A DNA stretch of 64,000 nucleotides from Epibacterium ulvae (GTDB lineage: Bacteria; Pseudomonadota; Alphaproteobacteria; Rhodobacterales; Rhodobacteraceae), in assembly GCF_900102795.1 (NCBI RefSeq), contig NZ_FMWG01000009.1, positions 62,001 through 126,000 on the forward strand, in the 5' to 3' direction. Under the pieces are notes generated by a model. That model worked only from the letters and a program-made list of their open reading frames with translations, was not told the DNA's origin and ran no database searches. A program made the translations under genes and the position numbers. Shown one piece after another: positions 1 through 64,000 of the stretch (position 1 is the first letter of the stretch; each line of letters begins with the position of its first letter).

Positions 1-506
1 CGATGAAAGGCGTCATGCAAAAAGCGCGCAGCCTTGGGGCGGATTTGCCTGCAGACTGGGTTTCAGAGGTTTACGATGAGACCTACACGCGTTTGCGACA
101 AGGGGTGGCTCTGGTGCCGGGTATTCCTGAGCTGCTGGCGACGCTCAAAGAGGTTGGTATTGCTTTTTGTGTCGCGTCAAATGGCAGCGAAGAAAAGATG
201 CAAATCACTTTGGGGCAAAACGGCTTATGGGAGCTGTTTCATCCGCACGCCATGTTTTCAGCCCATAGTCTAGGTGTCGCAAAACCAGACCCGGATTTGT
301 TTCTAGCAGCCGCAAGCCATTTCGATGTGCAAGCGCGCGACTGTGTGGTGATTGAAGACAGCGCCAATGGCGCGTTAGCAGCCGCGCGTGCAGGGATGCG
401 GTGTTTGGGCTATGCGCCACATGACAACGCTGCTTCGCTCAAATCACATGGGGCAGAGCTATTTCATCATATGAAAGAGGTGCCGACCTTGATTGGTTTG
501 TCGTAA
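1..506 (+). CDS. HAD-superfamily phosphatase (beta-phosphoglucomutase/gph-like), 5' partial
   Basis: The reading frame is open from the left edge of the window to a TAA at 504-506, so the true start and the catalytic N-terminal DxDGT motif lie outside. What remains (about 167 residues) is the cap domain plus the second half of a HAD Rossmann fold. It shows the motif II region CVASNGS, then the GVAKPDPDLF lysine motif III and the VVIEDSANG acidic motif IV that binds Mg2+. This pattern is typical of subfamily I HAD phosphatases/phosphoglucomutases acting on small phosphorylated metabolites. The substrate cannot be read from the sequence. A methionine codon at position 3 exists but starting there would delete the nucleophile domain, so it is not taken as the start. 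Confidence 0.85.
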   Translation, partial: MKGVMQKARSLGADLPADWVSEVYDETYTRLRQGVALVPGIPELLATLKEVGIAFCVASNGSEEKMQITLGQNGLWELFHPHAMFSAHSLGVAKPDPDLFLAAASHFDVQARDCVVIEDSANGALAAARAGMRCLGYAPHDNAASLKSHGAELFHHMKEVPTLIGLS

Positions 507-526
507 GCTCTGGTTAGAGCTTACGA
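501..526 (+). terminator. Perfect 11-bp hairpin at the stop codon of the HAD gene
   Basis: An 11-bp perfect inverted repeat (501-511 and 516-526, loop GGTT) contains the TAA stop of the HAD gene and sits between convergent genes. There is no T-run after it on either strand, so a classical intrinsic terminator is only a guess. It could instead protect the 3' end of the transcript. Confidence 0.4.
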
Positions 527-541
527 GAGCAGCGGCACTCT

Positions 542-1351
542 TCAGCCGTAGGTCGGGTGGAATTTGCCAGCTGGTGATAAAGTGAAGATGTCAAAGCCAT
601 CTGACGTGACGCCGATGGAATGTTCAAATTGCGCCGACAGCGATTTATCACGTGTCACCGCAGTCCATTCATCCGCAAGCACCTTTGTTTCAGGGCGGCC
701 CAGATTGATCATGGGTTCAATGGTAAAGAACATGCCTTCTTCTAGCTTTGGTCCGGTACCAGGACGCCCATAGTGCAAGACATTTGGCGGTGCGTGAAAC
801 ACTTGTCCTAATCCATGGCCGCAGAAATCACGCACGACGCTCATACGTTGGCTTTCCGCATAAGATTGGATCGCATGGCCAATGTCGCCAAATGTGTTGC
901 CGGGTTTGACCGCTTCGATCCCTTTCATCAGGGAATCATGGGTAACTTGGATCAGACGTTCTGCTTTGCGCGGCAATTTCCCGGCGACGTACATGCGCGA
1001 TGTATCACCAAACCAGCCGTCAAGGATAACGGTTACATCAATATTCATGATGTCGCCGTCTTTTAAGCGCTTATCGCCCGGGATGCCGTGGCAAACCACA
1101 TGGTTGACCGAGATACAGCTGGCGTGCTGGTAGCCTTTGTAGCCAATGGTGGCAGAAGTCGCATTGGACGTATCGACCATCTCGGTAATCAAACGGTCTA
1201 TCTCTCCGGTGGTCTGGCCGGGGTAAACGTGCTGGGCAATATCGTCCAAGATCGTTGCCGCCAGCGCACCTGCAGCGTGCATGCCAGCGAAATCGCTGTC
1301 CTGGTAGATCCGAATACCGTCTTTGGTTGTACGGCCGTCTTTCGATCTCAT
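542..1351 (-). CDS. map: Type I methionine aminopeptidase
   Basis: The 269-residue protein has the pita-bread metallopeptidase fold signature of MetAP-I, which removes the initiator methionine from nascent cytoplasmic proteins. Metal ligands are visible in order: the Asp of NIDVTVILDGW, the Asp of FGDTSRMY, the His of CGHGLGQVFH, the Glu of FFTIEPM and a Glu in the C-terminal AQFEHSIG. Length is near the family norm (about 260). The ATG at 1351 has a GGGAG ribosome site about 9 nt upstream. It is transcribed away from the HAD gene's 3' end and lies just downstream of sfsA on the same strand with a 79-nt gap, so the two may share a transcript. Confidence 0.96.
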   Translation of the reverse strand: MRSKDGRTTKDGIRIYQDSDFAGMHAAGALAATILDDIAQHVYPGQTTGEIDRLITEMVDTSNATSATIGYKGYQHASCISVNHVVCHGIPGDKRLKDGDIMNIDVTVILDGWFGDTSRMYVAGKLPRKAERLIQVTHDSLMKGIEAVKPGNTFGDIGHAIQSYAESQRMSVVRDFCGHGLGQVFHAPPNVLHYGRPGTGPKLEEGMFFTIEPMINLGRPETKVLADEWTAVTRDKSLSAQFEHSIGVTSDGFDIFTLSPAGKFHPTYG

Positions 1352-1430
1352 CTGTTCTGGCTCCCGTTCCTGCGTCTTAGCCTGTTATGTAGGGCTTTTG
1401 CTGAGAAAGAGCTAGGCCCCGTCGCCTGGA

Positions 1431-2135
1431 TCATTCCGCAAAAGGGAGAGGCTTGCCCAATGTGATCTCAGTTGGGTCAATGCATGTGCTGTAGATCAGG
1501 CATTCAACCCCAGCTGCTCTGGCGTCCTGAAAGGCGCTTGCGTAGGTTGGATCGATGTCCGCTGCTAGTGAAAAACTTGTGCAATCTGTACGTTGCACGA
1601 GATATAGCATAACAGCACGATGGCCCTGTGAGACCATCTGAGACAGCTCAGCAAGATGCTTTGTGCCGCGCGCGGTAACGCTATCTGGAAATTCTGCATG
1701 GCCAGCGCGCCGCGAGAGCGTGACGCTTTTGACCTCTACATAGCAGTCCGGTAGCCCTTCTTCTGTTAAAAGAAAATCAATCCGGCTTTTCTCGCCATAT
1801 TTCACTTCAGCGCGTACCGTGTGATAGGCGCTCAGCTCCTTGACCTGACCAGCTTCAAGCGCGGTGCGCAACGCCCGGTTGGGGACTGAAGTATCAACGC
1901 CAGTGAAATGGCCGTTTTCATGATCAACCAATCGCCAGCCGAATTTCAATTTTTTCTTTGGATCATCATTGGGTTCCAGCCAGACTCGTGTTCCTGGGGC
2001 GGCAAGTCCCATCATGGATCCCGGATTTGCACAATGCGCAGTGATTTCGCGCCCGTCTTCAAGCCGGCAGTCCGCCAGAAAGCGTTTGTAACGTTTTACG
2101 AGTTTGGCGGGGACAAGAGGTGTGGCAAATTTCAT
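1431..2135 (-). CDS. sfsA: SfsA, sugar fermentation stimulation protein homolog
   Basis: Starting at the ATG at 2135 the protein is 234 residues, the usual SfsA length, and begins MKFATPLVPAKLVKRYKRF, a typical SfsA N-terminus. The frame is open further upstream (to 2309), but that extension has no family similarity and overlaps the promoter and start of the divergent cinA-like gene, so it was rejected. Family hallmarks include the CANPGSMMG segment and the C-terminal nuclease-like core (SRIDFLL, YVEVKSVTL) with acidic and lysine residues spaced as in restriction-endonuclease folds. SfsA has been linked to nucleic-acid binding and sugar-fermentation phenotypes in E. coli. Its biochemical role is unsettled. 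Confidence 0.93.
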   Translation of the reverse strand: MKFATPLVPAKLVKRYKRFLADCRLEDGREITAHCANPGSMMGLAAPGTRVWLEPNDDPKKKLKFGWRLVDHENGHFTGVDTSVPNRALRTALEAGQVKELSAYHTVRAEVKYGEKSRIDFLLTEEGLPDCYVEVKSVTLSRRAGHAEFPDSVTARGTKHLAELSQMVSQGHRAVMLYLVQRTDCTSFSLAADIDPTYASAFQDARAAGVECLIYSTCIDPTEITLGKPLPFAE

Positions 2136-2250
2136 GCCTTTGCCTAACAAAGTGGGATCCAAAGTCAATCTTTGCCTATAGGGCGTAGATGCTGTCTTGT
2201 ACCCGGGCCAGCGGGACCTATCCTTTGTCGTAAGACAAAGGAGAAAATAG

Positions 2251-2973
2251 ATGGCGAATCCCACCGCTTCGATGCTGGTTATTGGTGATGAAATCCTATC
2301 TGGACGCACGCGAGATGCAAATATGCACTATCTGGCTGGTGAGTTGACCAACCACGGCATTGACCTCCATGAAGTGCGGATTGTCAGTGACGATGCTGAG
2401 GCGATCAAATCCGCCGTTCTGGCGCTTTCTTCTGCTTATGATCATGTGTTTACCAGTGGCGGTATTGGGCCGACCCACGATGATATCACCGCTGATTGTA
2501 TTGCCAGTGCTTTTGAGGTGCATTTGGATGTTAGGGCAGATGCGCGCGCGCTATTGGCCGAACATTATGAGCGCAGCGGAAAAGAGCTGAATGCGGCGCG
2601 TCTGCGTATGGCGCGGATCCCGGATGGAGCTGTTTTGATTGATAACCCTGTCTCTATTGCTCCCGGTTTCACTTTGAAAAATGTGCATGTGATGGCAGGC
2701 GTGCCTTCGGTATTTCAGGCGATGGTGGCAAGCGTACTTGCGGGGTTGACCGGCGGAGATCCTTTGTTGTCGCAGACCCTACGAGTGCTGAAAGGAGAGG
2801 GCGATATCGCCGCACCTTTATCTGCACTGGCTGAAAAATATAAAGATCTGTCCATTGGGTGTTACCCTTTTCAGGACAACGGGGTTTATGGAGCAAATGT
2901 GGTTGTGCGTGGAACCAATGGCAGCCATATCGAACAAGCCCTGACTGAACTGGCGGTGGAGCTGCAGATTTGA
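2251..2973 (+). CDS. CinA-like molybdopterin-binding domain protein
   Basis: The 240-residue protein consists of one MoCF/MogA-type molybdopterin-binding domain (VIGDEILSGRTRD near the N-terminus, FTSGGIGPTHDDITADCIA near residue 70) without the C-terminal CinA pyridine-nucleotide amidohydrolase domain. This short form is common in alphaproteobacteria, where it is annotated competence/damage-inducible protein A. Its substrate is not known and a direct role in competence is not implied. The ATG at 2251 follows an AAAGGAGAA ribosome site. The stop TGA overlaps the TTG start of the following GNAT gene, so the two genes are translationally coupled. Confidence 0.9.
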   Translation: MANPTASMLVIGDEILSGRTRDANMHYLAGELTNHGIDLHEVRIVSDDAEAIKSAVLALSSAYDHVFTSGGIGPTHDDITADCIASAFEVHLDVRADARALLAEHYERSGKELNAARLRMARIPDGAVLIDNPVSIAPGFTLKNVHVMAGVPSVFQAMVASVLAGLTGGDPLLSQTLRVLKGEGDIAAPLSALAEKYKDLSIGCYPFQDNGVYGANVVVRGTNGSHIEQALTELAVELQI

Positions 2974-3695
2974 GCCGAGACGCCAAATATTATGCAGCGG
3001 TTGAGGCGACCTGGCCGCCTGTGACGACCCATGCAATCGGATGTATTACTGTGCGCGAGGGGCGAGGGGGCGGTAGCCGTGTGTCGAGTGCAACGGCAGA
3101 TGGCCTCCCTGATCTTGCGACACTGCGACAGGCTGAGGCAGAGATGCGTGCCGTGAGGCAAACGCCACAATTTATGATTCGCAAAGGCGAGACGCTTTTG
3201 GATCAACTATTGGAGGCACAGGGGTATCGGATCAAAGATCCCGTCACGCTCTATACCGTAGCAGCTGCGAAGCTTGCTGATATTGTGATCCCGCGTGTCA
3301 CAACGTTTTGTATCTGGCCGCCCTTGGCCATCCAAAAAGAGATCTGGACTGCAGGCGGGATATCAGATCGGCGTTTTGCCGTAATGGAACGTGTCGTCGG
3401 AGCAAAGACGGCTATTCTTGGTCGTATTGATGATCAACCCGCAGGCACAGCATTTGTGGCGCAACACGATGATATCGCGATGCTGCATGGTTTGGAAATC
3501 GCACCAGAACATCGCCGCAAAGGGCTTGCTGGGTGGATGATGCGACAGGCTGGGAAATGGGCAAAGCGCAACGGCGCGTATGAGCTGGCTGTGGCCGTGA
3601 CACAGGCCAATCAGGCGGCAAACCACTTGTATCAGAGTTTGGGCATGGACGTTGTTGGCCATTACCATTACCGGATCTTAGAGGAAAACGCCTAA
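2970..3695 (+). CDS. GNAT-family N-acetyltransferase
   Basis: The start is a TTG that overlaps the stop of the preceding gene (TTGA). The 241-residue protein carries the GNAT acetyl-CoA site in its C-terminal half: MLHGLEIAPEHRRKGLAGWM has the RRxGxA pyrophosphate-binding motif A, followed by motif B (AVAVTQANQAANHLYQSLGM). The N-terminal ~120 residues are less conserved and may form a second, degenerate GNAT-like half. The acceptor substrate is unknown. Coupling to the CinA-like gene suggests shared expression only. Confidence 0.85.
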   Translation: MSRDAKYYAAVEATWPPVTTHAIGCITVREGRGGGSRVSSATADGLPDLATLRQAEAEMRAVRQTPQFMIRKGETLLDQLLEAQGYRIKDPVTLYTVAAAKLADIVIPRVTTFCIWPPLAIQKEIWTAGGISDRRFAVMERVVGAKTAILGRIDDQPAGTAFVAQHDDIAMLHGLEIAPEHRRKGLAGWMMRQAGKWAKRNGAYELAVAVTQANQAANHLYQSLGMDVVGHYHYRILEENA

Positions 3696-3735
3696 GCCTA
3701 AAGCATATGGTGATAAAAGAGCGGTTGAATATCTA

Positions 3736-4692
3736 GTGACTTGGCTTCCGATCAAAGCAATTTTTATAGCCTGTACAGGACTTTGTGTTGCTGGCAGTGC
3801 TTTGGCGGTGGACCTAAGTTTGCCTGAAGGGGCGCGCAGCCTTGCGGTCAGAGATCTGGCACTGGGGCAGTATGATTTACCGCTTGGCCCTGTGAAAGAC
3901 GATGTTGTGCCAAGTGAAACCCACGAAGGCCGTATTTCACGACGGACCTGGCGGATCAGTGGCAGCCATACGGTTTTGCAGGTCCTGGCCCCTTTGCGGG
4001 ATCAACTGCGAGAGGCAGGTTATGCGCTTCGGTTTGAATGTGCCTCTGCCAAATGCGGAGGGTTTGATTTTCGATTTGGTATCGAAGTGGTTCCGGCACC
4101 GGATATGACCGTCAATATCGGTGATTTTCAATTTATATCAGCGAGCCACCCCAATGGGCAGGTTGCAAGCCTGTTGGTCTCGCGGTCTGGCAGTTCGGTT
4201 TATGTCCAAATCATCACTGTGGATGATGCTGATTTTGTGTCACGCCCCGGTGTGAACTCGGCGCCGACCTCTGAGGATGCGCCGCTGGCACCGTTACCTC
4301 TGCCGACTGGAGAGACCGATCTTGTAAGAGTTTTGACAGAAACGGGTCATTTTCGCCTGGATGATTTGGATTTTGCTTCTGGTGCGACACGACTTGCGCG
4401 GTCGCGGTATCCAAGCCTTGATCGTGTGGCCGATTTTTTACGGGCGAACCCTGCGGCGCGGCTTTTGCTTGTTGGGCATACTGACAGCGTAGGTGCCTTG
4501 TCTGCGAACGTTGATGTGTCATTTAAGCGGGCAACTGCGGTCCGACAGGTGTTGATTGAAGGGTATCAGATCGACCCTCAGCGCCTTGAAGCAGCCGGGG
4601 CTGGCTATATGGCGCCGTTGACCTCCAACCTGAGCAAAACGGGACGCGATGCAAATCGGCGCGTTGAAATTGTATTGCTCCAAGAAAACTAA
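3736..4692 (+). CDS. OmpA-family peptidoglycan-associated protein with signal peptide
   Basis: The 318-residue product starts at GTG 3736 and begins with a Sec signal peptide (hydrophobic IKAIFIACTGLCVAGSALA, probable cleavage after AxA), so it is exported. The middle ~170 residues match no domain I recognise. The C-terminal ~110 residues are an OmpA-like peptidoglycan-binding domain: FRLDDLDFASGATRL, LLLVGHTDSVG, then the conserved NRRVEIVL with the diaminopimelate-binding Asp/Arg pair. It probably tethers the envelope to the murein. An ATG further in would remove the signal peptide, so the GTG start is preferred. Confidence 0.88.
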   Translation: MTWLPIKAIFIACTGLCVAGSALAVDLSLPEGARSLAVRDLALGQYDLPLGPVKDDVVPSETHEGRISRRTWRISGSHTVLQVLAPLRDQLREAGYALRFECASAKCGGFDFRFGIEVVPAPDMTVNIGDFQFISASHPNGQVASLLVSRSGSSVYVQIITVDDADFVSRPGVNSAPTSEDAPLAPLPLPTGETDLVRVLTETGHFRLDDLDFASGATRLARSRYPSLDRVADFLRANPAARLLLVGHTDSVGALSANVDVSFKRATAVRQVLIEGYQIDPQRLEAAGAGYMAPLTSNLSKTGRDANRRVEIVLLQEN

Positions 4693-4697
4693 AAAAC

Positions 4698-4723
4698 CGG
4701 CCCAAAGCAGAAGCTTTGAGCCG
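4698..4723 (-). terminator. Terminator between the OmpA-like gene and the lysR gene
   Basis: An inverted repeat (4698-4708 with 4713-4723, one C/A mismatch, loop AGAA) lies between convergent genes. Read on the minus strand the stem is followed by GGTTTTTT, a proper U-tract, so it should terminate the LysR transcript. Read on the plus strand the tail is weaker (ATTTGAT). Confidence 0.75.
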
Positions 4724-4751
4724 ATTTGATGTGAAAGGAGGAGGGTGCAGA

Positions 4752-5657
4752 CTACCAGTCTTCTGCTTGCTTTTCGGCAAAGGCCTGTACGAGGAAATCG
4801 ATAAAGGCGCGGACTTTGGGCTGTGTGAATTTTCCGGGCGGGTAAACGGCATAAACGCCTTGGGTTTCCATCGGCAGGTTTGGCATGACATCTTCAACCA
4901 AGCCTTCAGCCATAGCCTCGCCATAAAGATAGTTGGGAAGATACGCGATCCCAAGACCTGAGATTGCAGCAGTCAAAAGAGATTGCCCATCGTTCACGGA
5001 GAGCCAGCCACCTGTACGGATCTGTCTTTTTTCACCTGAAGGTGCAGTGATTTTCCAAACGCTGCCACTGGACTGGTTGGAATAGTGGAGCAACTTGTGG
5101 TTGTTCAGGTCGTCGATTTTTTGCGGCCGGCCGTATTTTTCCAGATATTCTGGTGAGGCGATCATACGTTTACTGGTCTCGGCCAGTTTGCGCGCCCGCA
5201 ATGAGCTATCTTCCAGCTCACCGATCCGAACTGCCATGTCAAAGCCTTCAGAGATCAGCTCAACATACCTGTTGTTCAGCACCATATTAACGGTGATATC
5301 GGGGTAGTTTTGCAGAAAATCAGATAAGACAGGAGAGAGGTGGTTTACACCAAAATCGGTTGCAACGGAAATGCGCAACAGGCCAGAGGGGGCTGATTGC
5401 ATTGATGTGACCAGCGCGTCTGCTTCGCCTGCATCGTTTAAGACACGGCGCGCCCGATCATAGTAGGCCAGCCCGATTTCTGTAGGGGAGACACGGCGCG
5501 TTGTCCGGTTGAGCAAGCGTGCCCCCAGCCGCGATTCCAAGCTTGAGACATGTTTCGAAACGGCCGATTTCGAAATTCCCATTTTCTTTGCGGCATCCGT
5601 AAAACCACCTTGGTCTACGACATTTGCAAAGGCTTCCATTTCGGTCAGCCGATCCAT
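4752..5657 (-). CDS. LysR-family transcriptional regulator
   Basis: The 301-residue protein has the N-terminal LysR winged helix-turn-helix (residues about 1-60; FANVVDQGGFTDAAKKMGISKSAVSKHVSSLE is split by the recognition helix) and a C-terminal periplasmic-binding-protein-like effector domain (SGLLRISVATDFGVNHL onward). The family normally regulates a divergent neighbour, but here the upstream neighbour ends toward it, so the target is not obvious. The start ATG at 5657 has a GGAGAG site 7-8 nt upstream. The effector-domain sequence resembles the CrgA/DsdC-like subgroup, and the ligand is unknown. Confidence 0.93.
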   Translation of the reverse strand: MDRLTEMEAFANVVDQGGFTDAAKKMGISKSAVSKHVSSLESRLGARLLNRTTRRVSPTEIGLAYYDRARRVLNDAGEADALVTSMQSAPSGLLRISVATDFGVNHLSPVLSDFLQNYPDITVNMVLNNRYVELISEGFDMAVRIGELEDSSLRARKLAETSKRMIASPEYLEKYGRPQKIDDLNNHKLLHYSNQSSGSVWKITAPSGEKRQIRTGGWLSVNDGQSLLTAAISGLGIAYLPNYLYGEAMAEGLVEDVMPNLPMETQGVYAVYPPGKFTQPKVRAFIDFLVQAFAEKQAEDW

Positions 5658-5786
5658 TTACTCTCTCCAATTAACCTTTCACAGGTTTCTGAATGATGCC
5701 GAAATGGGGCAGGATAACGGCGTATAAAGGATAATTCAGGGGTTTTTGCCTTACCGTTTTGAGGCTGGAAACAGAGAAACAATCCT

Positions 5787-6533
5787 TTAGATCGTTTCGA
5801 CAAATTGTTGAGCAAGCTCCTCTACAACCTCTTTGTCCTCTCCGCCGACGAGCAGAAAACTATATTCCCCTCGGCTCCATTCGGCAGCGGCCAGTCCTTC
5901 GATCGCACCGACGCGCAGCGCTTTGTCGGGCTCTACAGGGCGCCTGATGATACACAGTGCGAGCGGGACCCCATCTTCCGTCAGCAACGAGATCTGAGCC
6001 AAAGGCCGTTGTTCAAATCCCAGCACCTGACTGCGGCGATATTCCGCGCCTATGGCATCAGTTACTGAGGCCAGTTCAAGTTCAAACCGCTCTTCAATAT
6101 AGTCAAGCTGGCGCTGTGCTTCTTGTGTGTCTGGTGAAAAGCCCGCAAGGGTTTCAGTCATGTACAGTGCCTGATAGGCTGCAGCTGACTGTTGCCATTC
6201 GCTCCATTTCGGCGGCGGTGGGGTTGTGTTCCATTGAAAGGCAATCATCACCACAATACCCGCCGCGAGGCCCAGACCAAATGGTAGAACTGGCGCTTGG
6301 CGCGGGGCCGCTTGGGGTAACGGGGGCATCGGTGGGGCGTCTGCGAGCTTGGAATCCCATAGCGCTCTGATGTCACCGATCGGAAGCGTCAAAGCCTCTA
6401 AGCGCGCCCGCAATTCCTGCGAAGTCTCAAGCTCTGCTTCAATCCGGTTGGCCAGATCTTGTCCTGCCTCGCCATCCAGATAGGCGGTCAGATCTTCATC
6501 CGAAAATCTCTGTGTATTTTCAAGTGATGACAT
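5787..6533 (-). CDS. Membrane-anchored anti-sigma factor
   Basis: This 248-residue protein follows an ECF sigma gene with a 1-nt stop/start overlap (TAATG), the classical arrangement for a cognate anti-sigma factor. Its N-terminal ~50 residues (FSDEDLTAYLDGEAG, then an acidic/leucine-rich helix) look like a cytoplasmic anti-sigma domain. A proline-rich linker leads to a single transmembrane helix at about residues 82-100, and ~150 residues would be periplasmic. The HxxxCxxC zinc site of ZAS-type anti-sigma factors is absent, so release is unlikely to depend on zinc or thiol chemistry in the N-terminal domain. The signal sensed is unknown. Confidence 0.82.
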   Translation of the reverse strand: MSSLENTQRFSDEDLTAYLDGEAGQDLANRIEAELETSQELRARLEALTLPIGDIRALWDSKLADAPPMPPLPQAAPRQAPVLPFGLGLAAGIVVMIAFQWNTTPPPPKWSEWQQSAAAYQALYMTETLAGFSPDTQEAQRQLDYIEERFELELASVTDAIGAEYRRSQVLGFEQRPLAQISLLTEDGVPLALCIIRRPVEPDKALRVGAIEGLAAAEWSRGEYSFLLVGGEDKEVVEELAQQFVETI

Positions 6534-7051
6534 TAGCTCTGCTCCAGCCTGTCTTGATTGAGAAACGACAGGGATTTGCGTGCCGCAGCGAGGCGGCTCA
6601 TGACTGTGCCGATTGGTATCTCCAAAATATCGGCGGTTTCCTTATAACTATGTCCTTCAACATAAGTGAGCAAAACAGTGACCCGTTGTGCCTCGGGAAG
6701 GGCATATATGGAGTTTAACACTTCATGCGCAAATATATTCGCTTCCGCAGATTGTGCTGTGCTGGGGATTTCAGTCTCTTCAATGGGCATAAGCCCGTTG
6801 CCAGTGCGCACACGGCGTGCGCGCAGCTCGTTCAACCATATGTTTTTGGCAAGCCGAAAGCACCAGCGATCTACGTGAGTGCCCGCTTTGAAATGGCGAT
6901 GCTGTTCCAGTGCACGTATCGACGTGGCCTGCGCCAGCTCTTCACCCCAGTCTTGTCGACCGGTAAGCGCAATCGCGTAACGCCAGAGACGTGGATAAAG
7001 CTCTGGCAATGCCGCACGTATTTCGCGTTCAGCCTTGGATGTACGGAACAA
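6533..7051 (-). CDS. ECF-type RNA polymerase sigma factor
   Basis: The 172-residue protein has only sigma regions 2 and 4. Region 2 includes AQATSIRALEQHRHF and the -10-recognition helix WCFRLAKNIWLNELRARR. Region 4 contains the helix-turn-helix YKETADILEIPIGTVMSRLAAAR for -35 recognition. The chosen start is TTG at 7051 with a strong GGAGAGG site 8-9 nt upstream. It overlaps its anti-sigma partner by one base, so the pair should be made in fixed ratio. Such pairs usually autoregulate, so the 184-bp gap upstream (7052-7235), shared with the divergent small oxygenase gene, is the likely place for the promoter. Confidence 0.93.
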   Translation of the reverse strand: MFRTSKAEREIRAALPELYPRLWRYAIALTGRQDWGEELAQATSIRALEQHRHFKAGTHVDRWCFRLAKNIWLNELRARRVRTGNGLMPIEETEIPSTAQSAEANIFAHEVLNSIYALPEAQRVTVLLTYVEGHSYKETADILEIPIGTVMSRLAAARKSLSFLNQDRLEQS

Positions 7052-7235
7052 TTGTATGGCCCTCTCCCTCGGGTCACGCTGATTTGAGTGGTTGATATAG
7101 CAAAGCTTATGGGCTCTAAAAACACCATGAAACTCTTTGCGATAATTGTTGCAAGAGATGTTTCAGGCCTTGACTGCACACCTAACCACCCGCGCAGCTG
7201 AGGAATTTAATGCAGCCTGTTTGGGAGGACGGCAC

Positions 7236-7580
7236 ATGATTGCGGTGATCTTTGAAGTGGAAATTGCTGAAGGTCAAAAAGATCCTTATTTGGATCAAGC
7301 AGCCTTGTTGCGTCCGCTCTTAGAACAGGTCGATGGGTTTATCTCCATCGAGCGATTTCAAAGTCTGACAACACCAAACAAACTTCTGTCTTTGTCCTTT
7401 TGGCGGGATGAAGATGCCGTCGCCAGTTGGCGTAATGGAGAAGAGCACCGTCTCGCACAGGCGCAGGGGCGGGCAGGTGTTTTCGCCGATTACCGTCTGC
7501 GCGTTGCAGGGGTATTGCGGGATTATGGTATGACTGAACGCGCGCAGACGCCACGCGACAGTCTGGATTTACACGATTGA
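7236..7580 (+). CDS. Small ABM-domain (antibiotic biosynthesis monooxygenase-like) protein
   Basis: With the ATG at 7236, preceded by GGGAGGAC, the product is 114 residues: MIAVIFEVEIAEGQ, then a dimeric alpha/beta-barrel pattern with FISIERFQSL, LLSLSFWRDEDAVASWRNGEEHR and a basic C-terminal strand. These are features of ABM-domain proteins (heme-degrading or quinol-type monooxygenases and many uncharacterised relatives). The frame extends upstream to 7146, but that part lacks similarity and the ribosome site supports the internal start. It is divergent from the ECF sigma gene, and its substrate is unknown. Confidence 0.82.
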   Translation: MIAVIFEVEIAEGQKDPYLDQAALLRPLLEQVDGFISIERFQSLTTPNKLLSLSFWRDEDAVASWRNGEEHRLAQAQGRAGVFADYRLRVAGVLRDYGMTERAQTPRDSLDLHD

Positions 7581-7582
7581 CG

Positions 7583-9664
<2,082 letters not shown>

Positions 9665-9727
9665 TCACCCTCTTGCACTGTGTGGCGTTGCAAGGTCTAA
9701 GATCACGAGTAACAAAAGGGTTCTGAG

Positions 9728-10210
9728 ATGACACCGGAAGAGATCGCCAAACTCCCCTACCGTCCAAATGTCGGGATTATGCTGCTCAACGGCGAGGGGG
9801 CCGTTTTTGTTGGCCAACGTATGGATCGCCACAAAGACGCATGGCAGATGCCGCAGGGGGGCATTGACGCAGGCGAAGACCCACGTACAGCAGCCTTGCG
9901 TGAGCTGGAAGAAGAAACAGGGGTCACGCAGGATCTTGTCGAACTGATCGCGGAAAGCGAAGGTTGGCTGCCCTATGATTTACCCCATGATGTGGTTCCA
10001 AAGTTCTGGGGTGGTCAGTATCGTGGACAAGAGCAGAAATGGTACTTAATGCGCTTCACCGGGCGGGATGAGCAAGTCAATATTGCAACCAAACATCCTG
10101 AATTCAGCCAATGGCGTTGGCTGCCCGTGGAAGAGTTGATTGACAACATTGTCCCTTTCAAACGCGAAGTTTATGCACGCGTGATCGAGGAATTTAAAGC
10201 TGTGCTCTGA
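9728..10210 (+). CDS. rppH: RNA pyrophosphohydrolase, Nudix family
   Basis: The 160-residue protein has the Nudix box split across [20 protein letters not shown] and the following TGV (Gx5Ex7REUxEExGU). It also has the N-terminal [11 protein letters not shown] and the C-terminal [20 protein letters not shown] of RppH, which removes pyrophosphate from the 5' end of mRNAs and starts their decay. The alphaproteobacterial enzymes have this length. The gene is divergent from fadH with 129 bp between the start codons. Confidence 0.94.
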
Positions 10211-10219
10211 GGTGAGAAG

Positions 10220-10239
10220 CGCGCGGCATTTGCCGCGCG
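10220..10239. terminator. GC-rich hairpin downstream of rppH
   Basis: An 8-bp perfect GC stem (10220-10227 / 10232-10239, loop ATTT) lies 10 nt after the rppH stop. No T-run follows, so termination efficiency is uncertain. It may work together with the second hairpin 40 nt downstream. Confidence 0.45.
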
Positions 10240-10278
10240 TGGCCCAACAGGAGAGGCGGTCCTTTAGGGCTGCCAAGA

Positions 10279-10299
10279 CGGGCGGGAGCCCCCCGCCCG
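10279..10299 (+). terminator. Second GC hairpin between rppH and the PfkB kinase gene
   Basis: An 8-bp perfect stem CGGGCGGG/CCCGCCCG (10279-10286 / 10292-10299) is followed on the plus strand by CTTTCGTT. Located between convergent genes, it is the better rppH terminator candidate. Confidence 0.55.
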
Positions 10300-10316
10300 C
10301 TTTCGTTATCGACCGT

Positions 10317-11306
10317 TTATAGTAGGCCCGCCTGTTCAAACAGGACTTTCACATCTGTCTCAGGACGTGGTCCGATATGGCTGATGACTTCCGCTGCAGC
10401 GACACAGCCCATTTTAGCGCAGATTTCGACATCTCGGCCTGTCGCCATGCCAAAAAGGAAACCTGCCGCAAATTGATCTCCAGCCCCTGTAGTGTCGATT
10501 GCTGTGATCTTTTTCGTCGCAATATCAACGCGCTTGCCGCTTTCGACAACACTTACGCCATCTGCTGAGCGGGTGCAGACCACGAGATCGCAGATGCTTG
10601 CTGTTTTTTGCAAGGCTTCATCCAGATCGTCCGTCTGAAACAACGCTTTCATTTCATCTTCATTGCCGATGACAAAGTTCAGTTCGTTTTTAATCAATGA
10701 CAAGAAATCGTCCCGGTGGCGTTCCACACAGAAGGGATCCGATATCGAAATCCCGGCTTTACCGCCGCCTGCACGGGCGGCACGTGCCGCTTCCATAAAG
10801 GCTGTTTTGCCTTTGTCTTTGTCAAAGAGATACCCTTCAAGGAACATGATCTGTGCGTTGCCTGCGACTTCTGTTGGTACGTCGTCGCTGCTGAGTTCAG
10901 ATGAGATGCCCAAATAGGTGTTGAGTGACCGCTCAGCGTCTGGCGTGACAAAAATCATGCACCGCGAAGTCGGGAGGTCACCATTTGCAACGGGAGGGTT
11001 TACAAAATCAATCCCATCGTCTTGCATCGCTTTTGCATAGAATTGCCCCAGGTCATCATCGCAGACACGCCCAATAAAGGCCGCGTTCAACCCCAATGCA
11101 CCAGCACCCGCGATGGTATTGGCAACTGAACCGCCGGGCGTTTGAACGCTTTCACCCATTGCCTCATAAAGCTCTGCGCTGCGGTCCTGTTCGACCAGCT
11201 GCATGATCCCTTTTTCGATGTTCTTCTCGGTCAAGAAGGCATCATTGCATTGGGTGATCACATCGCCGACGGCATTGCCTATTCCGACGAGTTGGTAGGT
11301 TTTCAT
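10317..11306 (-). CDS. PfkB-family carbohydrate/nucleoside kinase (adenosine kinase-like)
   Basis: This 329-residue ribokinase-superfamily enzyme shows the N-terminal GIGNAVGDV, the glycine-rich TPGGSVANTIAGAGALG substrate lid region and the C-terminal PfkB signature DTTGAGDQFAAGF, with the catalytic Asp in DTTGAGD forming the anion hole. Alphaproteobacterial orthologs are commonly annotated adenosine kinase or generic sugar kinase. The exact substrate is not fixed by sequence. Its ATG overlaps the stop of nth by 4 nt (ATGA) and has a GAGGAAA site, so it is the second gene of an nth-kinase operon. Confidence 0.88.
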   Translation of the reverse strand: MKTYQLVGIGNAVGDVITQCNDAFLTEKNIEKGIMQLVEQDRSAELYEAMGESVQTPGGSVANTIAGAGALGLNAAFIGRVCDDDLGQFYAKAMQDDGIDFVNPPVANGDLPTSRCMIFVTPDAERSLNTYLGISSELSSDDVPTEVAGNAQIMFLEGYLFDKDKGKTAFMEAARAARAGGGKAGISISDPFCVERHRDDFLSLIKNELNFVIGNEDEMKALFQTDDLDEALQKTASICDLVVCTRSADGVSVVESGKRVDIATKKITAIDTTGAGDQFAAGFLFGMATGRDVEICAKMGCVAAAEVISHIGPRPETDVKVLFEQAGLL

Positions 11307-11947
11307 AGGTTTTTTTCCTCGAATTTACAGAGGTCTCGGATGAGACAGGTGCCGCACAGTGGTTTTCTGGCTTTGCAGTGGTAGCGCCCATGCAGGATCA
11401 GCCAGTGGTGTGCGTGCAGTTGGAAATCAGCTGGTGTGTGGTCTTCGACAGCGCGTTCGACCGCATCAACATCTTTGCCTGGTGCAATGCCAGAGCGATT
11501 GCCGACACGAAAGATGTGCGTATCAACTGCCTGTGCAGGCTGCTGCCACCACATGTTCAAAACCACATTGGCTGTTTTGCGGCCCACGCCGGGCAGGGAT
11601 TGCAATGCGGCACGTGAATTTGGCACTTCGCTGCCGTAGTCTTCGACCAGAATACGGCTCAATTTGATGACATTCTTGGCCTTTTGCCGATATAGGCCAA
11701 TGGTTTTGATATGTTCGATCAACCCGTCTTCGCCCAGATCCAGCATCTTTTGTGGCGTATCTGCGATTTTGAACAGCTCTCGGGTGGCTTTGTTCACGCC
11801 GACATCGGTCGCCTGTGCAGAAAGGGCAACGGCCACGACCAATGTATAAACATTGACGTGTTCCAGCTCTCCCTTTGGTTCGGGATCCCTGTCGCGAAAC
11901 CGGGTAAAGATCTCGCGCAGGGTGTGATAATCAAGTTGCTTTGCCAT
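11303..11947 (-). CDS. nth: Endonuclease III (DNA glycosylase/AP lyase)
   Basis: The 214-residue protein excises oxidised pyrimidines and cleaves the abasic site. It has the helix-hairpin-helix LPGVGRKTANVVL that holds the catalytic lysine, the catalytic Asp in AVDTHIFRVGNRSG, and a C-terminal 4Fe-4S motif with exact spacing C-x6-C-x2-C-x5-C (CKARKPLCGTCLIRDLC). Length equals that of the E. coli enzyme. The last codons overlap the start of the PfkB kinase gene. The gene is divergent from the Ada-like repair gene, so this locus groups two DNA-repair functions. Confidence 0.96.
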   Translation of the reverse strand: MAKQLDYHTLREIFTRFRDRDPEPKGELEHVNVYTLVVAVALSAQATDVGVNKATRELFKIADTPQKMLDLGEDGLIEHIKTIGLYRQKAKNVIKLSRILVEDYGSEVPNSRAALQSLPGVGRKTANVVLNMWWQQPAQAVDTHIFRVGNRSGIAPGKDVDAVERAVEDHTPADFQLHAHHWLILHGRYHCKARKPLCGTCLIRDLCKFEEKNL

Positions 11948-12122
11948 CGCTGCCTATCTATCGCGGAATTTATGAAGGGCAATTGAAAAGCGCGCGCGCT
12001 CTTCATCAATCTGATGCAACATAGCCAAAGATCCGCTGTGTGTGCGACCGCAATTCGCATCTTTCGGGTCGCCTGTGTTCAAAACCTGTTGTTAGAGTGC
12101 TGCCAACGCAACGGAGACGCAA

Positions 12123-12968
12123 ATGTTGGGCCATGAAATAGAAGGCAGCTACCACTACGGTGTGATCCGCCGTGCAATCGAGGTGATCGATGCCAACGGG
12201 CAGGATCTTTCGTTAAATGCGCTGGCGGCCCAGATGGAAATGAGCCCGGCGCATTTTCAACGTCTGTTTTCAACTTGGGTTGGGGTGTCTCCCAAACGCT
12301 ATCAACAATTCTTGCGACTGGATCACGCCAGATCTTTGCTACGGGATCGGTTCAGCACGCTGGAGACTGCACATGCGGTCGGCCTGTCTGGATCAGGGCG
12401 TTTATATGATTTGTTTTTGCGTTGGGAAGCGATGAGCCCGGGGGATTATGCCCGTAAAGGAAGTGGGTTGCTGATCTATTGGGCATGGTTTGACAGCCCG
12501 TTTGGCGAGGCTTTGGTGATGGGGACAGACCGTGGCATTTGTGGTATGGCATTCGCAGCAGAGACGGGGCGTGCAGACACCTTTCAGGATATGCAGTCGC
12601 GCTGGCCTAAGGCTGAATTTTGCGAAGCCCCTGAGCGCTTGCAGGACTGGGCACAGGCCTGTTTTAAAACTGCGGGCGAAGCGCGCCTGCATTTGATCGG
12701 GGCACCGCTGCAGATCAAGGTCTGGGAAGCTTTGTTGCGGATCCCCTCAGGCCATGTGACAACCTACTCAGAGTTGGCGCGGGTGGTTGATGCCCCCAAA
12801 GCGGTCCGCGCTGTGGGTACTGCAGTTGGGCGAAACCCGATCAGCTGGATCATTCCGTGTCATCGCGCTTTGCGCAAGTCAGGTGGTTTGGGCGGCTATC
12901 ACTGGGGGCTTCCTGTGAAGCGCGCGATGCTGGCCTATGAGGCTGTACAGCTTGAGGCTCACGAGTAA
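12123..12968 (+). CDS. Ada-like protein: AraC-type HTH fused to O6-methylguanine-DNA methyltransferase
   Basis: This 281-residue fusion has an AraC-type double helix-turn-helix (residues about 12-110, ALAAQMEMSPAHFQRLFS and the second motif AHAVGLSGSGRLYDLF) followed by a DNA-methyltransferase domain. The latter has the suicidal acceptor cysteine Cys246 in WIIPCHRAL and the arginine-finger region HVTTYSELA. The N-terminal zinc/methylphosphotriester domain (with the Cys38 acceptor) of E. coli Ada is missing. It should therefore repair O6-methylguanine but cannot become an activator through phosphotriester methylation as E. coli Ada does. Such two-domain forms are common in alphaproteobacteria. 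A stand-alone activator role is possible. Confidence 0.9.
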   Translation: MLGHEIEGSYHYGVIRRAIEVIDANGQDLSLNALAAQMEMSPAHFQRLFSTWVGVSPKRYQQFLRLDHARSLLRDRFSTLETAHAVGLSGSGRLYDLFLRWEAMSPGDYARKGSGLLIYWAWFDSPFGEALVMGTDRGICGMAFAAETGRADTFQDMQSRWPKAEFCEAPERLQDWAQACFKTAGEARLHLIGAPLQIKVWEALLRIPSGHVTTYSELARVVDAPKAVRAVGTAVGRNPISWIIPCHRALRKSGGLGGYHWGLPVKRAMLAYEAVQLEAHE

Positions 12969-13099
12969 CTGGTATCGACGGTGGCGGTATTTCGCCGAAA
13001 TTCCCCTGATAATTGCTTGAGTGTCCGGCGGTTCAACATGATATATTGAGCTAAAGAAGCACGCCCTTGTGGCCTGCAGACACAGTATGAGGATAAAAA

Positions 13100-13753
13100 A
13101 TGGCCATTTCAAAGATTACAATGGTTGCCGCGCTTGTAGGGGCACTTGGCCTGTCCGCCTGTACAGACCCGTCTCAACTGAACTCTGGTGGAACGAGCAA
13201 AACTGAAAATGGCGCGCTCATCGGTGGATTGATCGGTGCGGGCGTAGGTGCCTTGGCTTCTGATAGTGCCGGTGGTGTGATTGGCACCGCAGCGGCTGGT
13301 GCGTTGGTTGGCGGTTTGATCGGCAATGAGCTTGAAAAGCAAGAGGCGGAACTGCGTCAGACGTTGGCCAATGATCAGATCTCCATTGTGAATACGGGAG
13401 ACCGTTTGATCGTCACATTGCCAAATGATCTCACCTTTGCGACCGATAGCGCGCAGGTTTCACCCGCCGCCCGTGGTGATCTGCTGAAGGTTGCTGACAG
13501 TCTTGTGCGCTATCCTAACAGTTTGGTGCGTGTGATTGGCCATGCTGACAGCGACGGTGAGGCGCTTCATAACCTTAATTTGTCCAACCGCCGTGCAAAT
13601 GCTGTGGCGGATTTGATCCAAGCCGGCGGCGTTCCCTTTAACCGCATTAATACAGTGGGACGTGGCGAAGATGAACCAATCGCAAGCAATCTTACCCCGG
13701 AAGGAAAAGCACGCAATCGCCGGGTTGAGATCATTGTGATCCCAAGCACCTAA
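13100..13753 (+). CDS. OmpA-family lipoprotein with glycine-zipper segment
   Basis: The 217-residue precursor has a lipoprotein signal peptide with lipobox LSAC (acylated Cys21). It is followed by a glycine-zipper region (residues about 36-75, alternating GxxxG as in GALIGGLIGAGVGAL) and a C-terminal OmpA-like peptidoglycan-binding domain (LTFATDSAQV, VIGHADSDGE, ARNRRVEIIVIP). This layout matches YiaD-type outer-membrane lipoproteins that link the outer membrane to murein. Residue +2 is Thr, not Asp, consistent with outer-membrane sorting. The start at 13100 follows a weak GAGGATAAAAA site. Confidence 0.92.
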   Translation: MAISKITMVAALVGALGLSACTDPSQLNSGGTSKTENGALIGGLIGAGVGALASDSAGGVIGTAAAGALVGGLIGNELEKQEAELRQTLANDQISIVNTGDRLIVTLPNDLTFATDSAQVSPAARGDLLKVADSLVRYPNSLVRVIGHADSDGEALHNLNLSNRRANAVADLIQAGGVPFNRINTVGRGEDEPIASNLTPEGKARNRRVEIIVIPST

Positions 13754-13774
13754 ACGCGTTTATTCCTATTCTCG

Positions 13775-13803
13775 AAACCGCTCTCAGGCATTGGGGGCGG
13801 TTT
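13775..13803 (+). terminator. Intrinsic terminator of the OmpA lipoprotein gene
   Basis: The stem AAACCGC/GCGGTTT (13775-13781 / 13797-13803) begins 22 nt after the stop and is followed by a T-rich tract (TTGTTTGTTTTT). The 15-nt loop can add a few further pairs. Confidence 0.75.
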
Positions 13804-13901
13804 TGTTTGTTTTTGAACATTGTGTGCGCTTTTTCTTGGGTTAAGTGCGATTATGAACGATGCTAGCGTAGGTGCAGATATGTTTGCCAGAGGGAAATAG
13901 G

Positions 13902-14444
13902 ATGTCACACTACAAATTACTCTTGATTTCAGGGTCGCTACGCGCCGAGGCCACCAATACCAAACTGCTCCGCGAGGCCGCGCGTGTCTTTGGCACGGCA
14001 GAGGTTGAATTGGCAGATCTGAACTTACCGCTTTACGATGGCGACCTGGAAGAGCGTTCAGGTATTCCTGAACAGGTTCAATTGCTTGCGGAGCAGATAG
14101 TTGCGGCCGACGCGATTTTGATCGCAACACCAGAGTACAATAAAGCGCCTTCGGGTGTGTTGAAAAATGCATTGGATTGGGTCAGCCGCACAAAAGCAGC
14201 ACCCTGGACAGATAAACCCGTTGCAGTGATGTCTGCCGCAGCCGGACGGGGGGGCGGTGCGCAAGCCGAGGTGATTTTGCGCAGTATGATGCAGCCTTTC
14301 ATGGCACGCGTTGTGCCGGGACCAGCCATAAATATCGCCACCTCATATGAACAGTTTGATGACAAAGGACATCTAGTCTCTGAACGCTATGCCCAGACTT
14401 TAACGGATCTTATGTCTGCGCTGCGCAAAGAGATTGGCCGTTAA
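13902..14444 (+). CDS. NADPH-dependent FMN reductase
   Basis: The 180-residue flavodoxin-fold protein begins MSHYKLLLISGSLRAEATNT, the phosphate-binding GSLR loop of the SsuE/ChrR/ArsH reductase family. It continues with the isoalloxazine-contacting ATPEYNKAPSGVLKNALDWVSR motif. It likely uses NAD(P)H to reduce FMN, quinones or chromate in the cytoplasm. The physiological acceptor is unknown. The ATG at 13902 has AGAGGGAAATAG upstream. An in-frame GTG 30 nt earlier is weaker. It is convergent with the FAD oxidoreductase, with a 4-nt overlap of the 3' ends. Confidence 0.92.
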   Translation: MSHYKLLLISGSLRAEATNTKLLREAARVFGTAEVELADLNLPLYDGDLEERSGIPEQVQLLAEQIVAADAILIATPEYNKAPSGVLKNALDWVSRTKAAPWTDKPVAVMSAAAGRGGGAQAEVILRSMMQPFMARVVPGPAINIATSYEQFDDKGHLVSERYAQTLTDLMSALRKEIGR

Positions 14445-15481
14445 AGATTATCTTCAAAGCGAAACCCTTTGGGGATCTGGTCGCGATTCTCTAAGATCAG
14501 ATCCGCCATCACCCGTGCTACGTTGGGGGCCATGCCAAAGCCGATTTTAAAACCGCCATTGGCAATAAAATGACCTGGACGATCTGGTATCGCTCCCAGC
14601 ATGGGCGCGCGTGATCGGGATCGCGGGCGAACTCCGGCCCAGCGTTCCAGGACTTCTGCCTGCTCCAAAACGGGAAAGGTACGGCGGGCCCGGTCGATGA
14701 CATCTTCTAGCAATGCATCGGGCGTGTCGGGGTTTTCAAAGTCGCGTTCTGTGGTTGATCCGATCGCTACTGTGCCATTGGCGTGCGGGATAATATGCAG
14801 GGCGTCGGCAAAAAGCTGGGGCGCTTCTGTGGCCCTATAAGCCAGAACAGCGGCCTGACCTTTTACACCCGTGCCGATCAGGCGACTGTGCCCTGTGTTC
14901 AGCTCTTTTAGGCCTGCGTAGCCTGTCGCATGTACTACGAATCCTTGATCCGCCCCTTCGCTTTTGATTGCAACGCCATGAGTGCCTAAGGCCGCAACAA
15001 GGGCTGCGCAGGTCTGGCGTGGATGCATGCGAGCGCTCAAAGTGTCATGGATCAAAAGCCCCATGGGGCTAATGGGCGCCCATGGTCCGGCTTGCGCTGC
15101 GTCAATGATGCGCCAGTCGGCTTTCCCCTGCCAAAGGTCTTGCGCGTTCTGGGCACGTTCTTTGGCAAGCGTGAGGGCCGCATCATCTGCAATGGGTTGC
15201 AGACGACCAGTTCGACCATATCCGGTTGACAGACCACCAGTGCCCTCCACCTCAGCCCAAAAGTGTTCTGACAGAATGAGGCTTTCAAATTGAAAGGCTT
15301 TTTTGGCGTTCCAGTTTTCGGGAACATGAGGCGCTAACGCGCCGACGACACCGCCGCTTGATCCTGCGCCTGCTCCTTTTGGGTCAATCACTTGTACGCG
15401 TGCGCCAAGCTGCGCACAGCGCCATGCAATCGACAGGCCAAAGATACCTGCGCCCCGGATGGTCACATCTGTCATTGCCAT
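14441..15481 (-). CDS. FAD-dependent oxidoreductase (DAO family), candidate stand-alone MnmC oxidase domain
   Basis: The 346-residue protein has the N-terminal FAD dinucleotide fold IRGAGIFGLSIAWRCAQLGA and a DAO-type C-terminus (RWAGVRPRSRSRAPMLGAI, FIANGGFKIGFGMAP). In E. coli the MnmC protein fuses the MnmD methyltransferase with just such an FAD oxidase, which converts cmnm5s2U34 to nm5s2U34 in tRNA. Here the oxidase gene lies divergently next to mnmD, 60 bp apart, which suggests a split MnmC. Generic glycine oxidase (ThiO-like) or amino-acid oxidase activity remains possible. The ATG at 15481, 5-9 nt after AAAGGGACAAAG, is preferred over 15475 and over the unsupported extension to 15520. 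Confidence 0.78.
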   Translation of the reverse strand: MAMTDVTIRGAGIFGLSIAWRCAQLGARVQVIDPKGAGAGSSGGVVGALAPHVPENWNAKKAFQFESLILSEHFWAEVEGTGGLSTGYGRTGRLQPIADDAALTLAKERAQNAQDLWQGKADWRIIDAAQAGPWAPISPMGLLIHDTLSARMHPRQTCAALVAALGTHGVAIKSEGADQGFVVHATGYAGLKELNTGHSRLIGTGVKGQAAVLAYRATEAPQLFADALHIIPHANGTVAIGSTTERDFENPDTPDALLEDVIDRARRTFPVLEQAEVLERWAGVRPRSRSRAPMLGAIPDRPGHFIANGGFKIGFGMAPNVARVMADLILENRDQIPKGFRFEDNL

Positions 15482-15541
15482 TCTTTGTCCCTTTCGCCAG
15501 TGTCGCCGCCAATAGACCACAGTCGTTTAGGGGATTACGTT

Positions 15542-16216
15542 ATGACAGACCAGACAGCATCTCTCAGCTGGCGGGATGAGCGTATTCCGGTGTCAGACCA
15601 ATTTGATGATCCTTATTTCTCGCTCGAAAATGGTTTGGCAGAAACAGAGCATGTGTTTTTATCAGGAAATGATCTGCCCAACCGATTTGCGCCGGGTTTT
15701 CATATTGCTGAATTGGGATTTGGCACCGCACTCAACCTTTTGACGGTGTGGCGGGCTTGGGAGCAATCTGGCCAGACTACGCCGCTTCGTTTCACAAGTT
15801 TCGAAGCCTTCCCAATGGAGCCTGAAGATATGCGTCGTGCGCTCTTGGCATTTGCTGAGATCATGCCATGGGCGGATCGCTTTCTAGCCGATTGGACAGG
15901 CGGTGGCACGCTTGAACTAGAGACGCTGCACCTGAATGTGATTGTGGATGATGCACGGCAAGCACTGCCGACATGGCAGGAACAAGCAGATGCATGGTTT
16001 CTTGACGGGTTTTCACCTGCCAAAAACCCTGAACTTTGGGGCAGTGATCTAATGCAGGCCGTGGCCAGCCACACAAAAGAAGCTGGTACAGCGGCGACTT
16101 ATACAGCGGCGGGCTTTGTTCGACGTGGATTGGAAGAGGCGGGATTTACCGTGACACGCGTGCCGGGTTTTGGCCGAAAACGCCACATGACCCGCGCAGA
16201 AAAGAGATCAAGATGA
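15542..16216 (+). CDS. mnmD: tRNA 5-(aminomethyl)-2-thiouridine methyltransferase MnmD
   Basis: This 224-residue SAM-dependent methyltransferase corresponds to the N-terminal half of E. coli MnmC and catalyses the last step to mnm5s2U34 in the tRNA wobble position. Seen motifs: YFSLENGLAETEHVFL, the SAM-binding HIAELGFGTALNLL and the family signature DGFSPAKNPELW with its catalytic Asp, plus the C-terminal GFGRKRHM. The ATG at 15542 gives the family-typical N-terminus. The open frame to 15392 is the reverse side of the oxidoreductase. Its TGA overlaps the ATG of the DMT transporter (ATGA), so those two are coupled. Confidence 0.93.
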   Translation: MTDQTASLSWRDERIPVSDQFDDPYFSLENGLAETEHVFLSGNDLPNRFAPGFHIAELGFGTALNLLTVWRAWEQSGQTTPLRFTSFEAFPMEPEDMRRALLAFAEIMPWADRFLADWTGGGTLELETLHLNVIVDDARQALPTWQEQADAWFLDGFSPAKNPELWGSDLMQAVASHTKEAGTAATYTAAGFVRRGLEEAGFTVTRVPGFGRKRHMTRAEKRSR

Positions 16217-17079
16217 CACAGAATAACACCCGCCGCGGTATCCTGCTGATGGTGCTGTTCACGGTTATTATGGCGATTATGGATGCGCTTTCACGGCATC
16301 TGGCATCCGAATACAACGTCTTAATGGTTGTCATGATCCGTTATTGGTTCCTGCTGTTGCTGGTCGTCGGGCTGGCCGCATCCAAAGCAGGGGGCATTCG
16401 CCGTGTTGCGCGAACGCAGCAGCCGAAGCTGCAGATATTCCGGGGGTTTATCCTTGCGGCTGAGATCTGCGTGATGGTTCTTGCTTTTACCCTGTTGGGG
16501 TTGGTGCAAAGCCATGCGGTGTTTGTGTCGTATCCATTGCTGATTGCAGCTTTGTCTGGACCACTACTGGGCGAGGCGGTCGGTTGGCGACGCTGGAGTG
16601 CCATTGCATTTGGTTTTCTTGGCGTGATTGTTATTCTGCAACCCGGCAGCGGTGTTTTCCAACTGAGCGCATTGGTGCCACTGCTCGCGGCATTGATGTT
16701 TGCCCTTTATGGTCTGCTGACGCGCTATGTTTCACGCGAAGACAGTTCTGAGACGTCATTCTTCTATATGGGCGTGGTTGGCTTTGTTGTGCTTACGCCG
16801 CTTGGTCTGTGGCAGTGGCAACCTATGATCGCCGCAGACTGGGGCTGGATGGCTGCGCTGGCGGTGGCAGGTGCATTGGGGCACTGGGTGCTAATCAAAT
16901 GTTATGAAGCAGCCGAAGCCAGCGCCGTGCAACCGTTTGCTTACCTGCAATTGCCTGTCGCAGCTATTTTTGGGCTGGCGATTTTCGGAGAAACGCTTGC
17001 GGTCAATGTGGCGATCGGCGCTGCTATCGTTGTTGGGGCAGGGTTGTTTACCCTATGGCGCGAACGCCTTCAGCGTTGA
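16213..17079 (+). CDS. DMT-superfamily (EamA) transporter
   Basis: The 288-residue protein has about ten hydrophobic helices arranged as two EamA repeats (MDALSRHL...; second repeat from YGLLTRYVSREDSSETSFFYMG), as in RhtA/YdcZ-type drug/metabolite exporters of the inner membrane. The substrate cannot be read. It is translationally coupled to mnmD by a 4-nt overlap. Its last 27 bp overlap the last 27 bp of the convergent lytic transglycosylase gene. Confidence 0.88.
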   Translation: MTQNNTRRGILLMVLFTVIMAIMDALSRHLASEYNVLMVVMIRYWFLLLLVVGLAASKAGGIRRVARTQQPKLQIFRGFILAAEICVMVLAFTLLGLVQSHAVFVSYPLLIAALSGPLLGEAVGWRRWSAIAFGFLGVIVILQPGSGVFQLSALVPLLAALMFALYGLLTRYVSREDSSETSFFYMGVVGFVVLTPLGLWQWQPMIAADWGWMAALAVAGALGHWVLIKCYEAAEASAVQPFAYLQLPVAAIFGLAIFGETLAVNVAIGAAIVVGAGLFTLWRERLQR

Positions 17080-19023
17080 TCCAGAAAGCTCTTGTGAAAA
17101 CGGAATAGGCAAGGGCTCTTTACCCAGTCTTGCGCGATAGACAGGCAGGCTTTCGGCAACGCGCATCACGTAGTTCCGTGTCTCATTGAACGGGATATGT
17201 TCAATCCAATCTACGATATCGGGTATGCCATCGCGCGGATCGCCATACCGTTCGATCCAAACGGGTAAGCGGTGTGGCCCTGCGTTATAACCGGCAGCCA
17301 TCATCACCGCGTTACCATCAAAGGTTTTGGCGAGGTCTACAAGGTACTGTGACCCCAAACGTGCGTTATAGGGCCATTCGCTGATCAGGCGATCAGTTGT
17401 ATGGCTGTCTGAGATACCCAGGTCTTTTGCGACAAGATCTGCGGTTCCCGGCATCAGTTGCATCAGGCCGCGTGCGCCGACATGGCTGCTGACGCTGGGG
17501 TCAAACTCGCTTTCCCGGCGCGCAATCGCAAGCACCATTTCTTTTGCCATTGGCAGGTTTTCCTGCGCGACGGGATGCAACGGGTAATAGGCTCCTTTTA
17601 GTTCTATGCCGCGCTGGGCAGCGCGCTTAGAAATCATCACTGCGAGATGTGGTTGTTTCATTTCAACCACCATTTGCCCCAATTGCCGGGCCTGACCTAC
17701 CGGGAGCGTTTCGACTTGATGGGTCAAAAACCGTTCAGCCAGCGACAACTCTCCAACTGCCAGCAGTTCAAGCGCAGCCTGCGTCACAGAGCTTTGCATA
17801 AATGGCGCATTGCGCCAGTCTGTTGATTGTACAGGTGCGCGTAAGGCTGGGTCAAAAGGTCTGCCCAAGGCTTCGGCGGCAAGCAGGCCATAAAATGAAG
17901 TTTGATATTGCGCCGCCATTGTAAAGGCGGCATGCGCACGATCCGTGTCATTCAGCGCCGCATAAGCTTGACCCAGCCAATAGCCGCCACGGCCGATTGA
18001 AATCGGTGATTTTACCGCCCCTAAGAACCGGTCGAAATGATAGACGGCGAGTTCAGGGTCTTTGAGTTTGCGCAAAGCGACATAGCCAGCAATCCATTCA
18101 GAATCGGCATAGCCATATCCATCATCGGGGGTGGCAAAGTGAAAGGCGGCCAACTGATAGGCGCGTTCATAATTGTCATCGCGCAAGTCCTGACGGGCAA
18201 AATCCCGGCGACGGCGTAGCCAGCTCGCAGGATTGCCAAGCGCCTTTGCGCCAGTGCTTTGATCCAACAAAAGTTGTATGGCATCTTCTTGGCGGCGTTT
18301 GCCATCCCGCCACACGAAACGATCATAGGCAAGGCCAGGGTCAGCTTGTCGGGCCGCAGGGACCGCGTTAATTAACCCATCAACGCCGTTTATCGTTTCC
18401 TGCAGACCGATGCGCGCCTCTGCCACCGCGCGGTCCGCTGCAGAAACGAGTGGCAGCATGCGTTTTGCGCTGACCCGATGATTTTGCCACAGCAAGCTGT
18501 CCAACCGTTGTGTATGGAGCGGCGCCAATAATTTCCCATAGCGTTCAAGATAGATGTTCTGGGTGGCCTCTCGCATGGCAAAGTCGAGCCAGGCGCGCTT
18601 GATCTCCGTCTCGGCTTTTGTTCGCGCGCCTGAACGTTCCAAGGCCCTCGCATAGGCAAGCACACCATCTGCCGTTTGTGGATCTGCTGTGGTAAAAAAG
18701 GCTCGCACGGTTTCCGCGGTTGTATTGGAAAGCTGTGCCTCCATCCGCCGACGCAGGAGTGCCAGCCCGGGCCAGTCGTGGCGCCTTGAGAGAAAGGCAA
18801 GCGCTTCTTGCGCAGACCCATTGCCGCTGCGCAATTGATGCCATAGCACGATGTCACGTGCGATGCTGCCTTCGCGACCTGCTGCGCGAGCTGCTGCGCT
18901 CCAGTTCTCACTTCTGATCAGCGGCATCGCTTCGGAGAGACCGCGTGCGAGCAGTGCGGTTGGTGCATATAACACCAAGAAAATGGTGGCAATCAGGGTC
19001 AGGGCGTGTGTCTTCACTTGCAT
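17053..19023 (-). CDS. slt: Soluble lytic murein transglycosylase (Slt70-like)
   Basis: From the ATG at 19023 the product is 656 residues and begins with a Sec signal peptide (LTLIATIFLVLYAPTALLARG). A long alpha-helical superhelical (TPR-like) region forms the U-shaped body. The C-terminal catalytic domain of family 1A lytic transglycosylases follows: the catalytic Glu in ARRESEFDPSVSSHVGARG, the GLMQLMPGTA motif, and AAGYNAGPHRLPVW. It cleaves glycan strands to 1,6-anhydro ends in the periplasm. The frame stays open to 19515 across the divergent dapA, but that extension is the antisense of dapA and was dropped. The 3' end overlaps the DMT transporter. Confidence 0.93.
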   Translation of the reverse strand: MQVKTHALTLIATIFLVLYAPTALLARGLSEAMPLIRSENWSAAARAAGREGSIARDIVLWHQLRSGNGSAQEALAFLSRRHDWPGLALLRRRMEAQLSNTTAETVRAFFTTADPQTADGVLAYARALERSGARTKAETEIKRAWLDFAMREATQNIYLERYGKLLAPLHTQRLDSLLWQNHRVSAKRMLPLVSAADRAVAEARIGLQETINGVDGLINAVPAARQADPGLAYDRFVWRDGKRRQEDAIQLLLDQSTGAKALGNPASWLRRRRDFARQDLRDDNYERAYQLAAFHFATPDDGYGYADSEWIAGYVALRKLKDPELAVYHFDRFLGAVKSPISIGRGGYWLGQAYAALNDTDRAHAAFTMAAQYQTSFYGLLAAEALGRPFDPALRAPVQSTDWRNAPFMQSSVTQAALELLAVGELSLAERFLTHQVETLPVGQARQLGQMVVEMKQPHLAVMISKRAAQRGIELKGAYYPLHPVAQENLPMAKEMVLAIARRESEFDPSVSSHVGARGLMQLMPGTADLVAKDLGISDSHTTDRLISEWPYNARLGSQYLVDLAKTFDGNAVMMAAGYNAGPHRLPVWIERYGDPRDGIPDIVDWIEHIPFNETRNYVMRVAESLPVYRARLGKEPLPIPFSQELSGSTLKAFAP

Positions 19024-19149
19024 TTTCCAGTGACTCGGGGCTAAGGCCTGTGACGATAACTTGTGACGGCCGGGTATCAATTCAAATTCCCGGTATGTCC
19101 ATTCCCCCAACGGCGATTTCTCGCCAATCCATAGATAGGAGCGTGCATC

Positions 19150-20022
19150 ATGTTCAAAGGCTCTATGCCAGCCCTCGTCACCCCGTTTCGCAACGGTGAG
19201 CTGGATCTTGATGCGCTCAAACACTTGGTCGAGTGGCAAATCGGTGAAGGTTCTACAGCGCTGGTGCCTGTCGGGACCACAGGCGAAAGCCCCACATTGT
19301 CGTTGGAAGAACACGAAACCGTTGTTGAGGAAGTGGTTAAAGCTGCTGCTGGCCGTGTTCCCGTTATTGCCGGTGCAGGGTCGAACAACACTGTGGATGC
19401 GATCCGCTTGGTGGAATTTGCGGCTAAAGCGGGTGCCGATGCGGCTTTGGTTGTGACGCCCTACTATAATAAACCCACACAGCGTGGCATGTTGGCGCAT
19501 TATAAAGCGTTGCACGATTGCGCGGATCTGCCGATTGTCATCTATAATATTCCTGGCCGTTCGATTGTTGATATGTCACCCGCGACTATGGGTGAACTGG
19601 CTAAACTTCCACGTATCATCGGTGTTAAAGATGCGACCGGTGATATCGCTCGTGTCAGCCAACAGCGTGCCACCTGCGGTGCAGACTTTATGCAGCTTTC
19701 CGGCGAAGATGCTTCGGCGCTGGGGTTCAATGCGCATGGTGGCGTAGGCTGTATCTCGGTTACGGCTAACGTCGCACCGCGTCTGTGTGCAGAATTCCAA
19801 GCCGCGACCTTGGCAGGTGATTATGCAAAGGCGCTGGAATATCAGGATCGCCTGATGCCGCTGCATGAAGCAATCTTTACAGAACCTGGTGTGGCTGGAG
19901 CGAAATATGCGTTGTCCAAATTGGGTCTGTGCAGTGATGAAGTGCGCTTGCCTTTGACGGGTCTAGAAGACAGCACCAAAGCAGCGCTGGATGCAGCGAT
20001 GAAACATGCAGGGCTGCTCTAA
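19150..20022 (+). CDS. dapA: 4-hydroxy-tetrahydrodipicolinate synthase
   Basis: The 290-residue TIM-barrel aldolase condenses pyruvate with aspartate semialdehyde in the lysine/diaminopimelate pathway. Visible signatures: [15 protein letters not shown], the [14 protein letters not shown] loop, the catalytic Tyr in [12 protein letters not shown], and the Schiff-base lysine in [11 protein letters not shown]. The start follows an ATAGGAGCG site. It is divergent from slt (126-bp gap), so murein precursor synthesis and turnover genes sit side by side. An intrinsic terminator follows. Confidence 0.97.
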
Positions 20023-20050
20023 GCAGTTCTCTGTTCAGTAAGAACAGAAA

Positions 20051-20083
20051 AAAGGCGGCCTCAGTCCTTTGAGTGCCGCCTTT
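20051..20083. terminator. Bidirectional terminator between dapA and soeC
   Basis: A 9-bp perfect stem AAAGGCGGC/GCCGCCTTT (20051-20059 / 20075-20083), with an internal CTCA/TGAG pairing in the loop, lies between the convergent dapA and soeC genes. T-runs are encoded at both ends (TTTCC on plus, TTTTTTCTG on minus). Confidence 0.85.
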
Positions 20084-20127
20084 CCTATGTAGAAGAGTAG
20101 AGAGGCCGAACGGCCCCTCAGCACTGC

Positions 20128-21015
20128 TTAGCGTTTGCCGTAATAAAGGCCGACCACATGTTCAGCTTCGGCAAAGAACAACCAGCGTGAGCAGGCCACG
20201 CCAGCAAGGTGGCTTAGCACTGCGATTGCGGCCATCATATGTTTCAGGCCTGTGGACTCAGGCTGAGCGAGCAACAGCAGCAAAGGCAGTGCAAACGCTA
20301 GGCCAAACCCAATCACACGCAGTTTCAGCGCATGTTTACGACCGACTTCGTGAACGAATTCACGCAATAGGTAGTTGCTTCCAGTGTGCGGAGGCTCAAA
20401 CGCGCGCACAGACCCGCGCTCGCCTAAGCCAGTTGCGCTGCCAACGGTTGATCCTGCTTCACCAAATGCGCGGTCGCCGACATACCATGTGAGCAACTGA
20501 ATAATCGCAGCAATCAGCAACAGCGGTTTTGCAACACCGACTTGCCCTGCCATCAGAGCACCACCCGCAAGGCTGAAGCTTAGGAACATCGCGCAGGTCC
20601 AAGCAGAATTCCAACGTGGGATGGATTTAAGCTGGGCGTAGATCATTGAGGTCGTGAACACAGTCATCAGGGAAAGAGCCGCGCCGATGAGACCAAGGAA
20701 ACGCCATTGTGCGCCAAGGAAAACCGCGCCAAAGGCAAACAAGCCCATTATGAGCAATGCGCCAACAGCACAGCAGCCTTCGCGGCTCAACCAGCTGGAG
20801 CGCCACTGTGAAAAGGCCTTCATCGCGCGTTCGGGATGACCAAGGTGAAAGGTGGAGGCCAAGAGGCCGCCAACCGCCATGCCATAGGCAAGGACAAAGA
20901 ACACCAGTGCTGTCAGGCCAGTAACATCAGGAAGGCCGAGGCCAAGATAGGTCAGCAGGCCAAAGCCCAGACCAGACAGGGTGGTAAAGATGATAACGGA
21001 TGGTGCCGGATGCAT
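20128..21015 (-). CDS. soeC: SoeC, membrane anchor subunit of sulfite dehydrogenase
   Basis: The 295-residue protein has about eight hydrophobic helices and the DmsC-family layout (N-terminal MHPAPSVIIFTTLSGLGFGL; STFHLGHPERAMKAFSQWRSSWLSRE, a conserved DmsC-type loop). In SoeABC it anchors the molybdo- and iron-sulfur subunits on the cytoplasmic face of the membrane and passes electrons from sulfite to the quinone pool. Its ATG overlaps the TAA of soeB by one base (TAATG). It is the last gene of the xsc-to-soeC run and ends at a strong terminator. Confidence 0.9.
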   Translation of the reverse strand: MHPAPSVIIFTTLSGLGFGLLTYLGLGLPDVTGLTALVFFVLAYGMAVGGLLASTFHLGHPERAMKAFSQWRSSWLSREGCCAVGALLIMGLFAFGAVFLGAQWRFLGLIGAALSLMTVFTTSMIYAQLKSIPRWNSAWTCAMFLSFSLAGGALMAGQVGVAKPLLLIAAIIQLLTWYVGDRAFGEAGSTVGSATGLGERGSVRAFEPPHTGSNYLLREFVHEVGRKHALKLRVIGFGLAFALPLLLLLAQPESTGLKHMMAAIAVLSHLAGVACSRWLFFAEAEHVVGLYYGKR

Positions 21016-21779
21016 TAGTTCGCGCCTCCAGGAAGTTTATCAAGCGCCTTGTCCAGCCAGCCCATAAAGCCTTTCGGCTCTTCTGCGACCGGTGCTAGGA
21101 ACGGGGCAAGTACGTCAATGTCACCAGCTAGCTCATCTTTGGGACGAGGAGGCAGGTATTTGTTGACAGGTTTGGTACCTTGCTCAGGCATCAGATCCAT
21201 GCCGCCACGCTCGGCGACCAGTTTTGAAACATCGCTGTTTTCATCCCCAAGGTCGCCAAAGTGACGTGCGCCGGCGGGGCAGGTACGCACACACGACGGG
21301 ATACGATCCTCTTCAGGCAGGTTTTCATTGTAGATCCGGTCAACGCAGAGCGTGCATTTCTTCATGACACCCGCGGCTTGATCCAGTTCACGTGCGCCAT
21401 AAGGGCAGGACCATGCGCAAAGGCCACAGCCGATGCAGTTGTCTTCATTGACCAGTACGATGCCATCTTCGACACGTTTATAGCTTGCACCCGTGGGGCA
21501 AACGGTGACGCAGGGCGCGTCTTCGCAGTGTAGACAGGACTTTGGGAAGTGAATCAGCTGCGCTGCGCCCTGTTCTGGTTGCACTTCAAAAGAGTGCACC
21601 CGGTTCAGGAATGTCCCAGATGGATCACCGCCATATGCGTTTTGATCTGAAAGCGGCACACCGTAGTTTTCAGTGTTCCAGCCTTTACAGGAAATTACGC
21701 AGGCGTGGCAGCCTACACAGGTGTCCAGGTCGATGACCAGACCCATCTTGCGATCTGTCAATTTAGGGAGATCGGTCAT
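21015..21779 (-). CDS. soeB: SoeB, iron-sulfur subunit of sulfite dehydrogenase
   Basis: From the ATG at 21779 the protein has 254 residues and ferredoxin-type Cys motifs for four 4Fe-4S clusters: CVGCHACVISCK, CLHCEDAPCVTVCP, CIGCGLCAWSCP and CTLC followed by CVRTCP. This is the DmsB/PsrB-type electron wire of CISM molybdoenzymes. It carries electrons from the SoeA cofactor to the SoeC membrane subunit in the cytoplasm. The chosen start overlaps the TGA of the upstream small gene (ATGA) and has GGAGGG 7 nt upstream. A methionine five codons earlier is inside that ribosome site and was rejected. Confidence 0.93.
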   Translation of the reverse strand: MTDLPKLTDRKMGLVIDLDTCVGCHACVISCKGWNTENYGVPLSDQNAYGGDPSGTFLNRVHSFEVQPEQGAAQLIHFPKSCLHCEDAPCVTVCPTGASYKRVEDGIVLVNEDNCIGCGLCAWSCPYGARELDQAAGVMKKCTLCVDRIYNENLPEEDRIPSCVRTCPAGARHFGDLGDENSDVSKLVAERGGMDLMPEQGTKPVNKYLPPRPKDELAGDIDVLAPFLAPVAEEPKGFMGWLDKALDKLPGGAN

Positions 21780-22342
21780 TGCAGGACCCTCCATTTTGGG
21801 TCTCTAATCGCCCAGAAAAAACGTAAATTCTCGTCGATAGGGGCGGAATAGACCCCCTCGACCTCTGCGAGAGTGCCCGCCAGCTTTGCCAGATGCCAAG
21901 CATCGTCCAATGAGCACCAAACAGGCTGCGACATCAAAACCTGATGGTTGTTGGCGTCACCATAGTCATAACAATGTGACGCAACCTCTGTGCGCGCAGG
22001 ATCCAGATGCGGATTGGCCCAGGCCCAGAGCAACTCCTGTCGAGGTTCGAACCAGCTGCCGATGTAGGATAATGGGGTTTCCACAATGCCGCCGTCCGGG
22101 AAACGAAACTCAAGCATGCCAACGTCATCGTCGTATCCCCAAGTGCCCAGACCATTTCCGATGCCAAAGTCGCGGGTCAGATCGTTCATCTTTTGATCCA
22201 TCTGCGTGCAGGCCCGTTGGATCTGCGCATCGAGATCGGGATCCGTCACAGCGTGGCGCGCGTCGCAGTTGTCACAGGTGATTTCAAAGTTGAATATGGG
22301 CGGCTGCTTAGGAGGCTCCGTATGTCTGAAAGGCCAGATCAT
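21776..22342 (-). CDS. Uncharacterised protein encoded between soeA and soeB
   Basis: This 188-residue protein starts at an ATG that overlaps the soeA stop (ATGA), and its own stop overlaps the soeB start (ATGA), so it is translationally locked into the sulfite dehydrogenase operon. It has no signal peptide or membrane helix. Near the N-terminus a CDNC pair (ITCDNCDARHAVTD) could bind metal but lacks a clear second pair. The middle has TWGYDDDVGMLEFRF and WFEPRQELLWAWANP, which recalls uncharacterised DUF6882-like sequences from memory only. A molybdoenzyme chaperone would be expected in a CISM operon, but no TorD/NarJ motif is seen. The upstream frame to 22474 was excluded as soeA antisense-phase sequence. 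Function unknown. Confidence 0.85.
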   Translation of the reverse strand: MIWPFRHTEPPKQPPIFNFEITCDNCDARHAVTDPDLDAQIQRACTQMDQKMNDLTRDFGIGNGLGTWGYDDDVGMLEFRFPDGGIVETPLSYIGSWFEPRQELLWAWANPHLDPARTEVASHCYDYGDANNHQVLMSQPVWCSLDDAWHLAKLAGTLAEVEGVYSAPIDENLRFFWAIRDPKWRVLQ

Positions 22343-25176
22343 TTGCCCACCTTCCATTCCAGATCCTTTGGACCCGTGCCCACAGGCGATTTGATTGGCG
22401 GCAGCGCAGGTTGGCTTTCGGCCAGATCTGCAGGGGCTGCGGCTTTCTCCATTTTTACTTTTAGGTCGAACCATGCGGCCTGACCGGTGATTGGATCAGA
22501 GTTGGCCCAACGTAGGCCATCACCTTTAGCGGGCAAGAGTTCATGGATCAGGTGGTTCAACAGGAATCCTTTTGTGGCTTCAGGTGCATCTTCCTCAAGC
22601 GCCCAGGCACCTTTGCGTTTGCCGATTGCATTCCAGGTCCAGACGGTGTTGTCGTTCAAGGCCGCCATTTCCATCACCGGCACGGTGATTTCCCCGTGTG
22701 GTGACGTGACTTTGGCCCAGTCGCCGTCTTCCAGCCCATTTTCGCGCATCAACTTTGTTGGCACATACAACGGGTTGCGGCCATGCAGTTGACGCAACCA
22801 CGCGTTTTGAGTGCCCCATGAGTGGTACATCGCCATCGGACGCTGGGTCAGTGCGTTGATGGTGAAGCCGTCATTGCCGTGTTGGTCTGTCTCATACCAG
22901 ATTGGCATGGGGTCCATGGTCTCTTGAACGCGTTCCCGCAGGTGTTCTGGTGGCTGGCGCTCTCCATGGCCTTCAGCCGCAAGCTGGAACTTGCGCATGG
23001 GTTCTGAATACAGTTGGAACAGGTAGGGGGTTGGTGCGTCAAACAGCCCCATGTCCACGGCCCAGTTCTGGTAGGCCATGTTCCATGGCTTATAGTAAGA
23101 AGCCTCCTCCGGGATGTGGCTGACAAAGAAACCGCCGTTTTCGATATATTGATCGATCTGGTTCGGGTTCACTTCGCCACGGCCGACTTTGCTGCCATCC
23201 GTGCCACGGAAGCCTGCCAAGGGGCCAATGCCGGGTTTACGCTCGTGATTGACGATATAGTCAGCGTAATCTTCATATTTGGCGCTGCCGTCTTCATTGA
23301 CAAAACCGGGCATGCCAAGGCGATTTGCCAAATGCACCAGCGTGCTTTGGAAACCGCGCACCTCGCGGTCAGGTTCAATCACCGGCCAGCGGATCGCATC
23401 AGCGGCACCGTCAGCTTCGCAGATTGGACGGTCCAATAGCGAGATACAGTCGTGGCGTTCCAGATAGGTAGTATCCGGCAAGATCAGGTCCGCATAGGCA
23501 ACCATTTCTGAGGAATACGCATCTGAATAGATGATATTGGGGATTTTATAATCGCCGTTTTCATCCTTATCGGTCAGCATATCGATCACGCCACGCGTGT
23601 TCATGGATGAGTTCCATGACATGTTGGCCATGTACATGAACAGCGTATCTATCTTGTAGGGATTGCCCGCGTGCGCGTTGGAAATCACCATATGCATCAG
23701 CCCGTGGCTGGACATCGGGTTTTCCCAAGTGAAGGCTTTGTCAATGCGGATTGGAGAACCATCGTCTTTTAGCATTAGGTCTTCAGGACCATGCACAAAA
23801 CCCAGATGTGGACCATCCAACGGTGCATTGCACGTTACCTTGCCGTGAGGCTTGGGGTGGGCTTCTGGTGGTTTTGGATAAGGTGGCTTAAAGCGGAACC
23901 CACCGGGAACCTCGACTGTTCCCAACAGGATTTGCAGAACGTGAAGGGCACGGCAGGTCTGGAACCCATTTGCGTGTGCCGAAACACCGCGCATTGAGTG
24001 GAACGACACCGGACGGCCAATCATCTTAGAATGTGTTTCGCCGCGGAAGTCGGTCCATTCCTGATCCAGCTCAAAGGCTTCATCAAAGGCAACGCGAGCA
24101 ATCTCAGCCGCAATGTTACGAATGCGCTTTGCAGTCAGACCGCAACGCTCGGCCACGGCTTCAGGGGCGTATTCATCTGACAGGTAGCGCTCGGCCATCA
24201 GGTGGAACACTGGGCGATGAGTTACGCCATCTACCTCATGCGTCGCAGACAGATCGGGACGCACGCCGGGTTTATCGAACGCCGTCAGTTCACCTGTGTT
24301 GCGATCTTTGACCAGTGGTTTGCCATCACTGTCGCGCAAGAACAGGCCTTTGGTTGGGCCCCCAGAAGCATCCACAAGAACGGGTGCGTTTGTATAGCGG
24401 CTAAGGTAATCGAGATCGATCTTACCTGCCTTCATCAATACATGTACGATGGACAAGATAAACAGGCCGTCGGTGCCGGGTGTGATGCCGACCCAATCAT
24501 CTGCAACTGCATTATAGCCAGAGCGAATTGGGTTTACGCCAATAACACGCGCGCCGCGCGCTTTGATTTTGCCGATGCCCATTTTGATAGGGTTACTGTC
24601 GTGATCTTCGGCAACGCCAAACAACATGAACAGTTTCGTATGATCCCAATCAGGCTGACCAAATTCCCAGAACGCACCGCCCATGGTATAAATACCGCCA
24701 GCGGCCATATTGACCGAGCAGAAGCCGCCATGCGCTGCAAAGTTAGGGGTGCCAAAGTTTTGTGCCCAGAACCCGGTGAAGGATTGGGATTGATCACGAC
24801 CAGTAAAAAAAGCGAGCTTTTCAGGGTTTTTCTCGCGAATTGGCTTGAGCAAGCCGACCGCGATATCCAGCGCTTCGTCCCAAGAGATTTCTTCAAACTC
24901 ACCCGATCCACGTGGGCCGACGCGTTTTAGAGGCGCGCGCAGGCGGGAGGGAGCATTAACTTGCATAATGCCCGCGGACCCTTTGGCGCAGAGAACCCCC
25001 TTGTTTACAGGATGGTCTCTGTTGCCTTCAATGTAGGCGACTTTTTTTTCGCCATTTTCATCGGTTTTCATGTGCACGTTGATGCCGCATCGGCAGGCAC
25101 ACATATAACAGGTCGTTTTTCGGATCTCGTCAGAGACCTTAGGCGATGTATCGATCTTGGGTTGCTGGAATGTCAT
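22339..25176 (-). CDS. soeA: SoeA, molybdopterin subunit of cytoplasmic sulfite dehydrogenase
   Basis: The 945-residue protein is a DMSO-reductase-family bis-MGD oxidoreductase. An N-terminal 4Fe-4S motif (Cys23, Cys26, Cys30, Cys63; CYMCACRCG ... GVLCAKG) is followed by the long molybdopterin domain (FFTGRDQSQSFTGFWAQNF, FCSVNMAAGG, MLFGVAEDHDSNP) and a C-terminal dinucleotide-binding domain (AMYHSWGTQNAWLRQLHGRN). No Tat signal precedes the cluster, so it acts in the cytoplasm, as known for SoeABC. Position directly downstream of xsc-pta marks its role: it oxidises the sulfite released by Xsc to sulfate. The start has an AGGGAG site. Its stop overlaps the next gene. Other CISM enzymes are possible by sequence alone. 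Confidence 0.93.
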   Translation of the reverse strand: MTFQQPKIDTSPKVSDEIRKTTCYMCACRCGINVHMKTDENGEKKVAYIEGNRDHPVNKGVLCAKGSAGIMQVNAPSRLRAPLKRVGPRGSGEFEEISWDEALDIAVGLLKPIREKNPEKLAFFTGRDQSQSFTGFWAQNFGTPNFAAHGGFCSVNMAAGGIYTMGGAFWEFGQPDWDHTKLFMLFGVAEDHDSNPIKMGIGKIKARGARVIGVNPIRSGYNAVADDWVGITPGTDGLFILSIVHVLMKAGKIDLDYLSRYTNAPVLVDASGGPTKGLFLRDSDGKPLVKDRNTGELTAFDKPGVRPDLSATHEVDGVTHRPVFHLMAERYLSDEYAPEAVAERCGLTAKRIRNIAAEIARVAFDEAFELDQEWTDFRGETHSKMIGRPVSFHSMRGVSAHANGFQTCRALHVLQILLGTVEVPGGFRFKPPYPKPPEAHPKPHGKVTCNAPLDGPHLGFVHGPEDLMLKDDGSPIRIDKAFTWENPMSSHGLMHMVISNAHAGNPYKIDTLFMYMANMSWNSSMNTRGVIDMLTDKDENGDYKIPNIIYSDAYSSEMVAYADLILPDTTYLERHDCISLLDRPICEADGAADAIRWPVIEPDREVRGFQSTLVHLANRLGMPGFVNEDGSAKYEDYADYIVNHERKPGIGPLAGFRGTDGSKVGRGEVNPNQIDQYIENGGFFVSHIPEEASYYKPWNMAYQNWAVDMGLFDAPTPYLFQLYSEPMRKFQLAAEGHGERQPPEHLRERVQETMDPMPIWYETDQHGNDGFTINALTQRPMAMYHSWGTQNAWLRQLHGRNPLYVPTKLMRENGLEDGDWAKVTSPHGEITVPVMEMAALNDNTVWTWNAIGKRKGAWALEEDAPEATKGFLLNHLIHELLPAKGDGLRWANSDPITGQAAWFDLKVKMEKAAAPADLAESQPALPPIKSPVGTGPKDLEWKVGK

Positions 25177-25201
25177 CTCGCTCCCTTTGGGTGATGTCTG
25201 T

Positions 25202-26242
25202 CTAGGTTAGGTAGAGTATCCCCACTAGGATGATCCCACCGATAAACAGGGTTTCTAGAATGATCAGGGCAATGGCGGCTCCTCCAACCGACAAGACCTG
25301 CTTTAGATTCGATTTCATGCCCACTGCCGCGATGGCAATCAGCAGGAACCAACGAGACCAACCGCTGAGAGTTTCCGCAACAAAAGCGGGGATCAGTCCG
25401 AATGAGTTGAGTGTGGCTAGGACCAGGAAACCAAGGACAAAGCTGGGAAGGAGTGGTGGACGCTTGCCATCTTCGTCAGTGGTTTCATGGAAACGGCGGA
25501 TGATCAGCGAGGCAAACAGAACGATCGGGGCCAGCATGGCCACGCGGAACAGTTTAACCAGAGTTGCTGTGTCACCGGTTTCTTCTGAAATAGAGAAGCC
25601 CGCACCAACAACCTGCGCCACGTCATGGATGGTACCGCCCAGGAACAGGCCACCGGCAAGTTCGTTCATTCCCATGTAGTTCACAAGGATGGGGTAGGCG
25701 ACCATTGCGATGGTTGATAGAACGGTCACGCCCATCACGGTAAAGATCAGGCGTTCCTCGGAACGTTCGTCTTTTGGCAGAATGGCGCTGATTGCCATGG
25801 CAGCAGATGCTCCACAGATGGCAACAGAACCAGCTGTCAAAAACGCGAAACGCCATTTGTGGCCAAGGAAACGGGCAATTGATAAGCCAAAGCCAATGGT
25901 CAGCAGCACGCTGACCACGACAAGTGCAATGAGCTCAATGCCCAATCCCATCATTAGGCCAAAAGAAATACGTACACCTAATAGTGCAACCCCAAGGCGC
26001 AGTAAGGTCTTTGCAGAAAAGCCAATACCAACCTTGGCTTTGTCGTCCTCGCTTAGAAAGCTGACTGCAATGCCCAATAATAATGCCAGCAACATGGCTG
26101 GCGTGTCGTAGTGTTCTGAAAGAAATTTAGCAGTGATTGCTACAATAACAGCAACCATAATCCCAGGAACCAACGCGCGCGTCTGCTCCATGAAACCGGT
26201 GAAACGGTGAGGCAATGAGATTCGGATATCTTGTTGTGTCAA
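25202..26242 (-). CDS. YeiH/UPF0324-type membrane protein, putative sulfate (or sulfite) exporter of taurine catabolism
   Basis: The 346-residue protein has about ten transmembrane helices and YeiH-family motifs: ALLLGIAVSFL, the glycine-rich AICGASAAMAISAI segment and FLGGTIHDVAQVVGAG. Members near C2-sulfonate genes have been named TauZ or SuyZ and proposed to export sulfate. The position between pta and soeA supports removal of the inorganic sulfur end product here. The start is a TTG at 26242 without a strong ribosome site, so the N-terminus is less certain. It is 25 nt from soeA and 76 nt from pta in one operon. Confidence 0.82.
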   Translation of the reverse strand: MTQQDIRISLPHRFTGFMEQTRALVPGIMVAVIVAITAKFLSEHYDTPAMLLALLLGIAVSFLSEDDKAKVGIGFSAKTLLRLGVALLGVRISFGLMMGLGIELIALVVVSVLLTIGFGLSIARFLGHKWRFAFLTAGSVAICGASAAMAISAILPKDERSEERLIFTVMGVTVLSTIAMVAYPILVNYMGMNELAGGLFLGGTIHDVAQVVGAGFSISEETGDTATLVKLFRVAMLAPIVLFASLIIRRFHETTDEDGKRPPLLPSFVLGFLVLATLNSFGLIPAFVAETLSGWSRWFLLIAIAAVGMKSNLKQVLSVGGAAIALIILETLFIGGIILVGILYLT

Positions 26243-26281
26243 TGGAATAATCTTCTGAATGGGGAGGTGAAGAGAACATTA

Positions 26282-26303
26282 CTCCTGTGATCAAGAACAG
26301 GAG
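26282..26303 (-). repeat. Intercistronic hairpin between pta and the exporter gene
   Basis: A perfect 7-bp inverted repeat (26282-26288 / 26297-26303, 8-nt loop) lies in the only sizeable gap (76 nt) inside the xsc-to-soeC run. It has no U-tract. It may stabilise the xsc-pta message or lower readthrough into the exporter and soe genes. Confidence 0.4.
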
Positions 26304-26318
26304 GGAGAGAGTATTTGC

Positions 26319-27326
26319 TTAGGAAGTTTGTGTTTGCAGAACGGTGACTGCGATCATTTGCGTCACATCTTCAGCACTGCAACCGCGCGACAGGTCGTTG
26401 GCAGGTTTGGCCAAGCCCTGCATGACAGGGCCAATAGCTGTATAGCCGCCAACGCGCTGGGTGATTTTATAACCAATGTTGCCTGCATCCAAATTTGGGA
26501 AAATCATAACATTGGCATTGCCTGCCACCGCAGAGTCAGGTGCTTTACGTGCGCCAACGGATGGGACAAAGGCTGCATCAAATTGCAATTCACCATCTGC
26601 TTCGACGTCAGGGGCGGCGTCTTTGAAAAGAGCCATGCCTTCAGTTACTTTGGTAACGGCTGCATGGCGGGCACTTCCCATGGTCGAGAAGGACAGAAAT
26701 GCGATCTTTGGATCGGTTTGTAGCAATGCTTTGCAGGATTTTGCAGACGCTTTTGCGATTTCTGAGAGTTCGTTTGGACTGGGGTCAATGACCAGTCCAC
26801 AATCAGAATAAAGCATTGCACGGGCGCCTTCTGGAGCGCCTTCAGGCGGATACATCAGGAAGAAGCTGGAAACCATCGCAGCATCTGGTGCCATACCGAT
26901 GACTTGGATGGCAGACCGCACGATGTCTCCTGTGGTGAGAACCGCACCACCAACTGTACCTGTTGCATGGCCAAGGCGCACGAGCATTGCCGCGTAAACA
27001 ACAGGGGTTTGAACGGCTTTTAAGGCCTTGTCTTCGTCAACACCTTTATGTTTGCGCAAAGCGTGGTACTCGGCGGCAAAACTTTCGGTGAGCTCTGAGG
27101 TCAGCGGATCATGGATCTGCATCGCGTCGTTTTCTGAACCGCCTTGATTGGCAAGTTCTGCGCGTACAGTTTCAGCATCTCCGACAAGAATAATATGGGC
27201 CAGTCCGGCCTTTTGAGCGGCAAGCGCCCCCGCAACAATACGGGGATCACTGCCTTCGCATAAAGAAATAACCGGTTGAGTGGACGGAGCGGATGCCTTC
27301 AGCACCTCTTGTGGTGTTTGTGTCAT
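26319..27326 (-). CDS. pta: Phosphate acetyltransferase
   Basis: The 335-residue enzyme is the short Pta type (PTA_PTB family without the DRTGG regulatory domain). It converts acetyl phosphate and CoA to acetyl-CoA. Visible signatures are ISLCEGSDPRIVAGA, TVGGAVLTTGDIVRSAIQVIG and NVMIFPNLDAGNIGYKITQR. It lies 35 nt downstream of xsc with a GGGAGAA ribosome site, so it takes up the acetyl phosphate produced there. This pairing of xsc with a dedicated pta is the standard C2-sulfonate layout in Rhodobacterales. Confidence 0.95.
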   Translation of the reverse strand: MTQTPQEVLKASAPSTQPVISLCEGSDPRIVAGALAAQKAGLAHIILVGDAETVRAELANQGGSENDAMQIHDPLTSELTESFAAEYHALRKHKGVDEDKALKAVQTPVVYAAMLVRLGHATGTVGGAVLTTGDIVRSAIQVIGMAPDAAMVSSFFLMYPPEGAPEGARAMLYSDCGLVIDPSPNELSEIAKASAKSCKALLQTDPKIAFLSFSTMGSARHAAVTKVTEGMALFKDAAPDVEADGELQFDAAFVPSVGARKAPDSAVAGNANVMIFPNLDAGNIGYKITQRVGGYTAIGPVMQGLAKPANDLSRGCSAEDVTQMIAVTVLQTQTS

Positions 27327-27361
27327 TCGTCCGTTCTCCCAGTCCGGTTATAATTTATGTT

Positions 27362-29131
27362 TTATTGAGCGCGCATGTCGTCGCGGCTGATACCTGCAAC
27401 AGATACAGGCTTTTTCATCGCGTCACGGCGGAAAGGCTCACCCAGTTCTTGGTTCAGCAAGATCTCGATGAAGGTGGTTTCTTTGTCTTCCATCTGGCGC
27501 TTAACCGCTTTGTTCAGCTCATCGGTCAGCTCTTCCATGCTGGTGACTGCAACACCGTGAACGCCACATGCTTTTGCGATGCCAGCGTAAGACACTTCTG
27601 TTGCCAGTTCGGTGCCTACGAAGTTGTCATCGAACCACAAAGTGGTGTTACGCTTCTCAGCACCCCACTGGTAGTTGCGGAAGATAACCATGGTGATTGG
27701 AGGCCAATCGTCACGGTTTACCGAAACCATTTCGTTCATGGAGATACCGAATGCGCCGTCGCCTGCGAAACCAACAACGGGAGTGTCGGGGCAGCCAACT
27801 TTTGCACCACAGATCGCTGGGAAGCCATAGCCACAAGGGCCAAACAGGCCAGGTGCCAGATACTTACGGCCATCTTCGAAAGAAGGATAAGCGTTACCGA
27901 TCGCGCAGTTGTTGCCGATGTCAGAAGAGATGATCGCTTCTTTAGGCAGAGCAGCTTGGATTGCGCGCCATGCCATACGAGGTGACATTTTTTCTGGCTC
28001 ACGACCACGTGCACGTTCGTTCCAGGAGGTGCCTGGATCGTCATCTTCGTGATCCATCGCGGTCAGTTGCTGTGCCCATGTGGATTTTGCATCTGCGATG
28101 GTGTTTTTGCGCTCTTCGCGACCTTCGTCACCCGCGGTGTCAGACAGGCGGGCCAGAATGCCTTGGGCAACTTTCTTTGCGTCGCCAACGATGCCAACTG
28201 AGACAGGTTTGGTCAGGCCGATACGATCAGGGTTGATGTCAACCTGAATGATTTTCGCATCGCGGGGCCAGTAATCAATACCGTAGCCGGGCAGCGTAGA
28301 GAATGGGTTCAGGCGGGTACCCAGAGCCAGAACAACGTCTGCTTTGGCGATCAGTTCCATACCTGCTTTAGAGCCGTTGTAGCCCAGAGGACCGGCAAAC
28401 AAAGGATGTGAACCGGGGAACGCGTCGTTGTGCTGATAGCCAACACAGACAGGCGCGGTCAGACGCTCTGCAAGTTCTGCAGAATCACCAATTGCGTTAC
28501 CCAGAACAACGCCAGCGCCGTTCAGGATTACTGGGAATTTCGCGTTTGACAGCAGCTCAGCCGCTTTTGCAACGGCGTCTTCACCACCCTGTGGGCGCTC
28601 AAACTCAACGATTGCAGGCAGTTCGATGTCAACAACCTGTGTCCAGAAGTCACGTGGGATGTTGATCTGTGCTGGTGCAGACGCGCGTTTTGCTTGCAGG
28701 ATCACACGGTTCAGAACTTCTGCGATACGGGACGCATCACGGACTTCTTCTTGGTAGGCCACCATGTCTTCCAGTAGAGCCATTTGCTCAACTTCTTGGA
28801 AGCCACCTTGACCGATGGTTTTGTTTGCCGCTTGTGGCGTCACGATCAGCAGAGGTGTGTGATTCCAGTAAGCAGTTTTGATTGGTGTTACCAGCGAGGT
28901 GATACCGGGGCCGTTTTGGGCAACCATCATCGACATTTTGCCAGTTGCGCGGGTGTAGCCGTCTGCCATCATGCCGGCGTTGCACTCGTGGGCGCAGTCA
29001 AAGAATTTAATGCCAGCTGCAGGGAACAGGTCTGAGATAGGCATCATGGCGGAACCGATAATGCCAAAGGCATTGTCGATACCGTGCATCTGAAGCACCT
29101 TAACAAAGGCTTCTTCGGTGGTCATTTTCAT
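27362..29131 (-). CDS. xsc: Sulfoacetaldehyde acetyltransferase
   Basis: The 589-residue thiamine-diphosphate enzyme turns sulfoacetaldehyde and phosphate into acetyl phosphate and sulfite. It has the ThDP-enzyme architecture: N-terminal PYR domain (MTTEEAFVKVLQMHGIDNAFGIIG, the HECNAGMMADGYTRATGK glutamate region), a central domain, and the C-terminal PP domain with GFAGDGAFGISMNEM as the GDG...N Mg-ThDP motif. The sequence reads as Xsc rather than acetolactate synthase: it starts with the Xsc-typical MKMTTEEAFVK and its partners are pta, tpa and tauR. The ATG at 29131 has a GGGAG site 9 nt upstream. A pair of TauR-like direct repeats ends 83 bp upstream. Confidence 0.96.
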   Translation of the reverse strand: MKMTTEEAFVKVLQMHGIDNAFGIIGSAMMPISDLFPAAGIKFFDCAHECNAGMMADGYTRATGKMSMMVAQNGPGITSLVTPIKTAYWNHTPLLIVTPQAANKTIGQGGFQEVEQMALLEDMVAYQEEVRDASRIAEVLNRVILQAKRASAPAQINIPRDFWTQVVDIELPAIVEFERPQGGEDAVAKAAELLSNAKFPVILNGAGVVLGNAIGDSAELAERLTAPVCVGYQHNDAFPGSHPLFAGPLGYNGSKAGMELIAKADVVLALGTRLNPFSTLPGYGIDYWPRDAKIIQVDINPDRIGLTKPVSVGIVGDAKKVAQGILARLSDTAGDEGREERKNTIADAKSTWAQQLTAMDHEDDDPGTSWNERARGREPEKMSPRMAWRAIQAALPKEAIISSDIGNNCAIGNAYPSFEDGRKYLAPGLFGPCGYGFPAICGAKVGCPDTPVVGFAGDGAFGISMNEMVSVNRDDWPPITMVIFRNYQWGAEKRNTTLWFDDNFVGTELATEVSYAGIAKACGVHGVAVTSMEELTDELNKAVKRQMEDKETTFIEILLNQELGEPFRRDAMKKPVSVAGISRDDMRAQ

Positions 29132-29214
29132 GGTGGCGGCTCCCTAGAAACGCGTAATTTGGGCCAAGATTGGCCAAGTGACTGGTCTCGTTTAGGCTGT
29201 GGCGTCTTCCCTCG

Positions 29215-29247
29215 TTAGGGCCAAAAACTGGCCCCAAATAGATCCAG
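29215..29247 (-). promoter_or_regulatory. Candidate TauR operator upstream of xsc (two direct repeats, 23-bp period)
   Basis: On the minus strand CTGGATCTAT (29247-29238) and TTGGCCCTAA (29224-29215) each match 8 of 10 bases of CTGGACYTAA, the TauR direct repeat reported for Rhodobacter as I remember it. They start 23 bp apart, exactly the period of the pair upstream of tpa, and the inner repeat is 83 bp before the xsc ATG. A promoter for the xsc operon between tauR and xsc is inferred. Confidence 0.6.
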
Positions 29248-29268
29248 TTCCCTTCGCCATATGCCTAT

Positions 29269-29291
29269 AAATGAGACGTAGCGTCTCATTT
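29269..29291 (-). terminator. Hairpin overlapping the tauR stop codon
   Basis: A 10-bp perfect stem (29269-29278 / 29282-29291, loop of 3) includes the tauR TGA and ends with TTTATA on the minus strand. It is the likely tauR transcript end, which would make xsc depend on its own promoter. Confidence 0.6.
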
Positions 29292-30752
29292 ATTACACTT
29301 TACGATCTCTTTTGCAATCAGTTCGATGCCGGCCTCAATTTTACTCTTGGGAATGGAAGTATAACCGAGGCGATAGTGGTTTTGTTTGCGTGTTGCAGGG
29401 GCGAAAAACGGTGCACCCGGTTCCAGAAAGACACTGCCTGAGCGTAACTTGCGTGCTACGTCGTCCATATTGGTGCCTTCGGGTGCTTTCATCCAAAGAG
29501 AAGAGCCACCGAACTGGCCTGAACCGGAAATTGTCAAACCATGCTGTTTGATTGATTCTTCAATGACCAGTCTGCGACCGTGTAAGGTTTTTGCGATCCG
29601 GCGAATCTGTGCATCATAATGCCCAAGAGATAAGAAGTAAGCTACCGTTCTTTGCATATGGCCTGGCGGGTGCCGCAAAACATTTGCTCGCAAAGCGCGC
29701 GCTTGTCTGATGAAAGATTCGGAGCCCACAAGATACCCGAGGCGAAGACCCGGAAAGAGCGACTTTGAAAAGCTGCCGATGTAGATAACTCGGCCTTCTT
29801 GATCTAGCGATTTGAGCGCAGGGGAGGGAGAGTCTAAGAAAGACATCTCAAACTCGTAATCATCTTCAACGATAACTGCATTGATGTCGCGCGCTCGTTT
29901 TAGCAGCGCTTTGCGACGCTCCATTGGCATGTTCGTCGTAGTTGGACTTTGATGGCTCGGTGAGGTGAAGATGACATCTGTATCGTCTGAAATGAGCTCT
30001 GGTGGCAATCCATCTTCATCTACTGGAATGCCTTCAAATTGGCAGCGTGTGTTCACCAATTGATCGCGCAACGTATAGTAGGCTGGATCTTCCAGGGCGG
30101 CTTTGCGTCCACGATTCAGCAGAATTTGTGCCGTCAGCCAGAGCGCGTTGGTTGCGCCAAGCGTTATTAGAATTTCCTGCGGACGCGCTATAACGCCACG
30201 ACGGGGGAGGGAATGGCGTGCAATGTATTCGACCAAAAGAGGGTCATCGTGATCGTATTGATCATTGGCCAGAGCAGAAAAATCTTTATGCCCGAGTGCC
30301 CGCAGTGCACAAAGTCGCCAGTTGGCATGATCGAACAAAGATGCGTCTGCTTGGCCATATATGAATGGGTAACGGTAGTCGCGCCAATCCTGTGGTTTAT
30401 GTGGCGTATCTCCGCCGGTGAACGTGCGGGCCAGTGACCGGGACCAGTCTACAGAATCCACTGTTTTTTGCGTCGGAGTATAAGAGGGCGGCACTGGCGC
30501 GTTTGTGGAGACAAAATACCCTGAACGCCCCTTAGACGATAGATAATCGCTTGCGAGAAGTTCAGTATAAGCCAAGGTCACAGTAATTCGGCTAATGCCT
30601 AGATGGGATGCCAATTTGCGCGAAGACGGCAGCTTTTCACCTATGCGAAAACGCCCGGAAAGGATGCCTTCGGCGATCATTTCCTGGATCTGAGCTTGAA
30701 GTGTGCCCTGTGCGTCGGGGTTGAGAAAGAAAGTTTCAACAGATATCGCCAT
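29286..30752 (-). CDS. tauR: TauR, MocR-type GntR/aminotransferase regulator of taurine genes
   Basis: The 488-residue regulator joins an N-terminal GntR winged helix (residues about 15-80; GRFRIGEKLPSSRKLASHLG, then ISRITVTLAYTELLASDYL) to a fold-type-I aminotransferase domain. The PLP-binding lysine lies in IYIGSFSKSLFPGLRLGYLV. MocR proteins use PLP as sensor cofactor and bind direct repeats. In Rhodobacter capsulatus TauR activates taurine use. It sits between tpa and xsc on the same strand, and each of those has its own repeat pair upstream. The ATG at 30752 has no clear ribosome site. A single operator-like decamer lies 37 bp upstream. Confidence 0.93.
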   Translation of the reverse strand: MAISVETFFLNPDAQGTLQAQIQEMIAEGILSGRFRIGEKLPSSRKLASHLGISRITVTLAYTELLASDYLSSKGRSGYFVSTNAPVPPSYTPTQKTVDSVDWSRSLARTFTGGDTPHKPQDWRDYRYPFIYGQADASLFDHANWRLCALRALGHKDFSALANDQYDHDDPLLVEYIARHSLPRRGVIARPQEILITLGATNALWLTAQILLNRGRKAALEDPAYYTLRDQLVNTRCQFEGIPVDEDGLPPELISDDTDVIFTSPSHQSPTTTNMPMERRKALLKRARDINAVIVEDDYEFEMSFLDSPSPALKSLDQEGRVIYIGSFSKSLFPGLRLGYLVGSESFIRQARALRANVLRHPPGHMQRTVAYFLSLGHYDAQIRRIAKTLHGRRLVIEESIKQHGLTISGSGQFGGSSLWMKAPEGTNMDDVARKLRSGSVFLEPGAPFFAPATRKQNHYRLGYTSIPKSKIEAGIELIAKEIVKCNK

Positions 30753-30788
30753 CGGGTTACTTTAGTTTGGCGATACGGTGGATGCAAT

Positions 30789-30798
30789 CTGGACTTAC
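30789..30798 (+). promoter_or_regulatory. Single TauR-like half-site upstream of tauR
   Basis: CTGGACTTAC matches 9 of 10 bases of CTGGACYTAA, the best single match in the window. It lies 37-46 bp upstream of tauR in the opposite orientation and lacks a partner at a 23-bp distance. It might serve autoregulation. Confidence 0.4.
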
Positions 30799-30900
30799 GC
30801 CTTTTCAAGGCTCTAATCGTAGAAAATTAGAATGTGTCAAATGGCATTTCTTTCAGTTAGTCATCCACTGACATGAAGCATTTTAGGCTTGATATGAAAA

Positions 30901-30924
30901 AACGCCCTGCAGGGGCAGGGCGTT
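30901..30924 (-). terminator. Intrinsic terminator of tpa
   Basis: A 10-bp perfect stem AACGCCCTGC/GCAGGGCGTT (30901-30910 / 30915-30924, loop AGGG) starts about 28 nt after the tpa stop. It is followed on the minus strand by TTTT, giving a six-T tract with the stem end. It separates tpa from tauR. Confidence 0.85.
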
Positions 30925-30952
30925 TGGGTTTTTGTTGCGGATGGGCTGATGA

Positions 30953-32350
30953 TTAGCCGAATACTTTGCTCAGCGCTTTGTCAACAGTTTCACAGATCAG
31001 GTCGATCTCTTCTGCGGTTGAAATCAATGCTGGGCTAAAGCAAAGCGTGTTGTTGAAGCCAGGAATAGAGCGGTTGGTGATGCCGATGATAACGCCCATC
31101 GCACCGCACTCCGCGACAACTTTTTGCGCATCTGCTTCATCTACAGGTTCTTTAGTGTCGCGGTCTTTGACCAGCTCAACACCTTGGAACAGGCCTTTGC
31201 CACGCACATCCCCGATGACGGCGTGTTTTTCCATCATCGCTTTGAAGGATGCATTCATGCGATCCCCCAAGGTGCGTACATTTTCCAGCAGATTTTCGTC
31301 TTCGATGATGCGAATGTTTTCCAACGCTGCCGCCGGGCCCGCAGTACAGCCACCAAAGGTGGAAATGTCGCGGAAGTAACCCATCGGATCCGATGTATCA
31401 TCTTTAAAGATGTTAAAGATTTCTTCGGTGGTCACTGTGCATGCAATTGCCGCATATCCAGACGCTACACCTTTGGCCATGGTCACGAAATCAGGTTTGA
31501 TGCCAAAGTGCTGATAGCCGAACCATTCGCCGGTACGACCCACGCCGCAGACGACTTCATCGATGTGCAACAGGATGTCGTACTTTTTGCAAATTTCTTG
31601 AACGCGGTCCCAGTAGCCGACTGGCGGCTCGATCACGCCGCCGCCCGCGGTGATGGGCTCAAGACAAAGCAGGCCAACGGTTTCTGGACCCTCGCGCAGG
31701 ATCACCTCTTCGATCTGATCCGCACAGGCACGGCCAAACTCTTCACCAGACAGGTTCTCCAAACCCAACTGATCTTTACGGTATTCCATGCAGTGTGGGA
31801 CTTTTACAAAGCCTGGCGCAAATGGACCATATTGTGCAACCCGCTGCTCTTGCCCTGTTGCAGACATCGCGCCCAGCGTTGAGCCGTGGTAATCGCGATC
31901 CCGGTACAGGATTTTGTATTTCTTGCCGTCATATTTCTTGTGCGAGATTTGGCGCACCATCTTGAAGACTTTTTCGTTTGCTTCAGATCCAGAACTACTG
32001 AGATACGCGCGGGTCATGCCCGGCATCTTTGAGATCAATTTTTCAGAGAATAACGCGCCAGGAATAGAGCCCGCGACGCCTGCGAAATAGCAGAGTTTTA
32101 CCAGTTGATCGCTGACGGCCTTTGCAATGCTTTCACGCCCGTAGCCAACGTTTACGGTCCAGACGCCACCAGATACCGCATCTAGATATTCTTTTCCGTG
32201 TTGGTCCCAGACGCGCGTGCCTTTGCCTTCGACGATAATCCGTGGATCCGCGGTCTCTAGTGCTTTGTGCTGGAAGAGGTGATGCCACACATGCGCCTTA
32301 TCGGCGCTGACAACATGGGAAAGATCGTTTTCTGTGAACGCGCCTTGCAT
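30953..32350 (-). CDS. tpa: Taurine-pyruvate aminotransferase
   Basis: The 465-residue class-III PLP aminotransferase transfers the amino group of taurine to pyruvate, giving sulfoacetaldehyde and alanine. It has the class-III pattern: YLDAVSGGVWTVNVGYGRESI, AYLSSSGSEANEKVFKM, the LLHIDEVVCGVGRTG aspartate that binds the PLP ring nitrogen, and the PLP lysine in FVTMAKGVASGYAAIACTV. The start has AAAGGA. By sequence alone it could be another omega-aminotransferase, but adjacency to tauR and xsc fixes the substrate well. It is monocistronic, with a terminator behind it and TauR-like repeats 93-125 bp ahead. Confidence 0.94.
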   Translation of the reverse strand: MQGAFTENDLSHVVSADKAHVWHHLFQHKALETADPRIIVEGKGTRVWDQHGKEYLDAVSGGVWTVNVGYGRESIAKAVSDQLVKLCYFAGVAGSIPGALFSEKLISKMPGMTRAYLSSSGSEANEKVFKMVRQISHKKYDGKKYKILYRDRDYHGSTLGAMSATGQEQRVAQYGPFAPGFVKVPHCMEYRKDQLGLENLSGEEFGRACADQIEEVILREGPETVGLLCLEPITAGGGVIEPPVGYWDRVQEICKKYDILLHIDEVVCGVGRTGEWFGYQHFGIKPDFVTMAKGVASGYAAIACTVTTEEIFNIFKDDTSDPMGYFRDISTFGGCTAGPAAALENIRIIEDENLLENVRTLGDRMNASFKAMMEKHAVIGDVRGKGLFQGVELVKDRDTKEPVDEADAQKVVAECGAMGVIIGITNRSIPGFNNTLCFSPALISTAEEIDLICETVDKALSKVFG

Positions 32351-32442
32351 GACAGGTCCTTTCGAGAGAGGTTAATCCAGTGCTGGCTGTTAGCGTACGC
32401 ACCGCTTCATATTACGTTCAAATCTCATTAACGGAACGAAGA

Positions 32443-32475
32443 ATAGGGCCAGGTCATCGATCACATTATGACCAG
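32443..32475 (-). promoter_or_regulatory. Candidate TauR operator upstream of tpa (two direct repeats, 23-bp period)
   Basis: On the minus strand CTGGTCATAA (32475-32466) and CTGGCCCTAT (32452-32443) each match 8 of 10 bases of CTGGACYTAA. They start 23 bp apart, as do the repeats upstream of xsc. The inner one is 93 bp from the tpa ATG, consistent with an activator site upstream of a -35 element. Confidence 0.62.
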
Positions 32476-32555
32476 TTCGTTTATTTTATCGGATGCAAGC
32501 TTTTTGAGCTTTTTGCGGCGCCATGATGTGCAGTTGCAGCAACTTCAACAGAGGA

Positions 32556-32575
32556 ACAGAGACCATTGTCTCTGT
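32556..32575. repeat. Perfect 8-bp hairpin in the tpa-lacI gap
   Basis: ACAGAGAC and GTCTCTGT flank a CATT loop. The gene layout does not call for a terminator here, so it may be a remnant, a protein site or the end of an unannotated small RNA. Confidence 0.35.
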
Positions 32576-32858
32576 GATCTTGTTGCGCCGCGTCGTATTC
32601 TGTCGTTAGTTTTGAGGTGATGTAGATCGCCTGAAGCTGGCGCGCGTTTTATGCCAACCCGGCCAAGCTATTGAGGTCTCAGTCAAAACCCTAAGCGGTG
32701 AAACGCAAATGCGATTTGCAATGAGCAAAATCGTATTCGCGAGACGGAAAATTCTATTCATATATGTGAATGTTAAGTGATTGTATTTCAGGCTGTTTTT
32801 TATGGTTTTGCCTAATTATTAATCCCTTTCTCGCAGTGGTGTGTGATTTTTTTCCTTG

Positions 32859-32874
32859 CCGAAACCGGTTTCGG
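32859..32874 (+). promoter_or_regulatory. Perfect 16-bp palindrome, LacI-family operator
   Basis: CCGAAACCGGTTTCGG is a perfect palindrome with a central CG, the hallmark of LacI/GalR-family operators. It lies 27 bp before the ATG of the LacI-type gene, so it would overlap the promoter or transcript start and give autoregulation. As the only such site seen, it may control the whole downstream operon. Confidence 0.75.
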
Positions 32875-32901
32875 AAATGAATCGTTTAGGTGGGAGGACG
32901 T

Positions 32902-33966
32902 ATGTCGAGACATGTAAAAGCTGATTTTTCGGATCAGAGTCGGGTGACAATTAATCACTTGTCACAGGCACTGGGACTGACAAAAGGGACGGTGAGCCGT
33001 GCCCTGAACGGCTATCCTGATATTTCGGAACGGACACGCTTAAAAGTTCAGCGCACAGCTGAGCGCATGGGCTATCAACCACTCAGCCATGCGCAGGCGA
33101 TACGTACAGGTCGTAGTCGCTCCATGGGGCTGGTGATCCAAACCTATGATCACGATGCACAACGACCGTTTCTAGCGGAGTTCTTGGCGGGCATTTCAGT
33201 TGCGGCGGCCAGTGAGGGCTGGACCTTGACAGTCACCGCCTCAGATACACCCGAAGGAACGCTTGAAGTGATGCGGCAGCTGATAAAAGAGCGTAAAGCA
33301 GATGGGTTTATATTGCCTCGCACGCTGCGTCAGGACCCCCGCGTGGACCTGATGAGGGCTTTGAAGACACCTTTTGTGTTGTTTGGGCGGGTGGAGGACC
33401 CAACAGAGTGCGCGTGGTATGACATTAAAGGCGGTGCCGCGATGCATGAGGCGCTGGGGCGACTGGTAGATTTGGGACATCGTCGCATCGCTTATGTAGG
33501 TGGTGGTCAGCAATATAACTATCAGCGGTTGCGCTACAGAGGGTACCGCGACGGTTTGGAAAGCCACGGCTTTGATCTAGATAATGCTCTGGTTCACCAA
33601 AACGCTGTAACGCGCGCCGCAGGGGCGCAGGCCACGCGCGCGCTCCTTGAATTGGACAGCCCACCGACTGGTATCATCTATGCCGTTGACGCAGCAGCTG
33701 CGGGAGCTTGGGATGCGGCACAAGAGTTCGGGCTGACGATCGGAAAAGATCTCTCTGTTGTCACGTATGATGGCACTGGAGAAGGCGCAAATCTGCAGCC
33801 GGCATTGGCGAGTTATGCAGTTGATATCCGGCGCGCAGGTGAACGTTTGACACAACTGTTGATCCGCCGCATTCGCGGCGAGGATGTGGAATTGCTGCGC
33901 GAAGAAGAACCCGCGCAGTTTCGTCCGGGTGGTTCCTTAGGGCCTGCACCGGCGACAAAACACTAA
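32902..33966 (+). CDS. LacI-family transcriptional regulator of the sugar-import operon
   Basis: The 354-residue repressor has the N-terminal LacI helix-turn-helix and hinge (VTINHLSQALGLTKGTVSRA, residues about 12-60), then a periplasmic-binding-protein-like sensor domain (RSMGLVIQTYDHDAQRPFLAEF; GHRRIAYVGGG; a C-terminal VVTYDGTGEGANLQP). A Pro- and Ala-rich C-terminus follows. The ATG at 32902 is 5-10 nt after GGGAGGAC, and the GTG frame opening at 32890 is in that ribosome site. It is the first gene of a same-strand run of six genes and lies behind its probable operator, so it likely senses the imported sugar. Confidence 0.93.
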   Translation: MSRHVKADFSDQSRVTINHLSQALGLTKGTVSRALNGYPDISERTRLKVQRTAERMGYQPLSHAQAIRTGRSRSMGLVIQTYDHDAQRPFLAEFLAGISVAAASEGWTLTVTASDTPEGTLEVMRQLIKERKADGFILPRTLRQDPRVDLMRALKTPFVLFGRVEDPTECAWYDIKGGAAMHEALGRLVDLGHRRIAYVGGGQQYNYQRLRYRGYRDGLESHGFDLDNALVHQNAVTRAAGAQATRALLELDSPPTGIIYAVDAAAAGAWDAAQEFGLTIGKDLSVVTYDGTGEGANLQPALASYAVDIRRAGERLTQLLIRRIRGEDVELLREEEPAQFRPGGSLGPAPATKH

Positions 33967-33997
33967 CACTCAAAGACGATCAAACTGGGAGGAAACC

Positions 33998-35341
33998 ATG
34001 GAATTGAAACGGTCACTTTGGATGGGCACAGCTGTTCTGGCTTTGTCAGCCGTTGCGGCGCAGGCGGACACATTGCGGTTCTGGACGATTGAAGAACAGC
34101 CAGAGCGTCTTGCCAAGCAAGAGCAGTTGGCGGCTGATTTTTCGGCTAAAACCGGTCACACAGTCGAAGTTATCCCTGTCACGGAAAAAGATCTGGGCAC
34201 GCGCGCGACCGCGGCATATGCGGCTGGCGATCTGCCGGATGTGATTTACCACACTTTGCAATATGCGGCACCTTGGACGGATGCGGGTATTCTGGATCCC
34301 GATGCGGCGACTGATGTGATCGAAGATCTAGGCATTGGCACATTTGCTTCGGGCGGTCTGAATATGGCTGCTCTGCCAGATGGGTATGCTGCTGTTCCGG
34401 TCGATGGCTGGACACAGATGCTGGTCTACCGCAAAGATTTGTTTGATGCGGCAGGTTTAGAAGCTCCGACGTCATTTGCAAATGTGCTGGCTGCTATTGA
34501 AAAGCTGCACAATCCACCAGAGGTCTTTGGTTTCGTTGCCGCGACAAAGGTAGATGAGAATTTCATGAGCCAGATCTTGGAGCATGTCTTCCTTGCCAAT
34601 GGTGTCTCTCCAGTGGGTGGCGAGGGTTTTGCTGAGCTTGATACAGCAAAAACCACCGAAGTTCTGGATTTCTACAAAGCCATCGCAAAAGCGTCACCTC
34701 CGGGTGAACTATACTGGAAACAGTCGCGCGAGCTGTATTTTGCAGGAAAGGCAGCGATGATCATCTGGTCTCCCTTCATTCTGGATGAACTGGCTGGGCT
34801 GCGCGACAGTGCCCCGCCAACCATCACAGATGATCCAACTTCTGCTGAACTGGCGTCTAAAACTGGTATCGTGACAACCTTTGCAGGCCCATCAAATCCA
34901 GAAGGTGCTGCATGGGGGGACGTGCGCTATTTCGGAATTACTTCGGATGCGTCCACAGATGCCGCAATCGAGTTTGTAAAGTTCTCAATGGACGAAGGCT
35001 ACACCCAGACATTGTCGATTGCGCCAGAAGGAAAGTTCCCAGTGCGCCGCGGAACAGCGGATGATGCAGAGGCTTTCTCGAAAGCATGGTCAAAGCTTCC
35101 CGTTGGTGTCGATCGTAAAGCACCATTGGGTGATCTTTATGCGCAAGAGATGATTGATGAAATCGTAGGTGGATTGGATGTGGCGCAACGTTGGGGTGTC
35201 AAAGAAGGCCAGCTGTCTCTTGCTTCAAAGATGATCAACAGCCAAGCGATCAACCGGATTGTTCGTGAGTACATTGACGACCAGATCGATGCTGCAGCAG
35301 CTGTTGCCGCATTGAATGAAGAACTGGGCGAAATCGAGTAA
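33998..35341 (+). CDS. ABC transporter extracellular solute-binding protein (family 1)
   Basis: The 447-residue protein has a Sec signal peptide (MELKRSLWMGTAVLALSAVA, AQA cleavage) and the family 1 (MalE/UgpB-like) binding fold: DTLRFWTIEEQPERL, DLPDVIYHTLQYAAPWTDAGIL, YAAVPVDGWTQMLVYRKDLF and GKAAMIIWSPFIL. It should capture an oligosaccharide or glycoside in the periplasm and deliver it to the two permeases that follow. The GGGAGGAAACC site before the ATG at 33998 is strong. The gap to the first permease carries a stem-loop, typical of differential expression of binding protein and membrane parts. Confidence 0.92.
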   Translation: MELKRSLWMGTAVLALSAVAAQADTLRFWTIEEQPERLAKQEQLAADFSAKTGHTVEVIPVTEKDLGTRATAAYAAGDLPDVIYHTLQYAAPWTDAGILDPDAATDVIEDLGIGTFASGGLNMAALPDGYAAVPVDGWTQMLVYRKDLFDAAGLEAPTSFANVLAAIEKLHNPPEVFGFVAATKVDENFMSQILEHVFLANGVSPVGGEGFAELDTAKTTEVLDFYKAIAKASPPGELYWKQSRELYFAGKAAMIIWSPFILDELAGLRDSAPPTITDDPTSAELASKTGIVTTFAGPSNPEGAAWGDVRYFGITSDASTDAAIEFVKFSMDEGYTQTLSIAPEGKFPVRRGTADDAEAFSKAWSKLPVGVDRKAPLGDLYAQEMIDEIVGGLDVAQRWGVKEGQLSLASKMINSQAINRIVREYIDDQIDAAAAVAALNEELGEIE

Positions 35342-35353
35342 TCCTTTTCTTTC

Positions 35354-35378
35354 CCTTCCCCGGCTCGTCTGGGGAAGG
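35354..35378 (+). promoter_or_regulatory. Stem-loop that pairs with the permease ribosome site
   Basis: An 8-bp perfect stem CCTTCCCC/GGGGAAGG (35354-35361 / 35371-35378) fills most of the 42-nt gap after the binding-protein gene. Its right arm is the apparent Shine-Dalgarno of the permease at 35384, so folding would hide it, stabilise the upstream message and lower permease output. Confidence 0.6.
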
Positions 35379-35383
35379 ACACC

Positions 35384-36640
35384 ATGGATATTTTCAACAT
35401 GACACACCCTGTGCCTCCTGAGGGGCCCGGTCAGCTTGCGCGGCGAGAAGCGCGACTGGCTTGGGGACTCCTTTCCCCGACGATCATTGCCGTGGCATTG
35501 GTTGTTATTCTGCCGCTGCTTGCGGTGTTCTGGATCAGTTTTAAACCTGTCGAGCTGGCTGATTTGCGTCCGCCAACCCCCGTCGCGCGCGAAGATGTGC
35601 GTGGCACGCTGGAGGCACCTGGAGATCAGGCGAAGCTTCGCTATCGTGTGCGCAACAGTTCTGCCCAGCAGGGCATTCGCGATGTGGTGCTGACAGACAT
35701 CTGGCCTCAGGGCCTGAAAGTGATCGGAGATTTAGACGCGCGCTGTGCGCTGGATGAGCAGCTGATTTGTACGTTTGGTGATTGGGAGGCCGGTACACGT
35801 GAGCGTATTGAAATCGAAGTTGAAGCCGAATCAGCTTATTTTGACGGCCCAGATCCCAAAGATAGCAAGCCGATCATGACAGGTGAGGCAACAAACATTC
35901 TGACCAACTTCGAATTCACACTCGAAAATCTGATAGAGATTTTTGACGGTGATGAGTTCTGGAGTGTCCTCGGTGTAACGATGTTTTACACCGTCTTTGG
36001 CACAATCGGAGCGCTGTTGTTTGGCCTTTTTGCGGCACTTCTTTTGAATGCGTCTTTCAAAGGGCAGGGGATTTTACGCGGGCTGTACCTGTTTCCCTAT
36101 GTTGCGCCTGTGATTGCTGTGGCGTTTGCTTGGATTTTGCTGCTGGATCCTCACTCTGGGTCTATCAACGCATTGCTGATCCAGATGGGAGTGACGGAAC
36201 AATCGATCAATTTCTTTGGAGAGCGCCCACTGGCCCTGATTATGGTCACGGTATTTGAAATCTGGCGGTATTTCCCACTGTCCTTCCTGTTTATTCTCGC
36301 GCGGATGCAGTCGATTGATACAGATATGTATGAGGCTGCAGATATGGATGGGGCATCTCCCTTCCAGCAATTTGCATATCTTAGCGTACCGCAGCTTTTG
36401 GGGATCTTGTCGGTTCTGTTCCTGCTGCGCTTCATTTGGACCTTCAACAAATTCGATGACATCTTCTTGCTGACGGGTGGCAACGCGGGCACGCGCACGC
36501 TCACTGTGAATGTCTACGAACAGGCCTTTGCGCTTGGCAATATCGGTGCAGGTGCAGCGGTTGCATTGGTTATCTTTTGCTGTCTTTTGGCCTTTAGTAT
36601 CTTTTTCTTCCGCTTCATGAGCCAGGAGGAAGGCCTATGA
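35384..36640 (+). CDS. ABC sugar permease (MalF type) with an inserted DUF11-like periplasmic domain
   Basis: This 418-residue permease has a first helix at about 27-52, then an unusually long external loop (residues ~55-190), then five further helices. The EAA loop is YEAADMDGASPFQQFAYLSV. The loop contains an Ig-like segment resembling DUF11/conserved-repeat domains: LRYRVRNSSAQQGIRDVVLT, DIWPQGLKVIGDL, Cys121 and Cys129 as a likely disulfide, and FGDWEAGTRERIEIEVE. In MalF the equivalent loop is P2, which holds the binding protein, so the insert may do the same. It overlaps the next permease by 4 nt (ATGA). Confidence 0.9.
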   Translation: MDIFNMTHPVPPEGPGQLARREARLAWGLLSPTIIAVALVVILPLLAVFWISFKPVELADLRPPTPVAREDVRGTLEAPGDQAKLRYRVRNSSAQQGIRDVVLTDIWPQGLKVIGDLDARCALDEQLICTFGDWEAGTRERIEIEVEAESAYFDGPDPKDSKPIMTGEATNILTNFEFTLENLIEIFDGDEFWSVLGVTMFYTVFGTIGALLFGLFAALLLNASFKGQGILRGLYLFPYVAPVIAVAFAWILLLDPHSGSINALLIQMGVTEQSINFFGERPLALIMVTVFEIWRYFPLSFLFILARMQSIDTDMYEAADMDGASPFQQFAYLSVPQLLGILSVLFLLRFIWTFNKFDDIFLLTGGNAGTRTLTVNVYEQAFALGNIGAGAAVALVIFCCLLAFSIFFFRFMSQEEGL

Positions 36641-37842
36641 CTCTGTTCAAAAATGGATATCTGACCGGTCCCTTGCTTGGCGCGCTATGGACCTTTGTGA
36701 TCGCGGTGACGGTTGCCGTCTGTATGAGCTTTTCAACGGGCGAACCATTTAAACCGCTCTTGCTTTTGTCCCTAATTTGGGGGGCAGGCCTTGGGCTTGT
36801 CTCTATGTACGGACGACTCCCCGCTGCACTCGCTGGTGGTGTTCTTTTGCTGGCTGGCGTGTTGGACATTGGCCCTGTTACGGTTGGCGAGGATGTCTCG
36901 GGCTTTTCTACGCTATTGGCGCATTTGGCCACGGCTGGGTTTTCTGCGTTGGGAACCTATGTCTTCACGCATGATTGCCCTCCCGGCCAACTCACCCGGC
37001 ATCAGTACGAGGCGGCCATCATTCGCTTTCTGACTGGGTTTGGATATATCTTTTTCACCGCAATTGTGGTGATCCCATTTTACGTGATGGTGATGACCAG
37101 CCTGAAAAGCCAGTCTGAACTGCTGCGCAACCCGCTCGACTTTTCAATCGATCTGAGCAAAGGGCTGGATCTCTTGCGCAGTTACCAAGAGCTGTTTGCC
37201 GACTTTGGATTTGGCGGGTATCTGTGGACCTCATTTTATGTTTCGGTCCTGACTGTCTTTATCACTTTGGCGTTTGCAATTCCGGGGGCCTATGCGGTTG
37301 CGCGTTTGCGCTTTCGCGGGCGCGCTGCGTTTTCGCGTTCTATTCTGCTGATCTATATGGTCCCCATGATCGTTCTGGCGCTGCCAATCTACATTGGGTT
37401 TTCCATGGCAGGGCTGCGCAACTCAGTCTTTGGTATTGTCCTGATCTATCCGGTCACAACCATTCCTGTGGCACTTTACATGTTGCAAGGATACTTCCGG
37501 GGACTCCCTAGTGAGGTCGAGGAAGCTGGCCTTATGGATGGGCTTTCACGGCTTATGGTAATTTGGAAAATCACCTTGCCATTATCTCTTCCTGCGTTGG
37601 CGTCGGTTTCGCTTTATGTGTTCATGATCGCCTGGAATGAGTTCCTTCTGGCCTTTATGTTGCTGGATGATCCCTCAAAATTCACTCTGACCCGTGGAAT
37701 TGCCTCACTCAATTCTTCTGAGATCCCACGCCAGCACCTGATGGCGGGATCGGTGATCGCGACTGTGCCAATTATGGCGTTGTTCCTTGGGTTGGAACGT
37801 TTCATGACCAAGGGGCTGACTGCTGGCTCCGTCAAAGGATGA
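36637..37842 (+). CDS. ABC sugar permease (MalG type) with an N-terminal membrane extension
   Basis: The 401-residue protein is about 110-120 residues longer than MalG-type permeases. The C-terminal ~270 residues are canonical: first helix at ~132-155 (FGYIFFTAIVVIPFYVMVM), TSLKSQSELL, and the EAA loop EVEEAGLMDGLSRLMVIWKI that contacts the ATPase. The N-terminal 125 residues add about four hydrophobic segments (around 11-32, 39-57, 62-77, 92-110), similar to small membrane proteins of unknown role. It is coupled to both neighbours by ATGA overlaps. The extra helices could stabilise the complex or come from an old fusion. Confidence 0.9.
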   Translation: MTLFKNGYLTGPLLGALWTFVIAVTVAVCMSFSTGEPFKPLLLLSLIWGAGLGLVSMYGRLPAALAGGVLLLAGVLDIGPVTVGEDVSGFSTLLAHLATAGFSALGTYVFTHDCPPGQLTRHQYEAAIIRFLTGFGYIFFTAIVVIPFYVMVMTSLKSQSELLRNPLDFSIDLSKGLDLLRSYQELFADFGFGGYLWTSFYVSVLTVFITLAFAIPGAYAVARLRFRGRAAFSRSILLIYMVPMIVLALPIYIGFSMAGLRNSVFGIVLIYPVTTIPVALYMLQGYFRGLPSEVEEAGLMDGLSRLMVIWKITLPLSLPALASVSLYVFMIAWNEFLLAFMLLDDPSKFTLTRGIASLNSSEIPRQHLMAGSVIATVPIMALFLGLERFMTKGLTAGSVKG

Positions 37843-39113
37843 CACCTATGTCTTCAACATCTGAAAATATCACAGAAGCCGCTAGGCGGATCCTCAGGGA
37901 GAATGACCGGGGGGGATATACGGTCCCCACAGCAGGTCTGTATCCCTATCAATGGAACTGGGACAGCGCGATTGCAGCACTTGGGTTTGCTGAATTTGAT
38001 ATGAACCGGGCGTGGCAAGAGATTGAAACGCTTTTTGCAGGGCAATGGGAGACGGGCATGGTTCCCCATATCTTGTTCCACAAACCGGATGCGGGTTATT
38101 TCCCCGGGCCTGATGTGTGGCAGGGCGTTGGTCCGACCCAGTCAACCGGGATCACCCAGCCACCTGTCGCGGCGACGATGGCGCGTATGGTTTATGATCG
38201 TGACCCAGCGATGGGGAAGGCGCGTCTGAGCGCGCTTTTCCCCAAAATCCGCGCATGGCACAGTTGGTTCCTAAAATGGCGCCTGGACAGTGAAAACGCG
38301 GTCTGTGTCACGCATCCTTGGGAATCTGGGCGGGACAATGCACCAGAATGGGATTTGGTCCTGAAAACCATGACCGCCGAAGGGGTGGGCGAGTATACAC
38401 GCAAAGATACCAGCCACGTGGACGCTTCCATGCGCCCGACCAAGTTTGACTATGATCGCTATATCTGGTTGGTGCAGCAGGGTGCGCGGCTAAAATGGGA
38501 TCAGCAGGCTTTGAGGGAGCAAAGCCCGTTTCGTATGGCTGATCCAACCACCACCTTTTTGTTGCTGCGGGCGCATCGGGATCTTCTGGCCGTGGGCGAA
38601 CGCCTTAACCTCGATGTGACAGGAATGGCCGAGGAGGTCGCGCTTTTGGAGGCGGGTGCACGGAGCCTGTGGAATACTGAGCTGGGCAGCTTTGATGCAA
38701 GGAATGCCGCTACCGGTGAATTTGCCAACTGCATGTCTAATGCAAGCTTTTTGTGCTGGTACGGTGGCATTGATGAAGCGGGGCAATTGGAAAAACTGCG
38801 CGCCAGCCTCACAAAGACGCGCTTTCCAGTCGCGAGCCATCCAACAGATTCGGACCGATACGACAGCTGTCGTTATTGGCGTGGGCCAACCTGGGCGTTC
38901 ATGAATATGATGATTGGCTTTGGTCTTGAAGACTGCGGTCATGCGGACCTTGCACAAGAGGTGCGTACAAAGACAGCTGAACTTATCGAAACCTACGGGT
39001 TTGCGGAATATTTCGATTCAACTTCGGGTGCGCCAGCTGGGGGCGACACCTTTACCTGGACAGCAGCCGTTTGGCTTGCCTGGGCCGGATCACAGGCGAA
39101 AGGGACACTCTAA
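37839..39113 (+). CDS. Cytoplasmic GH63/GH37-like alpha-glycosidase (MGH1-like; candidate glucosyl/mannosylglycerate hydrolase)
   Basis: The 424-residue protein has an (alpha/alpha)6 glycosidase pattern: YPYQWNWDSAIAALGFAEFD, GMVPHILFHKP, TQPPVAATMARMVYD, then WESGRDNAPEWD, where Asp166 corresponds to the acid of the ESGxD motif in GH37 trehalases and GH63 enzymes. Glu390 (GFAEYFDSTSG) is the candidate base. Its short length and YPYQWNWDSA resemble mannosylglycerate/glucosylglycerate hydrolases. No signal peptide is present, so it acts on the imported substrate. It overlaps the permease (ATGA) and the ATPase gene (TAATG). Trehalose, kojibiose or another alpha-glucoside are alternatives. Confidence 0.83.
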   Translation: MTPMSSTSENITEAARRILRENDRGGYTVPTAGLYPYQWNWDSAIAALGFAEFDMNRAWQEIETLFAGQWETGMVPHILFHKPDAGYFPGPDVWQGVGPTQSTGITQPPVAATMARMVYDRDPAMGKARLSALFPKIRAWHSWFLKWRLDSENAVCVTHPWESGRDNAPEWDLVLKTMTAEGVGEYTRKDTSHVDASMRPTKFDYDRYIWLVQQGARLKWDQQALREQSPFRMADPTTTFLLLRAHRDLLAVGERLNLDVTGMAEEVALLEAGARSLWNTELGSFDARNAATGEFANCMSNASFLCWYGGIDEAGQLEKLRASLTKTRFPVASHPTDSDRYDSCRYWRGPTWAFMNMMIGFGLEDCGHADLAQEVRTKTAELIETYGFAEYFDSTSGAPAGGDTFTWTAAVWLAWAGSQAKGTL

Positions 39114-40141
39114 TGGCGTCGATAGAACTCAAAGGGGCCGAAAAATGGTACGGTCAGGTTCAGGTCATAAAAGGGGTGGACCTTGAGATCGAAGAGGGCG
39201 AATTCATCATCTTCGTCGGCCCATCTGGTTGCGGAAAATCGACCTTACTGCGCATGATTGCAGGGCTTGAAGAAACCAGTCGCGGCCAAATCATGATTGG
39301 TGGCGTTGATGCGACCTCCAAGCCCCCGGCTGAGCGTGGACTGGCCATGGTGTTTCAGTCTTACGCGCTTTATCCGCATATGTCGGTGCGCGACAATATG
39401 GGCTTTTCTCTAAAGGCCGCTGGTGCTGACAAAGCGGTGATCAAGGAAAAGGTCGATGAGGCCGCGCGTGTTCTTAAATTGGAAGCGCTATTGGAACGTC
39501 GCCCGAAGGATTTGTCCGGCGGCCAGCGGCAACGTGTGGCGATTGGACGCTCGATTGTGCGTGACCCGACAGCCTTCCTTTTTGATGAACCGTTGTCAAA
39601 TCTAGATGCTTCTTTACGCGTGGAGATGCGCTACGAGATTGCAAAGCTGCACCAGACGCTTGGCTCGACCATGATCTACGTCACCCATGATCAGGTCGAG
39701 GCGATGACGCTGGCAGATCGTATTGTGGTTTTGGAAGGAGGGCATATTAGCCAGGTTGGCACCCCGCGTGAACTATACGAAAACCCAGGCAATCTTTTTG
39801 TTGCACAGTTCATTGGCAGCCCAAAAATGAATGTATTCTCGGCAGCCGCCCAAGGGTTGCGGATTGCAGAGACTTTACCTGCACAGGCGCAGCATGTGGG
39901 TATCCGGCCCGAGCACATCAGCTTTGTCGCGGAAGGTGAAGGCGCATTTGATGGCGCCGTGGATGTCGTCGAATACTTAGGCGCGGATTGTTTTGTGATC
40001 GTGGATGCAGGAGATATTGGACAGATCAATGTGCGGGTGGAGGGAGAGACAACCCTTCAGCCGGGTCAACGTCTGGGGCTGAGCTTTGGTCCCGAATATA
40101 CCCACACGTTTGATGCACAAGGTCAGGCGTTGAAAAGCTGA
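39113..40141 (+). CDS. ABC sugar-transport ATPase (MalK/UgpC type)
   Basis: The 342-residue ATPase has Walker A GPSGCGKSTLLRMIAG, the Q-loop MVFQSYALYPHMSV, the signature LSGGQRQRVAIGRS, Walker B FLFDEPLSNLDASLR and the switch His in YVTHDQVEAM. A C-terminal OB-fold (TOBE) regulatory region starts near IRPEHISF. It should energise the two permeases. Its ATG overlaps the stop of the glycosidase gene (TAATG). The frame opening at 39071 inside that gene was rejected. It is the last gene of the operon. Confidence 0.94.
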   Translation: MASIELKGAEKWYGQVQVIKGVDLEIEEGEFIIFVGPSGCGKSTLLRMIAGLEETSRGQIMIGGVDATSKPPAERGLAMVFQSYALYPHMSVRDNMGFSLKAAGADKAVIKEKVDEAARVLKLEALLERRPKDLSGGQRQRVAIGRSIVRDPTAFLFDEPLSNLDASLRVEMRYEIAKLHQTLGSTMIYVTHDQVEAMTLADRIVVLEGGHISQVGTPRELYENPGNLFVAQFIGSPKMNVFSAAAQGLRIAETLPAQAQHVGIRPEHISFVAEGEGAFDGAVDVVEYLGADCFVIVDAGDIGQINVRVEGETTLQPGQRLGLSFGPEYTHTFDAQGQALKS

Positions 40142-40161
40142 TTTCCTGCTCAGCTAACATG

Positions 40162-40200
40162 ACGATATGGCGTGGTTTCTTTTAAACTACGCCATATCGT
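40162..40200. repeat. 17-bp hairpin after the sugar operon
   Basis: Arms 40162-40178 and 40184-40200 pair over 17 bp with one G-U pair, around a 5-nt loop, 20 nt after the ATPase stop. No T-run follows on either strand. It could end or protect the operon transcript, or mark the edge of the integrase remnant that begins 10 bp further on. Confidence 0.6.
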
Positions 40201-40209
40201 ACAGGAAGT

Positions 40210-40566
40210 TTAGGTGTAGCCGCCGCTGCTTTGGACGCCTTTCTCAAGCTCATGGAAGTAAGCGATGGCGATCTGGTCGATCTCGTGATCGGTCAGCTCC
40301 AAAGTGAACCCGGGTGCATTTTGCTTTGGAGGGGGAGAGCTGACGCGTGTGCGCGAAAGCTGGCCTTCGTAGCGTTTGATTTCCGCATCTGTGCGGATGC
40401 CGAATGTCTTGGCGCGCTCACATGCTTCGCGATGGCTAACCCCCGCGAGCCGCTCGACCCATTGGGTCATGCCAATCACGTCTCGTAGCTTCTCCGGGAC
40501 CCTCCGGCGGAGCTTCCAACCCTTGTTGTCTTTGCTGAGGTACTGCTGTCTAGGCATGTCTGTCAT
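40210..40566 (-). pseudogene. Truncated tyrosine-integrase remnant (N-terminal domain only)
   Basis: From the ATG at 40566 only 118 residues are encoded. MPRQQYLSKDNKGWKLRRRV and PEKLRDVIGMTQWVERLAGVS look like the N-terminal arm-binding region (DUF6538-like) of phage/island integrases: a basic strand followed by a REACERAKTF helix. The core-binding and catalytic domains with the R-H-R-Y residues are missing, and nothing of them is found toward 40142. It points away from the 3' end of the tRNA-Met gene, where integrases normally sit. A small intact protein is less likely. The frame opens 36 nt earlier at 40602. Confidence 0.6.
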
Positions 40567-40572
40567 GCCCAA

Positions 40573-40595
40573 TGTGTACCACCGTTGTGTACCAC
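40573..40595. repeat. Tandem decamer TGTGTACCAC between integrase remnant and tRNA-Met
   Basis: TGTGTACCAC occurs at 40573-40582 and 40586-40595, a 13-bp period. Short direct repeats like this near an integrase could be arm-type binding sites. Only two copies are seen. Confidence 0.5.
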
Positions 40596-40658
40596 TGATC
40601 AATCAAAAGCCCTTTGATAGTAAGGCTTTCCAGCAATAACAACGCTTTAAGGTAAGGG

Positions 40659-40735
40659 TGGTAGCGGAGGAGGGACTTGAACCCCCGACACGCGGATTAT
40701 GATTCCGCTGCTCTAACCAGCTGAGCTACTCCGCC
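40659..40735 (-). tRNA. tRNA-Met (anticodon CAT)
   Basis: The 77-nt minus-strand gene starts GGCGGAGTAGCTCAGCTGG, folds into a cloverleaf with acceptor GGCGGAG/CTCCGCT, an anticodon stem GCGGA/TCCGC around ATCATAA (anticodon CAT), a T-arm GTTCAAG and an encoded CCA end. The sequence is that of the elongator tRNA-Met in Rhodobacterales rather than the initiator (which has three G-C pairs in the anticodon stem) or lysidine-modified tRNA-Ile. The latter cannot be fully excluded without a tRNA search. Confidence 0.92.
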
Positions 40736-40893
40736 ACACTGTGTACAGTCTGGACTGTGTGCAGGCGATTTACGAGTTCCGGGCGAAGGGGTCAAGCGAG
40801 AAATGCAAAGAAATTGTGTTTTCCGAAGGAAAACCTAGGTAAAGTATGAAGGGTTGATTATCCAGACCGATGAACAAACCGATGAAACACACA

Positions 40894-40917
40894 CAGCCAC
40901 CCCGGTTGGCGTGGCTG
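40894..40917 (-). terminator. Hairpin downstream of trpS
   Basis: A 7-bp stem CAGCCAC/GTGGCTG with a 10-nt loop lies 26 nt after the trpS stop. The minus-strand tail TGTGTGTTTC is only mildly T-rich, so this is a weak terminator candidate. Confidence 0.45.
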
Positions 40918-40942
40918 CTGACAAATTGAGGCGCTGGATTGA

Positions 40943-41971
40943 TTACCTTTCAACCGGTGGTACCATGCCAACGATGTCGTAGGTTTTGCGCAAGATCGGG
41001 GCTGTGATGGCACGGGCGCGCTCTGCGCCTCTGGTCAGGATTTTATCGATTTCGTCCTGATTTTCCATCAGGCGGGACATTTCCGTCGTGATGGGAGACA
41101 TTTTGTCTACCGCCAGATCTGCGAGCATTGGTTTGAATTCGGAAAACTGCTTGCCTCCAACATCCGCCAGCACTTGGTCTACGGACTGGCCATTTAATGC
41201 GGCATAGATGTTGATCAGATTGCGTGCTTCTGGGCGTTCTTCAAGCCCTTTGGCTTCGGAAGGGAGCGCATCTGGATCAGTTTTAGCTTTGCGAATTTTT
41301 TTAGCTATGGTGTCTGCGTCATCCGTCAGATTGATGCGACTTGCGTCTGACACATCTGATTTTGACATCTTCTTTGACCCGTCACGCAGTGACATAACAC
41401 GGGTGCCTGCTCCTTCGATCACGGGCTCTGGGATCGGGAAAAAATCGACATCATAGTCGTGGTTGAATTTCGTGGCGATATCGCGCGCCAATTCAAGATG
41501 TTGCTTTTGATCTTCTCCGACGGGCACATGGGTGGCGTGATAGGTTAGAATATCTGCGGCCATCAAAGCGGGGTAGGCGAACAGACCAAGAGATGCGTTT
41601 TGAGCATTCTTGCCTGCCTTGTCTTTCCATTGTGTCATGCGCTGCATCCAGCCCATACGGGCGACACAGTTAAAAACCCAAGCCAATTGTGCATGTTCTG
41701 GCACTTGGCTTTGATTGATCAGGATCGACTTTTCCGGATCCAGGCCGGCCGCAATAAAGCCTGCGCACAGTTCGCGGGTGGATTTTTGCAGATCTTTTGG
41801 ATCTTGCCAGACGGTGATCGCGTGCAGGTCTACCATGCAGTAAATGCTTTCCACATCTTTGGCCTGCCAGTCGACGAACCGCTTCAATGCGCCTAGGTAA
41901 TTGCCCAGGTGCAGGTTGCCCGAAGGCTGGATGCCCGAAAAGACGCGGGGGGTGAAGCTGGTCTCGCTCAT
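40943..41971 (-). CDS. trpS: Tryptophanyl-tRNA synthetase
   Basis: The 342-residue class-I synthetase charges tRNA-Trp. It has the HIGH-type motif in [20 protein letters not shown] and the KMSKS loop ([13 protein letters not shown]), plus the Trp-site region [12 protein letters not shown]. From the ATG at 41971 the length is standard, and a GGGAGA site lies about 11 nt upstream. The open frame to 42109 runs over the divergent rhomboid-like gene's promoter and was rejected. Confidence 0.96.
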
Positions 41972-42081
41972 GCTTTTTGATCTCCCGTCTGGATAAATGC
42001 ACCCCAGTCGCTTACCCATGGCGTACCACCGCGTCAACCATGGTGCGGTTGTTCTAAAGGCCAGAGTAAGGAACCACAGGC

Positions 42082-42768
42082 ATGAAGACCAGCGAACCGC
42101 AGTCACCATTCAATTCATTGCCGCCCGTTGTGGTGGCCCTTGCGCTTGTTTTGCTTGGGATCGAATGTGTTTTAAGCTTGGGGGCACGCGGGATTGTCGG
42201 TGGACCAGAGGCCGTTGGCTGGCGTTTGGCAGCGCTCCAGAGCTATAGCTTTAGTCCTGACATCTTTTGGTGGATGCTGGAAACCAGCCAATACCCCAGC
42301 GAGCATATCATGCGATTTGTGTCTTATGCTTTCATACATGGTAATTTTACCCAAGCGTTGTTTGTCTGCGTGTTCCTTCTGGCTTTGGGTAAAATGGTTG
42401 CCGAGGTTTTTGGAGAGGTCAGAATGCTGATTATCTTCATTCTTTCTGCGATTTCGGGCGCCGTGGTGTTTGGTCTGGTGATTGGTGGGCCGACACCGTT
42501 GATCGGAGGTTTTCCAGCGGTTTATGGGTTGATCGGGGCGTATACATTTATTCTTTGGGCATCTCTTGGCCAGTTGGGCGAGCAACAGAGCCGCGCCTTT
42601 TCGTTGATTGCATTTTTGATGGGTGTTCAACTGCTGTTTGGTCTGATTTTTGGAGGCCAGCCAGATTGGGTGGCTGACCTGAGCGGCTTTGCTGCAGGGT
42701 TTGGACTGTCTTTCCTTTTGGCACCTGGCGGTTGGGCAAAAATCCGGGCGCGTATTCGGCGAGAGTGA
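42082..42768 (+). CDS. Rhomboid-like membrane protein lacking the catalytic dyad
   Basis: The 228-residue protein has about six helices and the rhomboid layout: an L1-like [31 protein letters not shown], then the helix where GxSG should be, and a last helix with an AxxxG packing motif. The catalytic Ser position is Phe144 ([13 protein letters not shown] against GLSGVVYALMG) and the His is replaced by Asp199 (ADLSGFAAG against AHxxG). It is thus a likely pseudoprotease that may bind membrane proteins, like iRhoms. The TAAGGA site supports the ATG at 42082. It is divergent from trpS and convergent with murJ. Confidence 0.82.
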
Positions 42769-42787
42769 GCCGCGCAGGTTCTTTGCC

Positions 42788-44332
42788 TCATGCTGAACGG
42801 CGAACTGCTGATCTTAGTTCTTTTAGATTGAGCGCCCCAATCACGAGGGCTGCGACGAAATAGACCAGCGCGCCCAAAAGGACGAGCAAGAGTAAAGCCA
42901 TATAGCGCCAGCTGTCGGAAAAGAACCAAGGTTCAAATAATGTGAATGCGCCTGAAACCACAATGCCCATCATCGCAGATGCGGCGGTTATTCTTACGCC
43001 GCGTGTGATAAACCGCTGATCAAATCGTGCGACTTCGCCAAATTTTAAAGACCCGATCCAGAGCAGAACGACCATGCTCCAACCCGCTGCACTTGCGGCG
43101 ACAGCGGGCGATATCCAGCCGAGTGTTGGCTTCAGGCCCAAAGCAAGTGCCGCGTTGATCACCATCGCAACGACAGCATAATGGAATGGGCTGCGAGTAT
43201 CTTCGCGTGCGAAATATAAAGGTTGTAACACTTTTTGCAAAACAAAGGCGGGCAAGCCTACGCCATAGATCGCAACGGCCAACGCTATTGCTTGGGCATC
43301 AGCCGTTGTTGTTGCTCCTCTTTCATAAAGCACCGAAACCAGCGGCAATGGAATTGCGATAAAGGCAGCGGTGGAGGGGAGTGTGAAGAGAAGAGAGAAC
43401 TCTCCTGCTCTTGAAAAAGCATCACGCGCGCCTGAAGTATCCCCCGCGCGTAGACGTCTGGACAAATCAGGTAACAGTACAATGCCGATGGCGATACCGA
43501 TGACACCAAGTGGAAGCTGATACAGACGGTCCGCGACAAAAAGCCAGCTTACTGCGCCCTCTAGGTCAGAAGCGACCAGTTGTCCGACAACTAGGTTAAT
43601 CTGGGTGACACCCATCGCGAGAGCCGCGGGCAGCGCGACCCGCAGGAGATTACCCATCTCTTTGCTAGGGCGGGGCAGGCGAGGCCTCAGCGAAATACCA
43701 GCACGCTCTGTTGCGATCCAGACCAGTGCAAGCTGAGCAATACCTGCGACAGGTATCGTCCAGATGAGCCAATCGATGATGGCCCCGCCAAGAAATTCGC
43801 CCAAGAGCATGGCTGTACAGGTGAAAATGTTAAGAAGGACTGGTGCCGCTGCGGCGGCAGCAAAGCGGCCTGTGGCGTTTAAGATACCGGAAAACAATGC
43901 AGCCAGGGACATGCATAAAATATAGGGAAAGGCAATTTTGCCGTAGCCCACCGCCATGTCAAAACGGGCGTCACCTGCAAATCCATTGGCGGTGAGCCAG
44001 ACCAATCCCGGCATAAAGATCATGCCAAGGGCGACAAGAACCAGTACAACCGCTGCCAACCAGTTAAAGGCATCCTGCGCAAACTCTTCTGCGTTGTCGT
44101 CACTTTCCAACCGCTTAGAAAACATTGGCACAAAGGCTGCATTAAATGCGCCTTCGGCAAAAAAACGGCGAAACATATTGGGCAGCCGAAACGCGGCTAC
44201 AAACGCATCCATAAGCGGACCAGGTCCGATATAGGCCGTGATGAGAATTTCGCGCAAAAAGCCTAATATACGGCTCGCAAGTGTCCAGAAACCGACAGTC
44301 ATAAAGCCGGAAAGCAGTCGAATTGGCTTCAT
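42788..44332 (-). CDS. murJ: Lipid II flippase MurJ
   Basis: The 514-residue protein has about 14 transmembrane segments and MOP-superfamily/MviN signatures: SRILGFLREILITAYIGPGPLMDAF, FRRFFAEGAFNAAFVPMFS with its conserved basic and acidic residues, and PLYFAREDTRSPF. It flips undecaprenyl-linked peptidoglycan precursor across the inner membrane. Its ATG overlaps the glnD TGA by 4 nt. The glnD-murJ(-trpS) order is common in Rhodobacterales. Confidence 0.95.
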   Translation of the reverse strand: MKPIRLLSGFMTVGFWTLASRILGFLREILITAYIGPGPLMDAFVAAFRLPNMFRRFFAEGAFNAAFVPMFSKRLESDDNAEEFAQDAFNWLAAVVLVLVALGMIFMPGLVWLTANGFAGDARFDMAVGYGKIAFPYILCMSLAALFSGILNATGRFAAAAAAPVLLNIFTCTAMLLGEFLGGAIIDWLIWTIPVAGIAQLALVWIATERAGISLRPRLPRPSKEMGNLLRVALPAALAMGVTQINLVVGQLVASDLEGAVSWLFVADRLYQLPLGVIGIAIGIVLLPDLSRRLRAGDTSGARDAFSRAGEFSLLFTLPSTAAFIAIPLPLVSVLYERGATTTADAQAIALAVAIYGVGLPAFVLQKVLQPLYFAREDTRSPFHYAVVAMVINAALALGLKPTLGWISPAVAASAAGWSMVVLLWIGSLKFGEVARFDQRFITRGVRITAASAMMGIVVSGAFTLFEPWFFSDSWRYMALLLLVLLGALVYFVAALVIGALNLKELRSAVRRSA

Positions 44333-47157
44333 GTTTGTGCCCGTTTCACACCGGCGCTGATGGCTTCCCGCAATCTTTTCTCTAGGCTTTTCTGCTTGGA
44401 GTCTGAGTAATATTTTAGACCAAACATGTCTTTCACATAAAATGTATCTACGACCTGCTCACCATAGGTAGCGATCACAGCATTGGCGACATAGACGTTC
44501 AATTCTGTCAATGTACGTGCCAGATCATATAAAAGGCCGGGCCGGTCACGTGTATCTACTTCGATAATCGTGTAGATTTCAGAGCCATCATTGTCAAACG
44601 TGATATGGGTTGGAACAGAGAAAGCGCGTTCACGCTTTTTGATTTTGTCCCGTGATTTTAGTGCATCTCTCGCGATGACTTCTCCCTTTAGAGTTTTGTT
44701 GATCATCTGTTTTAGACGGGGCAACCGAGAGACTTCAAATGGGCTGCCTTCGGTATCCTGAATCCAGAATGCATCTGTGACATAGCCATCTTTTGTTGTG
44801 TAAGATCGCGCATCAACCACATTCGCACCGACAAGAGCCAAGGCCCCTGCAACACGTGCAAAGATGCCGGGGTGGTCTGGCATGGCGAAACAGGCTCGTG
44901 TTGCGTCGCGCTCTTCATCCGGGTGTAAACGGATCAGGACGGTTGCTTCGTCATCACATCCGTCCAATTCGCGTAGCATATCTGCAAAATCTGCATGCGC
45001 GGAGACATGTAAGCCCTGCCAATAAGGAGGGTAGTGCCGTGCCGTTTCGCGTTTCAGGTCAGACTTGGACCAGTCCGGCAATGCGGCGCGCAGGTTCTTT
45101 TTCGCTTCAGCACCGCGATGTTCACGATTCAAGGCTTCCATGCCGTTTTCTAAGGCTGCCCGTGTCTGCGCATATAGATTGCGTAGCAGCGTGGCTTTCC
45201 AATTGTTCCATGTGTCTGGCCCGACGCCACGGATGTCGCACACTGTCAAAAGCAACAGCAAATCTAGCCGTTTTACGGTTTGAACAGCTTTTGCAAAATC
45301 CCGCACCGTGCGCGGGTCTGAGATGTCGCGCTTTTGCGCCATATCGGACATCAACAAGTGGTAGCGCACCAACCATTCAACCGTCTCAGATTCAGATTTA
45401 TTCAACCCGAGACGCGGTGCAACTTTCCGTGCAATTTGCGCCCCCAGTATGGAATGATCCTGTTCACGCCCCTTGCCGATGTCGTGCAGCAGCATGGCAA
45501 CCATCAAAACCTTACGGTTTAACCCATTGCGCAAGATTTCAGAGGATAGCGGAAGTTCATCCTCTAATTCACCACGTTCGATATGGTCAAAGTTCGAAAT
45601 TACCTGAATCGTGTGTTCGTCAACCGTGTAGGAATGATACATGTTGAACTGCATCATTGCGACGATTGGTTCAAATTCCGGAACGAAGGCCGACAGAACA
45701 CCAAGTTCATTCATACGTCTGAGCGCGCGTTCGGGGTTGCCGTGTTTGATCAGGAGATCAAGAAAAATACGCTGTGCTTCCGGAGTTTTGCGCATTTTGT
45801 CATCTATCAGATGCAGGTTGGCTGTAACCAAGCGCATGGCATCTGCGTGAATGAGCATACCCGTGCGCAGGGCTTCTTCAAAGATCCGCAACAGGTTGAG
45901 TTTGTCAGTGAAAAAGGTATCGGGATCGCTGATTTGCAACCGGTTGTGATCTACCGAAAAGGCTGGTTTAACCCGTGGTTTTCGGTGAAAAATACGCTTT
46001 AGCAGCGGGGCATTCTTTTGCTGACTTTCTTCCAATTTGGTGAGTAGGATGCGTGTCACATCGCCAACGCGCGTTGCATGGCGGAAGTAGTCCTGCATGA
46101 ACAATTCCACGCCGCGCCGACCTCTGGTATTTTTATAGCCCAAGCGGTTGGCGACTTCGACTTGTAAATCAAAATTCAGTTGTTCGGTTGCGCGCCCTGC
46201 AACCAAATGCAAATGTCCTCGAACCGCCCACAGGAAATTCTCGGCTTTTGCAAAAAATTCAAATTCTTCAGGCTGAAAAAGACCAAGGTCTACCAGTTCA
46301 GCGACATCGCTGACACGGTACAGGTATTTTGCTATCCAAAACAGAGATTGTAGATCACGCAAGCCGCCTTTGCCTTCTTTGACATTCGGCTCAACCATAT
46401 AGCGCTGGCCTTGCTTTTTATGGCGCGCCTCACGTTCGCTGAGCTTTGCCTCTACAAAATCACGAGCATTCTGACTAAAGAGTTCTGCATCAAGGCGTTG
46501 TTCAAGCTCTGTCGCAAGGGCACGGTCCCCCCCCAGAAAACGATGTTCCAGCATTGCGGTGCAGATCGTATAGTCTTCGGCTCCCAGTCTCAGACAGTCT
46601 TTTATCGTGCGGCTCGAATGGCCCACTTTTAGGCGCAAGTCCCATAGGATGTAGAGCATTGATTCAATGACACTCTCCGCCCATGCAGTGATCTTGTAGG
46701 GTGTCAGAAACAATAGATCGACGTCTGAAAATGGTGCCATCTCACCACGACCATAGCCGCCAACAGCAAGCACAGCGATACGCTCTCCGCTGGTTGGGTT
46801 CGGGTTGGGGTGAAGGATATCTTTGGCTGTGAAAAGCGCTATTTCCAAGAGCCCATCCGTCAAAAAGCTATACGAGCGAGTGAGCGCGCGTGCATCCCAT
46901 GGATGTGCCTCAAACGCGGCGGCGATAGCGGCACGCCCTTCTTTGTTTGCGGCTCGCAACAACGAGACGACTTCGCTGCGCAAGGCTGTACCATCGTTGC
47001 CCTGGGCGTTGGTTTGGACATCCGCTTTGAGGCGTTCCACATCAATAATCAATTCAGGCGCCAGCAAAAGCGACGCCTGAAGAGAGTTTTCGGATTTAGA
47101 AGTCTGAACCAGTGGATCAGAAGCCTGCGCCGGCGAAACTTTGGGGAGCTGGGTCAA
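44329..47157 (-). CDS. glnD: [Protein-PII] uridylyltransferase/uridylyl-removing enzyme
   Basis: The 942-residue sensor of nitrogen status modifies the PII proteins GlnB/GlnK. Domains in order: an N-terminal nucleotidyltransferase (GGYGRGEMAPFSDVDLLFL, with the catalytic GR..S..DxD pattern), a helical GlnD linker, an HD hydrolase (VAMLLHDIGKGREQDHS) that removes UMP, and two C-terminal ACT domains (HPGIFARVAGALAL; RPGLLYDLARTLTE) that bind glutamine. Length is typical. The ATG at 47157 overlaps the 3' end of the upstream LpoA-like gene by 41 bp and has only a weak ribosome site, so a slightly later start is possible. It is coupled to murJ. Confidence 0.96.
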   Translation of the reverse strand: MTQLPKVSPAQASDPLVQTSKSENSLQASLLLAPELIIDVERLKADVQTNAQGNDGTALRSEVVSLLRAANKEGRAAIAAAFEAHPWDARALTRSYSFLTDGLLEIALFTAKDILHPNPNPTSGERIAVLAVGGYGRGEMAPFSDVDLLFLTPYKITAWAESVIESMLYILWDLRLKVGHSSRTIKDCLRLGAEDYTICTAMLEHRFLGGDRALATELEQRLDAELFSQNARDFVEAKLSEREARHKKQGQRYMVEPNVKEGKGGLRDLQSLFWIAKYLYRVSDVAELVDLGLFQPEEFEFFAKAENFLWAVRGHLHLVAGRATEQLNFDLQVEVANRLGYKNTRGRRGVELFMQDYFRHATRVGDVTRILLTKLEESQQKNAPLLKRIFHRKPRVKPAFSVDHNRLQISDPDTFFTDKLNLLRIFEEALRTGMLIHADAMRLVTANLHLIDDKMRKTPEAQRIFLDLLIKHGNPERALRRMNELGVLSAFVPEFEPIVAMMQFNMYHSYTVDEHTIQVISNFDHIERGELEDELPLSSEILRNGLNRKVLMVAMLLHDIGKGREQDHSILGAQIARKVAPRLGLNKSESETVEWLVRYHLLMSDMAQKRDISDPRTVRDFAKAVQTVKRLDLLLLLTVCDIRGVGPDTWNNWKATLLRNLYAQTRAALENGMEALNREHRGAEAKKNLRAALPDWSKSDLKRETARHYPPYWQGLHVSAHADFADMLRELDGCDDEATVLIRLHPDEERDATRACFAMPDHPGIFARVAGALALVGANVVDARSYTTKDGYVTDAFWIQDTEGSPFEVSRLPRLKQMINKTLKGEVIARDALKSRDKIKKRERAFSVPTHITFDNDGSEIYTIIEVDTRDRPGLLYDLARTLTELNVYVANAVIATYGEQVVDTFYVKDMFGLKYYSDSKQKSLEKRLREAISAGVKRAQT

Positions 47158-48289
47158 TGATTACGACTTTCTTGTCTTGGATAGTGGCGACAGCGAGGCC
47201 GCGGTCGTTTGTTCCATCAGGGCGCAAACGGAAAACACCACCAGTGCCTTGGAAACCTGCACCTTGGGTTAATGCGGCGCCGGTTAATGCTTCAGAGTTG
47301 CCTGCAGCAACCAATGCACCAATAGCAGCGATGCCGTCAAATGCGAGACCCGCGATAGGCAAGGGCGGCGTGCCATAGGTCGCAGTGTAGCGTTCACGGA
47401 AGACTTGTGCCTTTTGCGGGTCAGGGATCGCAAACCATCCGCCTTGGACACCAGGCAGTTGAAGCGTTTGTTGCGGAATATCCCAGCGCGTCAGGCCGAT
47501 ATACTGGTAGTTTTCAGAACGAACACCTGCCTCTGGCAAAAGCTGGGTCAGCAAGGGCAATGCGCCCGCGGTCGTTGCAGTCATAAACAATGCGTCAGCG
47601 CCGCGCTGTGCGGCAGTATCGCGGATGACAGGGATCGAATTGATTACACCCTGTTGGGAGAGCTGATAACTGACAGAACCAGCAACCGTCGCATTGGATT
47701 GGCTTGCGGCGCGGTTGATAGCATCACGTCCTGCCTGACCTGCTGGATCGTCTCCACTCACGACGAGGAGATCTGATTTGCCCTGGCTTGCCGCATATCG
47801 GGCTAGTCTGCGCGCAGTGTTGTCGAAGGTCGGACCTAGAATATAGACGTTCCCACCCGCGATAGCAGTGTTGTTGGAAAAGGCCAAAACGTTCACGCCG
47901 CGTTGGGCTGCGGCCAAGCCAGCAGCATTCGCAGCCTCTGCATAAACAGGCCCCAATATGATGCGCGCACCTTCATTTACGGCGCGGGTCGCAGCGTTTG
48001 CCGCCGTTGTCGGATTGGCCGCGGTGTCATAGATACGCAGGTCGATTTTAACGCCGTTCAGGTCTGCAATCGCCATACGGGCTGCGTTTTCAAGGTTGCG
48101 TGCAATCACACCATCGCTTTGATTTGCTGACCCGCGTGGCACCAAAAGTGCGACAGGAACAGGTTTGGATGTATTGATTGTTGGACCAGTTGAGAGCGAG
48201 ACTGGCTCACAAGCAACGAGGGCAAACGAAGAAATTGCCACTGCTGCTGCACATGCGGCCTTGCGGGCGTTTCTGAAAACGGCAAACAT
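47117..48289 (-). CDS. LpoA-like penicillin-binding protein activator lipoprotein
   Basis: The 390-residue lipoprotein precursor has a lipobox ALVAC (acylated Cys27). It is followed by a periplasmic-binding-protein type I fold (VALLVPRGSANQSDGVIARNLENAA, YDTAANPTTAANAATRAVNEG, ILGPVYAEAANAAG) like the C-terminal domain of E. coli LpoA (YraM/LppC), which activates PBP1A. The N-terminal TPR domain of E. coli LpoA is missing. Gene context supports the assignment: it is divergent from rsmI and yraN, matching the E. coli yraL-yraM-yraN cluster. A branched-chain amino-acid ABC binding protein is the alternative, but lipidation and context argue against it. Confidence 0.87.
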   Translation of the reverse strand: MFAVFRNARKAACAAAVAISSFALVACEPVSLSTGPTINTSKPVPVALLVPRGSANQSDGVIARNLENAARMAIADLNGVKIDLRIYDTAANPTTAANAATRAVNEGARIILGPVYAEAANAAGLAAAQRGVNVLAFSNNTAIAGGNVYILGPTFDNTARRLARYAASQGKSDLLVVSGDDPAGQAGRDAINRAASQSNATVAGSVSYQLSQQGVINSIPVIRDTAAQRGADALFMTATTAGALPLLTQLLPEAGVRSENYQYIGLTRWDIPQQTLQLPGVQGGWFAIPDPQKAQVFRERYTATYGTPPLPIAGLAFDGIAAIGALVAAGNSEALTGAALTQGAGFQGTGGVFRLRPDGTNDRGLAVATIQDKKVVIIDPAPQSFAGAGF

Positions 48290-48375
48290 AATAAACTTGA
48301 TGCTCCATGATCCGGCAGGGGCGCCGTGTTGGGTTCAGAGCCGGATAATAAACGACCGACAAGGCGGGTCCAGAG

Positions 48376-49236
48376 TTGAATCACCAGAACATCCGTTTGC
48401 AGCCGGGTTTATATTTTGTTGCAACACCTATCGGAACTGCACGCGACATTACATTGCGTGCGCTTGATATTCTTGCCTCCTGCGATCTGATTGCAGCAGA
48501 GGATACGCGGTCTTTGCGTAAATTGTTGGAAATACACGGTGTTCCATTAGCGGGGCGCCAGGTGGTTGCCTATCATGACCACAGCGGCAGTGGTGCGCGC
48601 AATCGCCTGATTGACGCGATCAATAGCAGGCAATCTGTTGCCTATGCATCAGAGGCGGGTATGCCGCTTATCGCTGATCCCGGATATGATTTGAGCCGTG
48701 CGGCCGCAGAGGCGGGGCATTTGGTGACCGCAGCGCCAGGCGCATCAGCTGCAATTACAGCGCTAACATTGGCAGGGCTTCCGACGGATGCGTTTTTCTT
48801 TGCGGGTTTCTTGCCAAATGCGACGGGCGCACGGCGCAAGCGGTTGGAAGAATTGCGCGAGGTGCCGGGCACATTGGCATTTTACGAATCGCCTAAAAGG
48901 GTGCTTGCATCGATCAAAGACATGCAAACCGTGCTTGGCGACCGTCCTGCAGCTTTGTGTCGCGAATTGACCAAAAAGTTTGAAGAAGTTCGGCGTTTAT
49001 CGCTGTCTGAGCTGGTTGAGAGTCTAGAAGAGAAACCGGTGAAGGGCGAAATCGTTGTTTTGGTAGATCGCGCGCGGGCCCCAACCGTAAGTACCAGTGA
49101 TTTAGAAAGTGATTTGCGGGCGGCCCTGAAAGATAGCTCGGTCAAGGATGCAGCTGATATCGTGTCAAAACTGTACGGGTTACCACGGCGCAAAATTTAT
49201 CAGATGGCGTTGAACATGGCCAAAGCTGAGGATTGA
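48376..49236 (+). CDS. rsmI: 16S rRNA (cytidine1402-2'-O)-methyltransferase RsmI
   Basis: The 286-residue SPOUT-independent tetrapyrrole-methylase-fold enzyme starts at TTG 48376. It has the RsmI signatures VATPIGTARDITLRALDIL, EDTRSLRKLLEIHGV, SEAGMPLIADPGYDL and FFAGFLPNATGARRKRL. It methylates C1402 in the ribosomal P site together with RsmH. The stop TGA overlaps a TTG that could start yraN. It is divergent from the LpoA-like gene, and the 86-bp gap should contain both promoters. Confidence 0.94.
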   Translation: MNHQNIRLQPGLYFVATPIGTARDITLRALDILASCDLIAAEDTRSLRKLLEIHGVPLAGRQVVAYHDHSGSGARNRLIDAINSRQSVAYASEAGMPLIADPGYDLSRAAAEAGHLVTAAPGASAAITALTLAGLPTDAFFFAGFLPNATGARRKRLEELREVPGTLAFYESPKRVLASIKDMQTVLGDRPAALCRELTKKFEEVRRLSLSELVESLEEKPVKGEIVVLVDRARAPTVSTSDLESDLRAALKDSSVKDAADIVSKLYGLPRRKIYQMALNMAKAED

Positions 49237-49238
49237 AC

Positions 49239-49616
49239 ATGATGTCGTCATCGCGACAACACAGCGGGAAGGCAGCCCATCTGGCGGGAGATGCGGCTGA
49301 ACAGGCCGTGCAGCGGGCTTATGAGGCGCAAGGATATGAAGCTGTTGCGCAGCGATGGCGCTGTGAGGCTGGAGAGATTGATCTCATCCTGCGCCTGAAC
49401 GCACAATATGTGTTTGTTGAAGTTAAACACAGTCGCTCATTTGCCAAGGCTGCAGAACGTTTGAGCGCGCAGCAGATAGCGCGTATTTACACCAGCGCTG
49501 AGGTTTTCTTGGCTGAGACCCCTCAGGGTGCATTGACCGAAACACGCTTTGATGTGGCGCTTGTGGATGGTCAGGGTCAGATCAAAATACTGGAAAACGC
49601 AATTGGGTTGGAGTGA
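49239..49616 (+). CDS. yraN: YraN/UPF0102-family endonuclease-like protein
   Basis: The 125-residue protein has the UPF0102 pattern: GDAAEQAVQRAYEAQGYEAV, RCEAGEIDLILRL, and FVEVKHSRSF with the D...ExK restriction-nuclease-like residues. Family members are thought to act on DNA or Holliday-type structures, but the role is unproven. The ATG at 49239 has a GAGG site 7 nt upstream. A TTG at 49233 overlapping the rsmI stop (TTGA) is an alternative start. It is downstream of rsmI, as in E. coli. Confidence 0.9.
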   Translation: MMSSSRQHSGKAAHLAGDAAEQAVQRAYEAQGYEAVAQRWRCEAGEIDLILRLNAQYVFVEVKHSRSFAKAAERLSAQQIARIYTSAEVFLAETPQGALTETRFDVALVDGQGQIKILENAIGLE

Positions 49617-49691
49617 GCCCATTGAATGTAAGAGTGTGCTGGGCCACATAGGCTTGCAGACAGCCTGGCAGCACGACAAAGGACCGACGCC

Positions 49692-50624
49692 ATGAAAATA
49701 GCCTTTCAGATGGACCCAATTCTGGGCGTTGACATTAATGCCGATAGCAGCTTTCGCCTTGCCGAAGAGGCGCAGGCGCGCGGGCATGAGCTGTTTTATT
49801 ACGCTCCAGATCAATTGGCCTACCAAGAAGGGCGCATTACGGCGCGCGGCCACGATATGAAAGTACAGCGCGTTGCGGATGCACCGGCAGTGCTTGGAGC
49901 TGAGCGGGAAGTTGATCTCGCTGATTTTGATGTGGTCTGGCTGCGTCAGGATCCACCGTTTGATATGCACTATATCACTTCAACCCATTTGCTGGATCGT
50001 CTTAAAGGACAGGCGCTGGTGGTGAATGACCCGTTTTGGGTGCGCAACTATCCTGAAAAACTGCTTGTGCTCGATTTCCCAGAGCTTACCCCACCGACAA
50101 CGATCGCGCGGGATCTTGAAACAATCAAAGCGTTCAAGGAGAAGCACGGCGATATCATTCTAAAGCCGCTTTATGGCAATGGGGGCGCTGGCGTGTTCCG
50201 CTTAGATGCAAATGATCGCAATCTGACTTCGCTACATGAGCTGTTTACCGGCTTTAGCCGTGAGCCGCTGATCGTACAAAAATTTCTGCCCGATGTCAGC
50301 AATGGGGATAAGCGGGTTATCTTGGTCGACGGAGAAGCCGTTGGAGCCATCAACCGCGTCCCTGCCAAAGGCGAGACACGTTCAAATATGCATGTCGGTG
50401 GACGCCCCGAGAAAATTGGTTTGACCGAACGTGACCTTGAGATCTGTGCCGCCATCGGACCTTTGTTGCGCGAAAAGGGGCAGGTCTTTGTTGGGATCGA
50501 TGTGATCGGCGATTATCTGACCGAGATCAACGTAACCTCACCTACAGGTATTCAAGAGCTTGAACGCTTTGATGGGGTGAACATTGCCGAAAAAATCTGG
50601 CAAGCGATTGAAGCCAAATTGTAA
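49692..50624 (+). CDS. gshB: Glutathione synthetase
   Basis: The 310-residue ATP-grasp enzyme joins gamma-glutamylcysteine and glycine. Seen: MKIAFQMDPILGVDINADSS (family N-terminus), WLRQDPPFDMHYITSTHLL, the glycine-rich PLYGNGGAGVFRL lid, RVILVDGEAVGAINRVPAKGETRSNMHVGG and the metal-binding EINVTSPTGIQE. Length is that of proteobacterial GshB. An AAAGGACC site precedes the ATG. Together with rsmI and yraN it forms a co-directional run, 75 bp downstream of yraN. Confidence 0.97.
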   Translation: MKIAFQMDPILGVDINADSSFRLAEEAQARGHELFYYAPDQLAYQEGRITARGHDMKVQRVADAPAVLGAEREVDLADFDVVWLRQDPPFDMHYITSTHLLDRLKGQALVVNDPFWVRNYPEKLLVLDFPELTPPTTIARDLETIKAFKEKHGDIILKPLYGNGGAGVFRLDANDRNLTSLHELFTGFSREPLIVQKFLPDVSNGDKRVILVDGEAVGAINRVPAKGETRSNMHVGGRPEKIGLTERDLEICAAIGPLLREKGQVFVGIDVIGDYLTEINVTSPTGIQELERFDGVNIAEKIWQAIEAKL

Positions 50625-50632
50625 TTGAGACG

Positions 50633-50670
50633 CGCAAGAGGCGGATCTGTCTAAGATTGCGCCTCTTGCG
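50633..50670. terminator. Hairpin between gshB and yifB
   Basis: An 11-bp perfect stem CGCAAGAGGCG/CGCCTCTTGCG (50633-50643 / 50660-50670, 16-nt loop) begins 8 nt after the gshB stop, between convergent genes. It lacks a T-run, so it may depend on other factors. Confidence 0.6.
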
Positions 50671-50689
50671 GAGAGAGAAGGCGCGGAAT

Positions 50690-52195
50690 TCAGCTGGGAG
50701 CCAGCCGAAAGCTGAGCGCCTCTGCAATATGTGTGCGTGTTACGTCGTCGCTTTGGGCGAGATCTGCAATTGTACGCGCAAGCCGCAATACCCGATGGTA
50801 TCCGCGTGCTGATAGGCCAAAACGTTCAGCAGCCTGTTTTAATAGAGCGCGTCCATCTGGACCCGGGGCTGCAACCTGCTCTAAAATTTCGCCTTCAGCA
50901 TCGGCATTTTGTGCGCATTCTGAGAGATCCGCATAGCGCGCCGCTTGTATATCGCGGGCGATGGCGACACGGGCTGCGACCTCGGCTGATCCTTCGGCAC
51001 TGGGCGGCAGATCGAGGTCGGTAAATGAAACGGGCGGTACATCTACGCGCAGATCAAAACGATCCATCAGCGGGCCGGAAATGCGGCCCAGGTAATCTGC
51101 ACCGCATTTGGGAACACGGGCACAGGCGCGGGCAGGGTCGCTCAGATATCCGCATTTGCACGGGTTTGCTGCAGCCAACAGCATAAAACGGCAAGGGTAT
51201 TTGATATGGGCATTCGCACGGGCGACCATGACCTCTCCGGTTTCCATCGGCTGGCGCAGGGTTTCCAAAACGGCGCGGCTGAACTCAGGCAATTCGTCCA
51301 GAAACAGAACGCCATTGTGTGCAAGACTGATTTCACCGGGCTGCGCTTTGCGCCCGCCGCCGACGATTGCAGCCATCGAGGCTGTGTGGTGCGGTTCGCG
51401 GTACGGGCGGTCGCGGTGAATGCCGCCCTCTTGGAGCAAGCCGCAGAGCGATTGAATCATGGAGGTGTCTAGCGCTTCACTTGGGCTGAGTGGTGGAAGA
51501 ATGGAAGACATGCGCGCTGCAAGCATCGATTTGCCAGACCCGGGCGTGCCAATCATCAGCATATGATGGCGACCGGCGGCGGCGATTTCCATCGCGCGTT
51601 TGGCGCGCTCTTGCCCTTTGACATCGCGCAGGTCTTTTGTCGTCTTTGGGGTCACGATATTTCCGGGTTTGGCAAGCTGTAGCGGCATTTGCCCGGTGAA
51701 ATGACGCACAACATCCAAAAGCGTGGCAGCGCCAATGACGGTGGCGGCCTCAACCCATGCAGCCTCAGCGCTGGACGGCTTGGGACAAAGGAGCTGTTTT
51801 TCGCAGTCAACGGCGGTCATCGCTGCAGGCAGTGCACCCGGAACTGGGGTAAGTTGACCGTCAAGCGACAATTCCCCCAGTGCCATCGTGTCTTCGGACG
51901 CTTCGGGGGGGATGATTTGCAAAGCGGTGAGCAAGGCAAGCGCTATAGGCAAGTCAAAGTGGCTGCCTTCCTTGGGCAGATCAGCCGGTGCCATATTGAT
52001 GGTAATGCGCCGCGCAGGCAGGGCGATAGACATTGCGGAAAACGCAGAGCGCACACGTTCACGGGCTTCGCTGACGGCCTTATCTGGCAAGCCGACGATA
52101 TTAAATGCAGGCAGGCCCGGCGCGACAGAGCATTGCACCTCAACCGGGCGGGCTTCCACGCCTTGAAAAGCGACCGTATGGCTGCGAGTCATCAC
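50690..52195 (-). CDS. comM: YifB/ComM-family AAA+ ATPase
   Basis: The 501-residue protein has an N-terminal Lon-like domain (VEVQCSVAPGLPAFNIVGLP, NMAPADLPKEGSHFDLPIAL) and a central Mg-chelatase-type AAA+ module (Walker A GTPGSGKSMLAARM, Walker B VLFLDELPEF). A C-terminal Mg_chelatase_C helical region (YHRVLRLARTIADL) follows. ComM is a DNA branch-migration helicase needed for integration of transforming DNA in naturally competent bacteria. YifB is the E. coli name for the same family. Three TTAA boxes, two of them in the CtrA spacing TTAA-N7-TTAA, lie 56-82 bp upstream. Confidence 0.93.
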   Translation of the reverse strand: MMTRSHTVAFQGVEARPVEVQCSVAPGLPAFNIVGLPDKAVSEARERVRSAFSAMSIALPARRITINMAPADLPKEGSHFDLPIALALLTALQIIPPEASEDTMALGELSLDGQLTPVPGALPAAMTAVDCEKQLLCPKPSSAEAAWVEAATVIGAATLLDVVRHFTGQMPLQLAKPGNIVTPKTTKDLRDVKGQERAKRAMEIAAAGRHHMLMIGTPGSGKSMLAARMSSILPPLSPSEALDTSMIQSLCGLLQEGGIHRDRPYREPHHTASMAAIVGGGRKAQPGEISLAHNGVLFLDELPEFSRAVLETLRQPMETGEVMVARANAHIKYPCRFMLLAAANPCKCGYLSDPARACARVPKCGADYLGRISGPLMDRFDLRVDVPPVSFTDLDLPPSAEGSAEVAARVAIARDIQAARYADLSECAQNADAEGEILEQVAAPGPDGRALLKQAAERFGLSARGYHRVLRLARTIADLAQSDDVTRTHIAEALSFRLAPS

Positions 52196-52250
52196 GATGG
52201 CAGGGCCTCCTGTTTTTCAAAGAGCCTTTGCCATCATGGTTTCCGAAACA

Positions 52251-52277
52251 TTAACGACACCATTAAGGTGACATTAA
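52251..52277 (-). promoter_or_regulatory. CtrA-like TTAA boxes upstream of comM
   Basis: TTAA occurs at 52251, 52263 and 52274. The last two form TTAA-N7-TTAA, the canonical CtrA recognition spacing in alphaproteobacteria, and the first pair has N8. They lie 56-82 bp upstream of the comM ATG in an otherwise unoccupied promoter region. Confidence 0.5.
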
Positions 52278-52286
52278 ATCTTTAGT

Positions 52287-52961
52287 TCAAATCCAATCCC
52301 GGTGGGGCAATGACAAATCATACGGCATCGGATCATAGGTCTCTTCTAAAGCATCACGACGCCAGGCTTTGACTGCGGGTTCAGATAAGAGCGCTTTGCA
52401 ATAGGCCGAGGCCTCTGCAGAGACGGGCAGATCATATCCAATAATACGTGCCGCAACAGGCGTATAGAAAACATCGGCCAAAGAATAAGCACCAAAAAGC
52501 CACGGCCCATCAACGGCCTTCACCGACTTTGCATGGGACCAGAGTGTTTCAATACGGTTGAGATCCGCTCTCACGGCATCAGAGGGGTTAAAACCCTGCC
52601 AGATATGGCGCAACTGCATGGGACAATCTTCGCGCAGATGTGCAAACCCACCAACCATTTCAGCACAAAGCCATCGTGCAGTTGCGCGTGCGGTTGGATC
52701 TTGTGGCCAGAGCTGCGCATCGGGGTGGCGCTCCGCGAGTGTCTCTGCAATTGCTAGACTTTCACCGACAACCAAGCCTTCTTCTGTTTTTAGCGTTGGC
52801 ACCAGTCGAGCAGGGGCAAGAGGTTTGAGATCTTCCGCCATGGTCCCGGAATAGAGCCCAACCATATGCACTTTGTGTGGGAGATTGAATTGTTCCAGCA
52901 TAAGCCAGCCTCTCAAAGACCAGCTAGAGAACAAACGGTTGCCGATATACAAATCATACAT
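52287..52961 (-). CDS. Glutathione S-transferase
   Basis: The 224-residue protein has an N-terminal thioredoxin-like domain (YIGNRLFSSWSLRGWLMLEQ with Ser as candidate GSH-activating residue; LVPTLKTEEGLVVGESLAI containing the cis-Pro and ES glutathione motif) and an all-helical C-terminal domain (GPWLFGAYSLADVFYTPVAAR). It resembles the zeta/YfcF-like bacterial GSTs. Substrate unknown. Its 3' end is about 10 bp from the last TTAA box of the comM promoter. Confidence 0.9.
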   Translation of the reverse strand: MYDLYIGNRLFSSWSLRGWLMLEQFNLPHKVHMVGLYSGTMAEDLKPLAPARLVPTLKTEEGLVVGESLAIAETLAERHPDAQLWPQDPTARATARWLCAEMVGGFAHLREDCPMQLRHIWQGFNPSDAVRADLNRIETLWSHAKSVKAVDGPWLFGAYSLADVFYTPVAARIIGYDLPVSAEASAYCKALLSEPAVKAWRRDALEETYDPMPYDLSLPHRDWI

Positions 52962-53049
52962 GATAAAGACCTTAGGATGTCTGGAAGTCGCTCATGTATG
53001 GTATCGCGAAGTAATTCATTTCAAAAATGAATATATGTCGATTTTGTTA

Positions 53050-53634
53050 TCACAAAATTTGATTTATTCTACTCGAAGACCAGACACCATCGTAATGTGA
53101 AAGAGTGCTGACTGATAGATTGTCAATCTTTTGCTCAAATGCGCGTGGTGTGGACCATGCACATGCCCGCTGAACTTGGGTGAGGATCTGCCCAAAATGT
53201 CCGACGACAACGATTTTTTGCCCCGCATATTGATCTAACAGCCTGTCAAATGCGGCATCAACACGTTCGCGCAGGTCGTTCCAGCTTTCGCCGTCGGGCG
53301 GTGCGATGTCACCTGGTGTTTCCCAGAAGGCACGGATATGATCCGGGCTTTCTGCGTCAATTTCAACCCAAGTCCGCAATTCCCACGCTCCAAAGTGGAT
53401 TTCGCGTAACTTTTTGTCATGCCTGAGCCGTGTTCGCGTGCCTTGCAGTGCATCAGCAGTAGCGATCGCACGGGTTAGATCAGAGCTGATCAGCAGCGCA
53501 TCTTTAGGCAACGCCGCTGATATCCGTTTCAACATCGCTGTATCGCTGAGATCGGCCGGAAGATCAGACCAGCCCACCATTGATTTTGCATGGGTTGGGC
53601 CGTGGCGGATCAGAAAAAATTCTGTTTTGCTCAT
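53050..53634 (-). CDS. Histidine phosphatase (phosphoglycerate-mutase fold), possible CobC
   Basis: The 194-residue protein has the RHG catalytic motif in EFFLIRHGPTHAKSM, the second conserved region SSDLTRAIATADAL and LREIHFGAWELRTW, plus the late His in VVVGHFGQIL. Its ATG overlaps the cobU stop by 4 nt (ATGA). The E. coli CobC enzyme dephosphorylates alpha-ribazole phosphate in cobalamin nucleotide-loop assembly, and coupling to cobU makes that the leading hypothesis. Generic metabolite phosphatase activity is possible. Confidence 0.85.
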   Translation of the reverse strand: MSKTEFFLIRHGPTHAKSMVGWSDLPADLSDTAMLKRISAALPKDALLISSDLTRAIATADALQGTRTRLRHDKKLREIHFGAWELRTWVEIDAESPDHIRAFWETPGDIAPPDGESWNDLRERVDAAFDRLLDQYAGQKIVVVGHFGQILTQVQRACAWSTPRAFEQKIDNLSVSTLSHYDGVWSSSRINQIL

Positions 53635-54149
53635 GACGGGCTCTTTAATGTTATAGGGAATCCTGCGGCCACTAGTTCTACCCGGTTTGCGCGTGCTGCT
53701 AATGCGATATTCAAACGCCCTTGCGCTTCGCGAAAACGTCTTGCCAGCGCATTCTCTGGAACAATACCCATACCGGTTTCATTGCTCACGATGACGAGCT
53801 CAGCGGCGCATTGATCAATCGCTGTGAAAAGCTGTACCTGTGCGGTTTCAAGATCGTGTTCGGCCAGAAGATGATTGGTAAGCCAAAGGGTAGCGCAGTC
53901 CATGAGACAGATTTCATCTTGCGACAATTTTGACAGAACCTTGTGAGCCTGCATCGGTTCTTCATGAGTGCGCCAACCGTCCCCGCGCTGGGCGATATGA
54001 CGATCGACTTTTTCGCGCATTTCCTGATCATAGATCTGGGACGTGGCCCAATAAACGCGATCCTTGCCTGAACGGTGGCAAATCTGTTCCGCGTAGGCGG
54101 ATTTCCCCGAGGCTGCGCCGCCCAGAATGAGTGTCACTGAACCCTGCAT
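53631..54149 (-). CDS. cobU: Adenosylcobinamide kinase/adenosylcobinamide-phosphate guanylyltransferase
   Basis: From the ATG at 54149 the protein has 172 residues, typical of CobU/CobP. The P-loop is TLILGGAASGKSAYAEQI. The guanylylation His is in the conserved GDGWRTHEEPMQ region. A switch-like CLMDCATLWLTNHLL and VSNETGMGIVPENALARRFR follow, both family hallmarks. It phosphorylates and GTP-activates cobinamide for B12 assembly or salvage. The open frame to 54377 reaches into the rpoH promoter and was rejected. It forms a two-gene unit with the histidine phosphatase. Confidence 0.94.
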   Translation of the reverse strand: MQGSVTLILGGAASGKSAYAEQICHRSGKDRVYWATSQIYDQEMREKVDRHIAQRGDGWRTHEEPMQAHKVLSKLSQDEICLMDCATLWLTNHLLAEHDLETAQVQLFTAIDQCAAELVIVSNETGMGIVPENALARRFREAQGRLNIALAARANRVELVAAGFPITLKSPS

Positions 54150-54284
54150 GTATCTGCCTCGCCAATCCAAAAGACACCACAGGGCTATAGGGCCAGCACG
54201 GTTAAGACAAGTTATCTCAGCCTGTTTGTCTACGTAGAGTGGTGTGTGCTGTATTGGCGGAGTTGTTTTGGTGACTGTCTTCAG

Positions 54285-54317
54285 TGATCCAAATCCGTTT
54301 GCAGATCGTACTAAGTT
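54285..54317 (+). promoter_or_regulatory. Candidate RpoE (ECF11)-type promoter of rpoH
   Basis: TGATCC at 54285-54290 is followed after 16 nt by CGTACTAAG at 54307-54315, matching the TGATCC / CGTA-TAAG pattern of Rhodobacter RpoE (ChrR-controlled) promoters as I remember it. It lies about 22-55 bp upstream of the rpoH ATG. In R. sphaeroides the rpoHII gene is RpoE-dependent. Confidence 0.5.
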
Positions 54318-54339
54318 TATCTGTCTATGGAGGAGAAGC

Positions 54340-55218
54340 ATGGCCCAATACGACTCCCTCGCGAATCCGTTGCCCAAAACAGCGATGAAAGCAGAGCTTT
54401 TAGACGCTGAAACCGAACTGAAACTTGCTTATGCATGGCGAGACCATCGTGATGAACAAGCGCTGCATAGATTGATCATGGCTTATATGCGGCTTGCCAT
54501 ATCGATGGCCGGAAAATTTAAACGTTACGGCGCCCCGATGAATGATTTGATTCAAGAGGCAGGGCTGGGGCTTATGAAGGCTGCTGATAAGTTTGATCCG
54601 GACCGTGGCGTGCGCTTTTCCACCTATGCGGTCTGGTGGATCAAAGCCTCTATTCAGGAATATGTCATGCGCAATTGGTCCATGGTTCGCACAGGATCCA
54701 CCGCGTCGCAGAAGTCGTTGTTCTTCAATATGCGCCGTGTGCAAGCTCAGTTGGAGCGTGAAGCACAGGTGGAGGGTGTGGCGCTAGACAAACATCAATT
54801 GCTTCAAAAAATTTCCACCGAGGTCGGGGTTCCATTGCGGGATGTTGAGTTGATGGATGGCCGGTTGTCGGGTTCGGATTTTTCTTTGAACGCGATCCAA
54901 TCCAGTGACGACGACGGACGTGAATGGATTGATGCGCTGGAAGATGAATGCGCGCAGGCAGAGGAGATTGTACAGGACACGATGGACCGGTCTTGCTTGC
55001 GTCGCTGGCTTGCTGGCGCAATGAATGATCTGAGTGAACGTGAGCAATTGATCGTGCGGGCGCGTAAACTGGAAGAACGTCCGCGAACCCTGGAAAGCCT
55101 AGGTCAAGAACTTGGCTTGTCCAAGGAACGTGTACGGCAATTGGAGGCTGCAGCCTTTCAAAAGATGCGTAAATCACTGGATTCCCATGCCCATGAGGTT
55201 CGTGCATTGCTGCAATGA
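54340..55218 (+). CDS. rpoH: Alternative heat-shock-type sigma factor RpoH (RpoHII-like)
   Basis: The 292-residue sigma factor lacks region 1.1 and has region 2 (NDLIQEAGLGLMKAADKFDP, the -10-recognising RFSTYAVWWIKASIQEYVMR), the RpoH-box-like QKSLFFNMRRVQA, and region 4 (LESLGQELGLSKERVRQLE). Its MKAELLDAETELKLAYAWRD start and the WSMVRTGSTASQKSLFFNMR segment recall Rhodobacter RpoHII, which joins the photooxidative-stress response. The ATG at 54340 follows AGGAGAAGC. An open frame from 54244 would begin in the promoter. It is divergent from cobU. Confidence 0.93.
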   Translation: MAQYDSLANPLPKTAMKAELLDAETELKLAYAWRDHRDEQALHRLIMAYMRLAISMAGKFKRYGAPMNDLIQEAGLGLMKAADKFDPDRGVRFSTYAVWWIKASIQEYVMRNWSMVRTGSTASQKSLFFNMRRVQAQLEREAQVEGVALDKHQLLQKISTEVGVPLRDVELMDGRLSGSDFSLNAIQSSDDDGREWIDALEDECAQAEEIVQDTMDRSCLRRWLAGAMNDLSEREQLIVRARKLEERPRTLESLGQELGLSKERVRQLEAAAFQKMRKSLDSHAHEVRALLQ

Positions 55219-55315
55219 TTATCCTGTAACAAGGGGGTAGATCCACTTAATAGGCGTTCCCCTTCTGTGCGACACCTTATAGACTGGCCTCCTGAGCGAG
55301 GGCAGGGGCGTAGAT

Positions 55316-56518
55316 ATGCTGGCAGGCAAACATATTCTTTTGATTATTGGGGGCGGCATTGCAGCCTATAAATCGCTTGAGTTGATCCGGCGTTTACAAG
55401 ATGTGGGCGCACGGGTGACGCCAGTGCTGACCAAAGCGGGGGAAGAGTTTGTTACACCGCTTTCTGTATCTGCATTGGCAGGAACGGCAGTGCATCGTGA
55501 TTTATTCGATCTGACAGCAGAAGCGGAGATGGGCCATATTCAACTGTCGCGTAGCGCCGATTTGATTGTTGTTGCGCCTGCAACCGCTGATCTTATGGCC
55601 AAAATGGCGCAAGGTGTTGCAAATGATCTGGCATCTACCCTGTTGTTGGCGACAGATACGCCTGTGCTTGTTGCACCTGCGATGAATGTACGTATGTGGG
55701 AACACCCTGCGACCCAGCGCAATGTTGCGCAATTGCAGGCAGATGGCGTGGATTTCGTTGGTCCGACCGACGGGGGCATGGCCTGCGGAGAGTTTGGTCC
55801 TGGCCGATTAGCAGAACCTGAGGATATTCGCGCGGCAATCGAGGTGTTTTTCAAAGCAGGGCCTTTGCAGGGCAAACGGATTATTGTGACCTCTGGTCCG
55901 ACACATGAACCGATTGATCCGGTGCGCTATATCGCCAATCGTTCTTCTGGTGCGCAAGGGACAGCGTTGGCCCGTGCTCTGAGCGCGCTTGGCGCTGAAA
56001 TCGTTTTTATCACGGGCCCGGCGCGCGTTGCGCCCCCGGCGGGCGTCGCAGTGGTGGCGGTGGAAAGCGCCCGTGAGATGGCCGCAGCTGTTGAGGCGGC
56101 TTTGCCCGCAGATGCGGCTGTTTTTGCAGCAGCCGTTGCTGACTGGCATGTGACAACCGCGAGCGACCGCAAGTTAAAGAAATCCAAGGATGGTTTGCCG
56201 CATCTGCAATTTGGTGAAAACCCAGATATTTTGCGAACAGTTGCACAGCGCACTGTAGAACGTCCTAAGCTGGTTGTTGGGTTTGCCGCAGAAACCAATG
56301 ATGTGCTTGAAAACGCGACCGCCAAACGGGTGCGCAAAGGCTGTGACTGGATTGTTGCGAATGATGTTTCACCTGAAACCGGGATTATGGGTGGTGCGGA
56401 AAACGCGATCGTGTTGATTGGCGAGGAGGGCGCCGAAAACTGGCCCCGAATGTCTAAAGAGGCCGTCGCAGAACAGTTGGCCGAGCGTATCGCAGCCGCA
56501 TTGACTTATATTTCGTAG
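55316..56518 (+). CDS. coaBC: Bifunctional phosphopantothenoylcysteine decarboxylase/phosphopantothenate-cysteine ligase
   Basis: The 400-residue coenzyme-A biosynthesis protein has the flavoprotein CoaC domain (LLIIGGGIAAYKSLELIRRL, catalytic His in AVHRDLFDL, PAMNVRMWEHPATQRN, GMACGEFGPGRLAEPEDI). The CoaB ligase domain follows (IIVTSGPTHEPIDPVRYIAN, AAAVADWHVTTAS, KKSKDGLPHLQFGENPDIL). It starts 97 bp after rpoH and runs co-directionally into dut and moeB, forming a coaBC-dut-moeB run common in Rhodobacterales. Confidence 0.96.
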   Translation: MLAGKHILLIIGGGIAAYKSLELIRRLQDVGARVTPVLTKAGEEFVTPLSVSALAGTAVHRDLFDLTAEAEMGHIQLSRSADLIVVAPATADLMAKMAQGVANDLASTLLLATDTPVLVAPAMNVRMWEHPATQRNVAQLQADGVDFVGPTDGGMACGEFGPGRLAEPEDIRAAIEVFFKAGPLQGKRIIVTSGPTHEPIDPVRYIANRSSGAQGTALARALSALGAEIVFITGPARVAPPAGVAVVAVESAREMAAAVEAALPADAAVFAAAVADWHVTTASDRKLKKSKDGLPHLQFGENPDILRTVAQRTVERPKLVVGFAAETNDVLENATAKRVRKGCDWIVANDVSPETGIMGGAENAIVLIGEEGAENWPRMSKEAVAEQLAERIAAALTYIS

Positions 56519-56540
56519 ATAAAACAACACAGAGAAAACT

Positions 56541-56990
56541 ATGGCTCAGATTGTCAAATTCAAACGTGTCTCAGGCAACGAATTGCCTTTGCCGTCTTAT
56601 GCAAGCGCAGGCGCTGCGGGAATGGATCTGCGGGCTTTCCTTCCTGAAGGACCAGTGACGTTGACGCCCGGGCATGTGCATCTGATTTCGACAGGATTTC
56701 ACGTGGAACTGCCGCACGGCACCGAAATGCAAATTCGGCCTCGTTCCAGTCTGGCGATCAAAAATAAGGTGATTGTGCCCAATAGTCCCGGCACAATTGA
56801 TGAAGACTATCGCGGGATCATTTATGTCGGGCTTTTTCAATTGGGGGAAGAAGCCACGGTTTTGAATCACGGGGATCGTTTTGCACAAGCCATCATTGCG
56901 CCGGTCTTGCATCCAGATGTGTTGGAGGTTGAAGATCTATCCTTAACCCAACGCGGAGACGGTGGATTAGGTTCAACGGGGCGTGGATAG
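56541..56990 (+). CDS. dut: dUTP diphosphatase
   Basis: The 149-residue trimeric dUTPase prevents uracil entering DNA. All five family motifs are visible: AGAAGMDLRAF (1), RPRSSLAIKNKV (2), NSPGTIDEDYRGIIYVGLFQ (3; uracil pocket and catalytic Asp), RFAQAIIAPV (4) and the C-terminal P-loop-like RGDGGLGSTG (5). It is 22 nt after coaBC and 30 nt before moeB. Confidence 0.97.
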   Translation: MAQIVKFKRVSGNELPLPSYASAGAAGMDLRAFLPEGPVTLTPGHVHLISTGFHVELPHGTEMQIRPRSSLAIKNKVIVPNSPGTIDEDYRGIIYVGLFQLGEEATVLNHGDRFAQAIIAPVLHPDVLEVEDLSLTQRGDGGLGSTGRG

Positions 56991-57020
56991 CGGATTGGTG
57001 GCGAGCGTCGGAGAGCATAT

Positions 57021-58085
57021 ATGGCAGTAGTCCTTGGCCTTGCAGGGCTAATCTGGTGGGGAGGGCGCCTGATTGCGCTATCTAAACCCATGCGCATTGC
57101 ACTGCTTTTGCTTTTGTACGGCGCGATTGTGATCATGCAGCTGACACTCCCGGCTGAGCAACCTTTACGCTTGGCGACAGGTGGATCGGTTGCACCGTGG
57201 CTGATTTTTGGCAGTTTGGGCTTGATGGTGTTTGCCTATAGCAAAGGCCTGCAGCGGTTGCGCAACCGCGCAAAGCACCATGAGGAGCAAAAATTGACTG
57301 ATACGCAGACCTCGAATGATGCCTTTAGTGAGACAGAACTCAACCGGTATGCCCGCCATATCGTCATGCGTGAAATCGGAGGCGCTGGGCAAAAAAAATT
57401 AAAGCAAGCCAAGGTGCTTGTGATTGGGGCAGGGGGGCTTGGCTCACCCGTGCTTCAGTATCTTGCGGCGTCTGGTGTTGGAACGGTTGGCGTTATTGAC
57501 GATGATGAGGTTGAGAACACTAATCTACAACGTCAGGTGCTTCATACGGACGCGCGTATTGGTATGGCTAAAGTGTTTTCAGCTGAGGCCGCAATGGTTG
57601 CACAAAATCCGTATGTGACCGTGCGTCCTTATCATCGCAAACTAACCGAAGAGATCGCGACAGAGCTTTTTGCGGATTATGATCTGATTTTGGATGGCAC
57701 CGACAATTTTGAGACGCGCTATCGTGTGAACCGTACGGCGGTTGCGCTCAACAAGCCATTGATTTCAGGCGCGTTGACACAATGGGAAGGTCAGGTTTCC
57801 GTTTTTCACCCAGCTGATAATGCACCATGTTATCAATGTATCTTCCCTCAGGCACCTGCAGCCGAATTGGCTCCTTCTTGTGCGGAAGCTGGCGTTTTGG
57901 GGCCTTTGCCTGGCGTCATAGGTGCGATGATGGGGGTAGAGGCGATCAAAATTATCACGGGGGCTGGCACTCCGCTTAAAGGTGCGATGTTGATTTATGA
58001 TGCGCTTTATGGGGAAACTCGCCGCATTTCTTTAAAACGAGACCCCTATTGCGCAACCTGCGGAACGCCGCATCAAGAGAATTGA
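57021..58085 (+). CDS. moeB: MoeB/ThiF-type E1-like adenylyltransferase with N-terminal membrane anchor
   Basis: The 354-residue protein has a C-terminal MoeB domain: RYARHIVMREIGGAGQKKLK, adenylation site LVIGAGGLGSPVLQYLAASG, GVIDDDEVENTNLQRQVLH, zinc pairs CYQC and CATC, and a C in the APSCAEAGVLG loop for the thiol. It adenylates the C-terminus of MoaD (molybdopterin synthase) or ThiS. The N-terminal ~85 residues contain two to three hydrophobic helices (VVLGLAGLIWWG; IALLLLLYGAIVIMQ; APWLIFGSLGLMVFA), so the enzyme is probably membrane-attached. MoCo is needed by SoeA. The GGAGAG site supports the ATG at 57021. Confidence 0.9.
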   Translation: MAVVLGLAGLIWWGGRLIALSKPMRIALLLLLYGAIVIMQLTLPAEQPLRLATGGSVAPWLIFGSLGLMVFAYSKGLQRLRNRAKHHEEQKLTDTQTSNDAFSETELNRYARHIVMREIGGAGQKKLKQAKVLVIGAGGLGSPVLQYLAASGVGTVGVIDDDEVENTNLQRQVLHTDARIGMAKVFSAEAAMVAQNPYVTVRPYHRKLTEEIATELFADYDLILDGTDNFETRYRVNRTAVALNKPLISGALTQWEGQVSVFHPADNAPCYQCIFPQAPAAELAPSCAEAGVLGPLPGVIGAMMGVEAIKIITGAGTPLKGAMLIYDALYGETRRISLKRDPYCATCGTPHQEN

Positions 58086-58147
58086 AACAGCAGCGCGATA
58101 GTGTGGTTTTATAAAATCAAATCGCGCCCGCCGGAGGAGAAAATACG

Positions 58148-60160
58148 ATGACGAACCCTTTGTTGAAAGACTGGCAAACCCCATTTGGGCTCGCTCCGTT
58201 TTCTGAGATTTCAGACGCAGATTTTGCTCCAGCGCTTGAGGCTGCGCTTGACGCACACAAAGATCAGATTGAGGCAATTGCAACGAACACCGAAGCACCA
58301 AGTTTTGCCAATGTGATCGAAGCGTTGGAAACGCCCTGCCAGCCGCTTGAACAGGTTTTGTCGGTGTTCTTCACTGTTGCAGGCGCCGACAGCAATCCTG
58401 CGCGTGAAGCGTTGCAACGGGAGTTCTCTCCAAAACTGGCGGCGCATTTCTCAGCGATCACCGCAAATAAGGCGCTTTACGCACGGGTGCAGGCAGTATG
58501 GAACAAGCGTGACACGCTGGATTTGACTGACGAACAGGCGCGCGTGTTGATGTTGACCCATCGTGGATTTGTGCGTGGTGGCGCCGCATTGGAAGGTGCA
58601 GATGATCAGCGGATGCAAGAAATCAAAGGACGTTTGGCAACCTTGGGAACCAGCTTTACCCAAAACCTGCTTGCGGATGAGCGCGAATGGTTCCTGCCCC
58701 TGACTGAAGACGATCTGGAAGGGTTGCCAGAATTTGTGGTGTCGGCTGCCCGTGCTGCTGGTGTGGAAAAAGGGCAGGATGGCCCTGTTGTCACCCTGTC
58801 GCGGTCTGTGATCACGCCGTTTCTGCAATTCTCACCGCGACGAGATCTCCGTGAAGCGGCGTTTAAGGCTTTTGTGGCCCGAGGTGCAAATGGGGGCGAG
58901 ACTGACAATCGGGAAATTGCTGCTGAAATTCTGGGGCTGCGCAAAGAACGCGCTGGCTTATTGGGCTATGATAGTTTTGCGACCTACAAGCTGGAAACTG
59001 AAATGGCAAAAACGCCAGATGCAGTGCGCAATCTTTTGATGGATGTTTGGCAACCGGCCAAGGCGCAGGCGGAAGCTGACGCAAAAATACTCACTGAAAT
59101 GATGCATGCCGACGGCATAAACGGCGATCTGGAGCCTTGGGATTGGCGATATTATTCGGAAAAACGCCGTGTCGCAGAGCATGATTTGGATGAAGCAGAA
59201 TTAAAGCCTTATCTGCAGCTTGAACAGATGATCAAAGCGTCTTTTGCTTGTGCCAATCGTTTGTTTGGACTGGAGTTTTCACCGCTTGATGTGCCTCTGT
59301 ATCACAAGGATTGTCGCGCGTGGGAGGTGACACGCGGTGGTCAACACGTTGCGGTGTTCATCGGCGATTACTTTGCGCGTGGCTCTAAACGGTCTGGGGC
59401 TTGGTGTTCTGCAATGCGCAGCCAAGCTAAGTTTCCAGAGGTGCAGACGCCTATTGTGATCAACGTCTGCAATTTCGCTGCGGGAGAGCCCGCTTTGCTC
59501 AGCTGGGATGATGCCCGTACTTTGTTTCATGAATTTGGCCACGCTTTGCATCAGATGCTGTCCAATGTAACTTATGAAAGCATTTCCGGTACATCAGTTG
59601 CGCGTGACTTTGTAGAACTGCCGTCGCAGCTTTATGAACATTGGCTGGAAGTGCCAGAAGTGTTACAGGACTTTGCGTTGCATGCCGAAACGGGCAAAGC
59701 GATGCCAGAAGACCTGCTGCAAAAGGTATTGGGTGCTGCGACCTATGATATGGGATTCCAGACTGTTGAATATGTAGCATCTGCTTTGGTTGATTTGGCC
59801 TTTCATGAAGGAGAGGCCGCGCGTGATCCGATGGAAAAACAAGCCGAAGTGCTCGCGGAAATCGGTATGCCAAACGCCATCAAAATGCGCCACGCGACAC
59901 CACAGTTTGCACATGTGTTTTCAGGGGACGGATATAGTTCCGGCTATTACAGCTATATGTGGTCCGAGGTTATGGATGCAGATGCTTTTGCAGCCTTTGA
60001 AGAGGCGGGCAGCGCATTCGATCAAGGCCGCGCTGAAGCATTGGAAGCCTGCATTCTTTCGACAGGTGGATCACAAGATCCGGCAGATTTGTATCGCGCA
60101 TTTCGGGGACGACTGCCGGGAGTAGAGGCCTTGCTTAAGGGGCGCGGCCTTGCCGCTTAA
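58148..60160 (+). CDS. M3-family zinc oligopeptidase (Dcp/OpdA-like)
   Basis: The 670-residue cytoplasmic metallopeptidase has the M3 zinc motif in TLFHEFGHALHQML and a third ligand Glu in SARDFVELPSQLYEHW (read VARDFVELPSQ). The family-typical C-terminal HVFSGDGYSSGYYSYMWSEV follows. These enzymes degrade short peptides, including signal-peptide fragments. Its length and N-terminus (PFGLAPFSEISDADFAPALE) resemble peptidyl-dipeptidase Dcp and oligopeptidase A, which cannot be told apart here. GGAGGAG precedes the ATG. Its stop overlaps the stop of the convergent GhrA-like gene by 4 nt. Confidence 0.92.
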   Translation: MTNPLLKDWQTPFGLAPFSEISDADFAPALEAALDAHKDQIEAIATNTEAPSFANVIEALETPCQPLEQVLSVFFTVAGADSNPAREALQREFSPKLAAHFSAITANKALYARVQAVWNKRDTLDLTDEQARVLMLTHRGFVRGGAALEGADDQRMQEIKGRLATLGTSFTQNLLADEREWFLPLTEDDLEGLPEFVVSAARAAGVEKGQDGPVVTLSRSVITPFLQFSPRRDLREAAFKAFVARGANGGETDNREIAAEILGLRKERAGLLGYDSFATYKLETEMAKTPDAVRNLLMDVWQPAKAQAEADAKILTEMMHADGINGDLEPWDWRYYSEKRRVAEHDLDEAELKPYLQLEQMIKASFACANRLFGLEFSPLDVPLYHKDCRAWEVTRGGQHVAVFIGDYFARGSKRSGAWCSAMRSQAKFPEVQTPIVINVCNFAAGEPALLSWDDARTLFHEFGHALHQMLSNVTYESISGTSVARDFVELPSQLYEHWLEVPEVLQDFALHAETGKAMPEDLLQKVLGAATYDMGFQTVEYVASALVDLAFHEGEAARDPMEKQAEVLAEIGMPNAIKMRHATPQFAHVFSGDGYSSGYYSYMWSEVMDADAFAAFEEAGSAFDQGRAEALEACILSTGGSQDPADLYRAFRGRLPGVEALLKGRGLAA

Positions 60161-61083
60161 TAGCCCAACTGGCGGTCAACCTCATGTAACAGTGGTTGAC
60201 CGCTTTCGCTTCTGGCAATGTTTAGGGCCAGCATGTCTGATGCGGTGATTGGCCGTGTTTCCGCAGCGATATGGGGCGTGACTGTTACATGGGGATGTGC
60301 CCAATACGGGTGCTCTTGGGGCAGCGGTTCTTGTCGAAAAACATCCAGCGTGGCATGGGCGATATGGCCGCTGTTGAGGCTGTCCAGAAGGGCCGCATCG
60401 TCAATCAATGTGCCGCGTCCGGGGTTGATTATGCGTGCCCCCTGCGGGAGGAGCGCAAGCCGGTCTGCATTTAAGATATTCTGGGTTGCACCTGTGTCTG
60501 GCAGTAAAAGAACCAGAATTTCGGCGTTTTGCAGAGCGCTTTTTAGACCTGCTTCACCATGTTGGGACGTAATGCCTTCAACGTGTTTTGCAGAGCGCGA
60601 CCAGCCTGTGACCGAAAACCCTAAAGCTGCTAGCGCTGTTGCGCAGGCTGTGCCCAAGGCTCCAAGGCCTAATATGCTCACCTGCCGCTGCTGGGCGAGA
60701 GGCGGGATTTTTGGCGCCCAGAGGTCCTGGGTCTGAAGGCTGCGGTCCAGGTCTAAATGATAGCGCAATACGTGACCGGCCACCCATTCAACCATACCTG
60801 CCGTCAATCCTGGATCAACCATGCGGCACAAAGGCATGGTCAGTGTCGAATTGCCCACGATACGTTCGACCCCCGCCCAAAGGCTAAGCACCGCTTTACA
60901 CCGGGTATAAGGTGCGAAATCTTGCAGATCCGAAGTGGGTGCGTAGATAATGTAATCCACGTTTTCGGCGGCATGATCTTGGCGTAAATCAATTTCAAGA
61001 TCATGCGCGGCACAGGCTGCGACTATAGTATCTTGATATGTTGCCCATGCGGTCTCAGAAGCGGAAAACTGGATATTTATCAT
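60157..61083 (-). CDS. ghrA: GhrA-like glyoxylate/hydroxypyruvate reductase
   Basis: The 308-residue D-2-hydroxyacid dehydrogenase has a catalytic domain, an NAD(P)-binding LGLGALGTACATALAALGFSVTG, the substrate-side LVLLLPDTGATQNILNADRL, the catalytic Arg in IINPGRGTLIDDAAL, the Glu of FRQEPLPQEHPYW and the His of VTPHIAA. Length and motifs match the GhrA subgroup that reduces glyoxylate or hydroxypyruvate with NADPH. The exact substrate is inferred. The ATG at 61083 follows GAAGGCACAG. It is downstream of rodA on the same strand (18 nt). Confidence 0.88.
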   Translation of the reverse strand: MINIQFSASETAWATYQDTIVAACAAHDLEIDLRQDHAAENVDYIIYAPTSDLQDFAPYTRCKAVLSLWAGVERIVGNSTLTMPLCRMVDPGLTAGMVEWVAGHVLRYHLDLDRSLQTQDLWAPKIPPLAQQRQVSILGLGALGTACATALAALGFSVTGWSRSAKHVEGITSQHGEAGLKSALQNAEILVLLLPDTGATQNILNADRLALLPQGARIINPGRGTLIDDAALLDSLNSGHIAHATLDVFRQEPLPQEHPYWAHPHVTVTPHIAAETRPITASDMLALNIARSESGQPLLHEVDRQLGY

Positions 61084-61101
61084 CTGTGCCTTCGGTTTGA
61101 T

Positions 61102-62241
61102 TTAGCGCGGTCTGTGAATATTGGCGCTTTGGATCAATCCAAAGGCCCCCATCAGGACGAGCATAACGGAGCCACCATAGGACACCATTGGCAAAGGCAC
61201 ACCCACAACCGGCATCAACCCCATGACCATCGACATGTTCACCGCAAAGAACAGGAAGAATGTCAGTGCAATCCCCATTGTAAGCAGAGAGGAGAACCGG
61301 TCTTTGTTTGCGATCGCCGCAGCAATCGCAAAAATGATGACCAGCATATAGATGCTCAGCAGACTGAACGCCCCGACAAATCCAAATTCTTCTGCGAGCG
61401 TCGTAAAGATAAAGTCGGTGTGTTTCTCAGGCAAAAAATTCAACCGGGACTGAGTGCCCTGCATGAAACCCCTTCCAGACCAGCCGCCCGAACCAAGTGC
61501 GATTTTGGATTGTGTGATGTGATACCCCGCGCCCAAAGGGTCTTGGGATGGGTCCAAAAACGTATCAATCCGGCGATATTGATAGTCTTTCAAAAGCTGC
61601 CATTCCGTGCTTCGACTTTGAAAGACAGCGGCAACAAGACCCACGCCAGATGCAATGACTGCAGCGAAATAGGCCCAGTGAACGCCCGCGAGAAACATAA
61701 CACCGCCGCCTGCAGCCATCAGCAGAATTGAGGTCCCAAGGTCAGGCTGTTTCAAGACCAATGCAGTTGGGGCCAAAATCATAACAACGGGCAGTATTAC
61801 CCAGAAGGGGCGCGATGTCTTTTCTGGAGGTAGCCAGTCATAATAGGCTGCTAGCAGCATAACGAGGGTGATTTTCATCAACTCGGACGGCTGTAAGCGC
61901 ATGAAACCAAGGTCGATCCACCGCTGTGCCCCCATGCCGACGCTGCCAAAAAATTCAACTGCGATGAGAAGACCAAAAGCGCCTAGATAAGCCAGTACAG
62001 ATATATTTCGCCAGAACCAGATTGGAATGATAGCTACAAAAAGCATCACCCCTAAGCCAAGCAAAAACCGTTTCATTTGGGGTTCCGCCCAAGTTGAGAA
62101 AGACCCACCTGCCACCGAATAGAGCATCAAAAAGCCAACGCTTGCGATAGTGATCGTCAGCAAAAGCAGTGGCCAGTTCAGATAGAGAACCTTGCGAAAC
62201 CCGCTTGGGATGGTCTGTGCGTTGTTGGACAAGTAGGTCAT
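61102..62241 (-). CDS. rodA: RodA, peptidoglycan glycosyltransferase of the elongasome
   Basis: The 379-residue SEDS protein has ten predicted membrane helices and the family signatures: the conserved QPSELMKI loop, LKQPDLGTSILLMAAGG (essential Asp in the GxD... region), and GVPLPMVSYGGSVMLVLMG. It polymerises lipid II for rod-shape growth with PBP2. Its ATG overlaps the mrdA TGA by 4 nt (ATGA), so the two partners are made together. Confidence 0.96.
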   Translation of the reverse strand: MTYLSNNAQTIPSGFRKVLYLNWPLLLLTITIASVGFLMLYSVAGGSFSTWAEPQMKRFLLGLGVMLFVAIIPIWFWRNISVLAYLGAFGLLIAVEFFGSVGMGAQRWIDLGFMRLQPSELMKITLVMLLAAYYDWLPPEKTSRPFWVILPVVMILAPTALVLKQPDLGTSILLMAAGGGVMFLAGVHWAYFAAVIASGVGLVAAVFQSRSTEWQLLKDYQYRRIDTFLDPSQDPLGAGYHITQSKIALGSGGWSGRGFMQGTQSRLNFLPEKHTDFIFTTLAEEFGFVGAFSLLSIYMLVIIFAIAAAIANKDRFSSLLTMGIALTFFLFFAVNMSMVMGLMPVVGVPLPMVSYGGSVMLVLMGAFGLIQSANIHRPR

Positions 62242-64000
62242 GCTTGATCTTTCAACGATGATTGATGGGCTTTTTCCTGTTCGCGTTGCAGTCGCTCCTG
62301 CAGGGCTTTGATCCGGCTACGATCTGCTTTTGGGTAGGCTTCAAGCGGTGGTGTGCCACCGTAAAGCGCCTGCAATAGGATATCACGCGCAATTGGTGCT
62401 GCAGCTTTGGATCCACCGCCGCCATGCTCGACCACAACTGAGATCGCAAATTTTGGATTATCATAGGGGGCAAAGCTTACAAATAATGCGTGATCTCGGC
62501 GCTCCCAAGGTAGATCTTCGTTGCGAATGACACCTGCAGCGCGTTCTGCTGCGGTGATATTACGCACCTGGCTGGTGCCAGTCTTGCCTGCCATGCGCAT
62601 GTCTTCGCTGACAATGCGGCTACCATAGCCTGTGCCGCGGCGTTCGTTGCTGACGGAGTACATGCCCCGCCGCACCACGCGCAAGATGTTCTCGTTCATG
62701 CCAAGGCTTTCGCCTGCCCCCGAAGGTTGCTCAACGCCATCTATTGATTTCAAAAGTCGTGGCGTGACAGAGCGCCCAGTGGCCAATCGTGCGGTCATGA
62801 CCGCCAATTGCATCGGTGAGGCAAGCATATATCCTTGCCCGATTGAGGCATTCACTGTGTCACCAACCAGCCAATCCTGATCGTAGCTTTGTTTTTTCCA
62901 TTCTTTGTCAGGGGCCAATCCACTTGCCACCGCTGACATCGGTAGGTCGTGGCGAATACCCAAGCCAAAACGCCGCGCCATTGCAGAGATCTTTTCGATC
63001 CCGACCTTGATGGCGAGATCATAATAATAAACATCGCAAGAGCCTTTGAGAGACTCGTTCAGATTGACATGACCATGACCTGCACGTTTCCAGCAATGGA
63101 AACGACGGCCTGAGACTTCTAGATGGCCGGGGCACCAAACTGTGTCCTCGGTTCCAACGATACCTTCTTCAAGTGCAGCAAGCGCCACAATCATTTTAAA
63201 AGTAGATCCCGGAGGATAGGTGCCTTGTACTGTTTTGTTGGCAAGGGGGCGGTAAGGATCACTGGTCAAAGAGCGATAGTCGGGTCCAGAAATCCCCCGT
63301 ACAAAAAGATTAGGATCAAAGCTGGGAGATGAGGAGATGGCGCGTAAATCGCCGGTCTCGCAATCGATTACGACGGCGCTTGCGCTTTCATTGCCTAGGC
63401 GTGCTTGGGTATAAGCCTGAAGATCTGCATCGAGGGTCAGCTGCATGTCGCCGCCAGCCTCACCTTCCCGACGGCCAAGTTCCCGCATTATTCGCCCATA
63501 GGCGTTGACTTCAACCTGTTTGGTGCCAGCTTTACCGCGCAATTGTTCTTCGAGTTTGGCTTCAAACCCGACTTTTCCAAACTGAAAGCGAGGGGTGAGC
63601 AAAATAGGATCTGGATTCTCCATTTTAGACAGATCGTAGTCTGATACAGGCCCCACATATCCCACCACATGTGCAAAATCTGCATTTTGCGGGTATATGC
63701 GTGTCAGGCCGACCTCAGGAGAGATACCCGGCAGCGCGGGTGCATTGGCGGCGACTTTTGCGATATCTTCCCAAGCAACCTGATCTGAAAGCGTGATGCG
63801 ATGGAAGGGACGGGAATTCTTGATATCCACCATGGCTTTTTCGATATCTTCATCTGGAATATCGATTAGTTTGCGCAGCCTAGAGATGGCAACTTCAACA
63901 TCGTCGCTGTTTTCCGGAACGATTACAATGCGATAGGATGGGGAATTTTGTGCAATAACTTTACCATTGCGATCAAAAATACGCCCACGGGCTGGTGGTA
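62238..64000 (-). CDS. mrdA: Penicillin-binding protein 2 (D,D-transpeptidase), 5' partial
   Basis: The frame stays open from the TGA at 62238 to the right edge, so about 587 C-terminal residues are in view and the start is outside. Read upstream of 63833 it continues through PARGRIFDRNGKVIAQNSPS, the conserved class B PBP N-terminal motif, so an internal methionine at 63833 is not the start. Transpeptidase motifs are the catalytic Ser in PPGSTFKMIVAL (SxxK), SCD in LKGSCDVYYYDL, and KTG in MAGKTGTSQV. It crosslinks peptidoglycan made by RodA. The last ~40 residues are a charged cytoplasm-like tail. A mreBCD operon would be expected beyond the edge. Confidence 0.95.
   Translation of the reverse strand, partial: PPARGRIFDRNGKVIAQNSPSYRIVIVPENSDDVEVAISRLRKLIDIPDEDIEKAMVDIKNSRPFHRITLSDQVAWEDIAKVAANAPALPGISPEVGLTRIYPQNADFAHVVGYVGPVSDYDLSKMENPDPILLTPRFQFGKVGFEAKLEEQLRGKAGTKQVEVNAYGRIMRELGRREGEAGGDMQLTLDADLQAYTQARLGNESASAVVIDCETGDLRAISSSPSFDPNLFVRGISGPDYRSLTSDPYRPLANKTVQGTYPPGSTFKMIVALAALEEGIVGTEDTVWCPGHLEVSGRRFHCWKRAGHGHVNLNESLKGSCDVYYYDLAIKVGIEKISAMARRFGLGIRHDLPMSAVASGLAPDKEWKKQSYDQDWLVGDTVNASIGQGYMLASPMQLAVMTARLATGRSVTPRLLKSIDGVEQPSGAGESLGMNENILRVVRRGMYSVSNERRGTGYGSRIVSEDMRMAGKTGTSQVRNITAAERAAGVIRNEDLPWERRDHALFVSFAPYDNPKFAISVVVEHGGGGSKAAAPIARDILLQALYGGTPPLEAYPKADRSRIKALQERLQREQEKAHQSSLKDQA

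Follow-up and report, generated by a model that had tools for sequence, protein, structure and literature searches.

The importer operon described here lies within a stretch of 64,000 nucleotides from Epibacterium ulvae (contig NZ_FMWG01000009.1), hereafter the window, and comprises, in order, genes for a LacI-family regulator, an extracellular solute-binding protein (SBP), a MalF-type permease, a second permease, an MGH1-like hydrolase and a MalK/UgpC-type ATPase (Table 1). From the first permease onward, the genes touch or overlap by a few bases, with the start of the second permease overlapping the end of the first by 4 bases and the ATPase read from an inner ATG instead of the TTG at 39071 given in the ORF list. 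By eye, the N-terminus of the SBP resembles a cleavable signal peptide, and the protein contains no Cys and therefore no lipobox. Conservation of this arrangement was followed in the best 80 of 513 matches among GTDB species genomes, a set that accordingly leans toward insert-bearing relatives. The SBP gene is directly upstream of the permease in all 80 loci, once cut by a contig edge. The second permease is present in 78, the other two loci stopping at a contig edge, and the hydrolase in 70, with two of the remaining ten likewise ending at a contig edge. The second permease of the window itself begins with ~130 extra residues (36637-37038), which hold its three additional predicted helices and have no Pfam match at E<=0.001.

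Table 1. Features of the importer operon, with positions given in the window.
Feature	Positions	Strand	Size or extent	Basis
LacI-family regulator, operon head	32890..33966	+		Pfam
Extracellular solute-binding protein (SBP), SBP_bac_1 family	33998..35341	+	447 aa	Pfam
MalF-type ABC permease with DUF11/CLIPPER domain between helices 1 and 2	35384..36640	+	418 aa	ORF, Pfam
Inserted domain, Ig-like beta-sandwich	35561..35911	+	residues ~60-176, strands at residues 66-168	profile, AF2
Second permease, MalG-type, three extra predicted N-terminal helices	36637..37842	+	401 aa	Pfam, hydropathy
Glycoside hydrolase, MGH1-like	37839..39113	+		Pfam, NCBIfam
ABC transporter ATPase, MalK/UgpC type with TOBE domain	39113..40141	+		Pfam, NCBIfam

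The features of a MalF-type binding-protein-dependent permease are all found at this locus. The BPD_transp_1 core (PF00528) spans residues 211-407 of the permease (E 4e-13), an EAA-type loop, EAADMDGA, is discernible by eye at residues 317-324, and the second permease, the SBP and the MalK-type ATPase are encoded alongside. Its best relatives in the PDB are 7cad_A and 8ja7_A (SugA), followed by MalF itself (2r6g_F), each aligned from about residue 177 on. Hydropathy predicts six helices, the first at about residues 33-51 and the second at about 203-221. Counted between the end of helix 1 and a shared anchor before helix 2, the loop has 140 residues in the window permease and 146 in two distant orthologues, compared to 187 and 191 in two true MalFs and mostly about 30 in MalF-type permeases that lack the insert. 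Among 31 of the latter, drawn from related genomes with plasmid-borne copies left out and ten chosen partly for long open frames, the loop has 27-59 residues in 30 and 92 in one (L182, from G051), whose length falls between the usual 30 and the 140 seen here. The loop thus exceeds that of its insert-less relatives by about 105 residues. The preliminary description of this permease, which had proposed some 135 extra residues between helices 1 and 2, was therefore right about the insertion and overestimated its size. The motifs on which it drew (RYRVRNSS, VVLTDIWPQGLKV, two Cys and FGDWEAGTRERIEI) are all present in the open reading frame, and the insert directly follows the first core helix, which is the place occupied by the P2 domain in MalF, as had been stated.

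Identification of the inserted domain depends on its orthologues. The window copy matches the Pfam DUF11 model (PF01345) over residues 78-149 with E 0.002 and 18.9 bits when the whole protein is searched, and with E 0.0002 and 22.1 bits for the loop alone, and by itself it thus falls under the curated cut-off of 24.6 bits. Across the orthologous permeases, 83 of 89 match DUF11 at E<=1, the best at 3.4e-7, as do 52 of 54 diverse loops, the best at 3.6e-8, and four of ten orthologous loops, chosen by hand, exceed the cut-off. The related family DUF7933 matches more weakly (46/89 permeases, best 1.3e-4). Alignment of the 54 loops to 14 adhesin-type DUF11 domains, taken from ORFs of adhesin size picked from 25 fetched loci, gives an hhalign probability of 95.7% over 74 columns, with an E of 8.3e-9 that comes from one template and is not a database E-value. 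The converse search is in agreement. The loop profile matched 25 of 398 genomes sampled across the phylum, 16 of which hold the permease (E below 1e-30, counted by reading the rows) and all belong to the class of the window; in each of the nine with weaker matches only, the best match in the fetched locus was to a DUF11 domain above cut-off. A search of viral contigs gave no match, and a PDB search with the insert profile returned only integrin alpha-4 at E 2.

In sequence, the same loops have no such affinity to MalF P2. PF14785, which is in the same model library and does match two MalF loops, matches none of the 89 permeases at E<=1, and hhalign against three P2 domains yields a probability of 0.1% and an E of 0.45. 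The P2 family was rejected on this basis.

Structure prediction leads to the same family by a separate route. The AF2 model of the loop alone (residues 55-182, 47 sequences) is a β-sandwich of eight strands of at least three residues, with a pTM of 0.80 and a mean pLDDT of 90.8, a value by which disorder of the loop was ruled out. Within the full-length model the domain is again confident (block pLDDT 75-89 over residues 61-150). Since pLDDT falls under 50 across much of residues 195-394 of the membrane part, that model was not used for placement. Foldseek returned 1561 PDB matches at E<=10, of which the top one, and the sole one at E<=0.001, is 9IFR (E 2.3e-4, TM 0.58 by query), reached here by fold and not by sequence; realignment in VIA gives Z 9.0 and 2.8 Å over 104 residues. 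Domains of AP2 mu2, a TRAP subunit, alpha-macroglobulin and integrin are tied with it in VIA score, so the fold alone would indicate just an Ig-like domain, and absence from among the matches listed does not count against a family, MalF included. 9IFR is the crystal structure of a CLIPPER domain, the new name of DUF11, from a fibrillar adhesin of Acinetobacter, and the family is an Ig-like β-sandwich of seven to nine strands (PMC12617251), as is the loop model. Together, the profile matches of the orthologues, the profile-profile alignment and the fold match to 9IFR identify the domain in the loop as a member of DUF11, a family called CLIPPER since 2025. The resemblance noted in the preliminary description is confirmed, as is the distinction from the MalF P2 family; the window copy, which was its starting point, becomes convincing in profile searches only in the company of orthologues that match beyond chance.

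Within the insert, Cys121, Cys129 and Asn91 are invariant in all 89 permeases. The Asn is equally present in 14 of 14 adhesin DUF11 domains, and by eye a Cys pair occurs at a similar place in eight of them; with the sequence profile, the fold and a DxxPxG turn, these are the features that the insert shares with DUF11/CLIPPER. The differences lie elsewhere. The Lys that forms the isopeptide bond in 9IFR falls at about residue 70, as extrapolated from the hhalign offset, where none of the 89 permeases has Lys, and Lys anywhere in residues 64-75 is seen in only 12, nine of them at residue 75. The insert thus lacks the Lys-Asn pairing of the isopeptide bond found in many, not all, DUF11 members. 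Three residues before Asn91, 88 of 89 permeases carry Arg (Arg88), which none of the 14 adhesin domains has at the matching position, Thr being usual there (10/14), while Arg90, immediately before the Asn, is found in 85 of 89 permeases as compared to two of 14 adhesin domains. Judging from strand alternation, both Arg would face outward and Tyr87 inward. Residues L58, L61 and R62 of the linker are also conserved, and the only near-invariant aromatics in residues 55-182 are Y87 (86/89) and F178 (88/89). Two orthologues depart from this pattern and would be useful for testing the Arg patch: that of Thioclava (L107:7001-8233) keeps Arg88 and the Cys pair, with Leu and Ile at positions 87 and 90, and that of Pseudooceanicola spongiae (L089:7001-8230) has Ser at 88. 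The insert evolves faster than the membrane part, with median pairwise identities of 48% and 85%, respectively. P2 likewise diverges faster than the rest in the one MalF pair compared (31% vs 66% identity).

The architecture is also unusual for the family. Adhesin copies are repeats in a long surface protein, whereas the insert is a single copy inside a membrane permease; long, often repetitive surface proteins are the typical context of DUF11, not part of its definition, and the insert lies outside that context. The permease accordingly takes DUF11/CLIPPER beyond the surface-protein setting described in PMC12617251. A limited literature search for DUF11 in an ABC transporter permease found nothing about this combination, which is a weak basis for novelty. 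On the transporter side, MalF-type permeases without the insert (SugA, 8ja7_A; 7cad_A; members from alphaproteobacteria, Nonomuraea and haloarchaea) share the BPD_transp_1 membrane core and have no such domain, and the closest of these are 36-44% identical to the window permease over the core only. With MalF, the permease has in common a periplasmic domain placed after the first core helix, while the two domains are of unrelated sequence and different length.

Among the close relatives found, possession of the insert is uniform. Of 292 genomes of the order, 76 hold the permease according to the insert profile, and another three give weak matches only, in frames of 1707-3672 aa. A query with the membrane part, from which the insert had been removed, recovers the same 76 genomes at 65-100% identity, all with frames of at least 412 aa, and otherwise only three permeases of 39-41% identity in frames of 301-352 aa. 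The survey therefore saw no insert-less member of the clade among 76 relatives in 292 genomes, with the search cut at E 1e-45 and nine candidates scored per genome, at which settings an odd one could be missed. Across a sample of the class, ten of 385 genomes match, seven of them from other families. The importer is of the known type I kind, and in every clade member seen it has a DUF11 domain in the helix 1-2 loop of its MalF-type subunit.

Five plasmid records, from Limimaricola, Ruegeria, Maritalea, Thalassospira and Paroceanicella, carry the insert-bearing permease, each annotated as a sugar ABC transporter permease. The insertion seems to have happened once, long ago, in the alphaproteobacteria and would later have spread by descent and probably on plasmids. 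As to a donor, no protein of the E. ulvae genome matches PF01345 at E<=0.001, a threshold that misses this permease too, so there is no clear DUF11 protein in the same assembly; of 149 genomes surveyed from the family, 34 do contain a DUF11 match. The operon also occurs on a contig from a metagenome-assembled genome labelled as a Thiotrichales bacterium (L045), with a permease 73% identical to that of the window, reflecting either transfer or mis-binning.

Retention of the outward Arg and occurrence of the domain in every clade member seen argue for a function. In view of where the domain lies and that it is folded, docking of the SBP is the hypothesis to consider first. In simulations of MalFGK2E, MalE is touched directly by a segment of P2 (PMC3150292). 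By this proposal, the DUF11 domain would face the periplasm as a rigid rim on the transporter and would contact the soluble SBP, orienting it over the pore much as P2 holds MalE, so that the same docking problem would have been solved a second time with an unrelated domain. A Cys121-Cys129 disulfide may stabilize the domain in place of the adhesin isopeptide bond, and the contact surface would be an outward patch of Arg88, Arg90 and neighbouring charged residues. The unfailing presence of the SBP gene directly upstream and the P2-like divergence of the insert favour this role, which was already suggested in the preliminary description. It is the likeliest one for the domain and a good hypothesis, to which we would give about even odds.

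Several observations temper this estimate. Mirror-tree analysis of 74 of the 80 loci and the window, six having been dropped for a partial SBP, second permease or ATPase, gave partial correlations of 0.28 between insert and SBP, 0.39 between insert and ATPase and 0.01 between insert and second permease; these values were reached in none of 300 permutations for either SBP or ATPase and in 114 of 300 for the second permease. As the cytoplasmic ATPase is unable to touch the insert and yet correlates higher, the analysis lends docking no specific support. Additionally, the insert is mostly fast-evolving (mean distance 0.82), whereas the SBP is well conserved (0.28). Both are acidic in the window (-11 for the insert, -33 for the SBP), so no bulk charge attraction between them would be expected. 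Nor is the domain needed for docking in general, given the short loops of most insert-less MalF-type permeases measured. The furthest-reaching reading is that an adhesin stalk domain was domesticated once, in a marine alphaproteobacterial ancestor, and became the counterpart of P2 as docking platform in a type I ABC importer, losing the isopeptide bond, keeping the disulfide and gaining a fixed Arg contact, and thus arriving at SBP docking by convergence; we assign it a probability of roughly 0.4. A second lineage with a domain of unrelated sequence in the place of MalF P2 would mark the helix 1-2 loop as a position at which type I importers are able to acquire a module for handling their SBP, and would offer a natural experiment on the effects of such a module on affinity, specificity or coupling.

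As most of the domain evolves fast, it would suit a loose spacer, and surface proteins typically use DUF11 as a module of their stalks (PMC12617251). It could serve in the periplasm as a spacer or anchor whose partner is not the SBP but, for instance, peptidoglycan, an outer-membrane porin or another envelope protein, and so places the importer in the envelope. We regard this as unlikely, as the conserved neighbours are the regulator, SBP, permeases, hydrolase and ATPase, with no candidate partner among them, and a single domain fixed at both ends in a loop would reach a few nm only. Retention of an outward Arg in nearly all permeases also speaks against it. Rapid divergence and the unspecific co-divergence with the SBP could otherwise reflect a neutral acquisition without any partner, an insert for fold stability or assembly that is retained because the subunit would insert or assemble poorly if it were taken out. 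Against this, the domain is maintained in all 76 relatives of the order and in the seven genomes of other families, and both its linker residues and Arg88, which by strand alternation would be on the surface, are conserved; such a passive role is improbable to a similar degree as that of a spacer.

Of the Ig-like folds that resemble the loop model, cellulose-binding modules (6qfs_A, Z 9.3, 2.8 Å over 92 residues; 3ndy_E, Z 9.2, 3.0 Å over 94) raise the prospect that the domain binds the sugar substrate in the manner of a carbohydrate-binding module, concentrating it at the SBP or pore, and chitin-binding domains are among the Foldseek matches as well. The Z values of these modules are, however, tied with those of AP2 mu2, the TRAP subunit and alpha-macroglobulin, and the insert offers no conserved aromatic platform, Y87 being probably turned inward, which makes sugar binding very improbable. 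That the loop is a diverged P2 domain and not DUF11 can be practically dismissed, for although it occupies the same place in the chain and MalF P2 has itself been described as partly Ig-like, the profile comparisons find DUF11 and fail to find P2.

The nature of the cargo can be approached from neighbouring genes, evidence that is suggestive only. The best NCBIfam match of the hydrolase is to glucosylglycerate hydrolase, at 297 bits and hence below the cut-off of 550. A compatible solute that resembles glucosylglycerate or is related to it is the probable cargo, a weak assignment. Speaking against it, the hydrolase is absent from eight of the 80 loci though the contig continues, and a glycerate kinase homologue is near the operon in only three. 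Two operons without the hydrolase have alpha-amylase-family genes nearby. The glycerate kinase homologue of the E. ulvae genome is encoded on another contig. Of the five plasmid regions, two (Limimaricola and Maritalea) have an annotated glycerate kinase close to the operon and two others (Paroceanicella and Ruegeria) a dihydroxyacetone kinase, with neither annotated near that of Thalassospira. A paper on Ruegeria transporters (PMC10130141) contained none of six substrate words looked for. The Agl alpha-glucoside importer was also considered, and a literature search yielded nothing to build on.

Just past the end of the operon lies a tRNA-Met gene (40659-40735, minus strand), adjoined by a short ORF (40210-40602, minus strand) whose product resembles the beginning of an integrase by a match to DUF6538 (E 3.9e-5, under the cut-off), a family linked to integrases. 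The pair is perhaps the scar of an integrated element. On the other side, at 27362-32350 of the minus strand, genes for a thiamine-diphosphate enzyme, a regulator that by eye is MocR-type-like and a class III aminotransferase are adjacent, in an order reminiscent of xsc, tauR and tpa of taurine catabolism.
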